A DNA stretch of 64,000 nt from Janthinobacterium sp. GW456P (GTDB lineage Bacteria; Pseudomonadota; Gammaproteobacteria; Burkholderiales; Burkholderiaceae_D), in the NCBI RefSeq assembly GCF_002127655.1, contig NZ_NEHB01000012.1:1-64000 (forward strand), in the 5' to 3' direction. The first letter of the stretch is position 1, and every line of letters starts with the position of its first letter. This document shows positions 1-64,000 of this stretch, in pieces. The position numbers were made by a program, and so were the translations under genes. The notes under the pieces are model-generated. The model was given only the letters and a program-made list of their open reading frames with translations. It had not been told where the DNA came from and searched no databases.

Positions 1-612
1 GCGCCGCCGCCGCAGCAGGCGCCCGCCGACGACGACTTGCCGCCGTGGGTCACCGAATTTTCCGACGACAGCGCGTCGGCTGCCGTAGCCGCGCCCGCCG
101 CGCAGAGCAGCGAGCAGCCGGCCGTCGTCATGCCGCAGCGCGCCGCCAAGCAAGCCGCGCCCAGCGGGCCGTATGTGATCACGCCCGTGCCTGGCCTGGA
201 CTGGGACGGCAACTGGCCGGCCGTGGCCGCCGTGCTGCCCTTGCGCGGCGTGGCGCAGCAACTGGCCGTGCAGGCCGAGCTGATCGAATGCCAGCACGAC
301 GGTCACAGCACGACTTTCCGCCTGCGCGTGCCGATCGACACGTGGCGCAGCCCGGCCAACGTGGAAAAACTGGCGGCCGCGCTGAGCGAACGCTTCGGCC
401 GCAAGGTCAATGTCGACACGGAACTGGGCGCCGTCTGGTACACGGCCAGCGCGGAAGCGCAGGCCCACCGCGAGGCGTGCCAGCTTGCTGCGGAAGCGAC
501 CATCGCCAGCGATCCCTTCGTGCTCGACATGAAGCGTGCATTTGACGCTTTTGTCGTGCCGGGAACGATTACCCCTGCACCGGCCGGCTCCGCCGCGCCG
601 ACCCTGCATTGA
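1..612 (+). CDS. dnaX: DNA polymerase III subunit gamma/tau, C-terminal part (partial)
   Basis: Open reading frame running in from the left edge with no start in the window, so only the tail of the protein is present. The visible part begins with a Pro/Ala/Gln-rich, low-complexity linker typical of tau. It is followed by a folded region of about 110 residues (around VITPVPGLDWDGNWPAVAA) that matches the tau C-terminal domain, which contacts the alpha polymerase subunit in the replisome. The call rests partly on context: dnaX-ybaB-recR is a conserved gene order in proteobacteria, and ybaB starts 40 bp after this stop. The ATPase domain lies outside the window and cannot be checked. Confidence 0.85.
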   Translation, partial: APPPQQAPADDDLPPWVTEFSDDSASAAVAAPAAQSSEQPAVVMPQRAAKQAAPSGPYVITPVPGLDWDGNWPAVAAVLPLRGVAQQLAVQAELIECQHDGHSTTFRLRVPIDTWRSPANVEKLAAALSERFGRKVNVDTELGAVWYTASAEAQAHREACQLAAEATIASDPFVLDMKRAFDAFVVPGTITPAPAGSAAPTLH

Positions 613-652
613 TGATTAACACACTCACAAACTGAATTAACGGAGCATTCTT

Positions 653-979
653 ATGATGAAAAATCAACTGGCTGGCCTGATGAAGCAGGCGCAAGCAATG
701 CAAGACAATATGAAAAAGGCCCAGGAACAACTGGCGCTGGTGGAAGTGGAAGGCCAGTCCGGCGCCGGCCTGGTGAAAATCGTCATGACGTGCAAGAACG
801 ACGTCAAGCGCGTGTCCATCGACCCATCGTTGCTGGCCGACGACAAGGACATGCTGGAAGACCTGGTGGCCGCCGCTTTCAACGACGCCGTGCGCAAGGC
901 GGAAGCGACGTCCGCGGAAAAAATGGCAGGCTTGACTGGCGGCATGAACTTGCCAGCCGGCTTCAAAATGCCATTCTGA
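653..979 (+). CDS. ybaB: YbaB/EbfC family nucleoid-associated protein
   Basis: 108-residue protein, the usual family size. It has an N-terminal amphipathic helix rich in Gln, Lys and Met ([20 protein letters not shown]), a beta-rich centre ([18 protein letters not shown]) and a second helix with the Gly/Met-rich C-terminus seen in family members. YbaB/EbfC binds DNA as a dimer and is associated with the nucleoid. The coding sequence begins with two ATG codons (653 and 656) after a GGAG Shine-Dalgarno site. It sits between dnaX and recR, 47 bp before recR, consistent with co-transcription. Confidence 0.95.
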
Positions 980-1026
980 TGCAACACCGCATGCGCTCGA
1001 TCTGTGGCACGGGGCAGGGTTGATCC

Positions 1027-1617
1027 ATGTCCAAGTCGCTTGAATTTTTGACCGAGGCGCTGCGGCGCCTGCCCGGCGTCGGCCCCAAGTCGGCGCAGCG
1101 GATGGCATTTCATTTGTTGCAGCACGACAGGGAAGGCGCGGCCATGCTGTCGCGCGCCCTGTTCCAGGCCGTCGATGCCGTGCATCACTGCGGCCTGTGC
1201 AATACCTTTACCGAACACGAAGTGTGCGAGACCTGTCTCGACGAAGAGCGCGACAAGCGCTTGCTGTGCGTGGTGGAAACGCCCGCCGACCAGCTGATGA
1301 TCGAGCAGACGCTCACCTACAAGGGCCTGTATTTCGTGCTCATGGGACGCTTGTCGCCGCTGGACGGCATCGGCCCGAAAGATATCCACCTCGAAAAATT
1401 ATTGAGCCGCGCCAACGATGGCGTGGTCGGCGAAGTGGTGCTGGCCACCAATTTCACGAATGAAGGCGAAGCGACGGCCCATTACATCAGCGAAATGCTG
1501 AAGGCGCGGGGCTTGCGCGTGAGCCGCCTGGCCCGCGGCGTGCCCGTGGGCGGCGAACTGGAATACGTCGACGCGGGCACGATTGCCCGCGCGATGCTCG
1601 ACCGCAGGGCAACCTGA
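1027..1617 (+). CDS. recR: Recombination mediator protein RecR
   Basis: 196 residues, the full family length. In order: an N-terminal helix-hairpin-helix ([20 protein letters not shown]), a four-cysteine zinc site ([16 protein letters not shown]), a Toprim domain starting at [12 protein letters not shown], and the C-terminal Walker-B-like region ([14 protein letters not shown]). RecR works with RecO (and RecF) to load RecA on gapped DNA. It is the third gene of the dnaX-ybaB-recR block. The next gene starts 10 bp after its stop, suggesting read-through transcription even though its function is unrelated. Confidence 0.97.
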
Positions 1618-1627
1618 ACTGACTGAT

Positions 1628-2848
1628 ATGACAACAACCTCCGCGACCACTGGTCCACTGCAAGGCATCAAAGTGCTGGAATTGGGCACCCTGATCGCGG
1701 GGCCGTTCTGCGCCCGCATGCTGGCCGAATTCGGTGCCGACGTGATCAAGATCGAGTCGCCCGATGGCGGCGATCCCATCCGTACCTGGCGCGTGCTGAA
1801 AGACGGCACCTCGCTGTGGTGGTCGGTGCAGGCGCGCAACAAGAAAAGTTTAACGCTGAACCTGAAGGCGCCGGAAGGCCGGGCCATCGCCCGCCAGCTG
1901 GCCCTGGAAGCGGACATCATCATCGAGAACTACCGCCCCGGCGTGCTGGAAAAGTGGGACCTCGGCTATGAACAGCTAAAGCTGCTGAAGCCTTCCCTCA
2001 TCATGGTGCGCCTGTCCGGCTTCGGCCAGACGGGGCCGATGAAGGATTTGCCCGGTTTCGGCGCTATCGGCGAGTCGATGGGCGGCTTGCGCTACGTGTC
2101 CGGCTTTGCCGACCGCCCGCCCGTGCGCGTCGGCGTGTCGATTGGCGACTCGGTGGCGGCCCTGCACGGCGTGATCGGCGCCATGATGGCGCTGCGCCAC
2201 CGCGACGTGACGGGCGGCGCGGCTGCCGGCGAAGGGCAGATGGTCGACGTGGCCCTGTACGAATCGGTGTTCAACCTGATGGAGTCCCTGGTGCCCGAAT
2301 ACGACCAGGCGGGCGTGGTGCGCGAGCGCACGGGCGGCTCGCTGCCCGGCATCGTGCCCTCGAATACCTACACGACGGGCGATGGCGAAAACATCGTCAT
2401 CGCCGGCAATGGCGACGCCATCTTCAAGCGCCTGATGCTGGCCATGGGCCGCATCGACATGGCGGGCGACCCGCAGCTGGCGCGCAACGACGGCAGGGTG
2501 GCGCGCACGCAGGAGATCGACGATGCGATCGGCGCCTGGTGCGCCACGCATACCATCGACAGCGCGCTGGCCGTGCTGAAGGCGGCCGACGTACCTGCCG
2601 GTAAAATCTACTCCGTGCGCGACATGCTGAGCGATCCGCAATTTCTCGCCCGCGACATGTTCGAACAACACCATTTCGCCGACGGCACGCCCGTCAAACT
2701 GCCCGCCATCAGCCCGAAACTGTCGGCCACGCCGGGCAAGACCCAGTGGTTGGGACCGACCCTGGGCCAGCACAACGACGAGGTGCTGGCGTCGCTCGGC
2801 TATGACGCGGCGGCCATCGCGCGCTTGAAATCGGATGGGGTGGTGTAG
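1628..2848 (+). CDS. CaiB/BaiF-type class III CoA-transferase
   Basis: 406-residue protein of the family III CoA-transferases, cytosolic enzymes that move CoA between carboxylic acids. Recognisable blocks are GIKVLELGTLIAGPFCARML near the N-terminus, the Asp-containing DVIKIESPDGGDPIR, and KKSLTLNLKAPEGR. The conserved loop SGFGQTGPMKDLPGFG and the C-terminal DVPAGKIYSVRDMLSDPQF follow. The ATG at 1628 is chosen because it gives the family N-terminus and begins 10 bp after recR; an upstream start would overlap recR. The substrate cannot be told from sequence, as no acyl-CoA dehydrogenase or hydrolase lies alongside. Many such genes are annotated as formyl-CoA or succinyl-CoA transferases without proof. 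Confidence 0.9.
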   Translation: MTTTSATTGPLQGIKVLELGTLIAGPFCARMLAEFGADVIKIESPDGGDPIRTWRVLKDGTSLWWSVQARNKKSLTLNLKAPEGRAIARQLALEADIIIENYRPGVLEKWDLGYEQLKLLKPSLIMVRLSGFGQTGPMKDLPGFGAIGESMGGLRYVSGFADRPPVRVGVSIGDSVAALHGVIGAMMALRHRDVTGGAAAGEGQMVDVALYESVFNLMESLVPEYDQAGVVRERTGGSLPGIVPSNTYTTGDGENIVIAGNGDAIFKRLMLAMGRIDMAGDPQLARNDGRVARTQEIDDAIGAWCATHTIDSALAVLKAADVPAGKIYSVRDMLSDPQFLARDMFEQHHFADGTPVKLPAISPKLSATPGKTQWLGPTLGQHNDEVLASLGYDAAAIARLKSDGVV

Positions 2849-2864
2849 GTACAGGTCGGAGTAG

Positions 2865-2898
2865 GTCGGATTAGCGGCGGCACGCCGCGTAATCCGAC
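2865..2898. repeat. REP-like hairpin 1
   Basis: Inverted repeat GTCGGATTAGCGGCG / GCCGCGTAATCCGAC, almost perfect, in the space between the CoA-transferase and the esterase gene, preceded by GTAG. It pairs in style with hairpin 2 at 2959-2988, which is followed by CTAC. The two therefore form an inverted REP pair. Confidence 0.75.
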
Positions 2899-2916
2899 GC
2901 CACCACCAAAGCCATC

Positions 2917-2939
2917 GATACCATCATCATCATCATCAC
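2917..2939. repeat. Short CAT trinucleotide tract
   Basis: About six tandem CAT/ATC units lying between the two REP-like hairpins and outside any credible gene. It could be length-variable by slippage, but nothing in the sequence shows that it matters. Confidence 0.6.
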
Positions 2940-2958
2940 CAGCCAAGCCAACCATATT

Positions 2959-2988
2959 GTCGGCTTACGCGCTTCGCGCTAAGCCGAC
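2959..2988. repeat. REP-like hairpin 2
   Basis: Inverted repeat GTCGGCTTA-CGCGC-TT-CGCGC-TAAGCCGAC with the tail CTAC. It has the same GTCGG(A/C)TTA head as hairpin 1 but in the opposite sense, giving a BIME-like pair 25 bp upstream of the next gene. It may also slow read-through from the gene before. Confidence 0.75.
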
Positions 2989-3012
2989 CTACGCAACTCA
3001 CCAATATCAATC

Positions 3013-4146
3013 ATGCCTCGATTTTTTCGTACCGCGTTTGCCCTGGCGTCCACCGCCATCCTGCTTTCCGCCTGCGCCAGTTTCCCCCACGACGCGCCGA
3101 TTACCGGCCTGCGCCTGATCGGCGAACAGCGCATCGCGCTTAAATACGCGTTCGAGGGCACCACGGTGGGCGGTTTGTCCGGCATCGACTACGATGCGGC
3201 GAGCAATACTTGGGTGATGGAAAGCGATGACCGCTCGGAAATCAACCCGGCCCGCTTTTACCGCGCCAGCCTCAATTACGACAGCATGGCATTCTCCGCC
3301 GTGACCTTAAACAGCGTGCATTTCTTCACGCAGCCGGACGGCAGCCGCTACCCGAACCTGGCCCATGCAAAACTGGACCGGGGCGACCAGGTGCCCGACA
3401 TCGAAACCATCCGTGTCGATCCGCAGGACGGCAGCCTGTGGTACGGCAGCGAAGGCAACCGCAAGGTGGGCTTGCACCCGTTCGTGCGCCACGCGGACCG
3501 CGATGGCAAGTATCTGGCCACCTTGCCCACGCCCGCGATGTTTAATGTCTCGAAGAACGAGGTCGGCTCGCGCAACAACATGACGTTTGAAGCGCTGTCG
3601 TTTGCCAGCGATGGCAAGAGCTTGTGGCTGGGCATGGAAGCGGCCCTGTACCAGGATGGCCCGCTGGCCACGCCCGACAACGGCTCCGTCGTGCGCATCA
3701 CGCGCCTGGACCGCGCCGGCACCGTGCTGGGCCAGTATGCGTATCCGATTGAGCCCGTGGCCTCGCGGCCCGCGCCGGGGCGCGAGGCGGACAATGGCGT
3801 GTCAGAAATCCTCGCCGTCAACGACCATCAGGTGCTCGTGGTGGAGCGGGCCGGCGTGGCCAACGCGAACGGTATCTACACCAACCACGTACGCATCTAC
3901 GCAATGGAGACGCAGGGCGCCACCGATATCCAGGCCATCCCGGCCCTGGCGGGCGTGACCTATGTGCCGGCGCGCAAGCGATTGCTGCTGGACCTGGAAA
4001 AGATCGGCCTGCCCCGGGTCGACAATATCGAAGGCATCAGCTGGGGGCCGCGCCTGGAAAATGGCCGCCGCAGCCTGGTGGTGATTTCCGACGACAATTT
4101 CAATCCGCAGCAAGTCACGCAAATCCTTGCCTTCGAAGTGCTCTAG
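3013..4146 (+). CDS. Esterase-like phytase-family lipoprotein
   Basis: 377-residue exported protein. The N-terminus is a lipoprotein signal with lipobox LLSACAS, so it should be anchored in an envelope membrane facing the periplasm. The mature part fits the esterase-like phytase family (PF13449), a beta-propeller fold: [20 protein letters not shown] near the start, then [16 protein letters not shown] and [19 protein letters not shown]. The late blocks [20 protein letters not shown] and [10 protein letters not shown] are also typical. The reaction is not established for most members; phytase activity is only implied by the family name. It is a single gene, tail to tail with the REC-GGDEF-EAL gene, whose coding end overlaps it by about 30 bp. 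Confidence 0.85.
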
Positions 4147-6274
4147 TTTCCAGGCTGGCCAGCTGGCCCGCCTGCCTGGCCAGCATGGCCGTGATCGTGT
4201 CGTGCGGCGACGGGTGGCCTAAAAAGTATCCCTGGGCCATGTCGCAGCCGTATTCTTCCAGCATCAGCAGTTGCTCGTCCGTTTCCACGCCCTCGGCCAC
4301 CACCACCATTTTCAAGCCATGCGCCATGGCGATGATGGCGCGCGTGATGGCCGCGTTTTCCGTATCCTGCGGCAAGCCGGCGATAAAACTCTTGTCGATT
4401 TTCAAAGCCCGCACGTCGAAGCGTTTCAGATAGTTCATCGACGAATATCCCGTGCCGAAGTCGTCGATCGACAGGTAGACGCCGATGCCGCGCAATTGCT
4501 CCAGGGTCACCATGGTGGCGCGCGCGTCGTCCATCAAAGTCCCTTCCGTCAGTTCCAGTTCCAGCAAGCGCGCGTCGAGGCCCGTGTCGGCCAGGGCCGA
4601 CAGCACGATCTGCATCAGGTTTTCATCCTTGAATTGTTTTGCCGACAGGTTGACGGCCATGCGGATGGCGCGCCCGCCATCGTTTTGCCACGCCTTGGCC
4701 TGGTTGCAGGCCGTGCGCAGCACCCATTCGCCGATGGGCACGATCAGCCCCGTCTCTTCGGCCAGCGGGATGAATTCTGTCGGCGAAATGATGCCGCGCT
4801 CGGGATGGCGCCAGCGCACCAGCGCTTCCACGCCGACGATCTGCGTGCTGGGCACGTCGATCTGCGGCTGGTACAGCAAATACAGCTCGTTGTTTTGCAA
4901 GGCTTTGCGCAAGCCCACTTCCATTTTGACGTGGCTCATGATTTCCATCGTCAGCGAAGAGCTGTACAGCTTGGCGTTGTTCTTGCCGCAGTTCTTCGCG
5001 TGATACATGGCCGTGTCCGCGTATTTGAGCAGCGAGTTGCAGTCCTCGCCATCTTCCGGATACAGCGAGATGCCGATGCTGGCCGTGACGAAAATTTCGT
5101 GCCCCTCGATCATGAAAGGCCGGCGCATGGCTTCCTTGACGCGGTGTGCCACGTTCAGCGCGTCTTCCACCCGCTCCAGATCGGGTATCAGAATCGTGAA
5201 TTCGTCGCCGCCCAGGCGCGCCAGGTTGCTGCCGCCGGAGCTGGCTTCAAACTCGTGTTCGGCGCGCAGCACCAGGTCGCTGGGGCGGATGGTTTCGCGC
5301 AGGCGCTCGGACACCACCTTGAGCAAATGGTCGCCCACGTCGTGGCCCAGGGTGTCGTTGATGCGCTTGAAGGCATCGAGGTCCATGAACAGCACGGCGA
5401 ATTTCTTGTCGTGCTCTTTCGAGCGCAGCAGTTCCCGTTCCAGGGTTTCCAGGAAGGCCTGGCGGTTGGGGATGCCCGTCAGGCTGTCGCAATAGGCGAG
5501 GCGGCGGATCTGCTCTTCCGTGCGCTTGCGCTCGCTGATGTCGCGCACCAGGCCCAGCACCTCGTCGGCTCCCGTCGCCACCAGGCGCGCCTCGAAGTGG
5601 CGCGTGCTGTCTTCGTGCGTGAGCGTGTAGTCGACCGAGCCGATATGCTGCGTGGCCAGCACGGCGTGCGCCTTGTCGAGCAGGCGCGCGGCGATCTCGG
5701 ACGGCAGCACGTCGCGGATATGGCTGCCCACGCAGTTGCTGAGGGAAAAGCCGGCGCTGGCGTCGTGGCCCTGTTCGTAGTCGAGATAAAAGCCTTCGCG
5801 GTTGAGGCGGAAGAAAGTGTCGGGGATGGCGGCAAGAACGGCGCGGTTGTGCGCGTCGGCGATGCGCAGGCGCGCGATGGCGTCGCTGGCGCGCAGCACG
5901 TACAGCACGCGGTGCCCGAGGATGGGCCAGTTGATGGGTTTGGAAATGAAATCGGTGGCGCCTACCTCGTAGGCGCGCGTGACGGCTTCCAGTTCGTCGC
6001 CGCCCGTGACCATGATGACGGGCACCGTGCCGCCCACTTCCTGGTGGCGGATTTCGCGGCACACGGCAAAGCCGTCCATGGCCGGCATGTCGACGTCGAG
6101 CATGACGAGGTCCGGCCCGCTGTGCTTGTAGCTGGCCAGCGCCTGCACGCCATCTTCGGCCTCGATCACGTCCAGGCCCACCTGCGTGAGCATTTGCCGC
6201 ATCAGCAAGCGCATCACGGGATCGTCGTCGGCCACCAGCACCAGGCCGCGTGGAGGGGAGAGGGGCGCTGTCAT
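4115..6274 (-). CDS. Response regulator with PAS, GGDEF and EAL domains
   Basis: 719 residues. Receiver domain at about 10-125 (VADDDP, phospho-acceptor in [12 protein letters not shown], Lys in FISKPIN), PAS-like sensor at about 145-250, GGDEF domain at about 270-440 with intact ARLGGDEF, and EAL domain at about 455-705. The EAL motif reads VEALVRW and the active-site DDFGTGYSS is intact. It may both make and break cyclic-di-GMP; which activity dominates cannot be read from sequence. Its start lies 1 nt after the stop of the hybrid kinase upstream, so the two form an operon and the kinase Hpt domain is the likely phosphate donor for this receiver. Confidence 0.93.
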
Positions 6275-6275
6275 G

Positions 6276-9143
6276 TCAGTGTTCCTTCACGAGGATGGCG
6301 TTCAGCGATGCGCGTACAGCCAGGAAGGCTTGCTGCATCTGCAGCAGCAGGGGAGCCGCGCCCTCGGTGCTGCCGGCGCGGCCCAGTTTTTCCATCTCCT
6401 TGCACAGCTGCGCCAGGCCGTCGGCGCCCACGTTGGCGCTGCCCGACTTCAGGCTGTGCGCCACCTTGCGCAGCGCTTCCGCGTCCGCGCCGGCAATCGC
6501 TGCGCGCATGGCGCTCAACTGGCGCGGCGTCTCGCCGACAAAGGCCTCGATGACCCGTTCGAGCAGCGCATCGCCGTCGGTGCGCGACAGGGCGCGGATG
6601 TTTTCCAGCGCCTGCCGGTTCAGCGGCTGGCCCGCTGTCGTGGCGGCGGATGCCGGCGTTGCCTCGGGCGGCGGCTCGGACTGCACCTGCGGCTCCGGCG
6701 CTTCGCTGTGGTGCGTGGTGGCCGCGCGTGGCAGGGTGATCCAGCGCGCGATGGTATGGCCCAGGTCTTGCTGCGTGAACGGTTTGCTCAGGTAATCGTC
6801 CATGCCGGCCGCCAGGCACGCTTCGCGGTCGCCCTGCAGCGCATTGGCCGTGATGGCGACGATTGGCAGCACGCGCGCGTGGCCGCACTGCTGTTCGTGG
6901 CGGCGGATTTCCGCCGTGGCGGCAAAGCCGTCCATCACGGGCATCTGGCAATCCATCAGGATCAGATCGAAATCCTCGGTCTGCGCCGCCTGCAGGGCTG
7001 CTTCGCCGTTGCGCGCACACACTACGTCCAGGCCCAGGCTGTCGAGCATGGCCAGCGCCACTTCCACGTTGACGGGATTGTCTTCGGCCAGCAGCACGCG
7101 GCGGCGCTGGCGCCGGCCGGGGGGGCGTACGGCATGGCGCGCCGCGTGCGGGGGAACGGTGCGTGTGCTGTCGCTGACGCGCGGCGGCGTGACGATGCAG
7201 TCGAACAGATCGCATTCGCGGGCCGGCTTGATCAGCTGGAAGGCCACGCCCGCCTCGCGCCGCTGCACGGGATCGGCCGCCGCCTGTTCCGTGCTCAGCA
7301 GCAGTAATTTGAGGTCGGCCAGCAGCGGGTCGCTCTTGATGGTGGCGGCCAGGGCCAGGCCGCTGGTGCGCGGCAATTCCATGTCGAGCAGGGCCACGCC
7401 ATACGGCGTGCCCGCCTGGGCCGCCGCGCGCAGCTTGGCCAGGCAGTCGCTGGCCGTGCCGGCGCTGTCGCTGACGATATGCCAGCTGGCCAATTGCCGC
7501 TCCAGCACGGCGCGCGTGGCGGGTGTGTGGTCGACGATCAAGGCGCGTAACCCTCGCGTGGTTTTCAGGTTGAGGGACGGGTCGTCGCTGTCGACTCTCC
7601 GCTTATCGAAATTTACTTCGAACCAGAAGATTGAGCCTTGCGTTAAAGCATTATCAACGCCGATCGTGCCGCCCATCAGTTCCACCAGCTGTTTCGAGAT
7701 CGTCAACCCAAGGCCCGTGCCGCCGTGCTTGCGCGTGGTCGAGCCGTCCGCCTGCGAGAACGATTCGAAGATGCGCGTCTGCGCCTCGTTTGATACGCCG
7801 ATGCCCGTGTCGTGCACCTCGAAGCGCAAGCCCACGCTGGGCGCGTCTTCGCTGCACACGGTCACTTTCACGGTGACTTTGCCCGTTTCCGTAAACTTGA
7901 TGGCGTTGCCCAGCAGATTGACGATGATCTGGCGCAAACGGTTCGGGTCGCCGCAGATGGCGATGGGAATGTCGTAGGCGATGTCGAATTCCAGGCTGAT
8001 GTTTTTCGCTTCCGCCTGCGGCGCGAACACGTGTTCTATATCGTCGAGCAATTCGCGGAAATTGAAGCGGATGTATTCCACGCTCAGCTTGCCCGCCTCG
8101 ATCTTGGAAAAGTCGAGGATGTCGTTGATGATCACCAGCAGATTCTGCCCCGAGCGCTGCACCATGCTCGTGTAGTGGCGCTGCTGCGGGCTCAAAGGGC
8201 TGGCCAGCAGCAATTCCGTCATGCCCAGCACGCCATTCATGGGCGTGCGGATTTCATGGCTCATGGTGGCGAGAAACGCGCTCTTCGCCTGGCTGGCCGC
8301 CTCGGCCGCATCCTTGGCCTTTTCCAGCTGCGCCGTGCGCACGCCCACCTGGCGCTCGAGTTGGTCGCGGTAATTGGCCAGGGTGCTGTCGCGGCTGTCG
8401 ATCTGCGCCAGCATGTCGTTGAAACTGTCGATCAGTACGCCCAGCTCGTCGCTGCGCTGGTGCGCGATGCGGTGGCTGTAGGTCTGGCTGCTCGACACTT
8501 TTTGCGCCGTATCGATCAGCTTGGTGATCGGTTCGGCGATCACGCTCTTGAAGCGCCGCGCGAGGAACACGGCGATCAGGAAGGACAGCACGGTGGCGCC
8601 GCCGATGGCGCCCACGTGGCGGCCGATGTCGCGCCACATGTGGTGCAGGTCGGCCTCGATCATGACGGCGCCGATGACTTCCTGCGACAGTGCCGCCTGC
8701 CGGTAGACGGGGCGGTACAGGCGCATTCCTGGCGCCAGGGTGGTGCCCGAGCCTTGCGTGACGGGATGCTCCACCATGTCGAACAGCAGGGCCGGGTCCA
8801 TGTCTTCCGGCGCCGCCAGGCCGTCCGCATGCTGCGGCGCGCGATACAGGGCGAACAGGCGCCCGCCCCGGTCGAACAGGGCCGCCTGGGCCACCTCGTC
8901 GCGCGCGGCCAGCGCCGCCAGCACCTGTTCCGCCTGCGCCGGCTTGCCCAGCAGCATGGGTGCCGCGCTGGCCGCGCCGATCACGCCCGCCAGCGACAGC
9001 AGTTGCTTGCCTTCATCGTTCTTGTGGTTGAGCACGGAAGTCAGCGCAAACGCCACGAACACCAGCAGCAGCGCGCAGCCCGACGACAATACCGAAATCA
9101 TGGTCAGCTTCTGGCTGATGCTGGAGCGTTGGAAATTGAACAT
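6276..9143 (-). CDS. Hybrid sensor histidine kinase (BarA-like, HAMP-HisKA-HATPase-REC-REC-Hpt)
   Basis: 955-residue inner-membrane kinase. Two membrane segments near the N-terminus (about 13-36 and 170-192) enclose a periplasmic sensor region. Then come HAMP, HisKA with [19 protein letters not shown], an ATPase domain with [10 protein letters not shown] and [13 protein letters not shown], two receivers and a C-terminal Hpt domain with [13 protein letters not shown]. The second receiver is complete ([22 protein letters not shown]). The first reads LIVDHTPAT and lacks one acidic Mg-binding residue, so it is probably a pseudo-receiver. It precedes and is co-transcribed with the REC-GGDEF-EAL gene, forming a phosphorelay into cyclic-di-GMP control. 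The signal is unknown. Confidence 0.93.
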
Positions 9144-9282
9144 GAATTCGCTGCTTCCCCGGTCGCCCGTCGACTGTTATTTAATTCCTATTGGAAAAAT
9201 ATAGACGCGAAGACACATCCTGATATTGATATGGGTCTAAGGGAGGAAAGGGGAGGGGAACTTATACGAGAGGAAATGAATG

Positions 9283-9304
9283 GGGCGGTCTCACAAGACC
9301 GCCC
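9283..9304. other. Perfect 9-bp-stem hairpin upstream of the hybrid kinase gene
   Basis: GGGCGGTCT-CACA-AGACCGCCC is a perfect inverted repeat with a 4-nt loop. No T-tract follows on either strand, so it is not a textbook terminator. It lies about 140 bp upstream of the kinase start, between that start and the structured element at 9326-9443. Confidence 0.6.
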
Positions 9305-9325
9305 TAAAATTACTACTGAGTAACA

Positions 9326-9443
9326 ACACCAGGCCCAGGCGTCGCGAGCGGAAGGCAGAGGTAGCTAAGAAGCGCAACCGTACTCTGGTACGGTGAGCAT
9401 CGCAGGCTGCCTATGCCGACGCGCAGCAGCCTGGGCCCGGTGT
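9326..9443 (+). repeat. 88-nt-core structured dispersed element, copy A
   Basis: The core 9341-9428 is exactly 88 nt, like copies B (55326-55443) and C (56707-56808). Outer stem ACACCAGGCCCAGGC (9326-9340) pairs with GCCTGGGCCCGGTGT (9429-9443) with one mismatch. A middle stem pairs GCAGAGGTAGCT with AGGCTGCCTATGC. The terminal stem is ACCGTAC-TCTG-GTACGGT. The conserved unpaired stretches AAGAAGCGCA and GAGCATCGCAGG flank the terminal stem. It ends 8 nt from the ybdD stop codon. It accounts for most of the gene-free stretch between ybdD and the hybrid kinase. Its nature (RNA or DNA element) is unknown. Confidence 0.85.
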
Positions 9444-9451
9444 CACCTCAC

Positions 9452-9655
9452 CTAACAACAACCTCCACGCTTGCCGGCGCCGCCATAGCGGGCTTCCTGG
9501 CGTTCGCGGAAAAACTCTTCATACGTCATCATCGGCTCGCCGGGATGGGTCACTTCCCGGTGCGCCACGTAGGTGTCGTACTCGGGCAAGCCGCACATGA
9601 GCCGCATGCTTTGCCCCAGGTAGCGACCCGCCTTGATGATTTCATCGATCATCAT
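9452..9655 (-). CDS. YbdD/YjiX family small protein
   Basis: 67-residue protein of the family that accompanies CstA/BtsT-type transporters. Visible features are GRYLGQSMRLMCGLPEYDTY, the HPGEPMMTYEEFFRERQ block, and a C-terminus ending KRGGCC, characteristic of the family. The ATG at 9655 overlaps the cstA TGA (ATGA), indicating translational coupling; a second ATG follows at 9652. Longer starts would run inside cstA. The role is inferred to be an accessory to the CstA transporter. The structured element copy A begins 8 nt after the stop. Confidence 0.9.
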   Translation of the reverse strand: MMIDEIIKAGRYLGQSMRLMCGLPEYDTYVAHREVTHPGEPMMTYEEFFRERQEARYGGAGKRGGCC

Positions 9656-11712
9656 TGCACCGTGGGCATGGCCTGGAACGGCGTTTCCTTGGTGCTCGGC
9701 TTGCTGTCGGCGCGCGCCTTCATAATGGTGCGGATGCCGAAGCACAGCACGCTGATCACGACGATGACGAAGAAGGCGGCCAGGCCGGCGTCCAGGTAAT
9801 CGTTGAAGATGATCTGCTGCATCTGCGCCACCGACTTGGCCGGCGCCAGCAGGGTGCCTTCATCGAGCGCTGCCGAGTATTTCTTCGCATGCGCGAGGAA
9901 ACCGACGCGCGGATTGGCGTCAAAGATCTTTTGCCAGCCCGCCGTCAGGGTGCACAGCAGCAGCCAGATGGTCGGCGTGATGGTCACCCATGCATACTGG
10001 CCGCGCTTCATCTTGAACAGCACGCAGGTGCCGAGGATCAGCGCGATGGCGGCCAGCATCTGGTTGGCGATGCCGAACAGCGGCCACAGGGTATTGATGC
10101 CGCCCAGCGGATCGACCACGCCTTGGTACAGGAAGTAGCCCCAGGCCGCCACGCACAGGCCCGTGGCCAGCAGGTTGGCGATGACGTTTTCCGTCTGTTT
10201 TAAGGCTGGCACGAAGCTGCCCAGCAAGTCCTGCAGCATGAAGCGGCCGGCACGCGTGCCCGCATCGACGGCCGTCAGGATGAAGAGCGCCTCGAACAGG
10301 ATGGCGAAGTGATACCAGAAGGCCATCATGGCTTTGCCGCCGATGGCGCCGGACAGGATCTGCGCCATGCCGACGGCCAGGGTCGGCGCGCCGCCCGCGC
10401 GCGAAATGATGCTGTGCTCGCCCACGTCCTTGGCCGTCTGCGTCAGCATCTCCGGCGTCACATAGAAGCCCCATTGCGAGATCGCCTGGGCGGCCGATTC
10501 GGCCGTGGTGCCGATCAGGGCGGCCGGGCTGTTCATGGCGAAATAGATGCCCGGCTCGATGGTCGAGGCGGCCACCAGGGCCATGATGGCCACGAACGAT
10601 TCCATCAGCATGGCGCCATAGCCGATGAAGCGGGCGTGGCTTTCGTTTTCTATCATCTTCGGCGTGGTGCCCGAGGAAATCAGCGCGTGGAAGCCGGAAA
10701 CGGCGCCGCAGGCGATCGTGATGAACAGGAAGGGGAACAGATTGCCCGACCAGACGGGGCCGGAGCCGTCGATGAACTTGGTCATGGCCGGCATTTTCAG
10801 GTAAGGCGCGACGACGATGATGCCGATGGCCAGGCCCAGAATCGTGCCGATTTTGAGGAAGGTCGACAGGTAGTCGCGCGGCGCCAGCAGCAGCCACACG
10901 GGCAGGACGGAGGCGATGAAGCCGTAGCCGATCAGCATCCACGTCAGTTCCGTGCCGGTAAATGTGAACATCGGGCCCAGCACCGCGTGTTCCTGCACAT
11001 ACTGGCCGCCGATGATGGCCAGCATCAGCAAGACAAAGCCGATGATGGAGATTTCGCCGATGCGGCCCACGCGGATGTAGCGCGAATACACGCCCATGAA
11101 CAGGGCGATGGGGATCGTCGCCATCACGGTGAAGCTGCCCCAAGGCGAACCCGTCAGCGCCTTGACGACGATCAGGGCCAGCACGGCCAGGATGATGACC
11201 ATGATCATGAAGCAGCCGAGCAAGGCGATCATGCCGGGAATCTCGCCCAGTTCAGCCTTGATCAGGTCGCCCAAGGAACGACCATCGCGGCGCATGGAAA
11301 TGAACAGCACGATAAAGTCCTGCACGGCGCCGGCGAACACGACGCCGGCGAGTATCCACAGCATGCCGGGCAGGTAGCCCATCTGCGCGGCCAGCACGGG
11401 GCCGACCAGGGGACCGGCGCCGGCAATCGCGGCGAAATGGTGGCCGAACAGCACATATTTGTTGGTGGGCACGTGGTCGAGGCCATCGTTGTGCTTGAAG
11501 GCGGGCGTCATGCGGCGCGCGTCGAGGCCCAGCACCTTGTCGGCGATGAACAGGCTGTAGAAACGGTAGGCGATCAGATAGACGCAGACGGCGGCGATGA
11601 CGATCCAGATTGCGCTGATCGGTTCGCCACGTTGCAGGGCGACGACGCCCAGGGACCCGGCGCCTGCCAGCGCAAGCGCTGCCCAGCCGAGCTGTTTGAA
11701 AATGCGGTTCAT
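9652..11712 (-). CDS. cstA: Carbon starvation protein A, peptide/pyruvate transporter
   Basis: 686 residues, full family length, with about 16 hydrophobic segments: an inner-membrane CstA-family carrier. Typical blocks are FGHHFAAIAGAGPLVGPVLA near the N-terminus, SMRRDGRSLGDLIKAELG, GFHALISSGTTPKMIENESH, and LFGIANQMLAAIALILGT near the end. The family imports peptides or pyruvate under carbon limitation. It is coupled to ybdD downstream. The divergent two-component system at 11959-13975 is the natural candidate for its regulator, as comparable systems control related transporters in other bacteria. Substrate preference cannot be read from sequence. Confidence 0.95.
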   Translation of the reverse strand: MNRIFKQLGWAALALAGAGSLGVVALQRGEPISAIWIVIAAVCVYLIAYRFYSLFIADKVLGLDARRMTPAFKHNDGLDHVPTNKYVLFGHHFAAIAGAGPLVGPVLAAQMGYLPGMLWILAGVVFAGAVQDFIVLFISMRRDGRSLGDLIKAELGEIPGMIALLGCFMIMVIILAVLALIVVKALTGSPWGSFTVMATIPIALFMGVYSRYIRVGRIGEISIIGFVLLMLAIIGGQYVQEHAVLGPMFTFTGTELTWMLIGYGFIASVLPVWLLLAPRDYLSTFLKIGTILGLAIGIIVVAPYLKMPAMTKFIDGSGPVWSGNLFPFLFITIACGAVSGFHALISSGTTPKMIENESHARFIGYGAMLMESFVAIMALVAASTIEPGIYFAMNSPAALIGTTAESAAQAISQWGFYVTPEMLTQTAKDVGEHSIISRAGGAPTLAVGMAQILSGAIGGKAMMAFWYHFAILFEALFILTAVDAGTRAGRFMLQDLLGSFVPALKQTENVIANLLATGLCVAAWGYFLYQGVVDPLGGINTLWPLFGIANQMLAAIALILGTCVLFKMKRGQYAWVTITPTIWLLLCTLTAGWQKIFDANPRVGFLAHAKKYSAALDEGTLLAPAKSVAQMQQIIFNDYLDAGLAAFFVIVVISVLCFGIRTIMKARADSKPSTKETPFQAMPTVQ

Positions 11713-11811
11713 GCTTCCTCCAGAGATGTGACGGGCGCTGTGCCGTGCGATGATGTGTGCTGCCGAGCCTGGTCGTCGCCAGTTTGGGTGTGAATCGGGT
11801 GTATCAGCAGC

Positions 11812-11840
11812 TTATGGCGAGTATTCAGGAATCGTATAAT
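11812..11840 (+). promoter_or_regulatory. Putative sigma-70 promoter for the Cache kinase/response regulator operon
   Basis: TTATGG (11812-11817) and perfect TATAAT (11835-11840) with a 17-bp spacer, reading toward the kinase gene at 11959. Confidence 0.55.
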
Positions 11841-11855
11841 TGCCGCAAGCGCAGC

Positions 11856-11887
11856 ACTACGCAGTAACGCTCAGTATTACTACGCAG
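11856..11887. promoter_or_regulatory. Direct repeat ACTACGCAG x2 between cstA and the two-component operon
   Basis: ACTACGCAG occurs at 11856 and again at 11879, 23 bp start to start, roughly two helical turns. It lies just downstream of the putative kinase promoter and about 145 bp upstream of cstA. The layout fits a dimer binding site for the neighbouring response regulator. This is inference from position and repetition only. Confidence 0.4.
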
Positions 11888-11958
11888 GCCGATCGCCGCG
11901 CCGCGACGTAAAATCACCCATTCCCACCAGCATCGACGCCGCCGGAGCGCGCAAGGTC

Positions 11959-13329
11959 ATGAAACTCAGACAGAAAGTCATCTTCCTGGCCCTCACGCCG
12001 CTCATCCTCGCCCTGTGCGCCATCGCGTTTGCCGTGCGGCACCAGGCGATTACCCTGGCGGAACAGCAGCGCGCCACCATTCAGCAAGCGTATCTGGCCA
12101 GCAAGGAAGCCGAGCTCAAGCATTACGTGACCCTGGCCAGCCATTCCATCGCTTCCCTGTACCAGTCCGGGCGCAAGGATGACGCCACGCAAGAGGAGGC
12201 CAAGCGCATCCTGTCCGCCCTCAGCTATGGCGACGACGGCTATTTCTTCATCTACGATTTGCAGGGCAAGTCGCTGATGCATCCGCGCCAGCCCGAACTG
12301 GTGGGGCAGAATCTGTGGCAATTGCGCGACGCCGAAGGCAATCTGACCATCCAGCGCCTGATGCAGCGCGCGAAGAGCGGCGGCGGCTTCGAGCGCTACA
12401 ACTGGATCAAGCCGTCGACCAACAAGTCCGCACCCAAGCTCGGCTATGTGATCCTGATGCCGGAATGGGGCTGGATGATGGGGACCGGCATTTATATGGA
12501 CGACGTGGACCAGGCGCTGGCCAAGGTCGACGCCCAGCAGTCGCGCAATATCCGCTCGACCATGGAATTGATCGCCGCCATCGCCATCCTCGGCTCCCTG
12601 TTGGTGGCCGCCTGTGGCCTCGTGCTGAACTTGCGCGAACTGCGCGTGGCCGACGCCAAGCTGAAAGTGCTGGCGCAGCGCGTGGTCGAATCGCAGGAGG
12701 AAGAGCGGGCGCGGCTGTCGCGCGACTTGCATGACGGCATCAGCCAGTGGCTGGTGTCGATCAAGCTGCAGATCGAGGCGGGCATCGCGCGTCTGGCCGG
12801 CAATGCGGAACAGAAAGAAAAGGCGCCGGCCACGTTCGAGCGGGCCGCCGAGCAGCTGAACAAGGTGCTGGGCGAGGTGCGGCGCATTTCGCACAACCTG
12901 CGCCCGGCCATCCTCGACGACCTGGGCCTGGCCGCCGCGCTCGACCATCTCGTGCATGAATTTAACGACAGCAGCAGCGCGCAAGCGAGTTTCACGGCCA
13001 GTCCGGCGGCGGCGGGCGAGGGCTTGCCCGACATGGTCAATACCGTCTTGTTCCGCATCGCTCAGGAAGCGCTGACCAATTGCGAGCGGCATGCCCATGC
13101 CCGCGGCGTGGAAGTGAGCCTGCGCGAGGCCGACAAGGCGGTGGAATTGCGTATCCAGGATAACGGCGGCGGCTTCGATCTCGACGGCATCGCCCTGCAT
13201 CCGCAGCGCGGCATCGGCCTGCGCAACATGACGGAACGCATGGAAGCCATCGGCGGCAGCCTGCACATCACCTCGTCCCCGGCCGGCACCGTGGTGCTGG
13301 CGCGGCTCGCCCTTTCATCCACACACTAA
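11959..13329 (+). CDS. Cache-domain sensor histidine kinase (NarL-system type)
   Basis: 456 residues. A membrane segment at about 8-28, a periplasmic single-Cache domain (GDDGYFFIYDLQGKSLMHP, then GYVILMPEWGWMMGTGIYMD) and a second membrane segment at about 196-216 come first. The HisKA_3 dimerisation box with the phospho-acceptor in RLSRDLHDGISQWL and a HATPase domain (IAQEALTNCERHA, GIGLRNMTERMEAIGG) follow. Cache domains of this type bind small carboxylates and similar ligands in the periplasm. Divergent from cstA and 16 bp before its response regulator, it probably senses a carbon source handled by CstA (inference). Confidence 0.92.
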   Translation: MKLRQKVIFLALTPLILALCAIAFAVRHQAITLAEQQRATIQQAYLASKEAELKHYVTLASHSIASLYQSGRKDDATQEEAKRILSALSYGDDGYFFIYDLQGKSLMHPRQPELVGQNLWQLRDAEGNLTIQRLMQRAKSGGGFERYNWIKPSTNKSAPKLGYVILMPEWGWMMGTGIYMDDVDQALAKVDAQQSRNIRSTMELIAAIAILGSLLVAACGLVLNLRELRVADAKLKVLAQRVVESQEEERARLSRDLHDGISQWLVSIKLQIEAGIARLAGNAEQKEKAPATFERAAEQLNKVLGEVRRISHNLRPAILDDLGLAAALDHLVHEFNDSSSAQASFTASPAAAGEGLPDMVNTVLFRIAQEALTNCERHAHARGVEVSLREADKAVELRIQDNGGGFDLDGIALHPQRGIGLRNMTERMEAIGGSLHITSSPAGTVVLARLALSSTH

Positions 13330-13345
13330 TAATAGATACTCAACC

Positions 13346-13975
13346 ATGACCGAGAAGATCAACATCCTGCTGGTGGACGACCACCCCCTCGTGCGCGACG
13401 GCTTGCGCGCGCGCCTGGAAGCGGTGGCGCATTTCGACGTGGTGGCCGAGGCGGGCGGCGCCGACGAAGCGCTGGCTCAGGCGCGCGCGCACCAGGTGGA
13501 CCTCGTCTTGATGGATATCAATATGCGCGGCACGAATGGCATCGAAGCGACGGCGCTGTTCAAGCAGGCGTTCCCGCAGATTGCCGTGCTGATCCTGTCC
13601 ATGCACGACAAGCTCGAATACGTGTCGCAAGCCATCGCCGCCGGCGCGCGCGGCTATGTGCTCAAAGATGCTCCTGGGAAAGATATCGTGTTTGCCATCG
13701 AGACGGTGATGTCCGGCGGCATCTATTACAGCGCAGCGCTGGCGCGGCAGTTATCTCGTCCGCAAGTCCACGATTCCTTCCTCACCACGCGCGAGCAGCA
13801 AGTGCTGCAGCACATCGCGGCGGGCCAGTCGAACAAGCAGATCGCCCGCGTGCTGGACCTGAGCGTGCGCACGGTGGAGACGCACCGGCTGAACATCAAG
13901 CGCAAGCTCGGCATCGAAGGGCAGGCCGAATTGATCAAATATGCGGTCGAGCATGCACAGGGCGGCAGCGCCTGA
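13346..13975 (+). CDS. NarL/FixJ-type response regulator
   Basis: 209 residues: a receiver domain with LLVDDHPLVRDGL, phospho-acceptor Asp in LVLMDINMRGTNG and conserved Lys in YVLKDAPG, then a LuxR-type helix-turn-helix (LTTREQQVLQHIAAGQSNKQ, then LSVRTVETHRLNIKRKLG). It acts in the cytosol as a phosphorylation-controlled DNA-binding protein. It follows the Cache kinase by 16 bp and forms a standard pair with it. Probable targets include the cstA-ybdD operon next door, through the ACTACGCAG repeats in the divergent promoter region. Confidence 0.95.
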   Translation: MTEKINILLVDDHPLVRDGLRARLEAVAHFDVVAEAGGADEALAQARAHQVDLVLMDINMRGTNGIEATALFKQAFPQIAVLILSMHDKLEYVSQAIAAGARGYVLKDAPGKDIVFAIETVMSGGIYYSAALARQLSRPQVHDSFLTTREQQVLQHIAAGQSNKQIARVLDLSVRTVETHRLNIKRKLGIEGQAELIKYAVEHAQGGSA

Positions 13976-14193
13976 GAAGGCGCGCGCGGCGTGGGGCTTT
14001 TGTCGCACCCGCATGACAGGCGGGTCTCGCGGGAGAATGTTCTTTTTGAATATTTATTGCCAAAATTAAACTGTTTCATGGGTGAGATTCGGATAGAATG
14101 AATCTCGCTGTCGAAATGGCATCCCTGTCGGGCCAGGGTTGCCAATGCTGGTCAGTTTATTTACTATGGCGCCCTACCCACACTGAGATACCG

Positions 14194-15366
14194 ATGTCAG
14201 CGTCTGAATCAAACCTGTTTCCGTTGGTGGGATTACAAGCAGTAGCCAATGCTCATAACGAGTGGGTCGCTGTCACCCTGCATGTGCCGCAGGCCTCCAC
14301 GGCGTCGCTGCTGGCGGCGCTGGCCGCCGCCGATGCGTATGCCTTCCTGGCGCCGCTCGACTGCATCATTCCCCTGGCCGATCCGCATGGCGTGGACGAG
14401 GCCGTGCTGGCGCAACTGGCGCCGCAACGCACGATCTTCCGTTTGCCTGCCCATCTTGCCGGCGACAAAGCGCTGCAGAAAAAATGCCGGCAATGGCGCG
14501 ACGCCGGCTACCGCATCCTGCTCGATGGCGCCGAGGCCAGTCCCGTGGCGGCGGCGCAAGTCGACGCGCGCGCGCTGAGTTTTGATGCGGCCGGTGCCCG
14601 CCCAGCCCTGTATCAGCTGCTGCCCTTGCCGGGTCCGCACCTGGCCTACAACATCGCCGGCGCGGGGGAGATTGCCGAGTTGCAAGAACTCGGCGTGAGC
14701 TGGTTTGCCGGCGATTACGCCTTGCAGCATGCGCGCGAGCAAAGCGAGCCGGAAGACGCCACCTCGCGGCGCCGGCTGATGGCGCTGCTGGGCCTGCTGG
14801 CCCGTGATGCCGACGCGCACGAGCTGGAAGTGCCGCTCAAGCAAGACCCATCGCTCAGCTATCATTTATTGAAACTGGTCAATTCAGCCGCATTCGGTTT
14901 CACGGCGCCGATTAGCAGCTTCAGCCAGGCCATCACCCTGCTGGGCCGGCGCCAGTTGCAGCGCTGGCTGCAACTGCTGCTGTATGCGCGCCAGCAAGAT
15001 GATGGCAAGATCCACGCACTGCTGCCGCTGGCGGCCGTGCGCGCGGCACAGATGGAAGCGCTGTGTCAGCTGCGCGGCGGCGACCGCGACGCGCAAGACC
15101 TGGCCTTCATGGCGGGCGTGTTCTCGCTGCTCGACGTCCTGCTGGGCATGCCGATGGCGGACATCATCGCTACCCTGAACCTGGCGCCCGAAGTGAGCAC
15201 GGCCTTGCTCGAACGTAAAGGCGAGCTGGGCGCCTTGCTGGCGCTGGTCGAAAGCGCCACGCCGCCGCCCGACGGCTTGCGCCGCGCCGGCATTGATGGA
15301 GAAACCTATTGGCGCAGCCTGCTGCAGGCCTACCAATGGGCCATCCAGGTGAGCCGGAACCTCTAG
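14194..15366 (+). CDS. HDOD-domain signalling protein (degenerate EAL + HDOD, YuxH-like)
   Basis: 390 residues. The first 190 look like a worn-down EAL-type barrel without the catalytic motifs. The second half is an HDOD domain ([20 protein letters not shown], then [20 protein letters not shown]), a catalytically inert relative of HD phosphohydrolases used in signalling. Start chosen at ATG 14194; an in-frame ATG at 14098 would add 32 residues that do not look like the family. One nucleotide separates its stop from the next gene's ATG, so it is co-transcribed and probably coupled with the PAS-GGDEF-EAL protein. Partner and output are unknown. Confidence 0.8.
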
Positions 15367-15367
15367 C

Positions 15368-17413
15368 ATGACCCTGTTTCCAGTGTCGGATTTCCTCGCT
15401 GACAGCGCCGCCCTGTGCGACGCCGTCGTGCGTTTGCGCGGCTCCGCGCTGGTAGCTGAGCTGGGCCGTATCGCCAGCACCGTGATGGCCAGCCCGTATG
15501 GCCAGTTCCTGCCCGCGGCCAGTGCGGACGCCGCCGAGCCAGCCGTGCCGTTTCCCCGCGATACGCCCGCCTTGTCGCATGAAGTCAGCTTCGATGGCCA
15601 ATGCTTCGGCCATTACAGCGTGGCCGGCCGCCCGCTGTATAACGACGCCGACCGCCGCCACCTGGCCAGCCTGGCATCGTTGACGGCCGGCGTCTTGCAG
15701 GTGCATTCGCTGGCGCAACGCTCGACCCATGCCTACGCGCAAGTCGAAGCCTTGCTGGCGCAGCAGACGCAAATCCTCGACCAGTTGCACGAATCCGTGC
15801 TGACGATGGATTTGACGGGCTACATCACGAGCTGGAACAAGGGCGCCGAGCGCCTGTTCGGCTACACCTCGGTGGAAGCCGTGGGGCGCAATATCCTGTT
15901 CCTGTACGACGACGAAGACACGGGTTTCCACGACGCCTTCCTGGAGCAGGGAGGGCGCCTGATGGAGGTGCGCCGGCGAAAGAAGTCGGGCGAAGTCTTC
16001 TGGGCCAGCCTGTCCTTGTCGCCGCTGCAAGACCTGGACGGCAAGCCCATCGGACTCATCGCCTACCTGACGGACATTACGGAACGCAAGCTGGCCGAAG
16101 AGCGGCTGCACCACCTGGCGTACTACGACCCGCTGACCAGCCTGCCCAACCGTACCTTGCTGGCCAAGCTGGTCGACCAGGCCCTCAGCGTGGCGCAGCG
16201 CAGCAAGATGCTCGGCTGCGTGCTGTTCATCGACCTGAACCGTTTCAAACTGATCAACGACACCCTGGGCCGGCGCATCGGCGACGAACTGCTGCGGCAA
16301 GTCTCGCTGCGTTTCCGCAAGGTTTTGCGCGACCAGGATCTGGTGGCGCGCCTGGGCGGCGACGAGTTCGCCGTCGGCCTGTTCGACATCGGCCAGCATT
16401 TCGAAGCGAGCATGGTGGCGCAAAAACTCCTCGCCTCGCTGGTGGAGCCGTTCCTGATCGAGGACCACGACCTGCGCGTGGGCGCCAGCATCGGCATCAG
16501 CGTCTATCCGCAAGACGCGCAGGATGCGGAAACCCTGCTGCGCCTGGCCGACATCGCCATGTACCGCGCCAAGCAGGACAGCGGCGGCGAAGCGGAAAGC
16601 GTGGCTTTCTACAGCCAGGACATGAACCAGGGCATGCAGGCGCGCATGCGCCTGGAAACGGGCTTGCGCCAGGCCCTGTCGGAACAGCAACTGCTGCTGC
16701 ATTACCAGCCGAAATACGCGCTGGGCAGCGGGCGCATCATCGGCGCCGAAGCGCTGGTGCGCTGGCACCACCCGCAGCACGGCATGATCCCGCCCGCCGA
16801 ATTCATCCCCCTGGCCGAATCGACGGGCCTGGTGGTGCAAGTGGGCGAATGGGTGCTGGAAGCGGCCTGTGCCCAGGCGCAAGCGTGGAAGCTGGCCGGC
16901 CTGCCGCCCATCCGCCTGGCCGTCAATGTTTCCGCGCGCGAATTCACGGCAGCCTTGCCCGCCAGGGTGGCGGCGACCCTGGCCCGCTACGGCCTGGAAG
17001 CGGACTGGCTGGAACTGGAAATCACGGAAAGCACCCTGATGCACAATATCGAGAGGGTCATCGGCATCATGGACCGCATCACGGCCCTGGGCGTTGCCCT
17101 GTCGCTCGATGATTTCGGCACCGGTTACTCCAGCCTGTCCTATCTGAAACGCTTCCCCATCGACACCCTGAAAATCGACCGGTCTTTCACCACCGGCATC
17201 CCCACCGACGCCAGCGACTGCGCCATCGCCAGCACCATCATCAGCATCGCCCAGCAACTGCACCACAAGGTGATCGCGGAAGGCGTGGAAACGGCCGAAC
17301 AGCTGGCCTTCCTGAAGAGTTCCGGCTGCGACGAAGTACAAGGCTACCTGTTCTCGCGCCCGCTGCCAGCGAGGGAGTTCGAGAAGGCGCTGCGGGAAAA
17401 CTGGGGCGTGTAG
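15368..17413 (+). CDS. PAS-GGDEF-EAL cyclic-di-GMP protein
   Basis: 681 residues without membrane segments. A weak GAF-like region (about 1-120) is followed by a PAS domain with PAC ([20 protein letters not shown] to [13 protein letters not shown]), a GGDEF domain with [15 protein letters not shown], and an EAL domain with [13 protein letters not shown] and [17 protein letters not shown]. Both catalytic cores look intact, so synthesis, hydrolysis or both are possible. It begins 1 nt after the HDOD gene, which suggests the inert EAL-HDOD protein modulates this enzyme (inference). It is followed by the tRNA-Ser promoter. Confidence 0.93.
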
Positions 17414-17489
17414 GGCTACCGCTCCATCTCACCGCATGTGGAGCCCGCTCCTTGCCGGCGGGAAAATAAGAGCACGGCAGTGCTAGCCA

Positions 17490-17518
17490 TTGGTAAGCCA
17501 CTGACCTTTATGTATAAT
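17490..17518 (+). promoter_or_regulatory. Putative sigma-70 promoter of tRNA-Ser
   Basis: TTGGTA (17490-17495) and TATAAT (17513-17518) separated by 17 bp, ending 10 bp before the tRNA 5' end. Confidence 0.65.
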
Positions 17519-17528
17519 GCTGCCATCT

Positions 17529-17618
17529 GGAAGCGTGGCCGAGTGGTTGAAGGCACTAGTCTTGAAAACTAGCGACGGGTTAAACTGTTCGTGAGTTCGA
17601 ATCTCACCGCTTCCGCCA
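17529..17618 (+). tRNA. tRNA-Ser (anticodon TGA)
   Basis: 90-nt class II tRNA with encoded CCA. Acceptor stem GGAAGCG/CGCTTCC, anticodon stem CTAGT/ACTAG with loop CTTGAAA giving anticodon TGA, a long variable arm, T-arm GTGAGTTCGAATCTCAC, discriminator G and CCA. It marks the left border of the accessory stretch running to about 21.2 kb. Confidence 0.97.
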
Positions 17619-17619
17619 A

Positions 17620-17689
17620 GAAATAAAGAAACCGCCTTCGGGCGGTTTTTTATTGCCTGGCGGAAGCGAGCAGGGCGCCTGCGCGCCCT
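17620..17689 (+). repeat. 70-bp direct repeat, copy 1 (tRNA-Ser terminator plus inverted tRNA-end remnant)
   Basis: Identical to 19131-19200 except for one base by eye. It contains the terminator. It then has GGCGGAAGCG, which is the reverse complement of the tRNA acceptor end, and then a hairpin GCAGGGCGC-CTGC-GCGCCCTGC. Just outside, at about 17694, GTGAGATTCGAA continues as the reverse complement of the tRNA T-arm. An inverted tRNA 3' end appears to be split by the small hairpin. Confidence 0.85.
17628..17653 (+). terminator. Rho-independent terminator of tRNA-Ser
   Basis: AAACCGCC-TTCG-GGCGGTTTTTT: strong stem with UUCG-type loop and T-run directly behind the tRNA. The same block is duplicated at 19131-19200. 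Confidence 0.92.
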
Positions 17690-17697
17690 GCGTGTGA

Positions 17698-17739
17698 GAT
17701 TCGAAGGGCTGGGCCTACCGGCCCAGCCCGCCCCGAATC
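17698..17739. other. Strong hairpin downstream of tRNA-Ser
   Basis: Perfect 10-bp stem GGGCTGGGCC-TACC-GGCCCAGCCC nested in a weaker outer GATTCG/CGAATC pair. No T-run. Absent from the second copy of the region at 19201 onward. Confidence 0.7.
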
Positions 17740-17803
17740 CTCCACCTGCTGCCGCTGCGCGGCAGCTCCGCGCGCCGCAGGCGCGCGTTCGTGGCTCTAA
17801 TTA

Positions 17804-17880
17804 GTCTTTTGGTTGAGCCAGCTTCCACAGCACCCAACGCATCAGTTCGTGTCCGAATGGCGGACCTGACCCTCGCGCAA
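17804..17880 (+). repeat. Degenerate ~78-bp repeat, copy 1
   Basis: Shared features with copies at 18042, 19262 and 19920: a TTTTCGACT-like start, conserved AGCCAG, CCAACGCATC, then GTTCGTGTCCGAATGGCGG and ACCTGACC. The GTCCG-AATGG-CGGAC part can form a small hairpin. Homology with copy 3 extends about 60 bp upstream. Between copies 1 and 2 (17881-18041) nothing coding is recognisable. Confidence 0.7.
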
Positions 17881-18041
17881 GAGTGTTCGTGTCCCATTTC
17901 TCGTGAACGCCACGATCCCATTTGTGTGCAATTTATGCGGCAAAAGTGAAGCTGATTCTGCTGCCAAGCAACACCAGTAACCATTATAAGTCGGCGCCAC
18001 TGACCCGCCTCCTGAGTTTTATTGCAATACTGGCACCTAGT

Positions 18042-18118
18042 TAGCTTTTCGACTAAGCCAGTTGCCAAGACGTCCAATGTATCAGGCCGTGTGCAAATGG
18101 CGGATATGACCCTTGCCC
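18042..18118 (+). repeat. Degenerate ~78-bp repeat, copy 2
   Basis: Same block order as copy 1: CTTTTCGACTAAGCCAG, CCAATGTATCAG, CGTGTGCAAATGGCGGA, ATGACCC. It ends 11 bp beyond the stop codon of the minus-strand membrane-protein gene, so it lies in that gene's 3' flank. Confidence 0.7.
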
Positions 18119-18129
18119 GCTTGCCCTGG

Positions 18130-18741
18130 TTACTGGTAAATAGTCAGATATTTCGCGGGAATGTCGAGCGGGTGGAGCATGCCCGCTAAAGCCAGGTTAA
18201 TCAGCAGGGCGGCTATCAGACCGACCGCCGCGGGTGCTCCCATTGCGAGTCTGCGCACTGTTAGGGAGCGTGCTTCCACTTGCCAATATATGGCACAGCC
18301 CAGGTGCGTGAATAGGGCGCACACTGAGAAGAAATAATATGGCGCAAAGAATAATTTATATGGCATCAGTACAAAACCGGCTGCGGCATAGTAAAAATTG
18401 GTATCGAGCTTGAGCGCGGCGCGGCCGAACAGGACCGCACCGACATGAAAAAGCAGGAACAGGGCCAGGTAGATTCCTGAGCCGGCCTGCAGCCATGCTA
18501 CCAGCCCAGACCGCTCTTTCCATTTCTGTACCACCATCCATGTTCCGCTGCCACATTGAAACAGTACGCACGCCAACAGCACCTGCTCGACTACGGCATT
18601 TCGATAGAATGGCCGGATCGCTTCCATGAAGGCGATGTGCATGTTGGCGCCGGCAACGGCCACTAGGTGATTGCCAAGATGCAGCAATATATACGTCGCC
18701 AAGACACATGCTGACAGACGGTGAAATTTACGAGTTGACAT
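18130..18741 (-). CDS. Membrane protein, possibly heme-binding (SdhC-like fold), function unknown
   Basis: 203-residue polytopic membrane protein with five likely transmembrane helices. The first helix carries HRLSA and HLGNH, and later helices contain further His (LFHVGAVL, FTHLG). This His pattern resembles the cytochrome b-type anchor subunits of succinate dehydrogenase/fumarate reductase, but no flavoprotein or iron-sulfur subunit is nearby, so any redox role is a guess. It is a single gene with repeat copy 2 at its 3' end and a remnant regulator gene reading away from its 5' side. Base composition is lower in GC than flanking core genes, and it lies in the tRNA-adjacent patchwork. Confidence 0.7.
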   Translation of the reverse strand: MSTRKFHRLSACVLATYILLHLGNHLVAVAGANMHIAFMEAIRPFYRNAVVEQVLLACVLFQCGSGTWMVVQKWKERSGLVAWLQAGSGIYLALFLLFHVGAVLFGRAALKLDTNFYYAAAGFVLMPYKLFFAPYYFFSVCALFTHLGCAIYWQVEARSLTVRRLAMGAPAAVGLIAALLINLALAGMLHPLDIPAKYLTIYQ

Positions 18742-18954
18742 ATTGAATGACCACCATGCTAGGGATAACTTACTTCATAAAAAGGCCGCTCGTGGCAAAA
18801 ATGGCGCGGGAGGGGGGAGGCAAGTCGGCGATCTCGCGTGGGGCAGGCATGGCGGCGGTGTTCATGAGGCTCCCTCGATTGGCATGTGATGCAGGTAGTA
18901 TCGTTTGGCCAGTCAAGTAAGTCTTGAACGTTTGCGACACGCTACTATGTTTTC

Positions 18955-19062
18955 ATGACGTTACCTGATCCCATCTATCCCCCGACTGTCGCACGCCTCG
19001 TTGCCCAGCACGTGGCGCTAGCCTCTTGTGTACGATCCTGGCTTAGGCAAGTAGTCTGCTAG
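18955..19062 (+). pseudogene. N-terminal remnant of a regulator gene (AraC-family-like), truncated
   Basis: ATG followed by 34 sense codons (MTLPDPIYPPTVARLVAQHV, then ALASCVRSWL) and a stop. The segment PPTVARLVAQHVALASCVR resembles the start of AraC-type regulators from memory, but nothing of the cupin or helix-turn-helix follows. Homology ends shortly before the second copy of the tRNA-terminator repeat, so the gene was probably cut by the rearrangement that placed that repeat. It is divergent from the membrane-protein gene, the usual layout of regulator and target. The family call is tentative. Confidence 0.35.
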
Positions 19063-19105
19063 GTAGGATCCTTGAAAAGTTCGTGAAAGCCGCATAGAGC
19101 TTAGT

Positions 19106-19200
19106 TGTTCGCATTACACCGCTCCGCCTGGAAATAAAGAAACCGCCTTCGGGCGGTTTTTTATTGCCTGACGGAAGCGAGCAGGGCGCCTGCGCGCCCT
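19106..19200 (+). repeat. Direct repeat copy 2: degenerate tRNA-Ser 3' end plus identical terminator block
   Basis: 19131-19200 matches 17620-17689 at 69 of 70 bases by eye, including the AAACCGCC-TTCG-GGCGGTTTTTT terminator. Upstream, 19107-19129 (GTTCGCATTACACCGCTCCGCC) is a decayed copy of the tRNA T-arm/acceptor end. No functional tRNA precedes it. The pair brackets about 1.5 kb, like att-site duplication left by integration at a tRNA 3' end. The rest of 18742-19473 holds the regulator remnant and repeat copy 3, with no other gene seen. Confidence 0.75.
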
Positions 19201-19261
19201 TCGAATCCCCTAGCCTCTGCGCTACGCGGCAGCCCCGCACGTCGAGAGTACGTTCGTGGTT

Positions 19262-19340
19262 CCAATTTGCTTTCGACTGGGCCAGCCGCCAAGTCGATCA
19301 ACCTAAGTTCCATGCCCGAAAGCCGGACCTGACGACGCGC
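19262..19340 (+). repeat. Degenerate ~78-bp repeat, copy 3
   Basis: Blocks GCTTTCGACTGGGCCAG, GCCAAGTCGATCAACC, ATGCCCGAAAGCCGGACC, TGAC. It lies about 130 bp upstream of the DUF4242 gene. Relative to copy 1 it is the most diverged in its centre. Confidence 0.6.
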
Positions 19341-19473
19341 GTGTCGGTATTCATGGCAATTATGGCAACACCAACCCGCCAGCGTGGTGTATAACGAATA
19401 CATGTCATTGCATGTGTGACGCACAGAACCGGCGAGCGTTGTGCTCGCCCGGAAACCTCATAAGGAGACCGCT

Positions 19474-19746
19474 ATGCCGAAATACGTTATTGAGCGTGAT
19501 ATTCCCGGGGCCGGGAAGTTGTCTGAGCAAGAACTTCAAGCCATTTCGCGGAAGTCCTGCAGTGTCTTAAACAAGATGGGACCACAAATTCAATGGCTGC
19601 AAAGCTATGTTACTGGCGATAAAATCTACTGTGTTTACATCGCTGAAAATGAAGCGCAGGTTCGCGAACATGCCCAGCAAGGTGGCTTTCCTGCCAACCG
19701 CGTGTCGGAAGTCATCTCAGTCATTGACCCGACTACGGCAGAGTAG
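19474..19746 (+). CDS. DUF4242 domain protein
   Basis: 90-residue small protein starting MPKYVIERDIPGAGKLSEQE, the hallmark N-terminus of DUF4242 (ferredoxin-like fold). It continues with the conserved WLQSYVTGDKIYCVYIAENE and HAQQGGFPANRVSEV. The biochemical role is not established; some relatives bind metal ions. ATG 19474 is chosen because AAGGAG lies 9 bp upstream and the family begins here. It is a stand-alone gene between repeat copies 3 and 4, with a hairpin 22 bp behind its stop. Confidence 0.85.
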   Translation: MPKYVIERDIPGAGKLSEQELQAISRKSCSVLNKMGPQIQWLQSYVTGDKIYCVYIAENEAQVREHAQQGGFPANRVSEVISVIDPTTAE

Positions 19747-19768
19747 TAGCGACACCAATGTACTTGAG

Positions 19769-19805
19769 CTCGTCCCTGGCGGAGCTTGACTTGGGCAGGG
19801 ACGAG
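19769..19805 (+). terminator. Hairpin behind the DUF4242 gene, possible terminator
   Basis: CTCGTCCCTG / CAGGGACGAG perfect 10-bp stem with a 17-nt loop, 22 bp after the stop. Only a weak T-content follows, so factor-independent termination is uncertain. Confidence 0.45.
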
Positions 19806-19919
19806 TTGTGCGTTACATGACCGTTTTGGAAGACGTTGACCGCGCGGCATGGGGCGAGAGTAGCCATCAGTCTGCGTCATCACTGTACCGACTGTACCGA
19901 GCCTCTGACGAGTCGGCTT

Positions 19920-20000
19920 GCGTCGCTTACGCCGAGCCGGCTTCTACGACGCCCAGCGCATCCGTTCGTGTCCAATTGACGGAACTGCCCGTCGCGTTTG
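19920..20000 (+). repeat. Degenerate ~78-bp repeat, copy 4
   Basis: Blocks GCGTCGCTTACGCCGAGCC, CTTCTACGACGCCCAGCGC, TCCGTTCGTGTCCAATTG, ACGGAACTGCCC. It ends 6 bp from the 3' end of the minus-strand gene at 20007, the same 3'-flank placement as copy 2 with its gene. Confidence 0.65.
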
Positions 20001-20006
20001 GGAATC

Positions 20007-20420
20007 TCAGGACTTTGCCGGAATACCTGCCGCGCGTTGTGGCCTCTTGTCGACCGGCACAAACACTTCCCATTTATGTTGTATTGTCGGCTTTACGGTC
20101 TTGGCGCAACTCACAGCAACATTCGGCCCAGACAAGCCATGGCTCTTCGGCACCCATGCCACATGCAAAGGTAGCGCGCATTTCGCCACCAGAATCTTCC
20201 GGTTCGGTTCCAATACCTGCCACCGGGTTCCGTTTCTGGCATTTTCTGCGGCCATGAAATTGACTGCGGCCTCTCTGATCTCAAACAAACCATGTATGTC
20301 ACCACGGGTTCTATCCTCGTCAAGCGTGGCGGCGATTGCCGAGGCGATACCAGCGACAAGAAAAAGAGAGCAAGCAAGGGCGGCACACATGCGTTTATTC
20401 AGTCGTAACGGTAGCCGCAT
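20007..20420 (-). CDS. Exported small protein of unknown function
   Basis: 137 residues. It has a positively charged start and a hydrophobic stretch with a cleavable signal peptide (CSLFLVAGIASAIAA). The mature part is about 105 residues with three Cys (two of them near CALPLHV and VSCAK) but no family I recognise. The segment around HGLFEIREAAVNFMAAENAR looks helical. It lies between repeat copy 4 and the low-GC glycosyltransferase-like gene, with no operon partner. It could be an accessory cassette-type gene; real coding status is supported by the signal peptide and codon pattern but not proven. Confidence 0.5.
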   Translation of the reverse strand: MRLPLRLNKRMCAALACSLFLVAGIASAIAATLDEDRTRGDIHGLFEIREAAVNFMAAENARNGTRWQVLEPNRKILVAKCALPLHVAWVPKSHGLSGPNVAVSCAKTVKPTIQHKWEVFVPVDKRPQRAAGIPAKS

Positions 20421-20468
20421 CTTTACAATCCTTGCCGAGACTGTTTGAAATCCCCCGCCATGACGAAT

Positions 20469-21215
20469 TCACGCCACTTCATCGCGTCTGAACACGAATT
20501 GTTGACGCTGAATGCCTTGCGTGACAAAGTCCGCATCGGGCGGTATGGTTTCCCAGAAAAAAACATGTTTAAAAATGGGAATTTTGTTGAATTTTTTCGA
20601 ACGAAATATCCATCTGTTTTTCGTGAAATCGCTGTAGCGGTCGCCTTTGAACTGCTTGTGCACCGTGGTAAAAGGCAGCACCTTTTCCGCAATATCCGAG
20701 AAAGAATAGTCGCGGTGGCTATCCTTGAATTGCTCAAGAATGGGGAATTGATCTCTGCAGATAACTTGAATGGCCGTTTCTGGCATGCGATAGCGCGGGG
20801 ACCACAGGACATTCCAGCCAGATTCGATCTCGTTGATGAATTTTACCAGGCGCGGCGTCATGATGTAGGCATCCGATTCGATATGGATGATTTTATCCAC
20901 GCCTAATTCATTGGCCACCTTGACCGAGTGCAGAAAGCTGCGCCACCAGCCCGGGTAGTCAGCCCCGCTTTGTCTTCCCAGATTATTGTCGAAGCGAATG
21001 ATAAGGTTTTTGTCGCTATTTCCAGCCAGAGCAGCGCTATGGGAAATGGTATTGATAATGTCGGCGGGCGGAAGAAATGGCGACCCATCGTCAATCATTA
21101 TCTTCTTTACTGCATCGATTGGAATGTTTTCATAGTAATCGAGCCACCGTTGATACCGGCTTTCCCATGATGGTGCATCTTTTATAAAGCTGGTGCAGAA
21201 TATAATGGCTTTCAT
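20469..21215 (-). CDS. Glycosyltransferase-like protein, probably acquired
   Basis: 248 residues. It starts KAIIFCTSFIKD, and has a DDGSPFLPP block and a later HIESDAYIMTP that resemble the nucleotide-sugar and metal-binding regions of GT-A type glycosyltransferases (DD and DxD-like ESD). A central NNLGRQSGADYPGWWRSF and Trp-rich segments are present. Composition is clearly more AT-rich than neighbouring genes and codon choice differs, pointing to transfer. No capsule or LPS genes flank it. The family assignment is modest; a DUF-type capsular protein is possible. Confidence 0.5.
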   Translation of the reverse strand: MKAIIFCTSFIKDAPSWESRYQRWLDYYENIPIDAVKKIMIDDGSPFLPPADIINTISHSAALAGNSDKNLIIRFDNNLGRQSGADYPGWWRSFLHSVKVANELGVDKIIHIESDAYIMTPRLVKFINEIESGWNVLWSPRYRMPETAIQVICRDQFPILEQFKDSHRDYSFSDIAEKVLPFTTVHKQFKGDRYSDFTKNRWIFRSKKFNKIPIFKHVFFWETIPPDADFVTQGIQRQQFVFRRDEVA

Positions 21216-21475
21216 TTGCTAAAAACATTCCTTGTGTCGGAAAAAACAGGTTATTCATGGGGCATTAAAACTTCAACTATTTTAACAGATTGGAGGCGGT
21301 TTAATCACTGAACGGGCATGCGGCGACGTGGCCGTTGGCATCATGGCGCCCTCTGGTGTGCGCTATTGGCGCCCCGTCACTGATGCCGTATCGTCCACAT
21401 GCCTCGAGCGTCGCTGGCTATACTATCCGCATAGCCGAACTTTCACATGCGCGTTCCCCTTACACACGTCAATCA

Positions 21476-21883
21476 ATGAAACACACCACCGTCGAATATC
21501 GTCATAACTTTCCCCTCGATCAGCTGGACGTTGTTCGCGTCTTCGATCAGTCCGGCATCAAACGGCCCACCGGCAACCTCCCGCGCATCGCGCGCATGTT
21601 TGCCGCGCCTTGTCTGGTGCTGTCGGCATGGGTGAATGGCCGGCTTGTGGGGCTGGCCCGCTCGCTGACCGACCATGCGTATTGCTGCTATCTTTCGGAT
21701 CTGGCGGTAGACAAGCAATACCAGGGCCTGGGTATCGGCAAAGCGCTTGTCCAGCGCACGCAGGCCATCATCGGCGACGAAGTGTCCTTGATCCTGCTTT
21801 CCGCCCCCGATGCCATGTCCTATTATCCGACGCTCGGTTTTGAACCCGCCGGCAATGCCTACGTCATTCGGCGCAAACATTGA
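21476..21883 (+). CDS. GNAT family N-acetyltransferase
   Basis: 135 residues with the GNAT acetyl-CoA loop in YQGLGIGKALVQRTQ, preceded by the beta-strand pair WVNGRLVGLARSL and CYLSDLAVDKQ, and ending YYPTLGFEPAGNAYVI. It transfers an acetyl group to an unknown amine substrate in the cytosol. ATG 21476 is used because upstream in-frame codons show no family similarity. It is 31 bp before a hypothetical gene, so they may be co-transcribed. Confidence 0.85.
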   Translation: MKHTTVEYRHNFPLDQLDVVRVFDQSGIKRPTGNLPRIARMFAAPCLVLSAWVNGRLVGLARSLTDHAYCCYLSDLAVDKQYQGLGIGKALVQRTQAIIGDEVSLILLSAPDAMSYYPTLGFEPAGNAYVIRRKH

Positions 21884-21914
21884 GTGAACGCTTCAAGGAA
21901 GTCCGTCCCCCCTT

Positions 21915-22379
21915 ATGCAGCCCATCTACACGCTTGCCGCAGCCCTGGCACAAGACCCGAGCCGCATCGCCAAGGCGCAGTCCCTCACGCTCGATAGTTC
22001 CAGGCCGCGCATGGGCCTGAAAGGCCGCCACGGCCTGTTCGCGTCCGACGAATGGTGGGCAAGCATCAAGGCCGGCCGCATCCCGACGCAAACGGTGACG
22101 GGCAGCATCGAGCGCACGTATTTCGCCGGGCAGGACAGCCGGCGTGGCGATCAGGTCAACAGTTTCACCTTGCGCCTGCAGGACGGTTCGACATGCAACG
22201 AGAGCATCTACACGCACCGCAAGCAGGACGTCAAGCTGTTCGTGCCCGGCGCCACGGTAACGATGGTGTATGCGCTGGACGAACTCAAGGCGCAGCCGGC
22301 TGCGGATGGCAGCGTCAACGTGGCGCGTATCGTGCTGGAAGGCTACTGTGTCTCGCCGCCACGCCAGCCACCTGCATAG
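21915..22379 (+). CDS. Hypothetical protein
   Basis: 154 residues, no signal peptide or membrane segment, no family recognised. The C-terminal 90 residues look like a small beta-barrel (VTGSIERTYFAGQDSRRGDQ, SFTLRLQDGSTCNESIY, VKLFVPGATVTMVYALDEL). The codon pattern and typical composition support a real gene. It follows the GNAT gene by 31 bp. Confidence 0.6.
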   Translation: MQPIYTLAAALAQDPSRIAKAQSLTLDSSRPRMGLKGRHGLFASDEWWASIKAGRIPTQTVTGSIERTYFAGQDSRRGDQVNSFTLRLQDGSTCNESIYTHRKQDVKLFVPGATVTMVYALDELKAQPAADGSVNVARIVLEGYCVSPPRQPPA

Positions 22380-22481
22380 AATTGACCTCCGGCAAATTCC
22401 TCATTGGAATTCGTTTGACCGCGCCCCACGCCAGGACTAGAGTCGTTGACGAGACCTCAACCGACTTCGTCCTCCACCGCC

Positions 22482-22679
22482 ATGGCCAAACCGTTTCCCT
22501 TGAATCCCAAGAACCCCGAGCGCATTTGCTGGGGCTGCGACAAGTATTGTCCGCCGGATGCCATGCGCTGCGGCAATGGTTCCGAGCGCACGCAGCATCC
22601 GATCGAGCTGTTTGGGGAAGGCTGGAATGACTGGGGGCTGGCGGCGGACGAGAAGGAAAAGGATACGAAGACGCCTTGA
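22482..22679 (+). CDS. DUF3079 domain protein
   Basis: 65-residue protein beginning MAKPFPLNPKNPERICWGCD, with CWGCDKYCPPDAMRCGNG and ending near ELFGEGWNDWG, the complete DUF3079 signature. The four Cys suggest a small metal site. Function is unknown. ATG 22482 gives the family N-terminus. Confidence 0.9.
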   Translation: MAKPFPLNPKNPERICWGCDKYCPPDAMRCGNGSERTQHPIELFGEGWNDWGLAADEKEKDTKTP

Positions 22680-22859
22680 GCCGACGGTGGCCAGGCGGCA
22701 CACTGCTTGTTGGCCGCGTAAACCTGGCGGAAACCCTCAATTCTTCGCTTGCCCGCTGAAACATGACAATCGGCGCAGCGCCTATGCGCCATGCGTACTG
22801 CATGTGCCAAAACCGGGCTTGGTGCATGGGCTGACCTTCGGCATTCCCCATCCGAAACT

Positions 22860-22899
22860 AAAAAGGGCTGAGCCCTGTGCAAGACAGGACTCAGCCCTT
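22860..22899 (-). terminator. Terminator of the TonB receptor gene
   Basis: Stem AAGGGCTGAG / CTCAGCCCTT extended by CCTGT/ACAGG. On the minus strand it is followed by five T. It lies 35 bp behind the receptor stop codon. The rest of 22680-22934 shows no gene. Confidence 0.85.
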
Positions 22900-22934
22900 G
22901 GCTATTGGCGCACCATCACGCCAGAAGCAGAGGA

Positions 22935-25790
22935 TTACATGAAGTGGTAGTTGGCGCTGATGCGGAAGTAGCGGCCTTGACCATTGTGCAACTGCGGATT
23001 GAAGCCTTCCACTGGGTAACGTGGATCGTATGGCGCCTTGATATCAAACAGGTTCTTGATATTGAACGACAGGGTCAGATCCTTGAAGCCCGTGTAGGAG
23101 TACGCCATATTGGTCGTCGTCCAGCTCTTCACGTCGCAGCTGCTGATGTAGTTGCTGTACTTCGGCAAACCACCGAGCCCATATGCCGACTTCGGCTGAC
23201 CTACGCCGTACTGGCAGTATGGTTTCTCGTAGACCACATTGTTGTCGCTACGGCGCAGCAATGATACGGGACCGACGAAATCTACCGACGTCGTCAGCGA
23301 GTGGTCGCCACGGGTCCAGTTGACCGACAGGTTGCCGCGGTTCTTGGGATTGTCGCCGACCGAGGTGGCATAGTCGGACAGGCCGCCGTTCGCACCGGAG
23401 GTATCGGTTGCCACTTCGCCAGGACGTTCGGCGCGCTTGAAGCTCATCAGATAGCTCCAGTTCAGGTTGGCGGTCAGACGGCCCAGATCGCCCAGCGATT
23501 TGCGGTACGCCACTTCGAAATCGATGCCCTGCACTTCGGTGCTGCCCTGGTTCACATACGAACGGTTGACCTGGGAAATCGGACCCGAATTAGGCACCAC
23601 GTTGCCATTGGCATCGGTCACCAGATTGGCCGGATTGTTATCGCGTATCACGCTGCCAGGATAGCGTTCTTGACGATCCACCATGTACTGCGCGCTGAAC
23701 AAAGCGGTTTCATCCACTTTCTTGATGCGGTAGTAATCGACCAGCACGTCGATTTCCTTGGTCGGCGCCAGAATCAGGCCCAGCGAGTAGCTCTTCGATG
23801 TCTCAGGACGCAGATCTGGCGTGGCCGCGGATAGGCTGGAAATACCTTTCTTGCAATCGCTCGTATCGGCGCCGGAGGCAGGGTGAACGCCGTCCGGGCA
23901 ACGCAGCGGGTCAACCACGTTGCTGAACGATTGCACGCCACCAGGCGAGACCTGGGTCAGCGCTGGTGCGCGGAAACCTTCGGCATAGGTGCTGCGGACG
24001 GCTACGCGGTCGCTGATGGTCCACTTGGCGCCGACTTTTGGCACGAAGTTGCCCTTCAGGTTAGGGTATTTATCGTAGCGGCCGGCAAAGTCCATTTCAA
24101 AGTATTTTGCAAACGGCGTGCGTACTTCGATGAATGTCGAGCTGACATTGCGGCGGCCATCAGCCGACGAGTTGGCCAGGCCGATGATATCGCCGCGCTG
24201 CGTCGCCATGTCTGGCGTCAGGCCGATTTTTTCTTGACGGAATTCGGCGCCGAACGCCACGCCGACCTGGCCGCCGGCCAACTGGCCAAATGCGGTACTC
24301 GCCTTGGCGTCGACTTGCGTTACCTGGGCAAAGCCGCGGTTTTCCAGGTCACGCGTGACGCTAGGGTCTGCATTGACCTGCGCCAGAGTCCAGTTTTGCG
24401 TCATGACTTTTTCGAGGGTTGGACGATACAGCATACCGTTCCAGTTTTCGGTGCGTTCGGCTCGGTTCCACAGTACGGCCGTTTCCCAATCCCACGCACC
24501 AGCCGTACCGCGCACGCCAGCGAGCAAGCGATAGGTTTCGTTCAGATTGGAGGCGCCGCCCGGGGCGCTGACGCGGTAGCCGACAGCGGCGCGCTGCGTC
24601 GGAAACGGATTGTCAGGATGACCTACCGGCAAGATCATCTGGAACTGCTGCGGTGCGCCGTTGAGTTGATACACGGTAGTCGAAGCCGTACTGCGGAAGG
24701 CCGTCGGTACGCGCAGATAGGTGCGCTCCGAACGGCTGTAGCCTGCTTCGGCAAAGGCGGTGATGTCCTCATTGATCTCGAACGTGGCGCGCGACAGCAC
24801 ATTGGCATCCTTGCCTGCACTTTGCACTTCGGCGTAATCGTCGATGTTGAAGTTGCAGAAGGTGCGGCCTACCAGCGGGTCGGTTGCCAGCATGTTATGC
24901 GCCGCCATGTTGCCGGTGATTTGCTGCGACGCCGGGCAGTCCAGGCGGTTGATGATTTGCGCGCGCTGGGCGTAGGTGGTGGCGAAGTTCTTCGTGCCTG
25001 GCTTCGTTTCAGCGTAGAAGAAAGGCGACGTGGTCAGGCTGCTGGAGAAAGGGTTCAGGCGGCCGTTGATGTCGGCATACATGCCTTTCTCGACGTCATT
25101 TTCGTTCTTGATGATGGTGCTGTCGCGCTTGGCTACGTCAAAGCTGACGAAGGCATTGAAGCGGTCCTTGCCAAAGCCGAAGATACCGCTGGCGCTCTTG
25201 CGGGCAAATTCTCCGTCGTCGTTGGCGCTGATGCTGGCGCTCATTTCGGCGCCAGTGTACTTGGTTTTCGTAATGAAGTTGACGACGCCGGCGATGGCGT
25301 CGGAACCGTACACGGCCGATGCGCCATCCTTGAATACTTCAACGCGTTCGATGGCCGAGACGGGAATGCTGTTCAAGTCATACACGGCCGATTTTCCCTG
25401 GTTCGGGTCGGCATAGGCGGATGCGGTGATACGGCGGCCGTTGAGCAAAATCAGCGTGGAAGACGAACCCAGGCCACGCATGGAGGCGGTTGCCGCACCG
25501 CGGGCGAAGCCGCCATCGGTAACGTCCACCGACGAGCCCGAGCCGAAGGCAGGAATCGAGTGTAACAGTTCGGCCACAGTATTGGCGCCGGTAGCGGCAA
25601 TCTGTTTGGCATTCAAGGTCTGGATAGGCGAGGAGCCTTCTTTTTCAGTGCGCTTGATATTCGAACCGGTCACCAGGACTTTTTGCAATGCCGGTTCTGC
25701 CGGTGCTTCCTGGGCAAACGCCATATGGGATGAGGACAATGTCAATGCGACAGCGACGACGCTGCGCTTCAAAACAAACTTCTTAGTCAA
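22935..25790 (-). CDS. TonB-dependent receptor (Caulobacter/Xanthomonas type)
   Basis: About 951 residues. Signal peptide (AVALTLSSSHMAFA), TonB-box region QKVLVTGSNIKRTEKEG, plug domain (NTVAELLHSIPAFGSGSS, SSSTLILLNGRRI) and a large outer-membrane beta-barrel ending in an aromatic-rich strand (GRYFRISANYHF). Such receptors import carbohydrates, siderophores or other nutrients with TonB energy. No substrate-specific genes are adjacent, so the ligand is unknown. Start: TTG at 25790 with AGGAGA 8 bp upstream is preferred over GTG at 25805, because the Shine-Dalgarno site lies inside the longer version. Confidence 0.92.
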   Translation of the reverse strand: MTKKFVLKRSVVAVALTLSSSHMAFAQEAPAEPALQKVLVTGSNIKRTEKEGSSPIQTLNAKQIAATGANTVAELLHSIPAFGSGSSVDVTDGGFARGAATASMRGLGSSSTLILLNGRRITASAYADPNQGKSAVYDLNSIPVSAIERVEVFKDGASAVYGSDAIAGVVNFITKTKYTGAEMSASISANDDGEFARKSASGIFGFGKDRFNAFVSFDVAKRDSTIIKNENDVEKGMYADINGRLNPFSSSLTTSPFFYAETKPGTKNFATTYAQRAQIINRLDCPASQQITGNMAAHNMLATDPLVGRTFCNFNIDDYAEVQSAGKDANVLSRATFEINEDITAFAEAGYSRSERTYLRVPTAFRSTASTTVYQLNGAPQQFQMILPVGHPDNPFPTQRAAVGYRVSAPGGASNLNETYRLLAGVRGTAGAWDWETAVLWNRAERTENWNGMLYRPTLEKVMTQNWTLAQVNADPSVTRDLENRGFAQVTQVDAKASTAFGQLAGGQVGVAFGAEFRQEKIGLTPDMATQRGDIIGLANSSADGRRNVSSTFIEVRTPFAKYFEMDFAGRYDKYPNLKGNFVPKVGAKWTISDRVAVRSTYAEGFRAPALTQVSPGGVQSFSNVVDPLRCPDGVHPASGADTSDCKKGISSLSAATPDLRPETSKSYSLGLILAPTKEIDVLVDYYRIKKVDETALFSAQYMVDRQERYPGSVIRDNNPANLVTDANGNVVPNSGPISQVNRSYVNQGSTEVQGIDFEVAYRKSLGDLGRLTANLNWSYLMSFKRAERPGEVATDTSGANGGLSDYATSVGDNPKNRGNLSVNWTRGDHSLTTSVDFVGPVSLLRRSDNNVVYEKPYCQYGVGQPKSAYGLGGLPKYSNYISSCDVKSWTTTNMAYSYTGFKDLTLSFNIKNLFDIKAPYDPRYPVEGFNPQLHNGQGRYFRISANYHFM

Positions 25791-25805
25791 TTCACTTCTC
25801 CTCAC

Positions 25806-26345
25806 GAGTCATTCTCAGGACCCGTTTTATGTGAAAAACTGTTGAAACAAGCACCTTGCGATAGGCACGCGCCTGCCAACTCGATCTAGTTTGACCGTTC
25901 AATTGCAGTCATTTTTTTGTAAAATGTGATATTCATTTTACCTAGAAGACACATAAAAACATTTCCATATAGGAAATGTCAATTTTATCTATCACTGTTG
26001 CTCTTATTTACAACAGTAAAGATTTTCTTTACAAGTTGATGCTTCTGAAATTTTCGTGTTTTCGGAAGATGATGATCGGAAGGAAATGCGCGCAGAGTGA
26101 GGCAACGAGGCGGTGGGCATGAGAGAGCATGCCGCTCCAGATGGGAATCCCATGCTTAAGGCGATTGCCTTGTTGGCAATTCATGCATGGAGGAAATTGT
26201 CAACAGAATTTTTTTTGATAACAGTGGCGTGGCCGTCGCCAATACGCAAAATCGTCATGCTCGATAGCACGAGTGGCGGAGGGAAATACGATGGAGCTGC
26301 GCATGACAGGGGACGACGAAGGCGCTGCGACGGCGTCCCTTGTTG
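25806..26345. other. Gene-free AT-rich interval upstream of the TonB receptor
   Basis: 540 bp without a credible gene. The first ~240 bp are notably AT-rich and probably hold the receptor promoter and any operator, but no clear -35/-10 pair or palindrome could be assigned. The remainder shows only short spurious frames. Confidence 0.6.
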
Positions 26346-26813
26346 TCATTTGAGCACGAATTCCAGCACGTCGTCGCCATACTTGTCCGTCTCGCCCGTC
26401 GCCGTCCAGCCCAGGTAGCGGTAAAAGCCGTAGGAGCGCGAGGCGGGATCGCTGGAGCAGCCGAGGAACAGCCGCTGATGGCCCTGCGCGCGCAGTTCCG
26501 TCATCACCAGTTCCAGCAAGGTCTTGCCGATCCCCAAGCCTTCGAATGCCGGCAGCAGGGCCAGGACGATGATTTCGCCCGTGTCGCGCTCGCCGAAGCA
26601 ATAGCCGACCAATTGGCCATCGTGATGGCAGACCTGGCCAGGCAGGCTGCCCGAGCGCATCATGTCCGCCCAGGAATCGGCCGTGATGCCCAGTTCCGCC
26701 AGGCGTTCTTTGGCGGTGGCGTTTTGCCGCGTCTTGCCGCGCAATGCGATAAAGGCCGGCGTATCTTCCGCCCTGGCGGCATGGAAAGTAATCGATGCTG
26801 GATGTGTCGTCAT
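26346..26813 (-). CDS. GNAT family N-acetyltransferase
   Basis: 155 residues. N-terminal strand ASITFHAARAEDTPAFIALR, central VGYCFGERDTGEIIVLALLP, acetyl-CoA loop FEGLGIGKTLLELVMTEL, then LFLGCSSDPASRSYGFYRYL and a C-terminal WTATGETDKYGDDVLEF. This is a full GNAT fold with an unknown acceptor. Single gene, 33 bp downstream of the hypothetical secreted-protein gene on the same strand. Confidence 0.85.
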   Translation of the reverse strand: MTTHPASITFHAARAEDTPAFIALRGKTRQNATAKERLAELGITADSWADMMRSGSLPGQVCHHDGQLVGYCFGERDTGEIIVLALLPAFEGLGIGKTLLELVMTELRAQGHQRLFLGCSSDPASRSYGFYRYLGWTATGETDKYGDDVLEFVLK

Positions 26814-26846
26814 GTGTGCGTGAATTGTTCGATGGTAGTGAAGGAT

Positions 26847-27506
26847 TTACTCCCAGGATTTGCGCATGATGTGCGCGTGGCGCTGCCAGTCAACGACTTT
26901 GGTATTTTCGGTGGCTTGCTGGGCGGGATCGGCGCTATCGATTTTTTCATCCTTGACGATGACCAAGGCGTTTTTATTATCGAGGCGGTATTCCCGGTAG
27001 CGCTCGCAATCCTGTGCGCGCCGGGCGATGGTGATTAACTTGTTAGCCTGCCATTTATAGCTGTCTTCATAAAAGCATTGCGCCGCGCAGCCGCAATTGG
27101 CGATGCCGCCTTCGATGCTTTGCTCGGCGATGTCGATATCGAGATTTGGAATCGCGGAGAGGGGCTGGTTGAAACTGTATTGTTTTGCCTGCGCATCCCA
27201 CAGCCACACATCGGAACAGCGCACGCGCCCCTGGCTATCCGTATAGCCGGTGACCCACAGGTCGGCATGGCCGTCGAAATTCATGTCGGCCAGCAGCGCG
27301 TGCAACTTGCCCGTGCCGCTGCTGCTGCAACGGCCCTTGACCCACTGCTTGCCGATTTTTAACTGATAGGTCTGTGTTTCATCGCGATTCGCATAACGGA
27401 TATCGGCCGCTTGCCGCACTTTGCCTGTCGCGGCCTTGTCCAGATGCAGCGTGCCGCCATACGCCGAAGCGGAAATCAGGGATAAAAGCAGGGCAATCAG
27501 TTTCAT
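26847..27506 (-). CDS. Exported protein, XAC2610-like
   Basis: 219 residues with a signal peptide (KLIALLLSLISASAYG). The mature domain contains LLADMNFDGHADLWVTGYTD, an FG-GAP/EF-like Asp loop typical of XAC2610-related periplasmic proteins. Paired Cys follow (CGCAAQC), probably disulfide-bonded. Function is unknown. The ATG at 27506 directly precedes the signal peptide; a longer start adds an unlikely Pro/Cys-rich tail. Confidence 0.65.
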   Translation of the reverse strand: MKLIALLLSLISASAYGGTLHLDKAATGKVRQAADIRYANRDETQTYQLKIGKQWVKGRCSSSGTGKLHALLADMNFDGHADLWVTGYTDSQGRVRCSDVWLWDAQAKQYSFNQPLSAIPNLDIDIAEQSIEGGIANCGCAAQCFYEDSYKWQANKLITIARRAQDCERYREYRLDNKNALVIVKDEKIDSADPAQQATENTKVVDWQRHAHIMRKSWE

Positions 27507-27671
27507 GGCGATATTCTTCGGCGGGCATCGGGGCACAATGCCCCGCTTGCAGCAGGCGGAGAATGATCATACTGCATGCCTCCGGCAATGCGCCACACCA
27601 TTTCCTATCGTGCATTCGCCGCGGAACAGTGCTGTGTACAATCCGGGAAAATCCCCGAACAAGGAAATCTC

Positions 27672-28328
27672 ATGACATCCTCTCCCGAATCGTTGAATGA
27701 AGCGGGCATCCTCGCCTATAACGACGGCAATTACGCCGAGGCATTCAGGCAATTCGACGCCGCCGCGCGCACCGGCGATCCCGCCGGCCAGCATTTATTG
27801 GCCAGCCTGTATTACCAGGGGCATGGCGTCGAGCAAAATTTGCCGAAGGCGGTGGAATTGTTCACGGCGGCCGCGCAGGCGGGTTTCCCGCCATCGCTGG
27901 CCAATCTGGCCCTGATGTATGCGAGCGGCGACGGCGTCGCGCAAGACGTGGCGCAATCGCTGGTCTATGGGCGCCAGGCGGCCGAGGCGGGCGATGGTCA
28001 GTCGCAATTCAACCTGGCGCAGGCCTACCGCAAGGGTATTGATGTACCGCAAGACTACGCCGAGGCGGCATTCTGGTACAAGCAGGCGGCCGAAGCCGGT
28101 TCCCTGTCGGCGCAGAACGAATACGGCTTGCTGTACGCGCAAGGGCAGGGCGTGGAGCTCGACTACGTGCAGGCGTACGCATGGATCGCCATGCCGGCCG
28201 AGGCGGGCAGCGCGCAATCGATCAAGAACCGCGACCAGTTGCTGGAGATCCTCACGCCGTCACAGCAGCAGGCGGCGCGCGCGCTGGCGGCCGAGTATGC
28301 GGAGCAATACGGCGTCAATCCCCACTGA
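27672..28328 (+). CDS. Sel1-repeat (TPR-like) protein
   Basis: 218 residues made of about five Sel1-type repeats, each with the pattern A-x2-G-x-A-x2-N-L-A-x-Y-x2-G (GQHLLASLYYQGHGVEQNLP, SLANLALMYASGDGVAQD, SQFNLAQAYRKGIDVPQD, SAQNEYGLLYAQGQGVEL). It forms an alpha-solenoid for protein contacts. No signal peptide, so probably cytosolic. ATG 27672 follows AAGGAA. Its 3' end overlaps that of rnz by 14 bp, tail to tail. Confidence 0.9.
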   Translation: MTSSPESLNEAGILAYNDGNYAEAFRQFDAAARTGDPAGQHLLASLYYQGHGVEQNLPKAVELFTAAAQAGFPPSLANLALMYASGDGVAQDVAQSLVYGRQAAEAGDGQSQFNLAQAYRKGIDVPQDYAEAAFWYKQAAEAGSLSAQNEYGLLYAQGQGVELDYVQAYAWIAMPAEAGSAQSIKNRDQLLEILTPSQQQAARALAAEYAEQYGVNPH

Positions 28329-29295
28329 ACGACGATTTCGCCGGCACCTTGGTCAGCACGCCAGCCGCATCGAGTTCATAGCTGTCGAAATCGCGCGCCA
28401 GGAATAGTTCACCCGCGTAGTGCAGCCGCGCCTCCGCTTCCAGTTCGGCCATGCCGTCCGCATTGTGGTAGCGGGCGCTGAAGTGGGTGAGGATCAGGTT
28501 CGGCAAGCGCACCGCTTCGGCGAACTGCGCCACGCGCTGCACCGAGCTGTGCGTGGGGCCAGGGCCCACTTTCTGCAGCATGGCTTCCGTGTAGGTGGCT
28601 TCATGCACGAGCAGTTGCGCGCCGGCACAGGCGCCCGCCAGCAACGACGGCGTGTCGTTGTCGCCGCCGATCACCACCGTGGCGCGTTGCGTTTCCGTCT
28701 GGCGGAAAGCGGCGGCGGTCAAAACAGTGCCATCGTCCAGGACCGCATCCTGGCCCGCCTGCAAGAGGCCCCAGGCCGGGCCGGGCGGCGCGCCGGCAGC
28801 CTGCAAGGCCGCTTTGTCCAGCTTCCATCTGCTCGTTTCCAGCGCAAAACGATAAGCGACGCTCGGTGCGCGGTGCGACAGCGCGTGGCGCGAAACGGTC
28901 AAGCCCGCTTCCTCGTAGACCACTGGCGCGCTGTCCACGTCGATGTGGATCAGCGGATAGGTGAGGAACAGCTCCGTGTGCAGCAGGGTGGCGTCGATCC
29001 ACGCCTTGATGGCGGACGGGGCGATCAGCAGCAAGGGCTTTTTGCGCCCCGTCATCGAGGCGCTGGCCAGCAGGCCCGGCAGCCCGTAGCTGTGGTCGCC
29101 ATGCACGTGGGTGATGCAGATGCCCACCAGGTCGTGTACGGACAAGGGCAGGCGCTGCAGCCGGTGCTGCGTGGCTTCGCCGCAATCGATCATCCACCAG
29201 TCGCGGTTGTGCGTGGTTTGCAGGGCCAGCGACGTGACGTTGCGGTGGCGCGTGGGCACGCCGGAAGACGTGCCGAGAAAAGTCAGTTTGAACAT
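28315..29295 (-). CDS. rnz: Ribonuclease Z / metallo-beta-lactamase fold hydrolase
   Basis: 326 residues. Starts FKLTFLGTSSGVPTRHRNV, the hallmark of RNase Z. Zinc motif HVHGDHSYGLPGLL, second-half motifs LVHEATYT and LILTHFSARY. RNase Z matures tRNA 3' ends lacking CCA; where tRNAs encode CCA (as the tRNA-Ser here does) its main substrates are less clear. ATG 29295 gives the family N-terminus. It follows fdhD by 47 bp on the same strand and may be read from the molybdoenzyme/oxidase operon. Confidence 0.9.
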   Translation of the reverse strand: MFKLTFLGTSSGVPTRHRNVTSLALQTTHNRDWWMIDCGEATQHRLQRLPLSVHDLVGICITHVHGDHSYGLPGLLASASMTGRKKPLLLIAPSAIKAWIDATLLHTELFLTYPLIHIDVDSAPVVYEEAGLTVSRHALSHRAPSVAYRFALETSRWKLDKAALQAAGAPPGPAWGLLQAGQDAVLDDGTVLTAAAFRQTETQRATVVIGGDNDTPSLLAGACAGAQLLVHEATYTEAMLQKVGPGPTHSSVQRVAQFAEAVRLPNLILTHFSARYHNADGMAELEAEARLHYAGELFLARDFDSYELDAAGVLTKVPAKSSFSGD

Positions 29296-29342
29296 GGGCG
29301 CATTATGCGGCAAGCCTGGCCCGCTTGCCAGCGCCGCCGGCT

Positions 29343-30182
29343 TCAATCTGCCGGCGGCGCGTCGCCGGCCGTGTAGTTGACAAATCCGTCGCGGCGGCAA
29401 AAGCTGGCCAGCTGCATGCCGGCCTGGCGCGCGATGCGGATCGCCAGCGCCGTGGGCGCCGAGATGGTGGCGACGAGCCCGATATGCATGCGCGCCGACT
29501 TGCGCACCAGCTCATAGCTGGCGCGGCTCGAGAGGAAGACGAAGCCGTCATGCATGGCGATGCGGTGCAGCGCCAGGTAGCCGATCAGTTTATCGAGGCC
29601 GTTGTGCCGGCCCACATCCTCGAACACTTTTACAATGGCGCCCTCGGCCGTGCACCAGGCGGCCGCATGCACGCCGCCCGTCTTGTGCATCAACTCCTGA
29701 TACGGCAGCAGTTCGCGCGCGGCGCGTCCGAGGATGGCGCTGCTGGCCACCAGCGGCGGCAGCGAACGCGTGATCTTGTCCGGCACCAGGTCCAGCAGGG
29801 CCAGGCTTTCGATGCCGCACACGCCGCAACCGGTGCGCCCGGTCAGCGCGCGGCGGCGGGCCTTGAGCCTGATCAAATCGGGCTGGGCGATGGTCAGCCG
29901 CACTTCCGCGCTGTCCTCGCCGCAGCATACATCGAGGTCGTAGATGTCGCGCACGCTGCCGACGATGCCTTCGGTCAAGGTGAAACCGACGGCGAATTCC
30001 TCGAGGTCGCGCGGCGTGGCCATCATTACGGCGTGGGCGATGCCGTTGTAGACGAGGGCCACCGGGTACTCCTCGGCCACCATGTCGCGGCCTGCCGTGG
30101 CCGCGCCCCCCTGATGGCGCACCATGGGAACTTCCAGGTAACCGTTGCGTTCGATGGTGGTGATGTCGATATCGCATTCCAT
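29343..30182 (-). CDS. fdhD: Formate dehydrogenase accessory sulfurtransferase FdhD
   Basis: 279 residues. It has EYPVALVYNGIAHAVMMATP, then DLEEFAVGFTLTEGIV, the CxxC sulfur-transfer motif in GRTGCGVCGIESL, HKTGGVHAAAWC, and FEDVGRHNGLDKLIGYLAL. FdhD passes sulfur from a cysteine desulfurase to the molybdenum cofactor of formate-dehydrogenase-like enzymes. It is the last gene of a five-gene run headed by a YdeP-type molybdoenzyme, 14 bp behind the bestrophin gene, so that enzyme is the probable client. ATG 30182 matches the family start. Confidence 0.95.
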   Translation of the reverse strand: MECDIDITTIERNGYLEVPMVRHQGGAATAGRDMVAEEYPVALVYNGIAHAVMMATPRDLEEFAVGFTLTEGIVGSVRDIYDLDVCCGEDSAEVRLTIAQPDLIRLKARRRALTGRTGCGVCGIESLALLDLVPDKITRSLPPLVASSAILGRAARELLPYQELMHKTGGVHAAAWCTAEGAIVKVFEDVGRHNGLDKLIGYLALHRIAMHDGFVFLSSRASYELVRKSARMHIGLVATISAPTALAIRIARQAGMQLASFCRRDGFVNYTAGDAPPAD

Positions 30183-30196
30183 GATTTTTCCTCCGG

Positions 30197-31117
30197 TTAA
30201 TCGATCTGATAGCGCGGGCAGGGCCGGATCGAGGGCGGCAGCGGCTCGCCGTTCAATTCCAGCAGCGAGCGTTCCGTTTCGCGCGTCATGGCGTTCAGGG
30301 CCAGGCAGTTGGGGGCCGGGCCGAACGGTTCGGCGATCTGCTGCGCGATGGCTTCCAGCGCGAACAGGGTGTAGGCGACGAAGACGGAAATGAGTGGCGT
30401 GGCCACGCCGATGGCGTCCACCAGGCCCAGCGGCAGTAAAAAACAGTACATATAGACGGTGCGGTGCACCAGCACGCCGTACGGATACGGGATCGGCGTG
30501 TTCTTGATGCGCTCGCAGCCGGCCACGGTGGCGGCCAGGTCGTTGAGCTGCGTGTCTAGCATCCACAGCAACTGCATCTGGCCCGGCTGGCGCTGCACGG
30601 CCTCGTACAGCATGGCGCGCACCGCGTGCAGCACGGCGACGGGCTTGAAGTTGACGCCCTGCAAGCGCTGCATGTCGCCGGCCGGCAGGTAGCGCGCCAG
30701 GTCTTCTTGCGGGTCCGTCTGGCGCAGCTGGTGCTTGAGCGCGTAGACGAAGGCGATCAGGCGGCGCAGCAGCAACTCGCGGTCCAGGCCGCTCGTTTCC
30801 TGCGGCAGATACGTGAGCGCCTGCGAAGCCACGGCCCGCGCGGCGATCAGCAATTGCCCCCAGATATGCCGCGCCTCGACGAAGCGGGCATAGCTGGCGT
30901 TGTTGCGAAAGCCGAGAAAGATCGCCAGGCTGATGCCGACCATGGGAAACGGCGCTGTATCGAGCGGAATCTTGACGCCGAAGATGCGGCCGTCCGTCAG
31001 CAGGGCCAGCGAACTGACGACCAGCATCAGCAGCAATTGCGGAATGATGGCTTGCAGTACCGAGCCGTCCCAGACGAACAGCATGCGGAACCAGTTGGTG
31101 GTAGGCCGAATGATCAT
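30197..31117 (-). CDS. Bestrophin-family membrane protein (UPF0187)
   Basis: 306 residues. N-terminal RPTTNWFRMLFVWDGSVL, then PFPMVGISLAIFLGFRNNAS, YARFVEARHIWGQLL, and late PYGVLVHRTVYMYCF, all typical of bacterial bestrophins: pentameric ion channels of the inner membrane. It begins 12 bp after cydB and ends 14 bp before fdhD, so it is embedded in a respiratory operon. Its ion (chloride in eukaryotes, cations in a studied bacterial homologue) cannot be predicted. A role in balancing charge during cytochrome bd turnover is speculation. Confidence 0.9.
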   Translation of the reverse strand: MIIRPTTNWFRMLFVWDGSVLQAIIPQLLLMLVVSSLALLTDGRIFGVKIPLDTAPFPMVGISLAIFLGFRNNASYARFVEARHIWGQLLIAARAVASQALTYLPQETSGLDRELLLRRLIAFVYALKHQLRQTDPQEDLARYLPAGDMQRLQGVNFKPVAVLHAVRAMLYEAVQRQPGQMQLLWMLDTQLNDLAATVAGCERIKNTPIPYPYGVLVHRTVYMYCFLLPLGLVDAIGVATPLISVFVAYTLFALEAIAQQIAEPFGPAPNCLALNAMTRETERSLLELNGEPLPPSIRPCPRYQID

Positions 31118-31129
31118 ATTGAATGTCGC

Positions 31130-32110
31130 TTAATGCTTGCAGGGCACGACTTTGCCCTTGAAGACGTAGTACTGGAACAGGTTGTAGCCGATCATGATCG
31201 GCAGCATGGAGCCCATGCCGATCAGCATGAAGATCAACGTCGGCTCATCGGACGCGGCCGCCGCGATGCTCAGCTTGCCCGGCACGAGGTCGGGGAAGAA
31301 GCTGATGGCCAGACCCGCGAACGAGGCCAGGAACAGCACGATGGCGCCGCGGAACGGGCCGCGCACGCCGTTTACGTGCACGGCCCACAGGATGTAAATA
31401 AACGCGCTGGCGGCGACGGCGGCCAGGGCCAGCAGCACGCCGAACACGCCCGGCTGCGCCCAGCGGGCGTGGCCGATGGCGCTGAAGACCATGGTGCCGG
31501 CCGACAGCACGATGGCGGCGGCGACCGTCGCCAGCACGCTGGCCGTCGCATAGCGGCGCGCCGCCGCTTCCAGCTGGCCGCCCGTCTTCTTGATCAGGTA
31601 AGTGCTGCCCAGCAGGCAATAGCCGGCCACCACGCCCAGCGCCGTGCAGGCCGTGAAAGTTCCGCTCAGCCAGCCCGGCTGCAAGCCCGTGATGACCTCG
31701 CCCAGTACCACGCCCTGCGCCACGGCGGCCAAGAGGCTGCCCACGCCGAAGATCAGGTCCCACAGGCGCTTGTTGCCGGCCGCATGGCGGAACTCGATCG
31801 AGGCGCCGCGCATGATCAGGCTGGCGATCAGCAGCATGATGGGAAGGTACAGCCCTTCCAGCAAGGTGGCGTAGGCGCTGGGAAAAGCGCCGAACAGGGC
31901 GCCGCCCACCACCACCAGCCAGGTTTCATTGGCGTCCCACACGTGGGCGATCGATTGAAAGATCAGATTGCGTTCCTGCTCGCGGCGCGTGAACAGGCTG
32001 AGGATGCCCACGCCCAGGTCGAAGCCGTCCGTGACCACGTAAAACACCAGCATCAGGCCGATCAGGCCGAACCAGGCGTTGCCCAGCATGGCATGCGAAT
32101 TCATATCCAT
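31130..32110 (-). CDS. cydB: Cytochrome bd ubiquinol oxidase subunit II
   Basis: 326 residues with about eight membrane helices. Conserved ADGFDLG-like stretch VTDGFDLGVGILSLF, WDANETWLVVVGGALFGAFP, YLPIMLLIASLIMRGASIEF. It pairs with CydA to form the oxygen-reducing quinol oxidase of the inner membrane. It is 39 bp behind cydA. No small CydX gene follows; the next gene is the bestrophin 12 bp on. Its close similarity in plan to cyanide-insensitive CioB proteins fits the short CydA. Confidence 0.95.
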   Translation of the reverse strand: MDMNSHAMLGNAWFGLIGLMLVFYVVTDGFDLGVGILSLFTRREQERNLIFQSIAHVWDANETWLVVVGGALFGAFPSAYATLLEGLYLPIMLLIASLIMRGASIEFRHAAGNKRLWDLIFGVGSLLAAVAQGVVLGEVITGLQPGWLSGTFTACTALGVVAGYCLLGSTYLIKKTGGQLEAAARRYATASVLATVAAAIVLSAGTMVFSAIGHARWAQPGVFGVLLALAAVAASAFIYILWAVHVNGVRGPFRGAIVLFLASFAGLAISFFPDLVPGKLSIAAAASDEPTLIFMLIGMGSMLPIMIGYNLFQYYVFKGKVVPCKH

Positions 32111-32149
32111 TTCATACTCCTCATACTCCTTGATTGATGGGGGCGCATT

Positions 32150-33529
32150 TCAATACCCCACGGCATGGGCGGCATCGGGCAGGGGCAGCGCCAGGTCCGG
32201 GCCCTGTTGCAGCCATTTCCTGGCGAACACGAAGAAGGTGAGGAACAGCACGATGTAAAACACGAGGAACATCAGCATGCTGCCGGCCACGGCATGGGCC
32301 GCCACGTCGGAGACGGCGTCGCGCGTGCGCAGCAAGCCATACACGACCCACGGCTGGCGTCCCACTTCGCGCACGATCCAGCCGCACTCGACGGCGATAT
32401 ACGGCAGCGGTATCGTCAGCACCCAGGCCAGCAGCAGCTTGCGTTGGCGCACGAATTCCTGCACCCGTCCTCCCATCTTGCGCCAGGCCACGAAGGTCCA
32501 GAACGCCAGCAGCACGAACCACATGCCGATGCCGGCCATGGCACGGAAGGCGTAGTACAGCAGCGGCAGCATGGGCGGCTGGTCTGCGCGGGCGATGTCG
32601 GCCAGGCCCGTGATCTTGCCCGTGGCGCTATGCGTGGCGATCACGCTGAGCATGCCCGGCACTTCCAGCGACCAGTCGTTCTTTTGCTCCGCCTGGTTGG
32701 GCCAGGCCAGCAGGGACCAGGCCGCACCCTCGCCATCGCGGTTCGTGTGCCAGTGGCCTTCGATGGCCGCGCCCTTGGCGGGCTGGGTCTTGAAGACGTC
32801 GACGCCGCTCGAATCGCCGAGCCACACCTGCAGCGGTGCGATCACCAGCAGCAGCGTCAAGGCCAGCTTGAAGGAGCGGGCGAAGAAGGCCGGTTCGCGG
32901 CGCTTGAACATATACCAGGCGGAAATGCCGGCGATGACGATCAAGCCCGTTTCCACGGCGGCCACCCACATATGGCCCACGGCCCAGGCCATGTCGGGAT
33001 TGAAGATGGCGGCCACGTAATCGGTGACGATGATCTTGCCGTCGACCACGCGCACGCCGGCCGGCGTCTGCATCCAGGAATTGGCGACCATGATCCAGAA
33101 CGAGGAAATGCTGGAACCGAGCGCCACCATGCCGGTGGCAAACAGGTGCACACTCTTCGGTACGCGGCCCCAGCCGAACATCATGACGCCGATGAAGCCC
33201 GCTTCCAGCATGAAGGCCATGGCACCCTCGAAACCGAGGATGTTGCCGATGAACTGGCCCGAATGGTGCGAGAACGGCGCCCAGTTGGTGCCGAACTGGA
33301 ATTCCAGGGGAATCCCGCTGACGACGCCGACGGCAAAATTCAGCACCAGCAGCTTGCTCCAGAAGCGCGCGTGGCGGTAGTAGACGGGGTCGCTCGTGCG
33401 CAGCCACAGCGCCTCGACAACGAACAGGAACAGCGACAGGCTGATCGTCAATATGGGCCACAGGATGTGGAAGATGGCCGTCATCGCAAATTGCGCGCGC
33501 GACAGGTCCAGGGTATCGAAACCGAACAT
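32150..33529 (-). CDS. cydA: Cytochrome bd ubiquinol oxidase subunit I (short Q-loop, CioA type)
   Basis: 459 residues, clearly shorter than E. coli CydA (522), with the periplasmic quinol loop reduced as in the CIO/short-loop class. Heme-ligand region FHILWPILTISLSLFLFV near the N-terminus, FVVEALWLRT, GRVPKSVHLFATGMVALG, and the conserved GWIVREVGRQPWVVYGLLR. It reduces oxygen with high affinity or cyanide tolerance, using quinol. It sits 10 bp after the YdeP-type gene, so electrons released by that enzyme could in principle reach it through quinones (inference). Confidence 0.95.
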   Translation of the reverse strand: MFGFDTLDLSRAQFAMTAIFHILWPILTISLSLFLFVVEALWLRTSDPVYYRHARFWSKLLVLNFAVGVVSGIPLEFQFGTNWAPFSHHSGQFIGNILGFEGAMAFMLEAGFIGVMMFGWGRVPKSVHLFATGMVALGSSISSFWIMVANSWMQTPAGVRVVDGKIIVTDYVAAIFNPDMAWAVGHMWVAAVETGLIVIAGISAWYMFKRREPAFFARSFKLALTLLLVIAPLQVWLGDSSGVDVFKTQPAKGAAIEGHWHTNRDGEGAAWSLLAWPNQAEQKNDWSLEVPGMLSVIATHSATGKITGLADIARADQPPMLPLLYYAFRAMAGIGMWFVLLAFWTFVAWRKMGGRVQEFVRQRKLLLAWVLTIPLPYIAVECGWIVREVGRQPWVVYGLLRTRDAVSDVAAHAVAGSMLMFLVFYIVLFLTFFVFARKWLQQGPDLALPLPDAAHAVGY

Positions 33530-33539
33530 GGCGTGCTCC

Positions 33540-35855
33540 TTACTGCGCGATGGCGGCCGACGGCGCCAGCAGCACGGGGATGGATTTGAAGGTCGGCGTG
33601 CGCGAACCGTGGCCCACGCTGTCGAGCGGCACCAGCGGATTGGTTTCCGGGTAGTAGGCGCCGATGCAGCCGCGCGGAATGTCGTACTCGACCAGCAGGA
33701 AGCGGTCGGCGCGGCGTGCTATGCCGTCATGCCACACGCCGATCAGGTCGACCCAGTCGCCGGCCGCAAAACCCAGCATGGCCAGGTCGTCCTTGTTGAT
33801 GAAGACGACGCGGCGCTGGCCGAACACGCCGCGGTAGCGGTCGTCCATGGCGTAGATCGTCGTGTTGTACTGGTCGTGCGAACGCGTGGTCATCAGCACC
33901 ATCAGGCGCTCGCCATATTGCTGGCGCGCACGATGGATGGGCGTGTCGCGCTCGACGGCGTTGACGAGGAATTGCGCCTTGCCGCTGTCCGTCTCCCACA
34001 CGCGTTCGCGCGAAGCGATTTCCAGGTGGAAGCCACCCGGCTTGGCCACGCGCAAGTTGTAGTCGAAGAAGTCGTCGAAGACTTGCTCGATGGCGTCGCG
34101 CAGCAGCGCATAGCTGCCGGCATAGCGCAGCCAGTCGATCTTGTCGCTGCCTAGGGTCGTTTGCGCCATGCCGGCCACGATGGCGATTTCCGAGCGCAGA
34201 TTGGGCGAGGCGGGCTGGTTCATGCCGAACGAGATGTGCACCATGCTCATGGAGTCCTCGACCGTGACACCTTGCGCCACGCCTTGCTGCACGTCGATTT
34301 CCGTGCGGCCCAAAGTCGGCAGGATCAGCGCATCCTTGCCGTGCACCAGATGGCTGCGGTTGAGCTTGGTGGCGATGTGGACCGTCAGGTCGCACGAGCG
34401 GAGCGCCTCCCAGGTGCGCGGCGTGTCCGGCGTGGCCATCGAGAAATTGCCACCCAGGGCGACAAACACTTTCACTTTTTTCTCCAGCATGGCGGCGATG
34501 GTGCCGACGGCGTCGTAGCCGTGATGGCGCGGCGGCTCGAAGTTGAACACCAGGCCCAGGCGGTCGAGGAATTCCTTGGTCGGCTGTTCCTCGATGCCCA
34601 TGGTGCGGTCGCCCTGCACGTTCGAGTGGCCACGCACGGGGCACAGGCCCGCGCCGCGCTTGCCGATATTGCCTCGCATCATCATCAAGTTCGACAGGAT
34701 TTGCACGGTGGCCAGCGAATTCTTGTGCTGCGTCACACCCATGCCCCAGGTGGCGATGACGGCCTTGCCTTTGACGTAAATCTGCGTGAGTTCCTCGATC
34801 TTGTCGCGCGCCACGCCCGATTCGGCCAGCAGCAAGTCCCAGCTTTCCGCGCGCAGGTCGGCCGCGAAGGCGTCGAAGCCGCTCGTGTGTTCGGCGATGA
34901 AAGCGCAGTCGAGCACGCGCTCCTGGCCGTGGGCGACGGCCTCGTCATCGAGTTCGACGACGCGCTTGGCCATGGCCTTGATCAGCGCGAAATCGCCGCC
35001 CAGGGTGGGGCAGATGAACAGCGAGCAAATGTTCGTGCTGCCGCCCGTCAGCATTTCCAGCGGATGCTGGGGGCTGGTGAAGCGCTCCAGGCCCCGTTCA
35101 TGCAGGGGGTTGATGGAGACGATGGTGGCGCCACGGCGCGACGCTTCGCGCAATTCGCCCAGCATGCGCGGGTGGTTGGTGGCCGGGTTCTGGCCGAACA
35201 GCAGCAGGGTATCCGCATGCTCGAAGTCGTCGAGCAGCACCGTGCCCTTGCCGATGCCGACCGTTTCCGGCAAGCCGCGGCTCGTCGCTTCGTGGCACAG
35301 GTTGGAACAGTCGGGGAAGTTGTTGGTGCCGTAGGCGCGCACGAACAGCTGGTACAAAAAGGCCGCCTCGTTGCTGGCGCGGCCGGACGTGTAGAAGGCG
35401 GCCTGGTCCGGGTCGTCGAGCGCATGCAGGTGCCGCGCCACGAGGGCGAACGCATCGTCCCAGGCTATCGCCTGGTATTTGTCGCTGGCCGCGTCGTACA
35501 CCATGGGGTCCGTCAGGCGGCCATGTTGCTCCAGATCATAGTCTGACTGTTCCATCAATGCCGTGACCGTGCGCTCCTGGAAAAACTCGGGGCGCACGCG
35601 CTTGCTCGTCGATTCGGCCGCCACGGCCTTGACGCCGTTTTCGCAGAATTCGAACGTCGACGCGTGTTCGCGGTCGGGCCAGGCGCAGCCGGGACAGTCG
35701 AAGCCGTCGGGCTGGTTTTGCTCGAACAGCGAGCGGTAATTGCCCGCGCTGACTTTTTCCTTGAACAGATTGATGGCCACGTACTTGAGGGCACCCCAGC
35801 CGGCCGCGGCATGGGTGTAGGGCGCGATGCGCGCGTCGGACTTTGGCTTGCTCAT
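33540..35855 (-). CDS. FdhF/YdeP family molybdopterin oxidoreductase
   Basis: 771 residues, the YdeP branch of formate-dehydrogenase-like enzymes. N-terminal cysteine cluster in DCPGCAWPD plus EFCENGVKAVA, cofactor-binding DCSNLCHEATSRGLPETVG, LLFGQNPATNHPRM, MMMRGNIGKRGAGLCPVRGH, and a C-terminal molybdopterin-dinucleotide domain (TTRSHDQYNTTIYAMDDRYR). YdeP is linked to acid resistance in E. coli, but the reaction of the family is not firmly known. ATG 35855 gives the family start MSKPKSDARIAPYTHAA. It heads the operon with cydA, cydB, bestrophin and fdhD. Confidence 0.92.
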   Translation of the reverse strand: MSKPKSDARIAPYTHAAAGWGALKYVAINLFKEKVSAGNYRSLFEQNQPDGFDCPGCAWPDREHASTFEFCENGVKAVAAESTSKRVRPEFFQERTVTALMEQSDYDLEQHGRLTDPMVYDAASDKYQAIAWDDAFALVARHLHALDDPDQAAFYTSGRASNEAAFLYQLFVRAYGTNNFPDCSNLCHEATSRGLPETVGIGKGTVLLDDFEHADTLLLFGQNPATNHPRMLGELREASRRGATIVSINPLHERGLERFTSPQHPLEMLTGGSTNICSLFICPTLGGDFALIKAMAKRVVELDDEAVAHGQERVLDCAFIAEHTSGFDAFAADLRAESWDLLLAESGVARDKIEELTQIYVKGKAVIATWGMGVTQHKNSLATVQILSNLMMMRGNIGKRGAGLCPVRGHSNVQGDRTMGIEEQPTKEFLDRLGLVFNFEPPRHHGYDAVGTIAAMLEKKVKVFVALGGNFSMATPDTPRTWEALRSCDLTVHIATKLNRSHLVHGKDALILPTLGRTEIDVQQGVAQGVTVEDSMSMVHISFGMNQPASPNLRSEIAIVAGMAQTTLGSDKIDWLRYAGSYALLRDAIEQVFDDFFDYNLRVAKPGGFHLEIASRERVWETDSGKAQFLVNAVERDTPIHRARQQYGERLMVLMTTRSHDQYNTTIYAMDDRYRGVFGQRRVVFINKDDLAMLGFAAGDWVDLIGVWHDGIARRADRFLLVEYDIPRGCIGAYYPETNPLVPLDSVGHGSRTPTFKSIPVLLAPSAAIAQ

Positions 35856-35943
35856 GATGACTCTCCTGGTGATATGCGATGGGACAATCACATGGTAGGG
35901 GCGGCGGACCGCCCTGTAGGCGCACAGTTCCGGACAAAAAAAC

Positions 35944-35952
35944 AGAGTACAG
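35944..35952. promoter_or_regulatory. AGAGTACAG motif in the YdeP/regulator divergent promoter
   Basis: AGAGTACAG is the reverse complement of CTGTACTCT found upstream of moaA (36314-36322). It lies in the 165-bp space between the two divergent genes. Candidate operator for a regulator shared by both sides. Confidence 0.35.
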
Positions 35953-36020
35953 ATGGCACGATGACGATGCCGGTCGCGCCGGCGCCGGCCCTGATTTATG
36001 ATGTGGGCAAGGAGAAAAAC

Positions 36021-36305
36021 ATGCATACGGAAGACAAGGAAGACGGCGTCGACGCGGCACTGATAGCGCTGCTGGCGCTGCTGTGGCAAGCGCGCCAGGA
36101 AGCGCCCGATAAGCCGTGGTCGCTGGCCAAGCTGGCCAAGCGGGCAGGGGTACAGATGAGCACCTTGCTGCGCCAGCTCAATGCGCTGTCCAGCGCGAAA
36201 CTGGTGAGCGTGACGACGGCGGAGAGCGGCGGCGGCAGTGCGCTGCTTAGCGCTGCGGGTGCCGAGCTGTGCGCCAGCGTGTTCGCGCCGCCGCCAGCAG
36301 GGTAA
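36021..36305 (+). CDS. Small winged-helix regulator-like protein
   Basis: 94 residues. The central part WSLAKLAKRAGVQMSTLLRQ then LNALSSAKLVSVTTAE reads as a winged-helix DNA-binding domain (helix, recognition helix, wing). No ligand domain. ATG 36021 follows AAGGAG 6 bp upstream. Divergent from the YdeP-type operon and 104 bp upstream of moaA on the same strand. It is therefore a good candidate for local control of both; similar small ArsR/MarR-like proteins often sit beside YdeP-type genes (from memory). No family name can be given with certainty. Confidence 0.7.
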   Translation: MHTEDKEDGVDAALIALLALLWQARQEAPDKPWSLAKLAKRAGVQMSTLLRQLNALSSAKLVSVTTAESGGGSALLSAAGAELCASVFAPPPAG

Positions 36306-36313
36306 CGCCGAAT

Positions 36314-36348
36314 CTGTACTCTATCGGCTGGCGCCGGACTGTACCTCT
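36314..36348 (+). promoter_or_regulatory. Paired CTGTAC motifs upstream of moaA
   Basis: CTGTACTCT (36314-36322) and CTGTACCTCT (36339-36348), 25 bp start to start. The first is the inverse of the motif in the YdeP promoter region at 35944-35952. Confidence 0.35.
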
Positions 36349-36409
36349 TGGCCTGTCCCCTTTCGCCCTATGCTGGACACTGACGAATGCACATCAAGGG
36401 GGAAGCACA

Positions 36410-37492
36410 ATGAATACCATCCTGTATCCGCAGCCGGCACTGCGGCAGCCAGACCATATCGCGCCCTGCATGGACCTGCTGGGCCGTCCCCTGACGGACT
36501 TGCGTATTTCCGTCATCGACCAGTGCAACTTCCGCTGCACGTATTGCATGCCGTCCGAGCTGTACCCCGGCGACTACCCGTTTCTGCCATCGAGCGAGCG
36601 CCTGTCTTTCGAGCAGATCGAAACGATGGCGCGCGCCTTCGTGCGCCTGGGCGTCGATAAAATCCGCATCACAGGCGGCGAGCCGCTGCTGCGCAAGAAC
36701 CTGGAACAGCTGATCGAGCGCCTGGCGCGGCTCGCCACGCCGGAAGGGCGCGCCGTGCGCATCGCGCTGACGACGAATGGCAGCTTGCTGGCGGCCAAGG
36801 CGCGCTCGCTGAAGGGGGCGGGCCTGGAGCGGGTCACCGTCAGTCTCGACAGTCTGGAAAACGGTATTTTCCAGCGCATGAACGGCGTCGACTTTCCTGT
36901 CGAGAAAGTGCTGCACGGCATAGAGGTGGCGCAAGCCGTGGGCTTGCATCCCGTGAAGGTCAACATGGTCGTGCAGAAAGGCGTCAACGACAGCCAGATC
37001 GTGCCGCTGGCGCGCCATTTCCGCCACACGGGCGTGATCCTGCGCCTGATCGAATTCATGGACGTGGGCGGCATCGGCGCCTGGTCGCGCACGCACGTCG
37101 TCCCGTCGGATGAAGCGCGCGCGCTGATCGCGGCAGAATTTCCCCTCGTATCGCTGGGCGAAGGCAAGCCTATCCTGCACGAGACGGCCAGCCGCTACCG
37201 TTATCTCGATGGCGGCGGCGAAGTGGGTTTCATTTCCAGCGTGTCGCAGCCGTTCTGCGGCGACTGCAGCCGCGTGCGCGTGTCGTCAGACGGCAAGCTG
37301 TTTACTTGTCTGTTCGCCCAGGACGGCCTCGATCTGCGGCCCCTGCTTAATTCCGAGCAAGGCCTGGAAACCGTGCTGCGCCGGCACTGGCAACGCCGTG
37401 GCGACCGCTACTCGGAAGTGCGCGGCGCGCTGGCCCAGGTCGGCGGGCGCAAGCAGTATCCCAGCGTGCGCATGTCGCTGGTGGGCGGGTGA
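36410..37492 (+). CDS. moaA: GTP 3',8-cyclase MoaA
   Basis: 360 residues. Radical-SAM cluster CNFRCTYCMPSELY, GGEPLLR, LTTNGSLLAAKA, C-terminal iron-sulfur cysteines in SQPFCGDCSRVRVSSDG and LFTCLF, and the essential GG at the very C-terminus (MSLVGG). It catalyses the first step of molybdenum cofactor synthesis. ATG 36410 is preceded by a GGGGGAAG site. The copy lies next to a molybdoenzyme operon rather than with other moa/moe genes, so it may be a dedicated or second copy, which the window cannot decide. Confidence 0.95.
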   Translation: MNTILYPQPALRQPDHIAPCMDLLGRPLTDLRISVIDQCNFRCTYCMPSELYPGDYPFLPSSERLSFEQIETMARAFVRLGVDKIRITGGEPLLRKNLEQLIERLARLATPEGRAVRIALTTNGSLLAAKARSLKGAGLERVTVSLDSLENGIFQRMNGVDFPVEKVLHGIEVAQAVGLHPVKVNMVVQKGVNDSQIVPLARHFRHTGVILRLIEFMDVGGIGAWSRTHVVPSDEARALIAAEFPLVSLGEGKPILHETASRYRYLDGGGEVGFISSVSQPFCGDCSRVRVSSDGKLFTCLFAQDGLDLRPLLNSEQGLETVLRRHWQRRGDRYSEVRGALAQVGGRKQYPSVRMSLVGG

Positions 37493-37497
37493 ATGAT

Positions 37498-38922
37498 TTA
37501 CAAAAATTCGGTGATGAGTTTGCCCAGCAGGATGATCGCCTGTTCCACCTCCACGCTCCACGGATAGCTGTAATTGAGGCGGATGCAATGCTGGTAAGCC
37601 TGGCTGACGGAAAACATGCGCCCCGGACCCACCGTGATCCTGCATTCGAGCGCGCGCCGGTACAGCTGCATCGAGTCCACGTTGCCGGGTAGTTCCACCC
37701 ACAGCACGTAGCCGCCCTGCGGTTGCGAGACTTTGGTGCCAGCAGGAAAGAAGCGCAGCACGGTGGCGGCCATGATGCGCGCCTGTTGGGCATAGGCCTT
37801 GCGGGTGCGGCGCAGATGCTGTTCGTAGCCGTCGTTTTGCAGGTATTCGGCGATGGCCAGCTGCGGGAACGACGACGTGGTGAGCGTGTTGAGGAATTTA
37901 AGTTCTTCCACCTTGCCCCGGTAGCGTCCGGCCAGGGCCCAGCCCACGCGCTGCGCCGCGCTGAGGCTCTTGGAAAACGAGGAACAGTGCAGCACCAGGC
38001 CCTTGCGGTCGAACGATTTGAGCGAGGACGGGTGGGCGTCGCCGTAATACAGCTCGTTGTAGACGCCGTTTTCGATGGCGGGCACGTCGTGCTGCTCCAG
38101 CAGCTGGACCAGGGCCCGCTTGCGCTGGTCCGAGATCTGGAAGCCCAGCGGATTCTGGAAGTTCGGCATCACCATGACGGCGGCGATCGGTTGCCGGGCC
38201 ATGATGTCGGCCAGCGCTTCGATGCTGATGCCGTCATACGGATCGGTGGACACCTCCACCACCTTCATGCCCAGCCGTTCGACGGCCAGCAGCATGGCAT
38301 AGAAGGTGGGCGACTCGACGGCGATGGTGTCGCCCGGCCTGGCCACCGCTTGCAGGCACAGGTTGATGGCTTCCGTGGCGCCCACGGTGACGATGATTTC
38401 GTCGGGATCGACGGCCAGGCCGTTTTCCAGGTAGCGGCGGGCGATTTCGCGTATCAGTTGCGGGTTGCCCGGCGGCAGGTCGTCCGTCACGCTCCAGTCG
38501 CGGTTGCGGCGCGCCACGGCGCTCGCGTACTGGTTGATGCGTTCCCATGGAAACAGCGCGGGATCGGGGTAGGGCGAGCCCAGCGGGATGGCATCGTGCA
38601 AGCCGATCGAGCGCAGGGTCGACAGCACCAGGCGGCTGACGTGCACTTCGGCCGGCACGGTACTCGGCTGGGAGGCTTGCATGCACAGGTCGGCCGGCTG
38701 GGCATCGCCGTCGGCGCGGGGCCGCACGAAGTAGCCGGACTGGGGCCGGCTTTCGATCACGCCCATGCTTTCCAGCTTGACGTAGGCGCGCAGCACCGTG
38801 GTGATGCTCAGCTTGTGCTGCTGGCTGGTCTGGCGCACGGAGGGAATCCGTTCGCCGGGCAAGAGCACCCCTTGGCTTACCAGTTGCTCGATGTCAGCAA
38901 CGAGCTTTTCATACAATTTCAT
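37498..38922 (-). CDS. MocR/PdxR-type GntR regulator with aminotransferase domain
   Basis: 474 residues. N-terminal GntR winged helix (LPSVRQTSQQHKLSITTVLR, LESMGVIESRPQSGYFVRP) followed by a fold-type I aminotransferase-like domain with the PLP lysine in HCSSFSKSLSAAQRVGWA. Such proteins bind DNA and sense amino acids or PLP rather than catalyse transamination. It converges with moaA, 5 bp apart. No obvious target gene lies upstream except the secreted protein at 39154. Confidence 0.92.
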   Translation of the reverse strand: MKLYEKLVADIEQLVSQGVLLPGERIPSVRQTSQQHKLSITTVLRAYVKLESMGVIESRPQSGYFVRPRADGDAQPADLCMQASQPSTVPAEVHVSRLVLSTLRSIGLHDAIPLGSPYPDPALFPWERINQYASAVARRNRDWSVTDDLPPGNPQLIREIARRYLENGLAVDPDEIIVTVGATEAINLCLQAVARPGDTIAVESPTFYAMLLAVERLGMKVVEVSTDPYDGISIEALADIMARQPIAAVMVMPNFQNPLGFQISDQRKRALVQLLEQHDVPAIENGVYNELYYGDAHPSSLKSFDRKGLVLHCSSFSKSLSAAQRVGWALAGRYRGKVEELKFLNTLTTSSFPQLAIAEYLQNDGYEQHLRRTRKAYAQQARIMAATVLRFFPAGTKVSQPQGGYVLWVELPGNVDSMQLYRRALECRITVGPGRMFSVSQAYQHCIRLNYSYPWSVEVEQAIILLGKLITEFL

Positions 38923-39153
38923 GCCATGGTATCCATTCTTTGATTCTTGCTCTAGGTCATTGCATTATCTTTCAATTCATGGAGTCGCATGGCTGCAAGG
39001 CTTGCATGTTGTTGAAATGAAACTAGCTTGCGCCACTTCCTCGTTTAAGATCGGCGTAGGCAAAGGGAGGAATTTCGCCTGCTGATTCCGTTTAACCACC
39101 GCTTGCCCGTACAATCGCTGCATATTTACTTTGTCACCTTACAGGAGTCACCC

Positions 39154-39537
39154 ATGCGTATCCTTAGCAAACCACTGTTTTCCGCCCTGATCCTCGGCAG
39201 CGCCGTCTGGTGCGCTTCCGCTTCCGCCGTCGGCCTGGGTTTCCTGGCCGATACGCCGATGGCTTACCTGAACAAGAACGACAAGCCCGTCTTCGTGAAA
39301 GCCGTCACCGACGTGCTCAATGAGAAGAAGGATGGCGAAACCGTGCAATGGAGCAATGAAGGCTTGCGCAATTCCGTGCGCATCGCCGCCGACATCACGG
39401 CCAGCGACACGGAAAAGACGGACGCGCAAACCTGCCGCAAGGTGCAGGTGGGCTTGAACGCCAAGGGCCAGGAACAAACCCTCAAGCTGAAGGTCTGCAA
39501 GGCCGGCACGGCCGCATGGAAAGTGGCGAAGAGCTGA
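39154..39537 (+). CDS. Exported protein, RT0821/Lpp0805-like
   Basis: 127 residues with a signal peptide (LILGSAVWCASASA). The mature region NDKPVFVKAVTDVLNEKKDG and VQWSNEGLRNSVRIAADITA, with a single conserved Cys near TCRKVQVGL and another in LKVCKAG, resembles the C-terminal domain of RT0821/Lpp0805-type surface proteins. Periplasmic or surface location likely; function unknown. ATG follows ACAGGAG. Confidence 0.65.
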   Translation: MRILSKPLFSALILGSAVWCASASAVGLGFLADTPMAYLNKNDKPVFVKAVTDVLNEKKDGETVQWSNEGLRNSVRIAADITASDTEKTDAQTCRKVQVGLNAKGQEQTLKLKVCKAGTAAWKVAKS

Positions 39538-39551
39538 TAGCCCGTGCCTTT

Positions 39552-39576
39552 CCTTGCCGGTCCTGCACCGGCAAGG
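39552..39576 (+). terminator. Hairpin behind the exported-protein gene
   Basis: CCTTGCCGGT-CCTGC-ACCGGCAAGG, a perfect 10-bp stem 15 bp behind the stop. No clean T-run, so termination strength is uncertain. Confidence 0.55.
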
Positions 39577-39645
39577 TGACGACTTTCTCATAGGTGAGTC
39601 TGGCAGCGGTTAGAATCACGTTTTACCCTCACTTTTCTCACCTGC

Positions 39646-41481
39646 ATGCAGCAAAGTCGCCTCCTGTTCTTTCGCCTGGCCGGCCAGTTTCGCCGCTATG
39701 GCGCCATCGTTGCCGCCACCTTGCTGGCCGTGGGCGTGGCGTCCGCCACCGATGTGTTGTTAATCCGCCAGTTGCAAAACGTCGTCGACGCCATGCGCAC
39801 GACGGCCAGCACGCAGGTCGCGCCCGTATCCGGCGTGATGGGCATGCTGCAGGGCTGGGTCGACCGTTTCTTGCCGGCACAGGCGGGACAGGTGGATCTG
39901 TGGGTGATTCCCGCCACCATCCTGGCCCTGGCCGTGCTGCGCATGGTGTCGAGCTTTGCCGGCGATTACGGTTCCGTCTGGCTATCGAGCCGGGTGCAGG
40001 CCGATTTGCGCGAAAAGATGTTCGCCACCATCATGCGCCTGCCCAGCCGCTTTTTCGATACCACCACCACCAGCCTGACGCAGTCGCGCGTGGCTTTCGA
40101 CGCCAGCCAGGTGTCGCAGGCGGGCTTGAACGTGCTCAACGTGATGGTGCGCGATTCCGTCGCCACCATCGGCTATTTGATCCTGCTGTTCAGCATCGAC
40201 GTGAAACTGGCCCTGTTCTGCATGGCCTCGATGCCCATCGTGGCCATCGTCGTGACCCTGGCGGGACGCCGCATGCGCCACCTGAGCAAGAGTTCGCAGC
40301 AAGCCGTGGGCGAACTGACGTCCGTGCTCGATGAAAGCATCGCCGGCCAGCGCGTGGTGAAAATCTTCGGCGGGCAAGACTATGAACAGGCGCGCTTCGG
40401 CAACGTCGTCAAGCGCAACCGCCAGCTGGCCGTCAAGCACGCGGCCACCTCGGCCATGAATTCCGGCTTCATCATGATGCTCGTCGGTATCACCCTGTCG
40501 TCCGTGATTTATTTCGCCATGCTGCGCGCGCAAAGCGGCGCCATCACGCCGGGCGCCTTCGTTGCCTTCATGGGCGCGCTGATGGCCATGCAATCGCCGA
40601 TCAAGAATTTAACGAAAATCAATGAACCGCTGCAGCGGGGCCTGGCTGCGGCCGAGTCCGTCTTCGGCTTGATCGACACGCCGCTGGAACCGGACCCGGG
40701 CACCATCGCCCCGGTTGCCGTGCAGGGCAATTTGTCCTTGCAGAACGTCAACTTCCGCTACAACAGCGACGATCCCGATGCGCCCACGGCCCTGAGCGAT
40801 ATCACGCTCGACATCCGCGCCGGCGAGACGGTGGCGCTCGTGGGCGGCTCCGGCGGCGGCAAGACGACCTTGCTGGGCTTGCTGCCGCGCTTCTATGACG
40901 TCAGCGGCGGCCAGATACTGCTCGACGGCGTCGATGTGCGCGACTACGCCTTGCTGGCCTTGCGGCGCCAGTTCGCCCTCGTCAGCCAGGACGTGATTTT
41001 GTTCAACGACACGATGGCGGCGAATATCGCCTATGGCGACCCGGCGCCGGACCAGGCCCGCATCGAAGCGTCGGCGCGCGCCGCCTATGCGCACGACTTC
41101 ATCATGCAGCTGCCGCAAGGCTACGCGACCCAGGCGGGGCAGAACGGTTCGCGCCTGTCTGGCGGACAACGCCAGCGCCTGGCCATCGCGCGCGCGCTGT
41201 ACAAGGATGCGCCGATTCTGCTGCTCGATGAAGCGACCAGCGCGCTGGACACGGAGTCGGAACGCTCGGTGCAGGCGGCGCTGGAAGTGCTGATGCGCAA
41301 CCGCACCACCATCGTCATCGCCCACCGCCTGTCGACCATCGAAAGCGCCGACCGCATCGTCGTCATGCAGGGCGGCCGGCTGGTGGAATCGGGCCGCCAT
41401 GGGGACTTGCTGCGGCAGGGCGGCGCGTATGCGCGCCTGCACGCGAGCCAGTTGTCGCCCGTCAAGGATGGCGCGGGCTGA
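39646..41481 (+). CDS. msbA: Lipid A export ABC transporter (permease-ATPase fusion)
   Basis: 611 residues. Six membrane helices in the first 320, with the MsbA-type coupling region SLTQSRVAFDASQVSQ. ATPase domain with Walker A VGGSGGGKTTLLGLL, Q-loop, signature RLSGGQRQRLAIARALY and Walker B ILLLDEATSALD. It flips core-lipid A across the inner membrane as a homodimer. In many betaproteobacteria lpxK or waaA lies nearby; none is seen here, so the general lipid-exporter call is safe and the lipid A call slightly less so. Confidence 0.93.
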   Translation: MQQSRLLFFRLAGQFRRYGAIVAATLLAVGVASATDVLLIRQLQNVVDAMRTTASTQVAPVSGVMGMLQGWVDRFLPAQAGQVDLWVIPATILALAVLRMVSSFAGDYGSVWLSSRVQADLREKMFATIMRLPSRFFDTTTTSLTQSRVAFDASQVSQAGLNVLNVMVRDSVATIGYLILLFSIDVKLALFCMASMPIVAIVVTLAGRRMRHLSKSSQQAVGELTSVLDESIAGQRVVKIFGGQDYEQARFGNVVKRNRQLAVKHAATSAMNSGFIMMLVGITLSSVIYFAMLRAQSGAITPGAFVAFMGALMAMQSPIKNLTKINEPLQRGLAAAESVFGLIDTPLEPDPGTIAPVAVQGNLSLQNVNFRYNSDDPDAPTALSDITLDIRAGETVALVGGSGGGKTTLLGLLPRFYDVSGGQILLDGVDVRDYALLALRRQFALVSQDVILFNDTMAANIAYGDPAPDQARIEASARAAYAHDFIMQLPQGYATQAGQNGSRLSGGQRQRLAIARALYKDAPILLLDEATSALDTESERSVQAALEVLMRNRTTIVIAHRLSTIESADRIVVMQGGRLVESGRHGDLLRQGGAYARLHASQLSPVKDGAG

Positions 41482-41510
41482 GGCCAGGCGCCGCCGCACG
41501 CTCCCACGCC

Positions 41511-41541
41511 GGGGCCGGACCAGCAGATCCGGCCTTTTTTT
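41511..41541 (+). terminator. Rho-independent terminator of msbA
   Basis: GGCCGGA / TCCGGCC stem with an 8-nt loop and seven T, 30 bp behind the stop. Confidence 0.93.
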
Positions 41542-41625
41542 ATGGTGGCGCGGCAATCGTGCCCACGGCGCGTGGCGCTTGCCTTTATGATGCTGGCCGT
41601 AAGGCAACATGAGCAATGGAGCAAC

Positions 41626-42756
41626 ATGACGAATCAACAGACGAAGCGCTGGCTGCTGGCCGCCGCACTGGGCATGAGCGCGGCCTTGCCGCTGGCGGCC
41701 CAGGAAGCGGAGCCGTTACGGCAGACGGCGCCGGCAATCGACAAGAGCAAGGACCAGACCATGTATTTGGATGAAAATTTCATGCCCAGCAATGAGCGCC
41801 GCGCCGTGTACGCGCTGCGCACGCCGCCCGTGCGCGACGAGGCGCTGGGCGCCTGGCATGTGCGGCTGGAGTTTCCCGATACGCCGGGCGTGCTGGCCTT
41901 TGAAACCTATGCCACCGACCTGGATCTAAGCCAGGTGAGGTTCGTGCGTTTTCGCAAGTATTACCACGAGAATGGCCAGCTGCTGCGTGAAACCTATTTC
42001 AATGCCCAAGGCGAGGAGTTGCTCGGTGGCAGCGTGTACTTCGAGAATGGGCAGCTACAGCAACGGGTGACGGCGCTGCCAAACGGGCGCGATAGCATCT
42101 CGGAAACGTATCACGAGAATGGCCAGCTGATGAGCCGCATCGTGTATCACGGCGACGAGATGGCCGACGGCGAGCAAGTGTCGTATGGAGCGAACGGGGC
42201 CGTCAGTCACCGTTCGTACCGGCGCAATGGCCAGATGCATGGCCTGCAGGAATCGTTTTATGCCGATGGCAAGTTGTTCCAACGGGGACAGTTTGTCGAT
42301 GGCAAGCGCGAAGGCGAGTTCGTCACGGTTGCCGAGGATGGCAAGGTGCTGGCCAGGACCGTCTGGGTGCATGGCCAGCCCGATGGCTGGTCGTTTGAAA
42401 GCCATGGCAATGGCGTCGTGTCGAACAAGACGCTGTACCAGAACGGTGCCGTGCTCAGCTTGCAAACGTGGGCGCCGAATGGCCGCCCCGTGTTTGCATG
42501 GGAAAAAGACGCGCAGGGGCGCGACCACGGCGACACAACCGACTGGCATGCGAATGGCGTGCGCGCCAGCGTGACGCCGTTTGTCGCAGGCCAGCGCCAC
42601 GGCTTGCTGCGCACCTGGTACAGCGACGGCAGTTTGCGGCAGCTCGTGCCGTATGAACACGGCAAGAAGCACGGCATCGAGCGCCAGTGGGACCAGGCCG
42701 GCAAGCTGGTGCTGGAGCAGGCTTGGCAACACGGCCAGCCGGTGGCGGCGCAGTAG
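41626..42756 (+). CDS. YwqK-like repeat protein 1 (MORN-like, exported)
   Basis: 376 residues with a signal peptide (WLLAAALGMSAALPLAAQ). The mature protein is built of repeats with Y-x-E-N-G-Q-L or Y-x-x-G-x-L cores (YYHENGQLLRETYF, YHENGQLMSRIVYH, YRRNGQMHGLQESF, WYSDGSLRQLVPY). This is the YwqK/MORN-variant pattern of beta-hairpin repeats. Databases often label it an antitoxin from one Bacillus pair, which does not apply here. ATG 41626 directly precedes the signal peptide. A shortened paralogue starts 9 bp downstream. Confidence 0.85.
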   Translation: MTNQQTKRWLLAAALGMSAALPLAAQEAEPLRQTAPAIDKSKDQTMYLDENFMPSNERRAVYALRTPPVRDEALGAWHVRLEFPDTPGVLAFETYATDLDLSQVRFVRFRKYYHENGQLLRETYFNAQGEELLGGSVYFENGQLQQRVTALPNGRDSISETYHENGQLMSRIVYHGDEMADGEQVSYGANGAVSHRSYRRNGQMHGLQESFYADGKLFQRGQFVDGKREGEFVTVAEDGKVLARTVWVHGQPDGWSFESHGNGVVSNKTLYQNGAVLSLQTWAPNGRPVFAWEKDAQGRDHGDTTDWHANGVRASVTPFVAGQRHGLLRTWYSDGSLRQLVPYEHGKKHGIERQWDQAGKLVLEQAWQHGQPVAAQ

Positions 42757-42765
42757 GGGGATCGC

Positions 42766-43584
42766 ATGCGGTATGGACAGAAAATGCGCCTGGCGCTGCT
42801 GGCGGCGCTCATGACGGTGCTGCCGCTGGCGGCGCAGGCGCAGGCGCCGGCTGGCGGCACATCGTTCTATGACAGCGGCCGGCTCCAGCAAAAAGTAACC
42901 GTGCTGCCGAACGGGCGCGACCGTATTGCCGAGACGTACCATGAGAATGGCCAGCTGATGAACCGCATCACTTACCATGGCCAGCGGATGGCCGATGGCG
43001 AATACGTGTCGTATGGCCCGAATGGCAAGGTCAGCAGTCGCGCGCATCTGAAGGGCGGCAGGATGCACGGCTTGCAGGAAATATTTTATGCCGATGGCAA
43101 GCTGTTCCAGCGCAGCCATTTCATCCATGACAGGCTCGATGGCGAGGCCGTCACCCTGGCCGAGGATGGCAAGGTGCTCGCCAGCATGATGTGGCGCAAT
43201 GGCGAACCCGACGGCTGGTCGTTCGATAGCCATGACAATGGTCAACTGGCGCAGAGAGCGCTGTACCGCAAGGGCAAGCTGCTGAGCATGCAAAAGTGGG
43301 GCAGCAATGGCCAGCCGACCGTTGCCTGGCAGCAGGATGCCCAAGGGCGCGAGCAGGGCGACGTGACGCAATGGCATGACAACGGCGCGCGCGCCAGTGT
43401 CACGCCCATGCGCGACGGCCTGCGCCATGGCTTGCTGCAGACCTGGTACGCAGACGGCAGCCCGCAGCAGATCGTGCCGTATAAACATGACAAGAAACAG
43501 GGCATCGAGCGCCAGTGGGACCCGGCCGGCAAGCTGGTGCTGGAGCAGGCTTGGCAAGCTGGAGACCCAGTCCCCATGCGCTAG
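42766..43584 (+). CDS. YwqK-like repeat protein 2 (MORN-like, exported), paralogue
   Basis: 272 residues with a signal peptide (LALLAALMTVLPLAAQA). It aligns with the last ~240 residues of its neighbour almost block by block (RDRIAETYHENGQLMNRI, GLQEIFYADGKLFQRS, HGLLQTWYADGSPQQIV, GIERQWDPAGKLVLEQAW). It lacks the first ~130 residues of that protein, so it is a tandem duplicate with a shortened N-terminus. Function is unknown; the repeats suggest binding at the cell envelope. Confidence 0.85.
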   Translation: MRYGQKMRLALLAALMTVLPLAAQAQAPAGGTSFYDSGRLQQKVTVLPNGRDRIAETYHENGQLMNRITYHGQRMADGEYVSYGPNGKVSSRAHLKGGRMHGLQEIFYADGKLFQRSHFIHDRLDGEAVTLAEDGKVLASMMWRNGEPDGWSFDSHDNGQLAQRALYRKGKLLSMQKWGSNGQPTVAWQQDAQGREQGDVTQWHDNGARASVTPMRDGLRHGLLQTWYADGSPQQIVPYKHDKKQGIERQWDPAGKLVLEQAWQAGDPVPMR

Positions 43585-43654
43585 GAATCCACCCGCCTTT
43601 GCAGGTATCATGCAGGGATTCCGGTCCGCCAGCAGGCGCGCAGCCGGCAGGATA

Positions 43655-44158
43655 ATGGAGGCAATGGTGGTGGAAGCGGAAGTTTCGGCGGTAGCCCGGG
43701 CGCAAGGCATGGCCTTGCAAAACATGCGCGTCGTCATGCGCGCGGCGCAGCGGCACTCGGCGCAGATCGAGAAGCAATGCGGCGTGTCTGGCGCGCAACT
43801 GTGGGTGATGCAGGAATTGCTGGAGCGGCCGGGCCTGCGCATGGGCGAGCTGGCCGGCAAGATGTCTATCCACCAGACGACGGCCAGCAACCTGGTCGAG
43901 GCGCTGGTGAAGAAAACCTATGTGCGCAAGGCGCGCGACCAGCCCGACCAGCGCGTCGTTACGCTTACCCTGACGGCGGAAGGGCAGGCCGTGATCGCTG
44001 GCGCGCCGCAGCCGGCGCGCGGCTTGCTGCCCAGCGCGCTGGCCCAGCTGGACCCCGACAGCCTGGCGCACCTGAACCAGGGCTTGAACGCCTTGCTGGC
44101 CGTCGTCGCCCCCGATGACAGGCAGGCGGGCATGCAGCCGTTTCCGTTTACGATGTAG
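43655..44158 (+). CDS. MarR family transcriptional regulator
   Basis: 167 residues. Helix GVSGAQLWVMQELLERPGLR, winged-helix MGELAGKMSIHQTTASNLVE, wing RDQPDQRVVTLTLTAEG: complete MarR domain with a C-terminal dimer helix. It is a dimeric DNA-binding repressor or activator. Start uncertain: ATG 43655 or 43664 give the family length, and ATG 43610 would add 15 residues. Its 3' end overlaps the chloride-channel gene by 11 bp, tail to tail. The target is unknown. Confidence 0.88.
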   Translation: MEAMVVEAEVSAVARAQGMALQNMRVVMRAAQRHSAQIEKQCGVSGAQLWVMQELLERPGLRMGELAGKMSIHQTTASNLVEALVKKTYVRKARDQPDQRVVTLTLTAEGQAVIAGAPQPARGLLPSALAQLDPDSLAHLNQGLNALLAVVAPDDRQAGMQPFPFTM

Positions 44159-45482
44159 TGTCCCGGGCCGCCTGCGGCAGCCGTTGCAGCTGCAGCTGAG
44201 CCAGCGCCCCGTACAGCGGTTCGCTGAGCACGCGCGAGACGGTGCTGGCCACGACGGCGCAGGCCATCAGGCTCAGTACCATGCCGTGGCCATCGACCAT
44301 TTCCATGACAATAATAAACGCCGTCAGCGGCGCCTGCGTGGCGGCGGCCAGGAAACCCACCATGCCCAGCGCGATCAGCGCGGGCGCATGCGGGTAGTGC
44401 AGCAGCACGGCGATATCGTGGCCGATGCCGGCGCCGATGGCCAGGGACGGCGCGAAGATGCCGGCCGGCACGCCCGACCACACGGTCAGCCACGTTGCCA
44501 CATATTTGAAGGCGACGAAGGCGGGCGCCACGTCGCTGGAACCTTCCAGCATGGCGCGCGTGGCCACGGTGCCGCTGCCGAACGTGGCGCCGTGGCTGGC
44601 GATGCCGATGGCCGCCACCAGCAGGCCGCAGACGGCGGCGAACAGCACGGGACGGCCTGTTCGCCACGCCGACAGTTTTCCCAGCGGATTGCCGCGGGCG
44701 GAAGCCAATAGCAGCCGCGCGAACAGGCCGCCCGCCACGCCGGCCACCAGGGTGACGAGCAAGCCGGGCAAGGCCAAGGCCAGGCCGATGGGGCCGGGAT
44801 GGATGATGCCGAAGTGGGTGGCGTTGCCATGGATGGACACGGCCATCATGCCGGCCAGCACGATGCCGGCGACGATGAGGCCGCTGTTGCGCTGCTCGGG
44901 CGAGCGTGACAATTCTTCGATGGCAAACATGACGCCCGCCAGCGGCGTGTTGAAGGCGGCCGCGATCCCGGCCGCGCCGCCCGCCACCAGCAGCGAATGG
45001 GCGCTCACCTGCGAGTGGCGGGGCAGCCAGCGCCGCGCAGCCAGCATCACGCCGGCGGCGATCTGCACGGACGGCCCTTCGCGTCCCAGCGACAAGCCGC
45101 CCAGCATGCCGCCCGCCGTCAGGCCGATCTTCGTGGCGCTGAGTTTCAATGAAACAAACAGCGAGCGCTGCTCGGGCGCCACGGCCGGGTCCAGCGTGGC
45201 CATCACTTGCGGGATGCCGGAGCCGGCCGCGCCCATCGCGTAGCGGCGCGTCAGCCACACGAGCAGGGCGGCGCAAATAGGGGTCCACAGCAGGGCGAAC
45301 CACCAGGCTTTGCCGTTAAAGAAAAGAAACAGGTCCAGCGCTTCCTCCGCCAGCCACGTGAAGCCCACGACGACGAGGCCCGCGATGGCGGCCATGCCGA
45401 CGACGACGGCGCGCGACCACCACAGGCGCGGGTTGGCAAATTCATGCTTGAAGGCAGAGGGGATGTCGTGCAAGTGCTTCAT
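44148..45482 (-). CDS. ClC-family chloride channel/antiporter
   Basis: 444 residues. Selectivity motifs GSGIPQVMATL, LGREGPSVQIAAGVM (with the gating Glu of proton-coupled antiporters) and GVPAGIFAPSLAIGAG, plus about ten membrane helices. It moves chloride, probably in exchange for protons, across the inner membrane. No cytosolic CBS domains. Single gene; the NhaR-like regulator lies 115 bp upstream on the same strand. Confidence 0.93.
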   Translation of the reverse strand: MKHLHDIPSAFKHEFANPRLWWSRAVVVGMAAIAGLVVVGFTWLAEEALDLFLFFNGKAWWFALLWTPICAALLVWLTRRYAMGAAGSGIPQVMATLDPAVAPEQRSLFVSLKLSATKIGLTAGGMLGGLSLGREGPSVQIAAGVMLAARRWLPRHSQVSAHSLLVAGGAAGIAAAFNTPLAGVMFAIEELSRSPEQRNSGLIVAGIVLAGMMAVSIHGNATHFGIIHPGPIGLALALPGLLVTLVAGVAGGLFARLLLASARGNPLGKLSAWRTGRPVLFAAVCGLLVAAIGIASHGATFGSGTVATRAMLEGSSDVAPAFVAFKYVATWLTVWSGVPAGIFAPSLAIGAGIGHDIAVLLHYPHAPALIALGMVGFLAAATQAPLTAFIIVMEMVDGHGMVLSLMACAVVASTVSRVLSEPLYGALAQLQLQRLPQAARDTTS

Positions 45483-45597
45483 TGCGGCAAGTCCAGGAAG
45501 GGGCGCGCAGGGCGTCGGGGAGGCTTGCCATTATATAGATGTATTTGCTCAAATGTATTTGCCGGGTCGTCATTATGGAACTGCAGTTGTGGAACTG

Positions 45598-46497
45598 CTA
45601 CACGAACAGCTCGCGCCGCGCGCTTTGGCTGATGGCGATGGTGGCCGGGTGGCGCAAGCGCCGCTCGGTGGTGATCGCATACACTTGCTCGACGAGGCTG
45701 TCGACCCGGCCCAGCGCCACCACGCCATGCTGTTCGCACACCTGGGGCGCGATCACGGTGGGGGCGAAGAACAGGCCGGCGCCGGACTGGCCGAAGGCCT
45801 GCATCATGGCGCTGTCGTCGAACTCGCCCACGATGCGCGGGTGCAGGTGGTTGTCTCCCAGCCACTGCAGCAGGCGGCCATAGATGGCGAAGTCCTCGCC
45901 CGGCAGCAGCAACGGCGCGCCGTCCAGGCATAGCGGAAAGCTGCCTTCCAGGGTGGCGGCCAGCGCCGGCGTGCCGAACAGGGTCATGCCGCTTTCGCCC
46001 AGCAGGTGGTTGTAGCCGCGCACACTCAAGTGGGATGGCATGGGGCGGTCGGCGATGATCAGGTCCAGCCGGTGCACTGCCAGGTCCGCCAGCAGGCTGG
46101 CCAGCCGGCCTTCGCGGCAGATCATGCGCAGCGGTTCGGCCAGGCCCAGCGCCGGCTCCACCAGGCGGCAGGCGATCAGTTTCGAGACGGAATCGGCGCA
46201 GCCCACGCGGAAGGTCGTCGTCGTGGTGCGCGACTGGTCGCGCACGATTTCCAGCAATTCGTCGCCCGTGCTGAAGATGCTTTCGGCATGGCTGAGGATG
46301 CGCCTGCCCGTGTCCGTCAATTCCAGCTGGCGCCCGCTGCGGCGGAACAATTCCACGCCCAGGGTGTCGGCAAACTCGCTGAGCTGCCCGGAAATCGATT
46401 GCGGCGTCAGGTGCAGCTGCTCGGCCGCGCGGGAGATGCTGCCCGTCTTGGCCACCATCCAGAAGTAGCGCAAGTGCTTGAAGTTGAGTGTGGACAT
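45598..46497 (-). CDS. LysR-type regulator, NhaR-like
   Basis: 299 residues. N-terminal helix-turn-helix FKHLRYFWMVAKTGSISRAA, EQLHLTPQSISGQLSEF matching the NhaR subgroup (LTPQTITGQI in E. coli), then a substrate-binding domain (VGCADSVSKLIACRLVEPAL). NhaR controls sodium/proton antiporter genes in E. coli; here the divergent neighbour is a TerC-family membrane protein, the probable target. ATG 46497 is used, since an upstream in-frame codon lacks family similarity. Confidence 0.88.
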   Translation of the reverse strand: MSTLNFKHLRYFWMVAKTGSISRAAEQLHLTPQSISGQLSEFADTLGVELFRRSGRQLELTDTGRRILSHAESIFSTGDELLEIVRDQSRTTTTTFRVGCADSVSKLIACRLVEPALGLAEPLRMICREGRLASLLADLAVHRLDLIIADRPMPSHLSVRGYNHLLGESGMTLFGTPALAATLEGSFPLCLDGAPLLLPGEDFAIYGRLLQWLGDNHLHPRIVGEFDDSAMMQAFGQSGAGLFFAPTVIAPQVCEQHGVVALGRVDSLVEQVYAITTERRLRHPATIAISQSARRELFV

Positions 46498-46519
46498 GGT
46501 GCTTCCCGAAAAATTGAAC

Positions 46520-46538
46520 ACATCGAGTTTTTCGATGT
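46520..46538. promoter_or_regulatory. Palindrome ACATCGA-N5-TCGATGT, probable NhaR-like operator
   Basis: Perfect 7-bp half-sites in the 160-bp divergent space, 23 bp from the regulator start. TCGAT recurs at 46554 and 46563. Fits the palindromic sites of LysR-type regulators. Confidence 0.5.
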
Positions 46539-46616
46539 ATTCATAAATTATATTCGATTTGTTCGATGTTTATATTCAGCCTATGATGGTTGCTCAACTC
46601 ATGCAAGGAGAGTGCC

Positions 46617-46661
46617 ATGGACATCAGGATACAAACAGATAATTGCGGAGGCCGCCGATGA
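46617..46661 (+). CDS. 14-codon leader reading frame coupled to terC
   Basis: ATG at 46617 follows a strong AAGGAG site (spacing 6-7) and reads MDIRIQTDNCGGRR before a TGA that overlaps the terC ATG (ATGA at 46658-46661). The next gene's own GCGGAG site lies within it. Either a leader peptide for translational coupling or chance; it is too short for coding statistics. Confidence 0.4.
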   Translation: MDIRIQTDNCGGRR

Positions 46662-47620
46662 ACGGTCTGGAAAGTATTGCAACGGCCCCCATGTGGGCCG
46701 GCTTCATCGTATTCGTCCTGTTCATGCTGGCGCTGGACTTGTTCGTCTTCGGCGGCAACAAGGCGCACAAGGTGGGCGTCAAGGAAGCGGCCACGTGGTC
46801 GCTCGTGTGGGTCAGCCTGGCCCTGCTGTTCAATGGCGGCCTGTGGTGGTACTTGAACGGCACGGCCGGTCCCGAGATCGCCAACCAGAAGGCGCTGGAA
46901 TTTTTCTCCGGCTACCTGATCGAGAAAGCGCTGTCGGTCGATAACGTGTTCGTCTTCCTGCTGATCTTCAGCGCCTTCCAGGTGCCGGTCCAGTACCAGC
47001 GCCGCGTGCTGATCTACGGCGTGCTGGGCGCGATCGTCATGCGCGCCGTGATGATCATGGCCGGCGCCTGGGTGGTGAGCGAATTCAGCTGGGTGTTGTA
47101 CCTGTTCGGCGCCTTCCTGTTGATTACCGGCATGCGCATGCTGGTGGCGGCCGACGCGGAACCGGACGTGGCGAACAACCCGGTGCTGCGATTTGCCCGC
47201 CGTCACTTGCGGGTGGCCGACGGCGACCACGGCGAGCGTTTCTTCGTTACCAAGGGCGGTTTGCGCTATGTCACGCCGCTGTTCCTCGTGCTGATCCTGA
47301 TCGAGGTGACGGACCTGGTATTCGCGGTCGACTCGATCCCGGCGATTTTCGCCATCACGACGGACCCGTTCATCGTCTTCACGTCGAACCTGTTCGCCAT
47401 CATGGGCTTGCGCGCTTTGTACTTCCTGCTGGTGGACGTGGCCGACCGCTTCCACATGCTCAAGTATGGCCTGGCGATGGTGCTCGTGTTCATCGGCGCC
47501 AAGATGCTGATCATGCCGTGGTACCACGTGCCGGTGGAAGCGTCGCTGCTGGTGGTGGCGGTGCTGATCGTCTCGAGCTGCGTGGCGAGCGTGTTCATTA
47601 CCCGCAGCGAGAAGAAATAA
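46658..47620 (+). CDS. TerC/Alx family integral membrane protein
   Basis: 320 residues with about nine membrane helices. Conserved acidic motifs GYLIEKALSVDNVFVFLLIF and EVTDLVFAVDSIPAIFAIT, and central YQRRVLIYGVLGAIVMRA. The family is tied to tellurite resistance by name, and Alx/TerC members to manganese export. ATG 46658 follows GCGGAG. It is divergent from the NhaR-like regulator and followed by a TerB-like gene, so metal or pH stress control is plausible. No yybP-ykoY-type riboswitch could be recognised upstream. Confidence 0.92.
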   Translation: MNGLESIATAPMWAGFIVFVLFMLALDLFVFGGNKAHKVGVKEAATWSLVWVSLALLFNGGLWWYLNGTAGPEIANQKALEFFSGYLIEKALSVDNVFVFLLIFSAFQVPVQYQRRVLIYGVLGAIVMRAVMIMAGAWVVSEFSWVLYLFGAFLLITGMRMLVAADAEPDVANNPVLRFARRHLRVADGDHGERFFVTKGGLRYVTPLFLVLILIEVTDLVFAVDSIPAIFAITTDPFIVFTSNLFAIMGLRALYFLLVDVADRFHMLKYGLAMVLVFIGAKMLIMPWYHVPVEASLLVVAVLIVSSCVASVFITRSEKK

Positions 47621-47647
47621 ACAGCGAATTAGTAAAACTGCAGTACG

Positions 47648-47679
47648 GCGCGCCCCGCGAGGCGGTGGCGCGCTTTTCA
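47648..47679 (+). terminator. Probable terminator behind terC
   Basis: GCGCGCC / GGCGCGC stem with a 12-nt loop and TTTT, between terC and the TerB-like gene. Confidence 0.55.
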
Positions 47680-47700
47680 AACTAACAATGGAAGAAAACT

Positions 47701-48102
47701 ATGCGTACCTATGAAACGAACAGTCCCCAGGCAGCGGGACGTATTCTGGCCCTGATGATGGTGGTCGACGGCAACCTGGCCAGCGCCGAGCTGCAAGCCA
47801 TGCACCGCAGCAAGATCCTCGAGCATATCGAGCTGGCGCCGGCCGCTTTTCAACAGCTGCTGCAAGACCTGTGCGACGACATGCTGACCTCGACCGTGCA
47901 TGGCGCCGTGCAGCTGGCCCATGGCGTGATCGACAGCTTGCTCGATGAAATCACGGACCCGGACTTGCGCCGCAAGCTGCTGCAAGCAATGTGGAAGATC
48001 GCCGACGCGGATGACTGGCTGGCCGATGGCGAAGCCGTGCTGCTGGCCCGTGCCAGCGCGGCATGGTCGGCGGAAACGAATTTCCGCCAGCACGCGGCGT
48101 AG
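47701..48102 (+). CDS. TerB-like (tellurite resistance) cytosolic protein
   Basis: 133 residues, all-helical, no signal peptide. AAGRILALMMVVDGNLASAE and LQAMWKIADADDWLADGEAV are the two acidic-metal-binding repeats of the TerB fold, each with the D-G-N/D-x-E-x pattern. It sits 80 bp after terC, separated by a possible terminator, and likely works in the same stress response. Metal binding is inferred from the family. Confidence 0.75.
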   Translation: MRTYETNSPQAAGRILALMMVVDGNLASAELQAMHRSKILEHIELAPAAFQQLLQDLCDDMLTSTVHGAVQLAHGVIDSLLDEITDPDLRRKLLQAMWKIADADDWLADGEAVLLARASAAWSAETNFRQHAA

Positions 48103-48105
48103 TAA

Positions 48106-48459
48106 TTACGTTGCCTTGTGTCCCATGGCAATGACGGCGGCGCCGGCCAGGGCCAGGCCCACGCCGGCGATGTCGGTCCAGGCGGGCGTGATGCCGTCCA
48201 CCAGCCACAGCCATCCCAGCGCCGTGGCGATATAGATGGCGCCGTACGTGGCATACACGCGGCCGCTGGCGGCCGGATGCAGGGTCAGCAGCCACACGAA
48301 CACCAGCAGGCTGAGGGCGGCCGGCAACAGCAGCCAGGCGCTGCCCTTGTTGCTCAGCCATAGCATGGGCAGGTAGCAGCCCAGCAGTTCGGCCACGGCC
48401 GTGACGGTAAACAGCCCGAAAGTGCGGGCAAGACTGGTCCATTCGATGGCGTCGTTCAT
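48106..48459 (-). CDS. YnfA/UPF0060 family membrane protein
   Basis: 117 residues with four membrane helices. [19 protein letters not shown] near the N-terminus, [20 protein letters not shown] in the third helix, [19 protein letters not shown] at the end. This is the YnfA fold, related to small multidrug-resistance exporters; transport substrate unproven. The ATG at 48459 gives the family start. It converges with the TerB-like gene, 3 bp apart, and is divergent from glycerate kinase. Confidence 0.92.
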
Positions 48460-48549
48460 TGCATTCCTGTTCGTGATCAAGCCGCCATTGTAGTCTCCGG
48501 GCAGCGCCGTCCCTGCTATGATCGGGTTCGGATACCCGAGGAGACCACC

Positions 48550-49818
48550 ATGACGACGCCCCCCGCGCCGCGCGCCTTGCTGCAAGCTATGTTCCACGCC
48601 GCCATCGAGGCGGCGCAGCCATCGCATTGCATACCGCCCCATCTGCCGCCCGCGCCCAGGGGCCGGCTGATCGTCATCGGCGCCGGCAAGGCCTCGGCCG
48701 CCATGGCGCAAGCCGTGGAGCGGCACTGGCCGGGGCCGCTGTCGGGCCTCGTCGTCACGCGCTACGGCTATGCCGTGCCGTGTGTACGCATCGAGATCGT
48801 GGAAGCGTCGCATCCCGTGCCGGACTCTGCCGGCATGGCGGCGGCGCGGCGCATGCTGGACCTGGTGGGCAATCTGCAGGCGGACGACACGGTGCTGTGC
48901 CTGATCTCGGGTGGCGGCTCCTCGCTGCTGGCCTTGCCTTTGGACGGCATCACCTTGGCCGACAAGCAAGCCTTGAACCGCGCGCTGCTGGCGTCGGGCG
49001 CCACCATCGGCGAAATGAATTGCGTGCGCCGCCATTTGTCCGCCATCAAGGGCGGCCGGCTGGCGGCGGCCTGCCATCCGGCGCAAGTGGTGACGTTGGC
49101 GATTTCCGACGTGCCCGGCGACAAGCTCGGCGATATCGCGTCCGGCCCCACGGTGGGCGACGCGACGACGTGCGAGGACGCGCTGGCCATCGTGCGCCGC
49201 TATGGCATGGACTTGCCGGACAGCATAAGAAAAACGCTGGAAAGCGGGCGCGGCGAATCCGTGAAACCCGATGACCCGCGCCTGGCGCGCACGCGCACGA
49301 CCCTGGTCGCCACGCCGCAGATGGCCCTGGAAGCGGCCGCCGCCGTGGCGCGCGCGGCCGGCGTCACGCCGTATATATTGGGCGACAGCCTGGAAGGCGA
49401 GGCGCGCGACGTGGGCAAGGTCATGGCCGGCATCGCGCTGCAAACGGCCATGCGGGGCCAGCCGTTCCCTGGCCCGTGCGTGCTGCTGTCGGGCGGCGAA
49501 ACGACGGTCACCGTGCGCGGCAAGGGCCGCGGCGGGCGCAACGTGGAATTTCTGCTGGCGCTGGGCATCGCACTCGATGGACATGAAGGCATCCACGCGC
49601 TGGCCGGCGACACGGATGGCGTCGACGGCCAGGAAGACATCGCCGGTGCTTATCTCGCGCCCGACACCCTGCGGCGTGCATGGGCGCAGGGCATCAAGCC
49701 CCGAGACAGCCTCGACAACAACGATGGCCACGGCTTCTTCCAGGCGCTGGGAGACAGTGTGATCACGGGCCCGACACTGACGAACGTCAATGATTTCCGG
49801 GCCATTTTGATTAGCTGA
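48550..49818 (+). CDS. Glycerate 2-kinase (MOFRL/TtuD family)
   Basis: 422 residues. [55 protein letters not shown], and the MOFRL domain [20 protein letters not shown] followed by [16 protein letters not shown]. It phosphorylates glycerate to 2-phosphoglycerate, in tartrate, glyoxylate or serine-cycle metabolism. No tartronate-semialdehyde reductase or pyruvate kinase gene is adjacent. It ends 2 bp from the end of the alcohol dehydrogenase gene, tail to tail. Confidence 0.93.
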
Positions 49819-49820
49819 TC

Positions 49821-50834
49821 TTAAAAACCTTCCAGCACGATCTTGCCTTTGGCCGTATTGCTTTCCAGCAGGGCATGCGCGCGTTTCACATTCGCCGCGT
49901 TGATCGTGCCGAAGCGCTCGGCCACGGTGGTCTTGATGACGCCCGCGTCCACCAGCTGCGCCAGTTCCTCGAGCAAGGCGTGTTGCTGAACCATGTCCGG
50001 CGTCTGGAACAGCGAACGGGTAAACATCAGTTCCCAGTGCAGGGACACGCTCTTGCCCTTGAACTTGCGCACGTCAATGTGCTCGGGATCGTCGATCAGG
50101 GCGAACTTGCCCTGTGGCGCGATCAGTTCGACGATCTGCTCGAAATGCTGGTCGGTCTGGTTCAGGCTGATCACGTAATCGACGGGCGCTAAACCGAGGC
50201 GCGTGATTTCGGCGGCCAGCGGCAGGCTGTGGTCGATCACGTGGTGGGCGCCCAGTTGCTGCACCCAGGCGGCCGTCTCCGGACGCGAGGCCGTGCCGAT
50301 GACGGTGACACCCGTCAATTGACGGGCCAGCTGCACCAGCACGGAGCCGACGCCGCCGGCCGCGCCGATCACCAGCAGCGATTTGCCGGTCAGATTCTTG
50401 TCGCGGCTGAGCTGCAGGCGGTCGAACAGCAGTTCCCAGGCCGTAATCGCCGTGAGGGGCAGGGCGGCGGCGGGGGCGAAATCGAGGCTGGCCGGCATGT
50501 GGCCGACGATGCGCTCGTCGACTAATTGAAATTCGCTGTTGCTGCCGGGGCGGTTGATGGCGCCCGCGTACCAGACTTTATCCCCCACCTGGAACAGGGT
50601 GACGTCGGGCCCGACGGCGGTGACGACGCCGGCCGCATCCCAGCCCAGCACTTCCGGGTGGCCGTCTTTCGGTGCGCGGTTCCTGCGCACCTTGGTGTCG
50701 ACGGGGTTGACGGAGATGGCATGCACGGCGACGAGCAGGTCGCGTCCCGTGGCGACGGGCACGGGCAGTGCGATGTCGAGCAGGGCGTCGCTATCCGTGA
50801 TGGGCAGGCTGTGGTGGTAGGCGATGGCTTTCAT
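49821..50834 (-). CDS. Zinc-type medium-chain alcohol dehydrogenase/quinone reductase
   Basis: 337 residues. N-terminal GroES-like domain ([32 protein letters not shown]) and Rossmann domain with [20 protein letters not shown]. It lacks the catalytic zinc ligand set of true alcohol dehydrogenases, so NADPH:quinone oxidoreductase or enone reductase is more likely. It is divergent from a LysR regulator 105 bp away, the standard arrangement of regulator and target. Confidence 0.9.
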
Positions 50835-50939
50835 GATTATCCTTGGTCGAGAGTAGGAGGGCGATGACGTATGATGGTTACTTTCGCGCCCAGGAAAAAG
50901 AGGGCGTGTACCGAAACACTTTCAAAGGAATGCTGAAAA

Positions 50940-51854
50940 TTGCTGCGACTCGATGACTTGCAGGTATTTGTGCGCACGGCCGACCGGGGCAGTTTGTCGG
51001 CGGCCGCGCGCGAGATCGGCATCTCGCCCGCGCTGGCCAGCGCCGCCGTCAAGCGTCTGGAAGGGGAACTGGGCTTGCGCCTGCTGGCCCGCACGACCCG
51101 TTCGCTGAGCTTGACGCCGGAAGGCACGCAATACCTGGAGCACGCGCGCGAAGCCTTGCGCCTGCTGCGCGCGGGCCACGACGCACTGCTGGCCGGCAAG
51201 GACAGTTTCGGCGGAACCTTGAAAATTGCCATGCCTTCCGACCTGGGCCGCAACCTGATGCTGGGCTGGCTGGACGAATTCCAGGCGCGGCACCCGAAGC
51301 TGCAGTACCAGCTCAGCGTCAGCGACCGGGTGGCCGACATGGTGCGCCAGCAAGTCGACGTGGCCATCCGCTATGGCCAGCAGGATGATTCGAGCATGAT
51401 CGCCATGCCGATCGCGCCCGCCAATGACAGAGTGCTGGTGGCCTCGCCCGCTTACCTGCGCGAGCATGGGCCCCTGCTCGCGCTGGAGGACTTGTCGCAG
51501 CGCAATTGCCTGCGCTTCGCGCTGGAAGACGGTTTGCACGACCGCTGGACTTTTTACCGCCTGCCCCAACGCGAGCAGGTGACGGTGCAGGTGAGCGGCA
51601 ACCGCAGCGCCGACGATGCCGAGCTGGTGCGCCGCTGGGCCGTGGCGGGCCTGGGCATCGCCTGCAAGTCGCGGCTCGACGTGGCTGGCGACCTGGCCAC
51701 CGGCCGCCTGCAAGCGCTGCTGCCTGACGTGGCGGGCGAGGCGACGCCCCTGCACCTGGTCTGCATGCACCGGGCGCAGGTGACGCCGCTGGTACTGCGG
51801 TTGCGCGACTTCCTGCGAGATAAGTGCGTGGAATTATTGAAACAGGATGATTGA
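50940..51854 (+). CDS. LysR family transcriptional regulator (TTG start)
   Basis: 304 residues. Winged-helix RLDDLQVFVRTADRGSLSAA then LASAAVKRLEGELGLRLLAR and a substrate-binding domain with the CrgA-like pattern (GTLKIAMPSDLGRNLMLGWL). An in-frame TGA just upstream forces a non-ATG start; TTG 50940 with AAAGGA 10 bp upstream is the only reasonable choice. It probably controls the divergent quinone reductase gene. Confidence 0.92.
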   Translation: MLRLDDLQVFVRTADRGSLSAAAREIGISPALASAAVKRLEGELGLRLLARTTRSLSLTPEGTQYLEHAREALRLLRAGHDALLAGKDSFGGTLKIAMPSDLGRNLMLGWLDEFQARHPKLQYQLSVSDRVADMVRQQVDVAIRYGQQDDSSMIAMPIAPANDRVLVASPAYLREHGPLLALEDLSQRNCLRFALEDGLHDRWTFYRLPQREQVTVQVSGNRSADDAELVRRWAVAGLGIACKSRLDVAGDLATGRLQALLPDVAGEATPLHLVCMHRAQVTPLVLRLRDFLRDKCVELLKQDD

Positions 51855-51898
51855 GTGCGGGTTATTCCTGCGCGAGGTGTCCGCCATTGCTCTCAAGA

Positions 51899-52276
51899 TT
51901 ATCGGTTCTTTAAAATCACATCGCTCATGTATTGATTCAAATCGCGAAAATCCTTTACCCGCCAGGCGTATGGCGCGATCTTGACGCCATTCTCTTTCAA
52001 GGTCTTTGGAATCAAATCGCCATTGGGGCGCAATATGACCGACGATACAATCACGCCCGGATAATCCTTGAGGCGTTTTTTGAAAGCGGCGCTTGTCAGA
52101 TCCGGTGTAGGGGGATTGCTTTTATTCGCCAATGGCCCAGTTCCCTTGATCTCTGCCCCGTGGCACACGGCACATCTCTGCATATACAGGGTTTTTCCAT
52201 TCAGATTCTCCGCGAAGGTTGACGGCGTTTGTATGAGCGATAACATTCCCAATGCGGCGATAATTAATATTTTCAT
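51899..52276 (-). CDS. Small exported c-type cytochrome
   Basis: 125 residues. Signal peptide (IIAALGMLSLIQTPSTFA), one heme site CAVCH and a class I fold with GAEIKGTGPLANKSNPPTPD. The distal Met is not obvious in the usual position: the C-terminal part reads GVKIAPYAWRVKDFRDLNQY, so the sixth ligand may differ. Periplasmic electron carrier. Composition is more AT-rich than neighbours, and no partner enzyme is adjacent. Confidence 0.85.
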   Translation of the reverse strand: MKILIIAALGMLSLIQTPSTFAENLNGKTLYMQRCAVCHGAEIKGTGPLANKSNPPTPDLTSAAFKKRLKDYPGVIVSSVILRPNGDLIPKTLKENGVKIAPYAWRVKDFRDLNQYMSDVILKNR

Positions 52277-52526
52277 TTCTTTTTAATGTGGACGTATTGT
52301 ATGGATAATGCATGGGTCGAGGGAAAATACGCAGCTGCCATTGCAATGCGCCATTCTCTCGATAACATTTTATCCGAGATTGTTCATTGCTAACGTGCCC
52401 GCGCCCGCGCGCGATCGGCTGGCGAACAAGCCCGCTTGATTACAACTCGTTGCAAATGGCAATCATGCGCGGGTCAACCTGGGCGTACCCTCATGCATTC
52501 TGGTTGAAACCGCTTGAAAGATTGCC

Positions 52527-54074
52527 ATGAGTCCGAACCGATTATTGCCGACGACCTTGATATCCCTGCTGTTGCTGGCCGGCTGTGCCGCGACGGCGCC
52601 GCCTGCCGCGCAGCATGCCGTCGCCGCGCCCGACAATGCCGCGCAAGGCATCGCGATGCTCGAGCGCGTCAGCTGGGGCGTGAACGGGGGCAGCGTGCGC
52701 CAGTTGCAAAAGGAAGGCTGGAACGCTTACCTGCAGGCGCAATTGCATCCTGGCAAAGCCATCCTGCCGCCCGCCGTGCAGGCGCAGATCGACGCCATGA
52801 CCATCAGCCAGGTGCCGCTCGATCAGCTTGTCATGTCCGTGGAGCAAAAGCGCAAGGATGCGGCCGGCGTCATGGACGACATGGCGAAGCAGCAGGCGCA
52901 AAAGGAGTACCAGCAGGAACTGAACCGCCTGGCGCGCGAGGCGGCCACGCGTTCGCTGTTGCTGGACGTGTATTCGACTAACCAGCTGCAGCAGCAGCTG
53001 AGCTGGTTTTGGCTCAACCATTTCAGCGTGCACCAGGGCAAGCACAACTTGCGCGCCATGGTCGGCGATTACGAGGCGAACGCCATCGCGCCGCACGCGC
53101 TTGGGAAGTTTCGCGATTTGCTGGGCGCGACCGTCCACCATCCGGCCATGCTGCGTTACCTCGACAATGAAGCCAATGCCGTCAAGCGTATCAATGAAAA
53201 CTATGCGCGCGAACTGATGGAACTGCACACCCTGGGCGTCAACGGCGGCTATAGCCAGGCTGACGTGCAGGAACTGGCGCGCATCCTGACGGGCGTGGGC
53301 GTGAACCTGGGGCCGGATACGCCGAAGGTGAAACCGGCATTGCAATCGCAATACGTGCGCCGCGGCCTGTTCGAATTCAACCCGAACCGACACGATTACG
53401 GCGACAAGCAATTCCTGGGCAAAACGGTAAAGGGCAGGGGACTGGCCGAACTCGATGAGGCGCTGGACCGCCTGAGCCGCAGTCCCGCCACCGCGCACTT
53501 TATCAGTGGCAAGCTGGCCCAGTATTTCGTCGGCGACAATCCGCCCGCGCCGCTGGTGGCGCGCATGGCTGCCACCTTCCAGCACAGCGACGGCATGATC
53601 GCCGACGTGCTGCAGACCATGTTCAATAGTCCCGAGTTCAGGCAATCGCTGGGCAGGAAATTCAAGGATCCCATGCATTATGTGGTGTCGGCCGTGCGCC
53701 TCAGCTATGACGACAAGCCCATCCTGAACGCTGGCCCCATGCTGAGCTGGCTCGCGCGCATGGGACAACCCCTGTACGGGCGCCAGACGCCCGATGGCTA
53801 TCCCTTGACGGATGCTTCCTGGGCCAGCCCCGGCCAGATGACGACGCGCTTCGATATCGCCCGCACCATCGGTTCGGGCAGCGCCGGCCTGTTCAAGACG
53901 GATGGCCCGCAGCCGCAGGAAAAGGTCGCGTTTCCCCAGCTGGCCAGCGCCCTGTATTACCAGTCGCTGCAGCCAGGCCTGAGTCCGGCCACGCGCCAGG
54001 CCTTGGATCAGGCCGCCTCGCCGCAGGAGTGGAATACATTTCTGCTCTCTTCGCCGGAAATGATGCACCGCTAG
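52527..54074 (+). CDS. DUF1800 domain lipoprotein
   Basis: 515 residues. Lipoprotein signal with lipobox LLLAGCAAT. DUF1800 features are MLERVSWGVNGGSVRQLQKE, LSWFWLNHFSVHQGK, NENYARELMELHTLGVNGGY, LARILTGVGVN and LFEFNPNRHDYGDKQFLGK. The gene is 15 bp ahead of a DUF1501 gene, and the two families are regularly paired. They are thought to act in the envelope, possibly in polysaccharide or sulfated-substrate handling, but no activity is established. Confidence 0.92.
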   Translation: MSPNRLLPTTLISLLLLAGCAATAPPAAQHAVAAPDNAAQGIAMLERVSWGVNGGSVRQLQKEGWNAYLQAQLHPGKAILPPAVQAQIDAMTISQVPLDQLVMSVEQKRKDAAGVMDDMAKQQAQKEYQQELNRLAREAATRSLLLDVYSTNQLQQQLSWFWLNHFSVHQGKHNLRAMVGDYEANAIAPHALGKFRDLLGATVHHPAMLRYLDNEANAVKRINENYARELMELHTLGVNGGYSQADVQELARILTGVGVNLGPDTPKVKPALQSQYVRRGLFEFNPNRHDYGDKQFLGKTVKGRGLAELDEALDRLSRSPATAHFISGKLAQYFVGDNPPAPLVARMAATFQHSDGMIADVLQTMFNSPEFRQSLGRKFKDPMHYVVSAVRLSYDDKPILNAGPMLSWLARMGQPLYGRQTPDGYPLTDASWASPGQMTTRFDIARTIGSGSAGLFKTDGPQPQEKVAFPQLASALYYQSLQPGLSPATRQALDQAASPQEWNTFLLSSPEMMHR

Positions 54075-54089
54075 AGTGAAAGGATAGCC

Positions 54090-55274
54090 ATGAACCGTCG
54101 TGACCTGTTGAAAGCCCTGGCCGCCGCGCCCCTGTTGTCGCACGCGGGCAGCTTGCTGGCCGCGCCCGCCACGGATGCGAAGCTGCTGTTCGTCTTCCTG
54201 CGCGGCGGCTATGACGCGAACAACCTGCTGGTGCCGGTCGGCAGCGATTTTTATTATGCGTCGCGGCCGAATATCGCCATCGCAAAACCCGGTGAAGACA
54301 ACGGCGCGCTGGCCCTGAACGCCGACTGGGCCCTGCATCCGGCCTTGCGCGAGACCATCTACCCGATGTTCACGGGCGGCGAGGCGGCCTTCATTCCGTT
54401 TGCGGGCACGACGGATTTGACGCGCAGCCATTTCGAGACGCAGGACAGCATCGAACTGGGACAGGAACTGGGCGGGCGCCGTGATTTCCGCTCGGGCTTT
54501 TTGAACCGGCTGGCGCAAAGCCTCAATAGCGGCAATCACGCCATTTCCTTCACGGACCAGCTGCCGCTGATCTTCCAGGGCGGCGTGCAAGTGCCGAACA
54601 TGGGGCTGCGCTCCGTGGGCAAGTCCGGTATTGATGCGCGTCAAAGCCAGCTCATCGCCGCCATGTACAAGGGCACGCCCTTGCAGCAACCGGTCAGCGC
54701 GGGCTTTGCCGTGCGCGAGGACGTGAGCCGGGAGTTGACAGGGGAAATGCAGGCGGCCAACCGCAACGCCATCAGTACCAAGGGCTTTGAACTGGAAGCG
54801 CAGCGCATCGCGCGCCTGATGAAGGACAAATATAACCTCGGTTTCGTCGACGTGGGCGGCTGGGATACGCACGTGGGGCAGGGCGGCGCCAGCGGCTACC
54901 TGGCGGGGCGCTTCGACGAGCTGGGGCGGGGCCTGGCCGCGTTTTCCCAGGAAATGGGCAGCGCCTGGCGCAATACCGTCGTCGTCGTCGTCAGCGAATT
55001 TGGCCGCACCTTCCGCGAAAACGGCAACCGCGGCACGGACCATGGCCACGGCAGCGTGTTCTGGGTGCTCGGTGGCGGGATCAAGGGCAAGCAGGTGGCG
55101 GGCGAGCAGGTGGCGATGTCGCAGGCGACGCTGTTCCAGAACCGCGACATGCCCGTGCTCAATGAATACCGCGCCGTGCTGGGCGGCTTGCTGCGGCGCA
55201 CCTTCGGTTTGACCCCGGCGCAACTCGATCATGTGTTTGCCGGCGTCAAGCCGGTGGAGCTGGGCCTCGTATAA
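54090..55274 (+). CDS. DUF1501 domain protein (Tat-type signal)
   Basis: 394 residues. Twin-arginine-like start MNRRDLLKALAAAPLLSHAG, then the sulfatase-related fold: LFVFLRGGYDANNLLVPVGS, GTTDLTRSHFETQDSIELG, FVDVGGWDTHVGQGGA, VVVSEFGRTFRENGNRGTDH. The Asp/His sets resemble the metal site of alkaline-phosphatase superfamily enzymes. Exported folded through Tat if the signal works. Partner of the DUF1800 gene upstream. The structured element copy B begins about 51 bp behind its stop. Confidence 0.92.
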   Translation: MNRRDLLKALAAAPLLSHAGSLLAAPATDAKLLFVFLRGGYDANNLLVPVGSDFYYASRPNIAIAKPGEDNGALALNADWALHPALRETIYPMFTGGEAAFIPFAGTTDLTRSHFETQDSIELGQELGGRRDFRSGFLNRLAQSLNSGNHAISFTDQLPLIFQGGVQVPNMGLRSVGKSGIDARQSQLIAAMYKGTPLQQPVSAGFAVREDVSRELTGEMQAANRNAISTKGFELEAQRIARLMKDKYNLGFVDVGGWDTHVGQGGASGYLAGRFDELGRGLAAFSQEMGSAWRNTVVVVVSEFGRTFRENGNRGTDHGHGSVFWVLGGGIKGKQVAGEQVAMSQATLFQNRDMPVLNEYRAVLGGLLRRTFGLTPAQLDHVFAGVKPVELGLV

Positions 55275-55325
55275 ATCGGGATGGCTCCGTGTTACGCTAC
55301 GCCTGCGCAACTGGCGCGTAGCCTG

Positions 55326-55443
55326 GCACCTATCAAAACCTACTGCGCGTCGTAATTTGCGGCCTGCGATGCTCACTGTACCTTCGTACAGTTGCGCTTC
55401 TCAGCCACAACTTCCTTCCGCTCGCTACGGTTTTGTTAGGCGC
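55326..55443 (-). repeat. 88-nt-core structured dispersed element, copy B
   Basis: Minus-strand copy with core 55341-55428. Outer stem CCTATCAAAACC (55329-55340) pairs with GGTTTTGTTAGG (55429-55440) with one mismatch. By count about 74 of 88 core bases equal copy C. Terminal stem ACTGTAC-GAAG-GTACAGT and middle stem AAGTTGTGGCT/AGGCCGCAAATT (minus strand). It lies between the DUF1501 stop and the AI-2E transporter start. Confidence 0.85.
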
Positions 55444-55490
55444 TATAAGCCCGTACACCTTTAAGGTGTGCGGGGCAAGAATGGAGTGGT

Positions 55491-56603
55491 ATGACCGATA
55501 CCCAGCGCGACATCGTCAGCGCAGGATTTTCCCTGGCCCTGATCGCCGTGACGGCCTTCGTCATGCAGCGTTTCTTTTTGCCGCTCGTGTGGGCCGGCAT
55601 CCTGTGCGTGGCCACCTGGCCCCTGTACCTGCGCGTGCGCGCGGCGCTGGGCCAGCGCACCGTCATCGCGGCGGCCGTGCTGACCCTGGCGTTCGCCTGC
55701 ATCTTCATCATTCCCGTGCTGTTCGGCGTGGCGCAGGCGGCGCGCGAAGTGCCCGTGCTGGCCAATTTCGTCGTCCATGCGAATACCGACGGCTTGCCCG
55801 TGCCAGACTGGGTGGCGCATATTCCGCTGGCCGGCAGCGCCATCGGCGACTGGTGGCAAGCCACCCTGAGCCAGCCCCACGGCCTCGGCCACTTCTTTGC
55901 GGGCAGCGCCGTGGGTGGTTTTCATTCCGCGCGCGACATGCTGAAAGTCTTCGGCGCGGACGTCTTCCACCGCCTCGTCGATTTCGGCCTGGCCTTTCTA
56001 TGCCTGTTTTTCTTTTACAAGGATGGCGAAGCGCTGACGCGCCAGATCACAGCCGTCGGCAGCCATTTTTTGCGTCCTGAACGCTGGGGCCGCTATGCGC
56101 AAAAGATCCCGACCGCCATCCGCGCCACCGTCAACGGCCTGGTGCTGGTGGGCCTGGCCGAAGGCGTGCTGATTGGTTTCGCCTATGCGATTGCCGGCTT
56201 GCCGTCGCCGGCCCTGTGGGCGTTCGCCACCGGTATTTTGGCCATCATCCCGTTCGGCGCGCCGCTCGCTTACTTGTGCGCGGCCGCCTTGCTGGTGTTC
56301 CAGGGAAATGTGGGCGCCGCCATCGGCGTGGCCGTGTGGGGCACCGTGGTGCTGTTTGTGGCCGATCACTTTGTGCGTCCCGGCATGATCGGCAACGCCA
56401 CCCGTTTACCGTTCCTGGCCGTGCTGTTCGGTATTTTGGGCGGCGTGGAAACCCTGGGTCTCGTGGGCCTGTTCATCGGCCCCGTCGTGATGGTGCTGTT
56501 CGTGACCTTGTGGTACGAGGCGAATGTGTTCGACAAGGCGGCGCCTGTCAAGACAAGCGCGAATACACCTGCCAGCCCGGCCGCACCGGAACGCACGCAG
56601 TAA
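55491..56603 (+). CDS. AI-2E family transporter
   Basis: 370 residues with about eight membrane helices. Start MTDTQRDIVSAGFSLALIAV, conserved FFLPLVWAGILCVATWPLY, GLALLCLFFFYKDGE-type segment (FGLAFLCLFFFYKDGEALTR), and the late IPFGAPLAYLCAAALL and GGVETLGLVGLFIGPVVMV. The family was named for autoinducer-2 export, but several members are sodium/proton antiporters, so the substrate is open. It is a single gene, enclosed by two inverted copies of the 88-nt-core element. Confidence 0.9.
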   Translation: MTDTQRDIVSAGFSLALIAVTAFVMQRFFLPLVWAGILCVATWPLYLRVRAALGQRTVIAAAVLTLAFACIFIIPVLFGVAQAAREVPVLANFVVHANTDGLPVPDWVAHIPLAGSAIGDWWQATLSQPHGLGHFFAGSAVGGFHSARDMLKVFGADVFHRLVDFGLAFLCLFFFYKDGEALTRQITAVGSHFLRPERWGRYAQKIPTAIRATVNGLVLVGLAEGVLIGFAYAIAGLPSPALWAFATGILAIIPFGAPLAYLCAAALLVFQGNVGAAIGVAVWGTVVLFVADHFVRPGMIGNATRLPFLAVLFGILGGVETLGLVGLFIGPVVMVLFVTLWYEANVFDKAAPVKTSANTPASPAAPERTQ

Positions 56604-56706
56604 TGAGGGGTCGGCCAGCGTTGCCGCTGGCCGGTACTGGCGCGCTCCCGGCGTGGCCGGGCGAGGCTTTCAAGCAATGTCGTCGAAAGCCCCGGAATAC
56701 GCCGAG

Positions 56707-56808
56707 AAAAATCGTAGCGAGCGGCAACGAGTTGTGGCTAAGAAGCGCAGCTGTACTTTAGTACAGCGAGCATCGCAGGCCGCAAATCGCGCCGCGCAGT
56801 AGATTTTT
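56707..56808 (+). repeat. 88-nt-core structured dispersed element, copy C
   Basis: Core 56714-56801, exactly 88 nt. Outer stem AAAAATC (56707-56713) pairs with GATTTTT (56802-56808), with a further AATAC (56696-56700)/GTATT (56814-56818) outside. Terminal stem GCTGTAC-TTTA-GTACAGC; middle stem CGAGTTGTGGCT/AGGCCGCAAATCG. It ends 9 nt from the 3' end of the minus-strand gene at 56818. Confidence 0.85.
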
Positions 56809-56817
56809 AAGGAGTAT

Positions 56818-57042
56818 TTAATGCGCTTTAGATAAGATCAACAGCCAACGGCGCATCAGCAGCACTTCAACATAGCCCGGCTCGATGCCCGTACCGCACT
56901 CGATCAAGGGATTGACGGTGTAGTAGCGCTTGCGGAAGTCGCGGCAAACGAGGATTTCGCGCTTGCCCATGCGGACGAGGAAAGAGCTTGGGGCGTATTC
57001 CAGGCCGAACCGTGAGCCAAAACCGCTATTCAATGTTGCCAT
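56818..57042 (-). CDS. Small hypothetical protein
   Basis: 74 residues, no signal or membrane segment. It contains SSFLVRMGKREILVCRDFRK, RYYTVNPLIECGTGIEPG and a C-terminal MRRWLLILSKAH. No family recognised; the codon pattern looks real and a GGAATTG-type site precedes the ATG. Its 3' end meets copy C of the structured element. The AT-rich 57043-57189 behind its start holds the divergent promoters. Confidence 0.55.
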   Translation of the reverse strand: MATLNSGFGSRFGLEYAPSSFLVRMGKREILVCRDFRKRYYTVNPLIECGTGIEPGYVEVLLMRRWLLILSKAH

Positions 57043-57189
57043 GACAATTCCTTTGAGGGAGATGTGTTGAACGAGTCATCAGAATAGCATAACTACTGTA
57101 TGAAAACACAGCTACTGTATGAATAAACAGTATTTTTTTGCTGGTGTGGTTTTTTTGATCATCGCCAGGAACATGAAAGAGAGATCAGT

Positions 57190-57942
57190 TTGCAAGAGAA
57201 TAATGACATGGGCGTGACCACGGGCTGGACCATGAAACTGCGCCGCTTCGTCGAGGCGCGCTTGTCGCCCGAAGGCGAACTGGGCCTGCATATGACCGTG
57301 GGCGTGGCCCTGATGCTGGTGGCCATCGTGGTCTTCCACGAGATCGCCGAAGCCGTGATGGGCATGGCCCAGATCACCGTGATCGACCTGCAGGTGGCGC
57401 AGTGGTTCAACCAGCATGCCGTGCCGTGGATCACCAGCGTGCTGCTGGTCGTCACGCATATGCATGGCGTGATCGGCGCCATCACCCTGGCCGTCTTGCT
57501 GGGCTGGTATCTGCACCGCAAGGGCGCCGATTACTGGCTGTTTACCCTGGTCATTACCATGCCGGGCGTCATGTTTTTGAACCTGCTGTTAAAGTACATT
57601 TTTGTGCGCGCGCGGCCCAGCTTTGACGAGCCCATCCTGCAGACGGCCTTGAGCACGTACAGCTTTCCCAGCGGCCATACGGCCACCTCGACAGCTTTGT
57701 ACGGCTTGCTGGCCGCCTACCTGATTTGCCAGACGGCGCCCGGCGCCTGGGGCAAGCGCATCGCCATCGCCCTGGGTGCATTCCTGATGGCGTCGCTCGT
57801 CGGCTTCAGCCGCATTTATTTGGGCGCGCATTACCTGAGCGATGTGCTGGCGGCCATGGCGGAAAGCTATGGCTGGCTGGCCATCTGTATCGCCGGCGTG
57901 TCGACCCTGCGCCGCCGCCGGCATATCCGGCAAACCACTTAA
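57190..57942 (+). CDS. PAP2-family phosphatase
   Basis: 250 residues with about six membrane helices. The PAP2 signature is split over KYIFVRARPSF, SFPSGHTATSTALYG and SRIYLGAHYLSDVLAA, all with the catalytic His and Arg in place. It removes phosphate from phosphatidic acid, undecaprenyl diphosphate or similar lipids at the periplasmic face. Start: TTG 57190 fits an AAAGAGAG site; ATG 57208 is an alternative. It is first in an operon with a diacylglycerol kinase and a phosphoesterase. Confidence 0.92.
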   Translation: MQENNDMGVTTGWTMKLRRFVEARLSPEGELGLHMTVGVALMLVAIVVFHEIAEAVMGMAQITVIDLQVAQWFNQHAVPWITSVLLVVTHMHGVIGAITLAVLLGWYLHRKGADYWLFTLVITMPGVMFLNLLLKYIFVRARPSFDEPILQTALSTYSFPSGHTATSTALYGLLAAYLICQTAPGAWGKRIAIALGAFLMASLVGFSRIYLGAHYLSDVLAAMAESYGWLAICIAGVSTLRRRRHIRQTT

Positions 57943-57953
57943 GGGGAACGATC

Positions 57954-58862
57954 CTGAGCAAAATCGCCGTCATCATCAACGCGGGCGCCGGCTGCGGCTA
58001 TGCGCCCGACTGGGCGCAGCAGCTTGAAGCACAATTCCTGGCCGTGGGCCTCGACGCCGCCATCACCCTGGCGCAAAGCGGGGCCGAGATGATCGCCACG
58101 GCCGAGCAAGCTTTGCGCGATGGCGCGCCCATCGTCGTGGCCGGCGGAGGGGACGGCACCATCAATGCCGTCGCCTCCGTCGTGGTCGGCAGCGGCACGC
58201 CGTTTGGCGTCTTGCCGCTGGGCACCTTGAACCATTTCGCCAAGGATTTGAATATCCCGCTTGACCTCGATGCGGCGATTGCCAACGTGGCGCGGGGCGT
58301 GCCGCACCAGGTCGATGTGGGCGAAGTCAATGGCCGCATCTTCCTGAACAATTCCAGCCTGGGTCTGTATCCCGATATCGTGCGCGACCGCGAAAAGCAG
58401 CAGCGTCGCCTGGGACGGGGCAAGTGGCTGGCCTTCAGCTGGGCGCTGCTGGCCGCCTTGCGCCGCTATCCGTTTCTCAGCGTGCAGCTGAAACTCAACG
58501 ACGTCGTGCATGCGCGGCGCACGCCTTTCGTCTTCATCGGCAATAATGAGTATCTGATGGAAGGCTTGAATATCGGCGAGCGCGAGCGGCTTGATGGCGG
58601 CCAGCTGAGCCTGTACGTGGCGCAGCGTCCGGGCCGCCTGGGCCTCGTGCGCCTGGCCCTGCACGCGCTGTTCGGCAAGCTGTCGCAGGCCAAGGATTTC
58701 GATGTGCTGACGGCGACCGACCTGGAGATCGCCACGCGACACCGCCGCCTGCGCGTGGCCACCGATGGCGAAGTGACCGTCATGAATACGCCGCTGCGCT
58801 ACCGCATCCGCACGGCCGCGCTCGAAGTGATCGTGCCGGCGTCCGTGCCCGCCGTCAGTTAG
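57954..58862 (+). CDS. Diacylglycerol/lipid kinase, probable CTG start
   Basis: 302 residues of the DAGK catalytic family. N-terminal KIAVIINAGAGCGYAPD, nucleotide-binding VVAGGGDGTINAVAS, GVLPLGTLNHFAKDLNIPLD, and IFLNNSSLGLYPDIV. It phosphorylates diacylglycerol or a related lipid in the cytosol. No ATG, GTG or TTG fits the family start; the CTG at 57954 lies 7 bp behind AGGGGA and 11 bp behind the PAP2 stop, so CTG initiation is proposed. Combined with PAP2, it suggests a phosphorylation cycle of one lipid pool. Confidence 0.85.
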   Translation: MSKIAVIINAGAGCGYAPDWAQQLEAQFLAVGLDAAITLAQSGAEMIATAEQALRDGAPIVVAGGGDGTINAVASVVVGSGTPFGVLPLGTLNHFAKDLNIPLDLDAAIANVARGVPHQVDVGEVNGRIFLNNSSLGLYPDIVRDREKQQRRLGRGKWLAFSWALLAALRRYPFLSVQLKLNDVVHARRTPFVFIGNNEYLMEGLNIGERERLDGGQLSLYVAQRPGRLGLVRLALHALFGKLSQAKDFDVLTATDLEIATRHRRLRVATDGEVTVMNTPLRYRIRTAALEVIVPASVPAVS

Positions 58863-58871
58863 GAGAACGCC

Positions 58872-59690
58872 ATGCGTACCATCGTGCATTTATCGGATCT
58901 GCATTTCGGCCGGGTCGACGGGGACTTGCTGGCGCCCCTGCGCGCGCTGGTCGAGCGCCTGGAACCGGACGTGGTGGTGGTCTCCGGCGACCTCACCCAG
59001 CGGGCCCGCAGCGCCCAGTTCCAGGAAGCGCGGGCCTTTCTCGACAGCTTGCCGGGGCCGCAGATCGTGGTGCCGGGCAACCATGACGTGCCCCTGTACA
59101 ACGTCTTTTCCCGCTTCCTGACGCCGCTGGTGAAGTACCGGCGCCACGTGACGGACGATTTGTCGCCCGAATACGTGGATGAGGAAATCGCCGTGCTGGG
59201 CATCAACACGGCCCGCTCATTGACGTTCAAGGATGGGCGCATCAGCCACGAGCAGATCGATTTCCTGCGTGAACGCCTGGGCCGCTTGCCGCCCGGCTTG
59301 ACGCGCATCATCGTCACGCACCATCCATTCGACTTGCCCGAGCACTTCGATGAAGACGATCTGGTGGACCGCGCACCGCAGGCGCTGCAAATGTTTTCCG
59401 AATGCGGCGTGGATCTGTTGCTGGCGGGCCATCTGCATGCCAGCGTGGCGGGCAACACGGCCGAGCGCTACAAGATCGCCGGCTACGCGGCCCTGATGGT
59501 GCAGGCGGGCACGGCCACGTCCACGCGGGGCCGGGGCGAGTCGAACTCGTTCAACGTGCTGCGCGTGGAAAACAGCTGCATCCGGGTCGAGCGCTACAGC
59601 TGGAATGAAGACAGCGCCGAGTTTGAAAAGGTCAGCACGGAAGCGTTCGAACGCCAGGGCGGCGTGTGGGCCAGCTTGCGGCCGCTCTGA
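58872..59690 (+). CDS. Calcineurin-like metallophosphoesterase
   Basis: 272 residues. Metal ligands in HLSDLHFGRVDGDL, VVVSGDLTQRARS, VPGNHDVPLYN, RIIVTHHPF and LLAGHLHASVAG: the complete class III phosphodiesterase set. CpdA-like cyclic-AMP phosphodiesterase or a general phosphoesterase. It starts 9 bp behind the lipid kinase, third gene of the operon, so its substrate may be lipid-linked rather than cAMP. Confidence 0.9.
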   Translation: MRTIVHLSDLHFGRVDGDLLAPLRALVERLEPDVVVVSGDLTQRARSAQFQEARAFLDSLPGPQIVVPGNHDVPLYNVFSRFLTPLVKYRRHVTDDLSPEYVDEEIAVLGINTARSLTFKDGRISHEQIDFLRERLGRLPPGLTRIIVTHHPFDLPEHFDEDDLVDRAPQALQMFSECGVDLLLAGHLHASVAGNTAERYKIAGYAALMVQAGTATSTRGRGESNSFNVLRVENSCIRVERYSWNEDSAEFEKVSTEAFERQGGVWASLRPL

Positions 59691-59720
59691 AACGCCGCGT
59701 CTTGCTCGATGATGTTTTAA

Positions 59721-60011
59721 TTACAGATGGCGTGCCGCATCCATGCGGTCATGCAAAATGCGCACGATGGCAATGCCATAGTGAGTGATGCGGAAATAAA
59801 TCATGTGCCGTCCGACTTTGCGGCGGCGGTAGCCGGGCCGAATCTGCTCGCATGCCGGTGCTGTCTCGGGCGCGCGTGCCTGGTCATCGAAGGCCGCCGT
59901 CATGTTGTCAAGATAAAGACTGGCCTGCTGCACGTCCCACCGCTGCGACGTATAAGCCCAGATCGCCTCAAGATCATGCTCGGCGGCGGGCGTCAGCCGG
60001 TATTCAGCCAT
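59721..60011 (-). CDS. RelE/ParE-type toxin
   Basis: 96 residues. EYRLTPAAEHDLEAIWAYTS start, AFDDQARAPETAPACEQI and RRKVGRHMIYFRITHYGIAI then VRILHDRMD: full ParE/RelE fold. The short-chain ParE pattern favours a gyrase-directed toxin over mRNA cleavage, not certain. Its ATG lies inside the end of the antitoxin gene (8-bp overlap), the usual coupling. Confidence 0.93.
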   Translation of the reverse strand: MAEYRLTPAAEHDLEAIWAYTSQRWDVQQASLYLDNMTAAFDDQARAPETAPACEQIRPGYRRRKVGRHMIYFRITHYGIAIVRILHDRMDAARHL

Positions 60012-60249
60012 GCGCTGCCAGCATTCTTTGCTTGAAAGCCCTGGCATCGAAAGGCTGGGGTTCACCGCTTGCCTCGCCTTCCACCAGCGCCGCGCGGATC
60101 GCATCGAGTTCGGCGCTGCGTTCTTGTTCACGCCGGATCAGGTCGCGGATGTATTCGCTGTCATTCGTATAGCGCCCGGCGTCAATTTGCGCCTTGATCC
60201 AGTCGTCCTGCTGGTCCGTCAAAGTAATGGTCTTGCGCACGGTTCCCAT
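60004..60249 (-). CDS. ParD-type antitoxin
   Basis: 81 residues. Ribbon-helix-helix N-terminus TVRKTITLTDQQDDWIKAQI then GRYTNDSEYIRDLIRREQ, and a flexible acidic tail for toxin binding. It represses its own operon as a dimer. ATG 60249 follows GGAG. Three GTGCA repeats with 10-bp spacing lie upstream as the probable operator. Confidence 0.93.
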   Translation of the reverse strand: MGTVRKTITLTDQQDDWIKAQIDAGRYTNDSEYIRDLIRREQERSAELDAIRAALVEGEASGEPQPFDARAFKQRMLAAHG

Positions 60250-60290
60250 GGTCCACTCCAGATATGAGCAGCACGACGATCGTCATACTA

Positions 60291-60322
60291 TTGGTGCAAT
60301 ATAGTGCATATTTGTGCAAATA
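60291..60322 (-). promoter_or_regulatory. GTGCA x3 operator of the toxin-antitoxin operon
   Basis: GTGCA at 60294, 60304 and 60314, exactly 10 bp apart, embedded in AT-rich sequence with small palindromes (ATTGGTGCAAT, ATTTGTGCAAAT). Fits phased binding of ribbon-helix-helix dimers on one face of the helix. Confidence 0.6.
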
Positions 60323-60342
60323 TCCAGTCACCTGATCGGTGC

Positions 60343-61734
60343 TTATAACCAGTAATTCATGAATCGCGCCGCCCATTCCTTCATGCGGTCGGCCCAGGGC
60401 CGCGATTCCCACTTGGCCTTCGTGATTTCTTCCGAGTCGCGCAAGTCTTCCTGGAAAGCGTTTTCCATTTCCCGGCCGAAGCTGTCGCCCAGCACGATCA
60501 CGTTCAGCTCGCTGTTGTGCAGGAAGCTGCGCATGTCGATGTTGGTCGAGCCGACCGTTGACCAGGCGCCGTCGATGACGGCCGTCTTGGCGTGCAGCAC
60601 GGCCAGTTTCAAATGGAAGATGCGGATGCCGCCGGCCAGCAGCTGATCGTACAGCGCGTGTCCCGCATGGAACACGAGGCCGCTGTCGGACACGCCGGGC
60701 AGCACCACGGTGACGTCCACGCCCCGTTTGGCGGCGGCGACCAGCGCGTCCACCGTCTGCTGGTCGGGCACGAAATAGGCGGACGTGATGTGGATCGATT
60801 TTTTGGCTTCCTGGATGGCCAGGATGTAAGCCTTGTAGATTTCAAAGCCGCCGTCCGGCTCGCTGGCCACGACGCGCACCAGCTTGTCGCCCACTTCGTG
60901 AAGTACGGGGAAATAATTGGCGTCCGGTAAGTCAGCCTGGTCCTGCTGAGCCCAGGTGCGGATGAACAGCCACTGGAAGGCGGCCACGGCCGGGCCTTCC
61001 ACTTTCACGTGCGTGTCGCGCCAGCCCACGTCCTTCTTGTCGGTGGGCTTCGATTTTGAGCGGAACAGCGAGCTTTTCGCATAGGTGTCGCTGATATTGA
61101 TGCCGCCCGTAAACGCCGTCTTGCCGTCGACGATCAGCACCTTGCGGTGATCGCGGTTGTTGATCTTCCAGTCGTCGCCCTTGAGCTTGGCGGGATTGAC
61201 GGGATTGAACGCCACCAGGTGCACGCCGGCCGCGCGCATGCGGTCAAAAAACGCCTGCGGCACGCCGATGGTGCCCACGCTGTCGTAGATGACGTTGACC
61301 GTCACGCCCGATTGCTGCTTTTCGATGAGCATGTCGGCAAACTTCAGGCCCAGCGGGTCTTGGTCGAAGATATACGTTTCCAGGTTGATGCTGGTCTTGG
61401 CGTCGCTGATGGCCTGGAACATGGCGGCCATGGTTTGCGGGCCGTCGAACAGCAGGGTGACCTTGTTGCCCTTGATCAAAGGCACGCCCGTGGCCGCTTC
61501 TTCCAGCGCGGCCTGGGTCTTCAAGTCCATGCCGGACCTGGCCCAGCGCTTGTTGAGCAGGGCGGCGCGGCTGTTGACGTTCAGCACGGCGCCCTTGCCC
61601 GTGATCACCTTGGGCTTGGCCACCGGTTCCAGCGTGGTGTTGAGATTCTTGACATCGGGCAGCGAGGCGCATGCAGCCAGGGTCCAGCACAGCAGGAGGG
61701 CGGTGAGGCAGGATTGCATGCGCCTGGTGGTCAT
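60343..61734 (-). CDS. Phospholipase D/cardiolipin synthase-like lipoprotein
   Basis: 463 residues. Lipobox LAACASL after a signal peptide. Two HKD motifs: NRDHRKVLIVDGKTAFTGG and LAVLHAKTAVIDGAWSTVG, the second followed by STNIDMRSFLHNSELNVIV. ClsC/YmdC-like: it may make cardiolipin from phosphatidylglycerol and phosphatidylethanolamine, or cleave phospholipids. The ATG at 61734 overlaps the upstream stop (ATGA), so it is translationally coupled to the PF10136 gene. Confidence 0.9.
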   Translation of the reverse strand: MTTRRMQSCLTALLLCWTLAACASLPDVKNLNTTLEPVAKPKVITGKGAVLNVNSRAALLNKRWARSGMDLKTQAALEEAATGVPLIKGNKVTLLFDGPQTMAAMFQAISDAKTSINLETYIFDQDPLGLKFADMLIEKQQSGVTVNVIYDSVGTIGVPQAFFDRMRAAGVHLVAFNPVNPAKLKGDDWKINNRDHRKVLIVDGKTAFTGGINISDTYAKSSLFRSKSKPTDKKDVGWRDTHVKVEGPAVAAFQWLFIRTWAQQDQADLPDANYFPVLHEVGDKLVRVVASEPDGGFEIYKAYILAIQEAKKSIHITSAYFVPDQQTVDALVAAAKRGVDVTVVLPGVSDSGLVFHAGHALYDQLLAGGIRIFHLKLAVLHAKTAVIDGAWSTVGSTNIDMRSFLHNSELNVIVLGDSFGREMENAFQEDLRDSEEITKAKWESRPWADRMKEWAARFMNYWL

Positions 61735-63842
61735 TTTTGAGCCTTGTTTGTCAGTGACAGGTTTGCCGAGTCGTCGGCCAGTGCCAGCGGTGGCGGGTTT
61801 TTCGAACCAAAGAAGAAGACGATGGGCGAACGCAGGAAACGCTTGCCCAGGATTTTCAACAATTGCATGCCGTGCTTGAAACGCACCTGGCGCGAACGCA
61901 GCGCCACCCACAGGGCCAGGCCGAAGCTGACCAGCAGGTTGGCCGTGCCGATGGCGAAGATGCCCGACAGCGACTTGACGGCCAGTTGCCAGCTCATATT
62001 GTGGTCGAGTCCCACCAGGGCTGTCGCAAAGTTGGCGGCCGAAAAGGTGATGTGACGGATATCGATGGGCAAGCCGATCAGGAAACCGAGGGTGCCGATG
62101 GAACCGAGCAGGATGCCGAAATAGAAGTTACCCATCAGCCCGCCCAGGTTGTTTTCCAGGTACAGGCCCAGCCGTTGCAAGCGCTCCTGGCCGATGACAC
62201 GGCCCAGGCCGCGCAATTGCGCGATGCGCTGCGCCCAGCGCGTGTACAGCGCCTGGTTGTCGTAGTAGCCGGAAATCAGGCCCGCCACGAACAGGCACAC
62301 GCCGGCGATCATGGCGTAGAAGATGGCGGGGCTGCCGATGGGGTCGATATCGTGCAGCAGATGCATGGCTTTTTCCGGCGTCACCAGGTTGTGCCCCGTG
62401 ATCGCCTTGTAGCCGAGCGCGATCAGCCAGGCCGTGGGGATGGCCGTCGCCAGGTTGCCCAGCACGGCCATGTTTTGCGTGCGGAAGACCTTGTTGATCA
62501 GTTCCGCCATACTGTCGAGGTCGATATTCCGGCCATCCTTGCTGTGCAGGCCGGCGGCGATGCGCGAGGCCGTCATGGCCGGCTGCTTGGTGGCCACCGT
62601 GAAGTGCAGCAAGTGGATGAACATGAAGCCGATCGAGTAGTTCATGCTGAACATGAACGCTTCGACCAGCGGCGCCGAGCGCAGATACGACATCAATATC
62701 TTGAACAGGGCCATGAAACCGATGATCACGCCCGCACCTGCGGACGAGAGGAACATGGCGCCCATTTCGCGGCGGTTTTCCGCGATATAGTGCTCGCCCG
62801 TGCGGCTGGCGTTTTCCGTCACATTGCGCGCCAGCAAGTTGATATTGTCGGAAAACAGGTCGCTGACCTTGTATTTGTGGTTATGCGCGCGTATGAGTTC
62901 CAGCGCCAGCCCCACGGCGCCCGCGCGGCGGCGGCTGACGGGCTGCGGGTGCAGCAAGTCCTGCGTGGCATCGACCGTGATGGCGTCGATATCCACGTTG
63001 CCCGATGCGGGCAGTTCGCCGCTCGTGTCGACGAGGAACAGCAGCTTGCGCAGGCGGTCGATGCTTTGCGCCAGCGCCACCAATAAATACGTGAGGGGAA
63101 TGCTGGTACCCTGGTACAGCGCTTTCTTGCGGATCTTGGCAATGACGGCGTCGCACTGGTCCAGCATCACCAGCAAATGGCGCGCGTCCTCGATGTGCTC
63201 GATGTCGCCTTGCAGCAGGCTCGAGTAGGCATCCAGGTAGGCGTTCACTTCCGTGTTCTGCACCATGAATGGCGACTGGAACACTTCGATTTCATTGTGG
63301 AAACGCGTCAGTTCCGGTTCCAGGCCCATGGCGCAGACGCGGTAGGACAGGGTGCGGATGGCGTCTAGCATGCCTGGCAACATGATATTGCCGTCGCCGA
63401 TGGCCAGTTCGACCTCGTCGCTGGTCAATACGTCGAACAGTTCCAGCCAGTCCGTGGCGGGCACGTTGCTGATCCACAAATAATCGGTTTTCAGGTACAG
63501 CACCTGATCGAGCGCGTCGTTCAGGTATTCATCGCCAAGGGCGGGTGGCAGCATGCGGTAGGCGATGCGGCGTTTCAATTCCGTAAAGAAGCCGCTGTTC
63601 GACAGCACGCCGATGTCGGTGTACAGGCTGGCGTGGCGGCGCGCGGCCAGCACGCGCAGCACGTATTCGTGCAGGGCGCGCGCCTGGGCGGGGTTACCTT
63701 TGAGAAGCTGGCGCAGGGTGCGCACGTTGGCGATCGCGGTAGCGCTGTCGTGGGGGCGCTTGGGACGCAATGAGTTGAATAATTCCACCAGCAAGTCGAT
63801 ATTGCTGGAGTTGGGGTCAATGCGTTCGAGGATAGCAAGCAT
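61731..63842 (-). CDS. PF10136 family membrane protein (mislabelled site-specific recombinase)
   Basis: 703 residues. The N-terminal half is soluble and helical; the second half has about seven membrane helices (AGAGVIIGFMALFKILMSYL, MNYSIGFMFIHLLHFTVATK, ending RFLRSPIVFFFGSKNPPPL). Known as Gcr/SpecificRecomb, but the membrane topology and lack of recombinase catalytic residues argue against that name. ATG 63842 is used; TTG 63908 would extend it by 22 plausible residues, and neither has a clear Shine-Dalgarno site. Coupled to the PLD lipoprotein gene, so a role in phospholipid or envelope maintenance is more likely. Confidence 0.85.
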   Translation of the reverse strand: MLAILERIDPNSSNIDLLVELFNSLRPKRPHDSATAIANVRTLRQLLKGNPAQARALHEYVLRVLAARRHASLYTDIGVLSNSGFFTELKRRIAYRMLPPALGDEYLNDALDQVLYLKTDYLWISNVPATDWLELFDVLTSDEVELAIGDGNIMLPGMLDAIRTLSYRVCAMGLEPELTRFHNEIEVFQSPFMVQNTEVNAYLDAYSSLLQGDIEHIEDARHLLVMLDQCDAVIAKIRKKALYQGTSIPLTYLLVALAQSIDRLRKLLFLVDTSGELPASGNVDIDAITVDATQDLLHPQPVSRRRAGAVGLALELIRAHNHKYKVSDLFSDNINLLARNVTENASRTGEHYIAENRREMGAMFLSSAGAGVIIGFMALFKILMSYLRSAPLVEAFMFSMNYSIGFMFIHLLHFTVATKQPAMTASRIAAGLHSKDGRNIDLDSMAELINKVFRTQNMAVLGNLATAIPTAWLIALGYKAITGHNLVTPEKAMHLLHDIDPIGSPAIFYAMIAGVCLFVAGLISGYYDNQALYTRWAQRIAQLRGLGRVIGQERLQRLGLYLENNLGGLMGNFYFGILLGSIGTLGFLIGLPIDIRHITFSAANFATALVGLDHNMSWQLAVKSLSGIFAIGTANLLVSFGLALWVALRSRQVRFKHGMQLLKILGKRFLRSPIVFFFGSKNPPPLALADDSANLSLTNKAQK

Positions 63843-64000
63843 GCAGAAAAAACGGGCGAGCCGCTGTCGGTAAAACCAGTAGTGTACCGCCTGCGTCAGA
63901 TCGCGCAACGTTCGCCACCGAACATTGCTTTACTGCAGGGCCTGCAATTCACGCCATTTTGCCGCATATTGCCACAATCATGGCCAATCTTGCGTGTTGT

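Follow-up and report, generated by a model that had tools for sequence, protein, structure and literature searches.

A dispersed hairpin family, often adjacent to stop codons, with homology to the sX9 hairpin

Results

Three copies of one hairpin in the window

The 64,000-nt stretch of Janthinobacterium sp. GW456P analysed here (contig NZ_NEHB01000012.1, positions 1 to 64,000; the window) carries three copies of a hairpin element, A, B and C. Copy A is placed in the 3′ UTR of a CstA/PF04328 gene pair and starts 8 nt past the stop codon of the PF04328 (Sel_put) gene, which itself follows cstA. A terminator-like hairpin lies downstream on the same strand, so that copy A sits between a stop codon and a terminator-like site. 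Copy C follows a 74-aa ORF (57042-56818) that has no Pfam match, and copy B lies 51 nt past the stop of a DUF1501 ORF, with another hairpin before it, and is not tightly stop-adjacent. Three covariance models are used throughout: R1, built from 23 of the 25 copies that an exact motif search found in this genome (two insert-bearing copies were excluded); R2, from 31 copies of the window's family; and R3, from 15 copies of a longer form.

9283-9304, minus strand: terminator-like hairpin downstream of copy A, same strand (consensus scan; 0.4 expected by chance in the region)
9327-9443, minus strand (mRNA sense): copy A, full element (R1 121 bits; R2 E = 2.5e-28; R3 E = 2.2e-11)
9341-9428, minus strand: 88-nt core of copy A, the inner part of the element (core alignment)
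9452-9454, minus strand: stop codon TAG of the PF04328 (Sel_put) ORF (sequence; Pfam E = 1.6e-25)
17529-17618: tRNA-Ser (TGA) gene, unrelated to the hairpin element
55326-55442, plus strand (sense): copy B, full element (R1, R2 and R3 matches)
55341-55428, plus strand: 88-nt core of copy B (core alignment)
56700-56815, minus strand (sense): copy C, full element (R1, R2 and R3 matches)
56714-56801, minus strand: 88-nt core of copy C (core alignment)
56818-56820, minus strand: stop codon TAA of the 74-aa ORF, 2 nt before copy C

The first-pass annotation of this DNA had described three ungapped cores of exactly 88 nt each, and our alignment bears this out. Identities are 71 of 88 for A and B, 67 for A and C and 74 for B and C, in agreement with the earlier hand counts for the latter two pairs and far above the maximum of 39 among 2000 random 88-mer pairs drawn from the window. 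Copy A with short flanks, folded on the plus strand that the annotation had used, reaches a z-score of −7.24 against dinucleotide shuffles, and copy B on its mRNA strand reaches −4.86.

Family size and distribution

These three are members of a family that numbers about 100 in the genome. At E ≤ 1, with 150 candidates scored, R1 returned 122 matches. Of these, 96 are full-length and 5 partial places, and the other 21 are echoes of the same places on the reverse strand, so that the genome carries at least 96 full-length copies. Copy number within the genus ranges from 0-2 (G001, G014, which is 82% complete, G022 and G023) through 8-10 (G003 and G009) to top counts of at least 90, where 90 candidates were scored in each genome; the 0-2 copies of some species indicate that the element is dispensable there, which counts against the 3′-UTR reading. 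A match at E ≤ 1e-4 occurs in 140 of the 245 genomes searched in the bacterial family, many of which have a single one, and in 33 of its 44 genera.

A pattern scan of named genomes found at least 117 stretches. The genera among 80 of them (L255-L334) include Janthinobacterium, Massilia, Telluria, Herbaspirillum, Ralstonia, Variovorax, Zoogloea, Uliginosibacterium, Undibacterium, Glaciimonas, Rubrivivax, Lautropia, Hylemonella and, once, Solimonas. Solimonas is a genus outside the window's order; the Solimonas marina record (L267) holds two neighbouring copies, at 3047-3164 and 3174-3291, both matched by R3. A dedicated host gene was considered and rejected, since low-copy genomes carry the element behind different genes in different genera: an ABC-transporter ATPase gene before phoU (taken as pstB), a thiolase gene and a gene of the enoyl-CoA hydratase family.

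Structure and covariation of the hairpin

The element is one long hairpin of 117 nt, or about 138 nt in its gammaproteobacterial form. Read on the mRNA strand, it runs from stem P1 through the arm pair CTRCTGCGC/CGCTCGCKACG, stem P2 and a second arm pair, GCGATGCTC/TGCGCTTCT, to an apical GTAC-loop-GTAC stem. P1 and P2 are variable in sequence, and both conserved arm pairs are near-invariant. In single-sequence folds the conserved strands carry regularly spaced single mismatches, mostly pyrimidine-pyrimidine by reading, and by our reading the two conserved regions are alike once one is turned by 180°. The segments AAGCGCA and GAGCATCGCAGG, originally described as unpaired, are not fully so, and folding gives short pairs with these mismatches between them. 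The outer stems had also been called unrelated between copies. Most of the 23 aligned copies from this genome in fact share the consensus ACRCCTGACAAAACC/GGTTTTGTCAGGYGT; the description is only partly right, copy A being an outlier from this consensus and the stems differing, yet still pairing, between genera.

Two kinds of variant were seen. One subfamily (L009, L022, L152, L154, L423, L435, L442, L455 and L474, in this genome and its relatives) has a GC-rich insert of 13-17 nt (GGCTCGGCGCCCCC-like) in one hairpin arm, and other copies have it, inverted, in the opposite arm or in both arms. In shortened derivatives (L428, L419, L397, L401 and L230) the inner hairpin is lost, while P1 remains, together with some of the first conserved arm pair.

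The first-pass annotation had read the element as a conserved RNA or else as folded single-stranded DNA, with covariation in a larger alignment as the test. In 31 sequences, 22 of them from other genera, both sides had changed in 26 of 38 pairs, and double-changed cells numbered 229, compared with 74.7 ± 6.7 in shuffles. Pairing was 90% and dropped to 34-39% when the partner was slid, which is the covariation that a conserved fold, as in a structured RNA, would leave.

Because relatedness can inflate double-change counts, a single orthologous site was examined too. In the genus that includes Herbaspirillum, the element lies between pstB and phoU. A search of 34 genomes gave a match in 33, and 30 loci were read: the element is kept in 27, while L230 holds a shortened remnant, L233 at most a degenerate copy and L234 none. 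In an alignment of 25 rows, from which L226 (with a rearranged arm), L230 and L232-L234 were excluded, both sides had changed in 15 of 36 pairs, 97.9% of cells were paired, and double-changed cells numbered 111 against 39.7 ± 4.9 in shuffles. One measure of covariation, the number of further pair types, showed no excess at this site (26 against 30.0 shuffled), which counts against the 3′-UTR reading. Nearly identical flanks may enclose different P1 and P2 stems, as in G167 and G066, and the same stem types are found with different flank types. Both patterns suggest that, besides stepwise compensation, entire elements have been exchanged through recombination or re-insertion. Covariation is thus present both between genera and at pstB-phoU, in support of the original proposal.

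In genome G298, 10 of the 11 first copies are paired at one and the same P1 position, and between them they use all four Watson-Crick pairs. The same genome contains tandem arrays of 8, 4, 3 and 3 units (L235, L236, L237 and L239) with a period of 124-165 nt, which trail behind a stop-adjacent first copy; later units of the eight-copy array have no P1 left arm.

The element follows stop codons on one side

Adjacency was measured to the stop codon of the longest open frame (at least 80 codons) reading into the element, at 86 loci (L026-L114 without L079-L081) that are mostly best-scoring places, in part orthologous, and so not independent events. A coding stop codon lies within −12 to +10 nt of the element's 5′ end at 67 of the 86 (34 TAA, 17 TAG and 16 TGA), and at 26 of the 86 the distance is exactly +2. 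The mirror control at the other end of the element gives 11 of 86. By group, adjacency against mirror is 21 of 30 against 1 in this genome, 23 of 26 against 5 among the best copies of the genus, 23 of 27 against 4 in other genera, and 0 against 1 at three low-copy loci of the genus (L076-L078). The 19 loci that are not stop-adjacent count against a 3′-UTR reading, and so does copy B with its 51 nt. In a pattern-based sample (78 loci, from 81 matches less three without a recognisable motif), the stop is at most 28 nt from the left motif in 46, the mirror control applying to the 86-locus sample only.

The one-sided adjacency fixes the mRNA strand as the reverse of that first used for copies A and C, which was antisense to the neighbouring gene's mRNA. 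Between the two forms originally proposed, the one-sided, stop-adjacent position favours RNA over DNA.

A longer form contains Rfam sX9

Model R2 matches 23 of 369 genomes of the class, namely this genome and 22 of other families, the latter mostly over 134-152 nt. In this long form, a stop codon lies within −12 to +10 nt in 15 of 25 readable rows, four further rows being unusable where contigs are cut and the mirror control again belonging to the 86-locus sample alone. In a first scan with both forms mixed, the Rfam family sX9 (RF02228) scored over threshold at 3 of 20 loci and covered the 3′ half. Searched against the 369 genomes, RF02228 found 20 places in 8 genomes, with 5 of these genomes over the curated cut-off. 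At nineteen of the places the match forms the 3′ half of a complete hairpin in which both conserved outer arms are present. At the remaining one (L513) the arms are similar but more altered, and the motif missed it. The sense strand of the element is the sX9 strand. The Rfam model holds only the 3′ half, and its pairing therefore differs from that of the full hairpin.

Conversely, a search of the window with R3 brings up copies A, B and C, each on its mRNA strand (E = 3e-12, 2.2e-11 and 2.3e-9 among the three), and nothing else below E = 0.2. As R2 finds the long form and R3 the window copies, common descent is indicated, and by sequence comparison the 117-nt element is homologous to the sX9 hairpin yet not a threshold-passing member of RF02228, whose threshold was reached by long-form relatives only. 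In the Rfam scan of the window only a tRNA matched, with copies A, B and C below the sX9 threshold; at five loci of this genome, scanned at E ≤ 5, neither sX9 nor any other family matched the element, and no Rfam 15 family matched the 117-nt form in the scans made. Compared through the RF02228 model, Xanthomonas sX9 resembles the element in covering the 3′ half of its long form on the same strand, whereas the window copies are 117 nt long, have a shorter inner part and have no RF02228 match. Several sX9 genes are reported to be upregulated under copper stress in Xanthomonas (PMC10924375), and a review (PMC9029176) counts sX9 as one of the 20 annotated bacterial sRNAs of highest prevalence but leaves the expression column for it blank.

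Further R3 matches lie in an Aeromonas caviae record, on a Yersinia plasmid and in a Yersinia phage. The plasmid and phage relatives are antisense to flanking operon genes, contrary to the rule elsewhere. A BLAST search of plasmids and phages with three copies of the 117-nt type gave no match.

Insertion sites and comparison with known repeats

The element is polymorphic in position. At site A it is present in 12 of 30 loci across relatives, and at site B in 5 of 29, being absent in 24 of 29. The relative G015 (L154) has a separate copy at the same spot as copy B, in opposite orientation and with CTAA on both sides. For 26 element sites of this genome, the matching places in four relatives were inspected, which gave 103 site-genome pairs, scored visually and from short motifs. 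At 14 sites at least one relative has a copy or remnant, inverted at L037 and L046, and at 12 sites none has. The family is thus multi-copy and varies in presence between close relatives, as MITEs do; many comparisons showed diverged 3′ UTRs instead of clean empty sites.

An automatic test for target duplication gave 30 matches in 236 elements against 14.9 expected, at no consistent offset. The L026-L087 copies stand at control level (6 of 66, control 11.6%), and no consistent target duplication was found in the window's genus. Shared flank words of 5 or more are slightly above control in other betaproteobacterial copies (18 of 99, control 11.5%) and clearly above it in long-form copies (12 of 24, control 19.4%). 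Among 38 long-form copies, 5 have identical CTNAG 5-mers on both flanks, where 0.48 would be expected and no more than 3 were seen in any of 300 shuffles; by reading, these words sit inside a short palindrome. Outside the long form they flank 2 of the 65 L026-L087 copies, of which one belongs to another family, and 1 of 99 other betaproteobacterial copies. A uniform target duplication for the family was rejected on these grounds, the offsets being inconsistent and CTNAG standing out only in the long form. Part of the family probably inserts at CTNAG-like words; for the window copies this is no more than a possibility.

Stop-proximal REPs of Escherichia coli are likewise dispersed extragenic hairpins, some of them near stop codons, and REPs are linked to RAYTs. 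PMC3733652 gives the length of REPs as 20-40 bp, and according to work cited in PMC12306157, REPs less than 16 nt from a stop codon lower translation in E. coli. The present element differs from REPs in its length of 117-138 nt, its two conserved arm pairs and the absence of RAYT linkage. Its conserved structure spans 117 nt and is no palindrome of 20-40 nt with a GTAG or CGTC tag, and it has no linked RAYT (Y1_Tnp) gene: in 22 genomes, not one element match was found around 30 Y1_Tnp loci (96 kb). Across the genomes compared, Y1_Tnp does not track copy number either, as G176 has at least 15 copies and no Y1_Tnp match, and G235 has four Y1_Tnp matches and no element copy at E ≤ 1e-4. MITEs of the ERIC and NEMIS type are hairpin repeats of about 100-150 nt in intergenic, transcribed regions. 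Compared by description only, they are of similar length to the element, but its outer stems form no fixed terminal repeat between genera, and no consistent target duplication was found in the window's genus.

Intrinsic terminators carry a U-tract directly after the stem, and by reading the element has none there. A terminator consensus scan (loops of 3-8, at most 20 pairs) did not report it at A, B or C, and the stretches scanned around the window copies held no promoter-like site. The first-pass annotation had left room for a known IS, REP or terminator family that would account for the element; Rfam, the Y1_Tnp linkage and the terminator scan turned up none.

3′ UTRs without the element often hold other palindromic repeats, of a GGGTCTGACCCC type and a GTCGGATTACGC/GCGTAATCCGAC type (some of L189-L200, L385, L402, L416, L432 and others), and such tails look like hot spots for several hairpin repeats.

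Discussion

The element's position, its one-sided orientation and its compensated stems all favour a role for the transcribed hairpin within the 3′ UTR, and the fixed arms suggest a specific partner. We consider it reasonably probable that the family is a dispersed, mobile hairpin that works as an RNA in the 3′ UTR, directly behind the stop codon. A hairpin a few bases past a stop codon would be within reach of the terminating ribosome and could shield the message from 3′ nucleases. In the proposed layout, the mRNA would run from the gene through its stop codon and usually 0-8 nt to a single hairpin. In P1 and P2 pairing would suffice and sequence could drift freely, while the two near-invariant, mismatch-rich regions would be the probable binding sites of a putative factor. 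Acting in cis, the folded and factor-bound hairpin would stand where the terminating ribosome and 3′-to-5′ nucleases meet the mRNA tail and most likely would thereby set release, decay or partial termination for the upstream gene, by analogy with the stop-proximal REPs of E. coli. sX9 would then be a 3′ fragment, or a half-modelled copy, of the full hairpin. A more far-reaching version, which we put forward only tentatively, is that a mobile element plants this site behind new genes and that a putative factor, perhaps ribosome-associated, reads the two arm pairs, giving genome-wide control of 1 to about 100 genes per species in Beta- and Gammaproteobacteria, with sX9 as a half-site and not an independent sRNA.

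The main rival to the 3′-UTR reading is a purely selfish miniature element, which would need its hairpin as folded single-stranded DNA or as transposase-bound ends and whose stop-adjacent copies would survive because insertion at that place is harmless. Such an element would account for a copy number of at least 96 in one genome beside 0-2 elsewhere in the genus, for the polymorphic sites, the CTAA-flanked insertion L154 and the tandem arrays, and for the CTNAG flanks of 5 of 38 and the shared flank words of 12 of 24 long-form copies; moreover, a single-stranded-DNA transposition intermediate needs pairing just as much, which counts against the mRNA reading. However, CTNAG is nearly palindromic and should lead to both orientations, yet adjacency is one-sided (67 against 11 of 86), and retention at pstB-phoU in 27 of 30 loci with compensatory changes suggests selection after insertion. 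In the window's genus no consistent target duplication was found either, and Y1_Tnp, the sole transposase family searched, is not linked. Orientation bias and long retention thus speak against selfish movement as the whole story, and we regard a purely selfish element as rather unlikely. Complementarity of the stems might also be maintained mainly through mutation itself, by template switching or by arm-to-arm correction within a quasi-palindrome, in which case covariation would overstate selection. Whole-stem replacement between species with nearly identical flanks at pstB-phoU fits such a process, as does the 13-17 nt insert that sits in one arm and, in other copies, inverted in the other arm or in both. 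Arm correction should, however, erase the mismatch-rich arms, which remain imperfect and nearly invariant, and the mixed stem and flank types fit recombination or re-insertion equally well. This process, which is compatible with the other readings, is decidedly unlikely as the explanation.

A trans-acting small RNA of the sX9 kind, released from 3′ UTRs and pairing with target mRNAs, is more doubtful again. Rfam does class sX9 as an sRNA, and it is the 3′ half of the long form, but many copies per genome with locus-specific stems would better suit a cis element, the conserved bases are internal to the hairpin, no promoter-like site turned up in the stretches scanned around copies A, B and C, and these three copies fall below the sX9 threshold. 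Membership of a REP/RAYT family moved by a REP-associated tyrosine transposase would fit an extragenic, stop-adjacent hairpin whose commonest form has, by reading, GTAG at both antisense-strand ends; with no element match at 30 Y1_Tnp loci, the mismatch in G176 and G235 and a length of 117-138 instead of 20-40 nt, we consider it highly improbable. Hardly any weight falls, likewise, on an intrinsic terminator: strong hairpins behind stop codons would suit one, yet by reading no U-tract follows P1, the element is missing from the results of the terminator scan, copy A has a separate terminator-like hairpin behind it, and the element also occurs inside the same-strand gene pair pstB-phoU.

REPs are a known case of dispersed stop-proximal hairpins, and one half of the long form is already on record under the name sX9; a literature search with most subscription journals outside its reach found no published description of the full hairpin. 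In the genomes examined, sX9 appears as the 3′ half of a longer, often stop-adjacent hairpin, which gives this very common sRNA family a testable role and a corrected structure. The hairpin family may be a widespread control element in mRNA tails. Should the hairpin affect the termination of translation or the decay of mRNA, a ready-made site of post-transcriptional control would be spreading from gene to gene by way of mobile DNA.

In Yersinia phage vB_YenM_42.18 (L523), the interval between gpL and gpM has an sX9-like hairpin at 1186-1278 on which a 'hypothetical protein' is annotated, perhaps spuriously.
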